In this document: positions 1-12,612 of the stretch, one piece after another
Layout of the letters: each line of letters starts with the position of its first letter
Position numbering within the stretch: position 1 is the first letter of the stretch
Assembly (NCBI GenBank): GCA_003563255.1
Contig: PWSL01000091.1
Span: 1-12,612 of the forward strand
DNA length: 12,612 nucleotides
Source: Desulfonatronospira sp.
GTDB taxonomy: Bacteria > Desulfobacterota > Desulfovibrionia > Desulfovibrionales > Desulfonatronovibrionaceae
Direction: 5' to 3'
The notes under the pieces: model-generated
Seen by the model: the letters and a program-made list of their open reading frames with translations, nothing else
Database searches by the model: none
Told to the model about the DNA's origin: nothing
Translations under genes and position numbers: made by a program

Positions 1-1
1 A

Positions 2-88
2 AATCTGCACCAGGTGCCCGGGGCTGGAACCATTGTCCTGGTGTGCAACAAAGGCGGGCGTTCCTATCACTACAGCGAAACTTATTAA
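2..88 (+). CDS. C-terminal end of an unidentified rightward gene (5' part outside window)
   Basis: The second forward frame is open from the window edge to TAA at 86-88. It encodes 28 residues that read like a real protein tail, including the segment GAGTIVLVCNKGGRSYHYSE, with a hydrophobic beta-strand-like TIVLV followed by a polar end. I do not recognise the family and the fragment is too short to assign. The last six codons and part of the stop lie inside the left arm of the 19-base inverted repeat at 68-86, so the true C-terminus may have been altered by arrival of that element. The gene converges on the leftward Hdr operon. Chance openness of an 87-base frame is a real alternative. Confidence 0.42.
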   Translation, partial: NLHQVPGAGTIVLVCNKGGRSYHYSETY

Positions 89-219
89 ATACAGTATGGT
101 ATCTCAATTGGGGACAGGCACCCCGCACTTATTTTTATTAAATGATCTTGGTTTTATTGGAAAAAATAAGTGCGGGGGAGCCAGTCCCCGGAGGTCAACA
201 AATAAGTTTCGCTGTAGTG
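68..219. repeat. Nested palindromic element (REP/MITE-like) with GGGGACAGGCAC / GAGCCAGTCCCC borders
   Basis: The outer arms are a perfect 19-base inverted repeat at 68-86 and 201-219. Inside them, 110-136 pairs with 161-189, starting GGGGACAGGCACC on the left and ending GAGCCAGTCCCC on the right. These inner arms match apart from two A/T positions and one extra base. The central 24 bases are AT-rich. The same border motifs recur in unrelated palindromes at 12044-12306 and 12393-12482. It lies between convergent transcription units, a typical place for REP-type repeats, and as RNA would fold into a long hairpin that could end transcription from both sides. A link to RAYT (Y1/IS200-like REP-associated) transposases is inferred from the motif style; no transposase gene is in the window. 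Confidence 0.8.
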
Positions 220-220
220 C

Positions 221-242
221 TATAAAGCCCGGCTCAAGCCGG
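221..242 (-). terminator. Weak candidate terminator at the end of the leftward operon
   Basis: On the minus strand a 5-bp GC stem (CCGGC, loop TTGA, GCCGG; 242-229) is followed by GGCTTTATA. The stem is short and the T run has only three bases, so intrinsic termination would be weak. The nearby palindrome at 68-219 is a stronger structure and may do the job instead. Confidence 0.25.
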
Positions 243-330
243 CCCGGAAAGGGATAACCAATACCCTCAACCCGAGCTGAGGCATGGCCGTGCACAAGAA
301 GCAGGGAGCAGACATCTGAACTGCAAGCGT

Positions 331-558
331 TCAGCGGCCCGAAGCCAGAAGGGCTTTAAGGCCCGTCAATGTGCCTTTCCACTGCACATCTCCCATAACT
401 ATGTGTATCACCGGGCTTTTTTCCGCAATGATTTCCAGGTGCAGATCATCGCTGTTATTGATGTGCAAGAGGCACTCGGCCCACATCTGAGCGGGAAGTC
501 CGATCACCTCGCAGTCATAATCGGTGCGTATCTCGGCGGTCATACGGATCTCTTCCAT
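331..558 (-). CDS. Small hypothetical protein, 75 aa
   Basis: I do not recognise this protein. From the chosen start it begins MEEIRMTAEIRTDYDCEVIG and ends in LKALLASGR. It is soluble, mildly acidic, with one Cys near residue 16 and alternating strand-like stretches (CEVIGL, LHLEIIA, VIHIVMG); no membrane segment or signal peptide is visible. The start at 558 is preferred because AGGAGG lies 7 bases upstream; an upstream in-frame ATG at 594 has no comparable site and one at 543 has only a weak purine stretch. It is the last leftward gene, 222 bases after the PocR gene, so it may be the operon tail or have its own promoter, although I could not find a convincing one. Its stop codon overlaps a small perfect 6-bp hairpin (316-321 with 329-334). 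Confidence 0.6.
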   Translation of the reverse strand: MEEIRMTAEIRTDYDCEVIGLPAQMWAECLLHINNSDDLHLEIIAEKSPVIHIVMGDVQWKGTLTGLKALLASGR

Positions 559-565
559 GTCCAGT

Positions 566-571
566 CCTCCT
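566..571 (-). promoter_or_regulatory. Ribosome binding site that sets the start of the 75-aa gene
   Basis: AGGAGG on the minus strand, 7 bases before ATG at 558. It decides against the longer reading that would start at 594. Confidence 0.65.
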
Positions 572-780
572 GGCTGTTTATGATGCTGGGACACAGACCT
601 GAACGGCTGTACCTGCAGGAGATCGAAACAAGGGCATCGTTCTTGTGCGTCTGCATCATGAATCTGGGTTTGCTTTGTCTGCCGGACTTTGACCTTTTGT
701 GAAGCCTGAATCCGTGAAGTTTATGAATTTCAGGATTCTGAGTGAAGGGTAAAATATTCCCGGCGTTTACATCTGAACAG

Positions 781-1278
781 CTAAGTTGCGGTCAGGCCCT
801 TTATTCTGGCCTCCATTTCAGTGCTCAGTTCTTCCGCCCTGGCCCGGCTGATAACCGGTAGATCTTCAGCCAGCTTCTCCACCTCCGCCTCCGGAATGCC
901 CGTGAGTTTGTGAATCAGGAAAGCATCCATCTCGCCATCCTCCAGGAGGTGACCGCAGGCGCCCAGGGCCCCCACAAACTGTCCTCCGGCGAAAACAGGC
1001 ACGCAGATCTTCATCAGACCTGCATCACACTCCTCCACCACAGGCTGTCCTGTCTGTCTGGCCAGGCTGGCCAGATTCTGATGGGCCACCGAGCATACGG
1101 ACTGCAGGGCCGAGGGTATCTCTTTGATTCTGGGGCACAGACGGTTGGCCCACTGTTTAAGCCCGGTGAATGTGAACCCCTGGGCGTCGTAGGCATTGAC
1201 ATCCAGCCCGGTACGTTCATTGAGTTCGTTTTCCAGCTCAGCCCATTCTTCTTTGGAAAGCAGGTCAAGCATGGTCAT
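781..1278 (-). CDS. Stand-alone PocR-type ligand-sensing domain protein, 165 aa
   Basis: The protein consists almost entirely of a PocR-type sensory domain. The hallmark stretch is visible: a Cys-His pair (C62, H66), then EECDAGLMKICVPVFAGGQF (82-101), then VGALGACGHLL. In other proteins this domain sits in front of AraC-type DNA-binding, histidine kinase or GGDEF modules and senses small molecules. Here no output domain is fused and the C-terminus is only a charged helix. Cysteines at 48, 62, 84, 92 and 108 plus H66 could bind a metal or report redox state, which is inference. GGAGG lies 8 bases before ATG 1278. It begins 29 bases after the HdrD-like gene, so it is probably co-transcribed with the electron-transfer genes. 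The downstream gap 559-780 holds only a weak imperfect hairpin near 705-745. Confidence 0.85.
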   Translation of the reverse strand: MTMLDLLSKEEWAELENELNERTGLDVNAYDAQGFTFTGLKQWANRLCPRIKEIPSALQSVCSVAHQNLASLARQTGQPVVEECDAGLMKICVPVFAGGQFVGALGACGHLLEDGEMDAFLIHKLTGIPEAEVEKLAEDLPVISRARAEELSTEMEARIKGLTAT

Positions 1279-1307
1279 GAAAATATCCTCCAGCTATGGT
1301 GTAAGAC

Positions 1308-2525
1308 TTAATCCATTACCAGGGCCTCGGCCACCACTTCCCACAGGTACTTGACTTCAATGGAGGCCGGGCCCTGGGCATCAAGCATGGCCCGGATATG
1401 GCCGTGGCAGCTGTGGCAGGGGACCACCACCAGTTCGGCCCGGCTGTTTTTTATCTGCTCAATTTTTCTACGGCTGTAATATTTGCGCTGCTCTTCATAG
1501 GGGGTGAGCATGAGCCCGCCGCCCCCGCCGCAGCAGTACTGCCGGGCCCGGTTGGGCTGCATGTCCGTCCAGTGCTCCAGGCATTGATTCAGTATCCAGC
1601 GCGGTTCATGGAAATAGCCGTGCCCGAACAGGGCCTCTGACTTGCGGCCGTAGTTGCAGGGATCGTGGTACACGGCCTTTTTTTTGATCCGGTCCCTGTC
1701 CAGCCTGATCCTCTGGGTGGATATGTATTCAACCAGGAGATCGAACACGGTCACCGCCTCATAGCGCTGCCGGAACTCCGGATGCCAGCGGGCCAGCCCG
1801 TACCGGGTGGCCAGGTAGGCGTGTCCTCATTCGGGGTACATGAGCCCCCGGGACCGGAGTCTTTCCATGTTGCCCACGATGGTATCCACTCCGGCCTTGA
1901 GCACCTGGTCCTGGCCGGAAAAAAATCCCCAGTTGACCCCTTCCCAGCGGCTGCCGGGCAGGGTCCAGCTTTCGCCGGCGGCGTGCAGGATCTTCCACCA
2001 GTGTTTGAGATCCTCGTTCTGGGTGTTGACCAGCTTGTTGTGCAGGGTGAAAAGAAGCCGGGCATCTTCCTTGTCCACGGGCAGGACAAAGTCCTCGAAG
2101 CCTGGCTCCTCGGTGAGCTCCTCGGCCACGTCTTCTACAATGAACCCGAAGTCTTCGTCGGGCAGACCCAGGTTGTTTCCGGTCTCCATGAACATTTCAA
2201 TCCCTTTGCCGATGGCCTGGGGAACAGTCTTTTCCCCGCCTAGATCCCTGGCCTCGCGGATCATGTCCGTGATGCGCACATCCATGGGGCATCCCTCCTG
2301 GCAGCGTCCGCACATGGTGCACAGCCAGGCCAGGCTGGATTCGCCCAGTTCTTCAAATCTTCCCAGCTGACCCAGGCGCACTATGCGCCGGGGATCAAAG
2401 CCTTCTATTCCGGTCATGGGGCAGGCGGAAGCGCAAGTGCCGCAACCCAGACAGATCTGCGCCGGATTGCCTCCGCCGCCGGGTCCGGACAGGTCGGTAT
2501 GGGATAAAACTTCAGTTGAGTTCAT
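1308..2525 (-). CDS. HdrD/DsrK-like CCG-domain iron-sulfur protein, predicted selenoprotein (in-frame UGA), 405 aa
   Basis: Two [4Fe-4S] ferredoxin motifs sit near the N-terminus (C25, C28, C31, C35 and C69, C72, C75, C79), as in HdrC/DsrK-type proteins. The C-terminal half carries a full CCG domain: DPCNYGRK (C290), CCGGGGG (C331, C332) and PCHSCHGH (C370, C373). A TGA at 1829-1827 falls at residue 233 in MYPE-U-GHAYLATRYGLARW; the frame stays open and protein-like on both sides, and a hairpin follows, so I read it as selenocysteine. Without recoding, the product would stop at 232 residues and lose the CCG domain. The start at 2525 has GGAGG 9 bases upstream; 2531 is an alternative. It overlaps the preceding double-HdrA gene by 14 bases. 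Likely role: an electron-accepting or disulfide-reducing partner of the Hdr complex. A pseudogene or sequencing error is the alternative. Confidence 0.83.
1791..1829 (-). promoter_or_regulatory. Candidate bacterial SECIS element with the UGA codon
   Basis: The UGA is at 1829-1827. Downstream on the minus strand, GGCCA (1812-1808) pairs with TGGCC (1795-1791). After a single bulged C (1796), CCC (1807-1805) pairs with GGG (1799-1797), leaving the loop GGTAC (1804-1800), or GTA if the closing G-C pair forms. The loop starts 22 bases after the UGA and opens with G residues. Both features, and a one-base bulge in the stem, agree with known bacterial SECIS elements, which are read by SelB inside the coding region. 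The fold was found by eye and no energy was computed. Confidence 0.72.
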
Positions 2526-4983
2526 GGACATTTTCCTCCAATTGTTCAGACCACGCACTGGCCTTATTGGGACAGACCGCCACACAGGCCCCGCAGCCCC
2601 TGCAGGCCAGGGGATCCACAGCCATGGCCCCTGTTTCTTCATGGGCATACCTGGCCTTGAACGGGCATGCCTCCAGGCACAGGCCGCACAGGGAGCAAAG
2701 GGCCGGCTTGACCCGGACAAAGGTCTGAAGCCGGCTGTCCAGCCCCTGTTTCAGCAGGCCCAGGGCGCTCATGGCCGCAGCCCGGCCCTCCAGCACGGCC
2801 TCCTTAAAAGGCACCGGGTTTCTGGCCAGACCGCAGATAAATATCCCTGCCCGCCCGGATTCCACTGGCCTGTACTTGGCATCTGCTTCGCAAAGAAAGC
2901 CCTCTGCCGAACTGTGCACGTTGAAGATCCGGGCCATTTCGCTTCCTGCTGCCGGGACCACCCCGGGAGCAAGCACCAGCTGCTCTGCTTCATATTCGCT
3001 CTCTTCACTGAGATAGGGATCAGAGCCCTTGACCCTGATTTTGCCGTCTTTGGCCTCCAACGACGGGGGGGCATCAGGGCTGTAGGGGATAAAGCGCACG
3101 CCCTCGCTTCTGGCCCGGGTGTAGAGCTCTTCGTCGTCGCCCTGGACCATGATGTCCCGGTAAAATACGGTCACCTCTGCTTCAGGCCGCAGGCTCAGGG
3201 TCTGCAGGCAGCTCTTGAGGGCCAGACTGCAGCAGACCCGGCTGCAGTAGTTGGCTGGTTCCTGCCTGGTATTATGGCACAGGATAAAGATCACCGATTC
3301 CGGCGCTTCCCCGCTATTCCCGGCCGCAAAAATCCGCCGGGAATATTCGAAAATGTCTGCTGTCCTGTCTTCCTGCCGGGCAACAGGAGCAGCCCTGCCT
3401 CCGGTGGCCAGTACTGCTGCTCCGTGAAGAATTTCTTTTTCGTCGCCGCTGGAGTCCCGGATCCGGCTTTTGAATCCGCCGGCCGGGCCGGTGCAGGAGA
3501 TCACTGCAGCCGACGGATATACTTGCACCAGCTTATGCTCCATGGCCCTGGCCGCCAGATCCTGCACCTCTTTTCTTTGTTCAGGGGAAATATTGCTCAG
3601 GCCATGCCCACCCAGATGGTCCTTCTGTTCCACCAGTACAACCGGGATGTTTCCGGCGGCCAGGGTCAGGGCGGCCGAGAGGCCGGCCGGCCCGGCGCCC
3701 ACCACCAGCACCCGGCTGTGGACCTGGTCCTGGTCTTTGGCCTCCTGGTCGGGGAGGCTTTCCTGCCGGTCTTCCCCCAGGGCCGTGGCGGCTGTGGCCG
3801 AGGCAGCAATGATGGAGCGGGCGATATCCAGGACCCGTCTGGAGCCGGGGCTGGTGAATACGCCTTCGCGGCCGGCATATTCAGGCGGTTTCCAGGCGGG
3901 GTCCCGTCCCACCGAAAGCACCACCAGGTCAAAGTCCCGGTCCTGCTGGTTGCCCGGAGAAGGTGCGTGGGGGATGCGCAGGATCTGCTCTTCAGGGACC
4001 TGTTCAATGCTGTGGGGCCTGCAGCGGATGAGTTCCACCCCTTTTTCCCGGGCCCGGTCCAGGTACTTCTGCCAGTCCCGGCCGGAAGTGCGCATATCCA
4101 TGTAGAAGATGGAGCACTGGATGTCCTTTTCCCTGGCCAGACTGGCCTGCTTGAGAGAGATCATGCAGCAGATCCCGGAGCAATGATCCGCTTCCAGCTT
4201 GAGACTGCGTGATCCTGCGCACTGGACCCAGGCCGCCCGGCGCACCGGCCTGCCGTCGGATGGACGCATAATATCCGTGCCTGCACTGCTCAAGAGAGCT
4301 TCGAAATCAAGGGTGGTGATCACGTCGGCGTGGGCCGCGCTCTGGTAAAGATTGTACACTTCAGGCAGACAGTATTCTACTCCCGAGGCCAGGACTGCAA
4401 AGTCAAGGTTATCCAGGACCTTTTCCTCCCGGGCGGCATCAAGATCTATGGCCCCTTCCCGGCAGGCATCCCGGCAACGGCCGCACAGAGTACAGGCCTC
4501 CAGGCTGATGGCCAGATGATGGGGCGGTCTGTGGGGGGCGGCCCGGGAAATGGCCTTTACCGGGATCTGCCCGGTGGAAAAGAGGTCAGGCATGTGCACG
4601 GGACAGACTTCCACGCACTGCATGCAGGCGTTGCATTTATCACTGTCCACCATAAGTGTCTGCCTGATCAGGGTTGCGGACATATTGCCCGGAGAGCCCT
4701 GAATGTCCTGGACCTCGAAACCCGGGAAAAATTCAATGCCCGGGTGGCCGAATCCTCTGCGCATGCAGGCCTGCCAGGTCCGGCCGGAAGGATCAGGAGG
4801 AAGCACCCGGCACAGGCCGCAATGGTTGCTGGGAAACTGCCGGTCCAGACCCAGGAGCAGCCCTGCAGGAACAGCCTGTTTTTCAGCCAGGAAAACGCTG
4901 CAGCCTGCCCGGGCCAGATCCATGGCCGCCTTCAGGCCGCTTACCCCGCCGCCCATGACCAATGCCCTGGCCGCTTCCTTCAT
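2512..4983 (-). CDS. Tandem double HdrA-like flavin/iron-sulfur protein, 823 aa
   Basis: Two HdrA-like halves are joined in one chain. The first has a Rossmann FAD motif (VMGGGVSGLKAA, 9-20), the HdrA cysteine patch NHCGLC with a further Cys at 73, two ferredoxin clusters (C117, C120, C123, C127; C164, C167, C170, C174) and an HdrA C-terminal block (VQCAGSR, CSGICC, 253-273). The second has another FAD motif (VLVVGAGPAGLSAA, 425-438), a matching block (LCHNTRQ, CSRVCC, 568-585), and two C-terminal ferredoxin clusters (C763, C766, C769, C773; C794, C797, C800, C804). HdrA is normally about 650 residues with one FAD. The N-terminal domain seen in canonical HdrA is missing. The architecture recalls QmoB, but QmoB's fused MvhD domain is a separate gene here. 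The start overlaps the preceding stop (ATGA), with GGAGG 7 bases upstream. Likely a cytoplasmic electron-distributing, possibly bifurcating subunit. Confidence 0.9.
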   Translation of the reverse strand: MKEAARALVMGGGVSGLKAAMDLARAGCSVFLAEKQAVPAGLLLGLDRQFPSNHCGLCRVLPPDPSGRTWQACMRRGFGHPGIEFFPGFEVQDIQGSPGNMSATLIRQTLMVDSDKCNACMQCVEVCPVHMPDLFSTGQIPVKAISRAAPHRPPHHLAISLEACTLCGRCRDACREGAIDLDAAREEKVLDNLDFAVLASGVEYCLPEVYNLYQSAAHADVITTLDFEALLSSAGTDIMRPSDGRPVRRAAWVQCAGSRSLKLEADHCSGICCMISLKQASLAREKDIQCSIFYMDMRTSGRDWQKYLDRAREKGVELIRCRPHSIEQVPEEQILRIPHAPSPGNQQDRDFDLVVLSVGRDPAWKPPEYAGREGVFTSPGSRRVLDIARSIIAASATAATALGEDRQESLPDQEAKDQDQVHSRVLVVGAGPAGLSAALTLAAGNIPVVLVEQKDHLGGHGLSNISPEQRKEVQDLAARAMEHKLVQVYPSAAVISCTGPAGGFKSRIRDSSGDEKEILHGAAVLATGGRAAPVARQEDRTADIFEYSRRIFAAGNSGEAPESVIFILCHNTRQEPANYCSRVCCSLALKSCLQTLSLRPEAEVTVFYRDIMVQGDDEELYTRARSEGVRFIPYSPDAPPSLEAKDGKIRVKGSDPYLSEESEYEAEQLVLAPGVVPAAGSEMARIFNVHSSAEGFLCEADAKYRPVESGRAGIFICGLARNPVPFKEAVLEGRAAAMSALGLLKQGLDSRLQTFVRVKPALCSLCGLCLEACPFKARYAHEETGAMAVDPLACRGCGACVAVCPNKASAWSEQLEENVHELN
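2535..2539 (-). promoter_or_regulatory. Ribosome binding site of the HdrD-like selenoprotein gene
   Basis: GGAGG on the minus strand. It lies 9 bases before ATG 2525 but only 3 bases before ATG 2531, which favours the shorter start. It is inside the 3' end of the double-HdrA gene. Confidence 0.6.
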
Positions 4984-6077
4984 TGGTCACCCTCCGTGGA
5001 AAAATTTAAATGCGGAATAGGTTCCTCGGGGCTGCGGCCGGCCTTGTAGTCAAGCTCCTTCTGAGTGGCGGCGGCTACGGTCCTGAAAATGTCCGCCACA
5101 GGGATATGGATGGGACAGACACTGGAACACTGCCCGCAGCCTACGCAGGCGTGGGCCATGTGGGCCAGCCTGGTCAGATGAAACATGGTCATCCCGGCCG
5201 GGAGCCTGATCCCGCCGGTCCGGCCGGCCCTGGTATGCAGCATTTCCAGGTTCTGCTCAAAGGCTTCCCTGCTGCATACGCATTCGCGGCAGAAACACAC
5301 CGGACAGGCCCGCTGGCAGTTGAAGCAGCCCAGACAATGGGCGATCATGGACTGCAGTCCAGAAGAACTGCTGATGGTTTCCCGGCTCCTGGACATCACC
5401 TCTTCCCGGGCGGATTCTCTTTGGGACCTGAGACTGTCTACGGCCCGGCCGCGTTCTCCGGGCTCCTGTCCGGGCTTAAGTTCCAGGGCTCTAGCCGCAT
5501 CAGCCCCGGGTCCTTCATCCCAGGCAATCCCTGCCTGCTGATCCAGATCCAGGCCCAGCACGCAGATATTCAGGTGGGCGTTTTCCGGGAGAAAATCAAT
5601 ACAGCTTCTGCAGGTAATGGCTATCCGGGACTGCAGATCCTCATCGCGGTAAAATCTTTGATCCAGGTCCTGGTTTTGATCCTGAAGATCGATGTAGTCC
5701 TGGTTTTCCAGCCTTCCCGGGCATTCCAGGCCAATGACAAGCAGGTTGTCCAGCTGGGCCTGGTTCAGCTTGTGCAGCTCCACCAGGGCCCGGATCTCGC
5801 AGGGACGCAGTACGGCGGCGATTTTTATTTCCTGCGGTCCGCGGCTGATTTTTGCAGCCTGAGTTGCGGCGCTGACCCCGGCCACCGGGGCCAGGGGAGA
5901 GGTCTGATCCAGATCCGCAGGGTTGTTCAGGAGGCGGGTCATGGGCAGAACAGACGGGGGGACCGCGGCGGGCACAATTACCGCCTGGACCATGTTCTGC
6001 TCCAGGAGCCTGGCCAGAAGCATGCTCACTGCTTTTCCGGCATCGCCCCGGGTTTCTATCAGGGAAAAGTTGTGCAT
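4980..6077 (-). CDS. FrhB/FdhB-like flavin and iron-sulfur subunit, 365 aa
   Basis: The N-terminal part contains LRPCEIRALVELHKL (90-104), the hallmark of the coenzyme F420 hydrogenase/dehydrogenase beta-subunit (FrhB/FdhB) fold, followed by conserved-looking IGLECPG (115-121) and CRSC (156-159). The C-terminal part has ferredoxin-type clusters: a cysteine-dense block with C248, C251, C254, C258 and further cysteines at 261-268, and CVGCGQCSSVCP (311-322). Family members carry FAD and shuttle electrons between F420, NAD(P)H, formate dehydrogenase or ferredoxin and Hdr-type partners. The bacterial electron partner cannot be told from the sequence. Residues 181-235 form a charged, low-complexity linker. 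AAGGA lies 7 bases before the ATG. MvhD ends 13 bases upstream and the double HdrA overlaps the stop by 4 bases. Confidence 0.87.
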   Translation of the reverse strand: MHNFSLIETRGDAGKAVSMLLARLLEQNMVQAVIVPAAVPPSVLPMTRLLNNPADLDQTSPLAPVAGVSAATQAAKISRGPQEIKIAAVLRPCEIRALVELHKLNQAQLDNLLVIGLECPGRLENQDYIDLQDQNQDLDQRFYRDEDLQSRIAITCRSCIDFLPENAHLNICVLGLDLDQQAGIAWDEGPGADAARALELKPGQEPGERGRAVDSLRSQRESAREEVMSRSRETISSSSGLQSMIAHCLGCFNCQRACPVCFCRECVCSREAFEQNLEMLHTRAGRTGGIRLPAGMTMFHLTRLAHMAHACVGCGQCSSVCPIHIPVADIFRTVAAATQKELDYKAGRSPEEPIPHLNFSTEGDQ

Positions 6078-6090
6078 GGCTGTATCCTTG

Positions 6091-6558
6091 TTATACCAGA
6101 TTCATGCCCTTGTAATCCGACGGCCCCAGCTGTTCAATAACCCGGGCAAAGGAGGTCAGATCTTCCTGAAGCTTTTTGCCTTCGCTGGCTCCGATCCATT
6201 CCAGCCTGAGTCTTTGCGGGGGGATGCCCACGGATTCAAGAACGGGCCTGATGCCCTTGATACGTACCCTGGCCTTGAGATTGCCGGTGAGGTAATGACA
6301 GTCGCCTGGATGGCAGCCGCCGATGAACACCCCGTCGGCCCCGTCCAGAAAACAGCTCAGGATATAACGCATGTCGATCATTCCGGTGCACATGAACCGG
6401 ATGAGCCTGACCTGGGCCGGATAGTGCAACCGGGTGACCCCGGCCAGGTCCGCCGCTGTATAGGTGCACCAGTTGCAGACCAGGGCCAGTACGTCCAGTT
6501 CCTTATGTCTGCTGTTGTCCGTACCGGCCTCTTCAGGCCGGCTGATCCCGGTGTTCAT
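6091..6558 (-). CDS. mvhD: MvhD-family iron-sulfur adaptor subunit, 155 aa
   Basis: This has the full MvhD (FlpD) signature: ALVCNWCTYTAADLAG (C28, C31), the RFMCTGM motif (C57) and GGCHPGDCHY (C82, C87), with the family's usual length of about 140-150 residues plus a slightly longer, polar N-terminus. MvhD is a small [2Fe-2S] protein that passes electrons from a donor module, such as a hydrogenase or formate dehydrogenase, to HdrA. The start at 6558 is supported by GGGAGGAA immediately upstream and lies 26 bases inside the 3' end of the hdrA gene. Separate MvhD beside HdrA and an FrhB-like subunit implies an external electron donor docks here. Confidence 0.95.
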   Translation of the reverse strand: MNTGISRPEEAGTDNSRHKELDVLALVCNWCTYTAADLAGVTRLHYPAQVRLIRFMCTGMIDMRYILSCFLDGADGVFIGGCHPGDCHYLTGNLKARVRIKGIRPVLESVGIPPQRLRLEWIGASEGKKLQEDLTSFARVIEQLGPSDYKGMNLV

Positions 6559-9500
6559 GTTCTTCCTCCCTGGATTGGTCTGTATACAAAAGCCCGGCTA
6601 TTTCAGAAAAGATTTGTTCAGGAGCAAACTGCTCCACTGCCGCCGCCCCGCTGGGACAGGTGGCTGAGCAGGAGCCGCAGCCCCGGCACAGGGCTTCGTT
6701 GACCCGGGCGACTCTGGCCTGGTGATCAAAGGTGACTGCATTATAGGGGCAGACCCGGGTGCACATTGCGCAGCCGCTGCAGATGTCGGCATCGATCACT
6801 GAGCGTTCGGCCAGGGTGCTGACCCAGCCCCTGGAAAGCAGGGCCACTGCCTCTCCTGCCGCAGCAGAAGCCTGGGCTACGGTGTCCGGGATGTCCTTGG
6901 GGCCCTGGCTGCAGCCGGCCACAAAGACCCCGGAGGCCTGGGTGGATACCGGGGCCAGCTTGGGGTGCTGCTCGGTGAGCCAGCCGTGGCTGTCTGCGGA
7001 AACCCCTGCCAGCCGGGCGGTTTGCACTGCACCTGTGGCCGGGACCATGGCCGGACTGAGAATGACCATATCCGCCGGAATCCTTAAAACTTTGCCGCTC
7101 AGGGTGTTTTCAGCCACCACTGTAAGCCGGCCGGTGTCCTCGGGATTGTCGGCCACATCAGTGACCTCGGCCACCCGGCCGCGCACCAGGCGGATGCCTT
7201 CAGCCTGGATGCGGCTGTAGAATTCCTCGTAGTTTTTGCCGGGAGTACGCATGTCTATATAAAATGAATACACCTCGGCCCCGGTCTTCTCCCGGATAAG
7301 GTGGGCGAATTTCAGGGAATACATGCAGCAGACCCGGGAGCAGTAGTCCTTGTGGTTTTTGTCCCTGGATCCCACACAGTGGATGATGGCCACCCTTTCG
7401 GGCCTGCGCCCGTCTTTGGTCTGTATACTGCCCTGGGTGGGGCCAGTGGCGTTGTTCAGACGCTCGAACTGCAGGCTGGTATAGACCTCCGGGTACCGGC
7501 CGAAACCGTACTGGGACAGGGATTCTGGGTTGTACAGCTCAAATCCGGTGGCCAGGATTATGCTTCCCACCTTAAGCTCCACGTCTTCGGGCTGCATACT
7601 GTGGTCTATGGCCCCGCGCTCACATGCCTGCACGCACTCCATACATTCGGAGCAGATCCCGCAGTTGAGGCAGCTTGAGGCCTCCTGCACCGCAGCATCC
7701 TCGTCCAGAGTTCCTTCCACTTCGGCAAATCCATGCAGGGATCTGTCCGGACTCAGCCTTGCAGGCTCTGCCCTGTGCCTGGGTTCCAGGCCACCCGGCA
7801 CCGGCCTCCAGTCGGTGCCTGAACTGTCCTGGTCCAAAGAGTCCTTATGCCCCAGGTCAAGCTCATGGCCGTCCAGAAAGCGTTCAATGGCCTCGACTGC
7901 ACGCCTGGCGGCGCCTATGGCCTCCACAACAGTGGCCGGTCCTGTGACCGCATCACCTGCAGCAAAGACCCAGGGAATCGTGGTCTGCTGAGTCCTGGGG
8001 TCCACCTGGAGCATGCCGCGCCTGGTCCATTGGAGTTCCGGGACTGTTTCGGCCCAGGGAGCATGGATCTTCTGGCCCACGGCCACGATGACCGTGTCCG
8101 CCTCCAGGACCTGTTCGCTGCCGGATACCGGCTCAGGTCTGCGTCTTCCCCCTGCATCGGGTTCCCCCAGCCGGGTGCTCAGGCATTCAAGGCCGGTGAG
8201 ACAGCCCTGTCTGAGCACCAGACGGTTTGGCTGGGTCAGGTAACAGAATTTTATCCCTTCCTCTCTGGCCTCGCTGATTTCCTGGGCATAAGCCGGCATT
8301 TCTTCTTCCGAACGGCGGTATAATATGCTCACTTCCCTGCAGCCCAGGCGCAGGGCGGTCCTGGCGGCATCCAGGGCCACGTTGCCCCCGCCGATGACCA
8401 GAGTTCTGGGGCCGACCTGCACATCCTGCTGCAGGTTGACCTTTTTCAGAAAGTCCACTGCGTTAATCACCCCTGGACAGTCTTCGTCTTCCAGTCCCAG
8501 TCCGGTCCCCGCCTGGGCCCCGATGGCCATAAAGGCCGCCTGGAAGCCCTGCTCCTGCAAACCTTCAAGGGTGAAGTCATGGCCGAAACTCATTTTTGTG
8601 CGCACCTCCACCCCGAGTTCCAGGATCCGGTCGATTTCTTTGTCCAGGATCCCGGGAGGCAGGCGAAAGTCCGGAATACCGCTGCGGAGCATGCCTCCCA
8701 GATAATCTGAAGCCTCGAATATGGTCACGGCAAAGCCCTTGCGGCGCAAAAAGCAGGCCGCTGCCAGCCCGGCCGGACCTGAACCGATGACGGCCACTTT
8801 TTCCTGCCGGTCTGTCCCGGGCACAAAGCCGGGAGCGGAAGCATATTCGGCTGCAAACCTCTTAAGGGCCTTGATGGCTACAGCAGAGTCCGCCTGGCTG
8901 CGGCGGCAGGCGGATTCGCAAGGATGCGGACAGACCCGGCCCAGTACCGCCGGCAGGGGCAGCCTGTCATGGATGATTTTCAGGGCCTCCTGGTATTTGC
9001 CCTGACTGATGAGCTGCACATAACCCTGGACATTGGCCCCGGCCGGGCAGGCCACAGTGCAGGGAGCCCGGTCCTTCTTGTCTATACAGTAGGTCCCGGG
9101 CACTGACTGGGGAAAGGAACGATAGATGGCCGTCCTGCTACTCAGGCCCTCGTTCCATTCGCTGGGAACCAGGACAGGGCAGACTTTGGCGCATTCGCCG
9201 CAGCCCGTGCATTCAGAATGCAGGACATAGCGGGGCTTTTTGCGCACCGTCACCGTGTAGTTGCCCACGAAACCGGTTATGTCTTTGACCTCGCTCCAGG
9301 TCATGAGTTCAATATTGGGATGCTGCCCCACCTCGACCATTTTGGGGGTCCCAATGCACGCAGCGCAGTCCAGGGTGGGAAAGGTCTTGTCCAGCTTGGC
9401 CATCTGACCTCCAATGGAGGGATCCTTTTCCACCAGGTAAACAGGATAGCCGGAATCAGCAGCGGTCAGGGCCGCCTGCATGCCGGCAATACCTCCCCCT

Positions 9501-9949
9501 ATGACCAGAACTGATTTGTTGACCTCTATTCTGCGGGTAAAAAGGCTGCGGTGGTGCCGGACCCTGGCTGCAGCAGCCGATACCAGTCTGATGGCCTTTT
9601 GGGTGGCCTGGCCGGAGTCCAGACTGACCCAGGCCGAGCCCTCCCGGATATTGGTCATCTGCAGCAGGTAGGGATTCAGTCCGGCCCGGGCACAGGCCCT
9701 GGCAAAGGTCGGCAGGTGCATCCGCGGAGAGCAGGAGGCCACCACCACCCGGTTCAGACCGTGGTTGACTATGTCTGATATGATCATGTCCTGGCCCTGG
9801 TCCGAGCACATGAACTGGTAGTGCCTTGCCTGGAACACATTTTCCAGTCCTGAGGCAAAACGGGCCACTTCCTCCACGTTTACCTTTCCGGCGATGTTCT
9901 GTCCGCAATGACAGATATAGATGCCTATACGCGGCTGTTTATGACTCAT
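6533..9949 (-). CDS. hdrA: HdrA with an inserted GltD/NfnB-like NAD(P)H module, 1138 aa
   Basis: The chain starts as HdrA: IGIYICHCGQNIAG (8-21), a FAD Rossmann motif (VLVIGGGIAGMQAA, 147-160), LDKTFPTLDCAACIGTPK (186-203) and a cluster CTGCGECAKVCP (247-258). Canonical HdrA is then interrupted from about residue 284 to 697 by a GltD-like module: N-terminal cysteines (C297, C301, C340, C344, C348), a FAD motif (VAVIGSGPAGLAAA, 385-398), a nucleotide motif (LVIGGGNVALDAARTAL, 517-533) with YRRSEEEMPA and FAAGDAVTGP. HdrA then resumes with cluster CLNCGICSECMECVQAC (760-776), CVGSRDKNHKDYCSRVCC, and two terminal ferredoxin clusters (1057-1067, 1088-1098). The arginine pair after the second Rossmann motif hints at NADPH, but NADH is possible. 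The start at 9949 gives the ATGA overlap with hdrB; a longer reading from 10096 would lie inside hdrB. Confidence 0.93.
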   Translation of the reverse strand: MSHKQPRIGIYICHCGQNIAGKVNVEEVARFASGLENVFQARHYQFMCSDQGQDMIISDIVNHGLNRVVVASCSPRMHLPTFARACARAGLNPYLLQMTNIREGSAWVSLDSGQATQKAIRLVSAAAARVRHHRSLFTRRIEVNKSVLVIGGGIAGMQAALTAADSGYPVYLVEKDPSIGGQMAKLDKTFPTLDCAACIGTPKMVEVGQHPNIELMTWSEVKDITGFVGNYTVTVRKKPRYVLHSECTGCGECAKVCPVLVPSEWNEGLSSRTAIYRSFPQSVPGTYCIDKKDRAPCTVACPAGANVQGYVQLISQGKYQEALKIIHDRLPLPAVLGRVCPHPCESACRRSQADSAVAIKALKRFAAEYASAPGFVPGTDRQEKVAVIGSGPAGLAAACFLRRKGFAVTIFEASDYLGGMLRSGIPDFRLPPGILDKEIDRILELGVEVRTKMSFGHDFTLEGLQEQGFQAAFMAIGAQAGTGLGLEDEDCPGVINAVDFLKKVNLQQDVQVGPRTLVIGGGNVALDAARTALRLGCREVSILYRRSEEEMPAYAQEISEAREEGIKFCYLTQPNRLVLRQGCLTGLECLSTRLGEPDAGGRRRPEPVSGSEQVLEADTVIVAVGQKIHAPWAETVPELQWTRRGMLQVDPRTQQTTIPWVFAAGDAVTGPATVVEAIGAARRAVEAIERFLDGHELDLGHKDSLDQDSSGTDWRPVPGGLEPRHRAEPARLSPDRSLHGFAEVEGTLDEDAAVQEASSCLNCGICSECMECVQACERGAIDHSMQPEDVELKVGSIILATGFELYNPESLSQYGFGRYPEVYTSLQFERLNNATGPTQGSIQTKDGRRPERVAIIHCVGSRDKNHKDYCSRVCCMYSLKFAHLIREKTGAEVYSFYIDMRTPGKNYEEFYSRIQAEGIRLVRGRVAEVTDVADNPEDTGRLTVVAENTLSGKVLRIPADMVILSPAMVPATGAVQTARLAGVSADSHGWLTEQHPKLAPVSTQASGVFVAGCSQGPKDIPDTVAQASAAAGEAVALLSRGWVSTLAERSVIDADICSGCAMCTRVCPYNAVTFDHQARVARVNEALCRGCGSCSATCPSGAAAVEQFAPEQIFSEIAGLLYTDQSREEEHEHRDQPA

Positions 9950-10791
9950 ATCTTTTCCGGTGCAATAAGCAGTTTGTCCAGTCCCAGTTCTTTCCTGGGC
10001 ACCCCCAGGGCCAGGCCGGCCACCTGAGTGAAAAAGAGCACCGGCAGCCTGGGCAGGCCCAGGCTCAACTGGGCGCTTTCCAGATTGAGCTGGCACAGGG
10101 GACAGATGACCGCGGCCAGGTGGGCTCCTTTATCCTGCATGGCGAGGATGATGCGCTGCACCAGGGCCTCGGTGCTCTGCCGGAATCCCAGGGCATGGGC
10201 TGCGCCGCAGCAGGCGGTCTTCAGGGAGTAGTTCACCGGAGTAAAGCCCAGTCCTTCAATGAATCTGTCCAGCATTTGAGGGTGTTCCGGGTCATCTACG
10301 TCGGTCCATGGCCTGGAAAAAAGACAGCCGTAGTAGGCGGCCACCCTGAGCCCGGACATGTCCGGGCTAAGAGACGATTTATGCATCTGCCCCCGGCTGG
10401 AGAGCACCTGCAGGAGGTGTCTCACAGGCAGCTGAGGGGCGGAGTCAGGTCCGCCCTCCTGCAGGATTTTTCTCCAGGTGCCGGCATACAGGTCCTGGTC
10501 CTGCAGCAAGAGTTTGCGGGTCTTGCGCAGGGTGTTGAAGCACCCGTTGCAGCCTGTGACGAGTTCTTTTGCCCCTGCCTGGGACGCCCTGGCCATGACC
10601 AGTGCCGGGTGGTAAACTCCATAGTCTCCCTGCAGGCTGAAACCGGCGGTGCTGCCGCAACAGTTCCAGTCAGGCAATTCTTCCAGGCGGATATCCAGGC
10701 GGCTGCACACTGCATCCACGGACTCTTTGTAGCCGGCAGCGGTTTCATAAGAACAGCCGGGATAGAAGTAAAAACCGTCGGACATGGTCAT
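9946..10791 (-). CDS. hdrB: Heterodisulfide reductase subunit B, 281 aa
   Basis: Both CCG domains of HdrB are complete. Domain 1 has PGCSYE (C13), NCCG (C44, C45) and CNGC (C81, C84); domain 2 has YGCLF (C156), CCGAAHALG (C194, C195) and CPLC (C230, C233). In archaeal HdrB these bind the two noncubane [4Fe-4S] clusters that reduce the CoM-S-S-CoB disulfide. In bacteria the substrate is unknown and may be a protein or small-molecule disulfide. All ligands are kept, so the protein should be catalytically competent. Length is close to the usual 280-300 residues. GGAGAAGG lies just before ATG 10791, and the gene overlaps both hdrC and hdrA by four bases (ATGA), implying translational coupling. 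Confidence 0.95.
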   Translation of the reverse strand: MTMSDGFYFYPGCSYETAAGYKESVDAVCSRLDIRLEELPDWNCCGSTAGFSLQGDYGVYHPALVMARASQAGAKELVTGCNGCFNTLRKTRKLLLQDQDLYAGTWRKILQEGGPDSAPQLPVRHLLQVLSSRGQMHKSSLSPDMSGLRVAAYYGCLFSRPWTDVDDPEHPQMLDRFIEGLGFTPVNYSLKTACCGAAHALGFRQSTEALVQRIILAMQDKGAHLAAVICPLCQLNLESAQLSLGLPRLPVLFFTQVAGLALGVPRKELGLDKLLIAPEKI

Positions 10792-11291
10792 ATCCTTCTC
10801 CGTCTGAGAAGCCTTAAGGCCAGAGAGAGTCTTCCAGGCATATCCGATGGGTGCAGCAACCCGTATCCGGCAGCCAGACGGGACTCGCTCACCCGGCCTC
10901 GTTTTTCCACCTGTCTGACAAAACCCCGGTACACGTCGGGCATCTTGAATTCCCTGCGGGCCAGATTGTGTTCCAGGGACATGACCCTCAAGGCATACAT
11001 GATATCAGACACAGGTACTCCCTGGGGGCATCGGGTAAGGCAGGCGTTGCAGGAAACGCACATCCAGATGCTCCTGGAACCAAGGACTTCGGCCAGAAAA
11101 CCGTCCCGGAGCAGGGCCAGGATGCGTCTGGGTCCCAGATCCATTTCATGGGCCAGAGGGCAAGAACCGCTGCATGTGCCGCATTGGATGCAGTGCTGCA
11201 CTTCTTTTCCGGCTCTGCCTTGAAAAAAAGAGCGGCTCAAGGTTTCCTGATGTTCCGGGTCCAGTGTTTTATGGCTGTGTAAGAATCGCAT
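10788..11291 (-). CDS. hdrC: Heterodisulfide reductase subunit C, 167 aa
   Basis: Two [4Fe-4S] binding motifs are separated as in HdrC: CIQCGTCSGSCP (C34, C37, C40, C44) and CVSCNACLTRCP (C78, C81, C84, C88). HdrC relays electrons from HdrA to HdrB. The region after the second motif (ALRVMSLEHNLARREFKMPDVYRGFVRQVEKRGRV is split here into its two recognisable parts, the LxxNLARRE helix and the FxxxVxxxGRV helix) is the usual HdrC helical tail, ending in an arginine run, LRRRRI. AAGGCAG lies shortly before ATG 11291. It is the first gene of the leftward operon, with an AT-rich upstream region that contains a TATAAT box. Confidence 0.94.
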   Translation of the reverse strand: MRFLHSHKTLDPEHQETLSRSFFQGRAGKEVQHCIQCGTCSGSCPLAHEMDLGPRRILALLRDGFLAEVLGSRSIWMCVSCNACLTRCPQGVPVSDIMYALRVMSLEHNLARREFKMPDVYRGFVRQVEKRGRVSESRLAAGYGLLHPSDMPGRLSLALRLLRRRRI

Positions 11292-11323
11292 GGCTGCCTT
11301 TTTGATAGGTTTTTATAGTCGTT

Positions 11324-11329
11324 ATTATA
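11324..11329 (-). promoter_or_regulatory. Candidate -10 box (TATAAT) for the Hdr operon
   Basis: A perfect TATAAT lies 33 bases before the hdrC start, in the AT-rich gap 11292-11443. No good -35 hexamer stands at 16-18 bases upstream; TTGATT is present but only 12 bases away. The box is therefore supported only by its match and position. Confidence 0.4.
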
Positions 11330-11443
11330 TTCTGAGGTAAAAATCAAGGGTTTTAAATGTTTTTGCCAAAAAAAGATAACAGCCCGGATATTTTGTAACT
11401 GGTTGAGATGAGGAAGGTTTTATGGAAGGGGGGGCGCGAAGAA

Positions 11444-11896
11444 TCAGGCCAGCTGCCGGTCCAGTATAAGGTGGGTGAAATAACCGAATACCGAGGCCAG
11501 GTAGTACGGTATGAGGATCTGCCAGGGCACGTTGTAAAAGATGACCGGCAGCAGAAACACGGCCAGGGGGATGGCCAGCATGGCCCACCAGGTATGGATG
11601 AAACCCCTGTGCCTGGCCACCACCGGGAGCATGGCCAGAAAACCCAGGATGGCCGCCCAGCGGTAGTACCCAAGGATCATGAGGGTCAGGTTGATTATCA
11701 GCAGCAGGGAGTAAAAAAACTTCTGCCCCCTGGAATCCGTGTCCACATCCGGAAACAGCGCCCCCAGGACCACGCAGCCCATAAGAACCAGGGCCTGCCA
11801 GGGCTCGGGCCTGAACCATGCCAGCCAGTTCACAGCGGCCAGTACGCCCGCCCCCAGCAAAACCGCTCCAGCAATATGTACCTTATAACCGGGCAT
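11444..11896 (-). CDS. DUF457/YdjM-type membrane metal-dependent hydrolase, 150 aa
   Basis: The protein has the conserved polar residues of this inner-membrane family: H8 in MPGYKVHIAG, GALFPDVDTDS (D50, D52, D54), RHRGFIHTW (H97, H101) and GYFTHLILD (H142, D146), set between about four to five hydrophobic segments (roughly 11-28, 35-48, 62-92, 103-122, 130-145). The His/Asp set is expected to bind metal near the membrane; the substrate is unknown, and in E. coli YdjM is LexA-regulated. Start 11896 is chosen over 11914 because AGGAAA precedes it and the family begins with a short stretch before the His. It ends 152 bases before hdrC, with no clear terminator between, so read-through is possible, but a functional link to the Hdr genes is doubtful. 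Confidence 0.85.
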   Translation of the reverse strand: MPGYKVHIAGAVLLGAGVLAAVNWLAWFRPEPWQALVLMGCVVLGALFPDVDTDSRGQKFFYSLLLIINLTLMILGYYRWAAILGFLAMLPVVARHRGFIHTWWAMLAIPLAVFLLPVIFYNVPWQILIPYYLASVFGYFTHLILDRQLA

Positions 11897-12043
11897 GCGA
11901 TTTCCTGTAAACATTCAGGGGGGCAGATACCGGCCAGGGGGCAGTCCCGGCGACACTTTTCCTGCATAAATACAATAAGTACAGACGCGAAATTTTGTGA
12001 AGCTGCATAATCATTACTTAGTGCCTGACCCTGCTTTCCTTAT

Positions 12044-12306
12044 CTTTTGCCGATCTCAAACCGAAAAACGGCCGGACTATCCGGCGGCAAAAGAGCCAGT
12101 CCCCTTCCAGCTTATCGCCCAGGCCACCGGGGACAGGCACTTTTGCCGATCTCAAACCGAAAAACGGCCGGACTATCCGGCGGCAAAAGAGCCAGTCCCC
12201 TTCCAGCTTATCGCCCAGGGCACCGGGGACAGGCACTTTTGCCGACCTCAAACCGAAAAAAGGCCGGACTATAAGGCGGCAAAAGAGCCAGTCCCCTTCC
12301 AGCTTA
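12044..12306. repeat. Tandem array of 96-bp palindromic units (2.7 copies)
   Basis: Units begin at 12044, 12140 and 12236; the third stops after 71 bases. Units 1 and 2 differ at one base. Unit 3 has four substitutions, including CC to AA in the central stem. Each unit contains CTTTTGCCG and CGGCAAAAG as inverted arms (12044-12052 with 12085-12093 in unit 1) and an inner CCGG-rich stem. The arms are framed by GGGGACAGGCAC (12129-12140, 12225-12236) and GAGCCAGTCCCC (12093-12104, 12189-12200, 12285-12296). These are the same borders as in the element at 68-219, but the arms are unrelated. The 96-base period keeps reading frames open on both strands, which explains spurious ORFs here. The layout resembles REP clusters (BIMEs) linked to RAYT transposases. 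Confidence 0.9.
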
Positions 12307-12392
12307 AATAATGTGTCACTGTAGTGTTATTACCTGGAATTACAGACCTTGTCTACTGTATAGTATCTGTCTAGCGCTTTGCATGTGGCACT

Positions 12393-12482
12393 GGGACTGG
12401 CTCTTCCGGGACTCACTTGCCCCAAAATCAGTCGTTTTGAACACAAAATGATGCTCAAGTGGGTCCCAAAGTGTCTGTCCCC
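12393..12482 (-). repeat. Single palindromic element of the same border family, opposite orientation
   Basis: Read on the minus strand it starts GGGACAGACAC (12481-12471) and ends GAGCCAGTCCC (12403-12393). That is the border pair of the other elements with one change. The inner arms are GGGACCCACTTG (12467-12456) and CAAGTGAGTCCC (12419-12408), complementary except at one position. The core is AT-rich with a further TTTTG/CAAAA pairing. The arm sequence is shared with neither the 12044-12306 array nor the 68-219 element. Confidence 0.72.
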
Positions 12483-12535
12483 TGCTTTCCTCGTCCCCTG
12501 CTTTCCTCTCAGCGTCCACCGATGGTGCCTGTCCC
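12477..12535. repeat. Degenerate border fragments and a 15-bp direct repeat
   Basis: GTCCCCTGCTTTCCT occurs at 12477-12491 and again at 12493-12507 (period 16). A related GTGCCTGACCCTGCTTTCCT stands at 12021-12040, just before the 96-bp array. GGTGCCTGTCCC, the reverse complement of the border motif, is at 12524-12535. This looks like decayed or partial copies of the same palindrome family. Confidence 0.6.
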
Positions 12536-12571
12536 TACAAACATGCAAGCAAGGATTTTTTTCTTTTTTGT

Positions 12572-12607
12572 GGCTCCAGCTACATTTTTTAAGAAGCGGC
12601 TGGAGCC
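12572..12607. repeat. Perfect 9-bp inverted repeat at the window edge
   Basis: GGCTCCAGC (12572-12580) pairs with GCTGGAGCC (12599-12607) around an 18-base AT-rich loop. A pyrimidine-rich T run precedes it at 12556-12569 on the plus strand. No T run follows the stem on either strand as far as can be seen, so its role is unclear; it may continue beyond the window. Confidence 0.5.
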
Positions 12608-12612
12608 GCAAG

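Follow-up and report, generated by a model that had tools for sequence, protein, structure and literature searches.

In the window, the 12,612-nucleotide stretch of Desulfonatronospira sp. DNA analysed here, a gene that a stop codon seems to interrupt is almost certainly translated into a single, uninterrupted iron-sulfur protein containing selenocysteine (Sec). The gene occupies 1308..2525 on the reverse strand, and we put the probability that its one TGA is read as Sec and that the protein is HdrD-like in nature, taken jointly, at about 0.95. This assignment draws on the translation of the gene, its relatives and its predicted fold, and the reading frame, the Sec machinery, the hairpin behind the TGA, the conservation, the gene order and the fold each come directly from computation.

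Results

A single reading frame with a conserved in-frame TGA

Read on the reverse strand, the frame extends from an ATG at 2525 to a TAA at 1308 and encodes 405 residues, with its sole interruption at codon 233, a TGA at 1827..1829 in the context P-E-U-G-H-A. A GGAGG ribosome-binding site, read from the sequence, lies nine bases before the ATG (2535..2539, same strand). The protein begins with an HdrC-like dicluster ferredoxin domain for two [4Fe-4S] clusters (residues 23-83; 2277..2459, reverse strand; Pfam Fer4_8, above cut-off). It ends with a CCG domain (residues 285-378; 1392..1673, reverse strand; Pfam CCG, above cut-off), where counts of conserved Cys mark C290, C331, C332, C370 and C373. 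The 405-residue translation confirmed the claim of the first-pass annotation that the two halves share one frame and are separated by a single TGA at 1829-1827. It had also predicted that ordinary annotation would split the gene, with a second ORF from GTG 1754, and this is how the gene appears in the table-11 ORF list (2720..1827 and 1754..1308).

The split in the ORF list favors an ordinary stop, in a gene that is either decaying or made as two polypeptides, an HdrC-like half and a CCG half started at GTG 1754. The protein database can be read the same way, as 14 of the best 120 of 6114 scored relatives stop exactly before codon 233 with lengths of 230-239 residues; one of these, P0002, shares 99% identity with the window protein, and three are named 'heterodisulfide reductase subunit C'. 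Entries that end at this point are how the TGA appears in a protein database. Among the same best 120 of 6114, the equivalent of residue 233 is Cys in 84, Ser in 15 and another residue in seven (two Leu and one each of Gly, Ala, Val, Tyr and Glu), so that the proposed check for Cys in homologs was borne out. With Ser or another residue in 22 of the 120 relatives, and true Ser codons (TCG, TCA, TCC) in 3 of 30 non-TGA genes, neither a thiol nor a selenol is indispensable in all members. The 84 Cys relatives also speak for a different explanation, a sequencing or assembly error that turned TGC or TGT into TGA.

Against both readings stands the distribution of the TGA itself. When one genome per species was scanned at the DNA level, codon 233 was TGA in 78 of 80 loci, TGC in one and TGT in one; the 80 were the best of 449 confirmed loci and are therefore biased to close copies. 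With five further loci added to this best 80 of 449, 84 of the 86 matches, which come from many separate assemblies, had the identical TGA. GH directly followed codon 233 in all 86 matches, and both residues lie ahead of GTG 1754, which argues against an ordinary stop. Constraint is also similar on the two sides of the TGA, contrary to what an ordinary stop predicts: pN/pS was 0.113/0.601 before and 0.145/0.516 after the codon between the window and L042, and 0.086/0.605 before and 0.086/0.696 after between L043 and L044. Given the 14 relatives that end there and the 78 loci with TGA, an in-frame TGA with coding conserved on both sides, at a position where homologs carry Cys, is far beyond chance.

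Among the matches listed, at least 113 of the 297 genomes of the window's order have a relative at E <= 1e-60. The order-level copies that were examined comprise close TGA copies, a Cys group in a PDCGG context and a TGA paralog in an NTEUGHE context. The last of these occurs in 15 loci (L045, as a second copy, L047-L056 and L058-L061), with TGT instead in L057, and adjoins the PDCGG Cys paralog in L047, L049, L052 and L060, with HdrABC-type genes near. Separately, 30 TGA copies (L174-L203) align from residue 1 of P0008, a relative that bears an HTH domain (Pfam PF12728); these are Sec/Fe-S proteins fused to a DNA-binding-type domain, and might serve as redox-sensing regulators.

A hairpin behind the TGA is maintained by synonymous codons

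A SECIS-like hairpin, GGCCACCCGGTACGGGCTGGCC, with GUA in its apical loop, starts 14 bases behind the TGA at 1791..1812 on the reverse strand (read from 1812 to 1791 as GGCCACCCGGUACGGGCUGGCC). We assessed it by folding, by synonymous shuffles and by a control set of Cys/Ser copies. An Rfam scan gave no SECIS match; the position just behind the TGA and the G in the loop are those of a selenoprotein SECIS hairpin. Relatives use two main codon sets in this stretch, GCA/GCG-ACC-CGG..GGG-TTG and GCG-ACC-AGG..GGT-CTN, and both pair, each in a register unlike the other. In L127 and L132, a change in pairing accompanies a Gly-to-Ser change.

For the shuffles, 83 of the 84 TGA references were aligned (the paralog L045:5150-5203 was omitted) and randomized 300 times while preserving each amino acid and the codons of every column. 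The mean hairpin energy of the 83 distinct TGA copies was -9.46 kcal/mol, versus -6.02 in the shuffles (sd 0.23, minimum -6.67), and stems of at least five pairs formed in 75 of the 83, versus 38.9 expected (sd 3.4). The hairpin is thus maintained by coordinated synonymous codons, a pattern that again speaks against an ordinary stop. Since the shuffles ignore relatedness, shared ancestry may account for some of the excess, and copies without the TGA served as a second control. Under a simple rule, a central stem of at least five pairs and a G in the loop, 118 of 135 TGA copies scored positive (the other 17 had no central stem of five), versus 3 of 30 Cys/Ser copies, 29 of which are distinct as L143 and L218 are the same stretch. 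Mean energies were -9.58 for the TGA copies (n=135) and -3.46 for the Cys/Ser copies (n=30).

The three positive Cys/Ser copies are L209 and a single TGT gene found twice (L143 and L218), in which the retained AGG-type hairpin looks like the trace of a recent Sec-to-Cys change. L152 (TGC) carries a strong hairpin (-14.8) in the SECIS position, apparently from a recent change of the same kind, and escaped the rule because its loop has no G; when the G is not required, 4 of 30 non-TGA and still 118 of 135 TGA copies count. A hairpin that accompanies the TGA and not Cys codons, together with a TGA common to separate assemblies, makes a sequencing or assembly error extremely improbable. On the evidence above, we regard an ordinary stop as very improbable as well.

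The genome encodes the selenocysteine machinery

The first-pass annotation suggested looking for selA, selB, selC and selD, and all four were found in the genome (3.52 Mb, 99% complete), SelB in part. tRNA-Sec scored 80.6 bits (cut-off 47) and has the anticodon TCA, SelA scored 606.5 bits, SelB 338.3 bits and SelD 391.9 bits, with the SelD gene bearing an in-frame TGA of its own (locus L062, G000 C117). The SelB match is partial and its frame reaches the end of the locus, suggesting that the contig ends within the gene. Of 14 control genomes, five exceeded the cut-off for tRNA-Sec, one for SelA, two for SelB and two for SelD. By itself, therefore, tRNA-Sec is weak proof of Sec use, and SelA, SelB and SelD are stronger. 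Incorporation of selenium in the cell is predicted from this sequence-level evidence: SelB with Sec-tRNA would recognize the hairpin behind the TGA, and one protein of 405 residues would result.

An HdrB-like fold with a probable place for Sec in a degenerate CCG half

The description of the protein as HdrD-like stood for its architecture, an HdrC-like dicluster domain fused to an HdrB-like fold (residues 155-405), but calls for care over its motifs. Pfam shows one CCG stretch where HdrD would have two complete CCG motifs, and only the second CCG half retains its cysteines. There is no Cys between residues 79 and 233, nor between 233 and 290. No NCBIfam cut-off was reached either: the best matches, HmcF, TmcB and DsrK, scored 174, 133 and 126 bits, far under cut-offs of 750, 735 and 400, and GlpC (TIGR03379) scored 38.4 bits against a cut-off of 279.9. 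HdrB has two complete CCG motifs. The window protein shares its HdrC-like N-terminus and HdrB-like fold with the HdrB/HdrC proteins of methanogens (5odc, 7bkb, 8rvu), but one of its CCG motifs is degenerate. Among the fold matches, EtfD of Mycobacterium smegmatis (9ojn; PMC13083937) ranks first; it aligns over 365 residues and has two CCG halves and a dicluster ferredoxin in common with the window protein. EtfD differs in its membrane part, in the four cysteines that serve cluster D1 and in the His583 found at the turn (PMC13083937), whereas the first CCG half of the window protein keeps Sec233 only.

Profile alignments covered the second CCG half only, and the position of U233 was derived from the fold range, its strand-turn-helix setting and the motif. 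On this basis, Sec233 probably lies at the CxxC turn of the first CCG half, which is degenerate and has lost its other cysteines. Its equivalent is the first Cys of CxxC when judged by the helix start and the second when judged by motif. In HdrB, this turn is described as carrying the bridging cysteine of the catalytic cluster (PMC13083937). One relative, L110, has a Cys three residues before Sec (CPEU), the pattern that substitution of Sec for the second Cys of CxxC would produce.

Hdr genes lie upstream of the Sec gene

Six genes identified from the ORF list, NCBIfam and Pfam lie upstream of the Sec gene and in the same direction, on the reverse strand. They encode an HdrC-like protein (10788..11291), an HdrB with two CCG stretches (9946..10791), an HdrA with an inserted GltD-like NAD(P)H domain (HdrL type; 6533..9949, with the start set at an internal ATG that is codon 50 of the listed ORF), FlpD/MvhD (6091..6558; ORF list and Pfam), a 365-aa FrhB/FdhB-like iron-sulfur subunit with FrhB/FdhB matches just under the Pfam cut-offs (4980..6077) and a second, 823-aa HdrA-like flavoprotein that overlaps the Sec gene by 14 bases (2512..4983). 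We compared this order in ten close relatives that share the motif MYPE and for which 7.5 kb or more of upstream sequence was available. HdrA(-GltD), FlpD, FrhB-like subunit and second HdrA precede the Sec gene in nine of the ten, and the remaining one, L065, has no Hdr cluster match upstream. The best HdrA match is restricted to the C-terminal part in several loci, and runs through the GltD insert in L042 and L043.

Directly downstream of the Sec gene is a PocR sensory-domain protein (781..1278, reverse strand; ORF list and Pfam). A PocR match occurs somewhere in 19 of the 80 related loci (best 80 of 449), which vary in length. An 87-residue ORF at 331-594 on the reverse strand has no Pfam or NCBIfam match; its counterpart in L042, 69% identical over residues 9-83, also lies downstream of PocR. 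Positions 12044-12306 of the window hold a 96-base repeat (2.7 copies, 97%). Its core, CTTTTGCCG...CGGCAAAAG, recurs beside tRNA-Sec in locus L001, and the repeat may therefore be scattered through the genome.

Discussion

The selenoprotein family and even the locus type are already in print, and the window gene is a further member. A 2026 review gives an 'Fe-S oxidoreductase-like protein' (PTHR43551, UGH) as a high-confidence prediction (PMC13188914), and the selenoproteins of a marine deltaproteobacterium include an Fe-S oxidoreductase (PMC8318568). The PEUGHA of the window contains the U-G-H motif of the Fe-S oxidoreductase-like selenoproteins (GlpC, COG0247, PTHR43551), which are likewise deltaproteobacterial Sec proteins encoded beside hdrA and frhD (PMC1794560, PMC13188914, PMC9312934). 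The operons published for them, to the extent that these sources present them, read glpC-hdrA-frhD-frhG-frhA with hydrogenase subunits. In the window there is no frhG or frhA; HdrC, HdrB, HdrA-GltD, the FrhB-like subunit and a second HdrA are found instead.

Gene content like that of the window is found in locus VIII of Desulfobacterium autotrophicum HRM2 (hdrL/hdrA4/hdrD2, fdhB, hdrB, hdrC). The 2009 paper on the HRM2 genome reports loci of the hdrL/hdrA/hdrD type as well as HdrD4, which contains Sec (PMC2702500). In the available portion of that paper, the Sec-containing HdrD is named as hdrD4, not hdrD2. The window's cluster, with TGA at the same codon, also occurs in L078, a MAG locus titled Desulforapulum autotrophicum. 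The first-pass annotation had called the family plausible and its role in this cluster perhaps undescribed; this was half right, and the family is on published lists (PMC13188914). A similar hdrL/hdrA/hdrD locus had already been reported (PMC2702500).

We hypothesize that the Sec protein, an HdrC and an HdrB fused as in HdrD, would form the thiol/disulfide head of an Hdr complex with HdrC, HdrB, HdrA-GltD (HdrL), FlpD, the FrhB/FdhB-like subunit and the second HdrA as partners. Electron shuttling has been proposed for an HdrL-like HdrA (PMC12142623). Electrons could enter from NAD(P)H via the GltD domain or through the FrhB-like subunit, and would leave the HdrA flavins for the N-terminal pair of [4Fe-4S] clusters, ending at a noncubane cluster within the second CCG half. 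We infer this cluster type and electron path, as well as a substrate and a chemical role for Sec: Sec233 would face the second-half cluster and make or break a bond with a disulfide or sulfane substrate, with the DsrC trisulfide or some other disulfide carrier as candidate.

We lean toward a catalytic role for Sec233. Sec usually serves redox chemistry, and it is present in 147 of the 206 sequences of the tree set, a sample biased toward Sec because its members were collected for their similarity to Sec proteins. It is less likely, in our judgment, that Sec is read but has a structural or redox-tuning function near the cluster, in a protein that relays electrons like EtfD, FadF or DgcB and is not a disulfide reductase. 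This fits the best fold match, EtfD, which is described as an electron wire, and FadF and DgcB, which are described as lacking the cysteines of the first cluster (PMC13083937). It also fits the 15 Ser relatives among the best 120 of 6114 and the name 'dimethylglycine catabolism B' that some listed relatives carry from their source.

Returning to a catalytic Sec233, we speculate, with considerable doubt, that it is an exchangeable selenolate ligand or bridge to the catalytic iron of the noncubane [4Fe-4S] cluster of the second CCG half. If so, this would be a natural selenium-ligated Hdr-type cluster with one CCG half reduced to a single Sec, and the Ser variants would mark members that have lost disulfide chemistry.

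In our searches of the open-licence literature, we met no account of the Ser variants, of covariation in the hairpin or of a Sec placed in a degenerate CCG half. The present analysis adds the conserved cluster order, the HdrB-like fold and the probable place of Sec in the first, degenerate CCG half. Within the reach of computation, it settles that a gene type stored in protein databases as a truncated protein of 230-239 residues is a full selenoprotein, a reading that bears on counts of Hdr systems in sulfate reducers. The analysis further offers a testable selenium site, which would lie at the turn that, in HdrB, bears the bridging cysteine of the catalytic cluster (PMC13083937).
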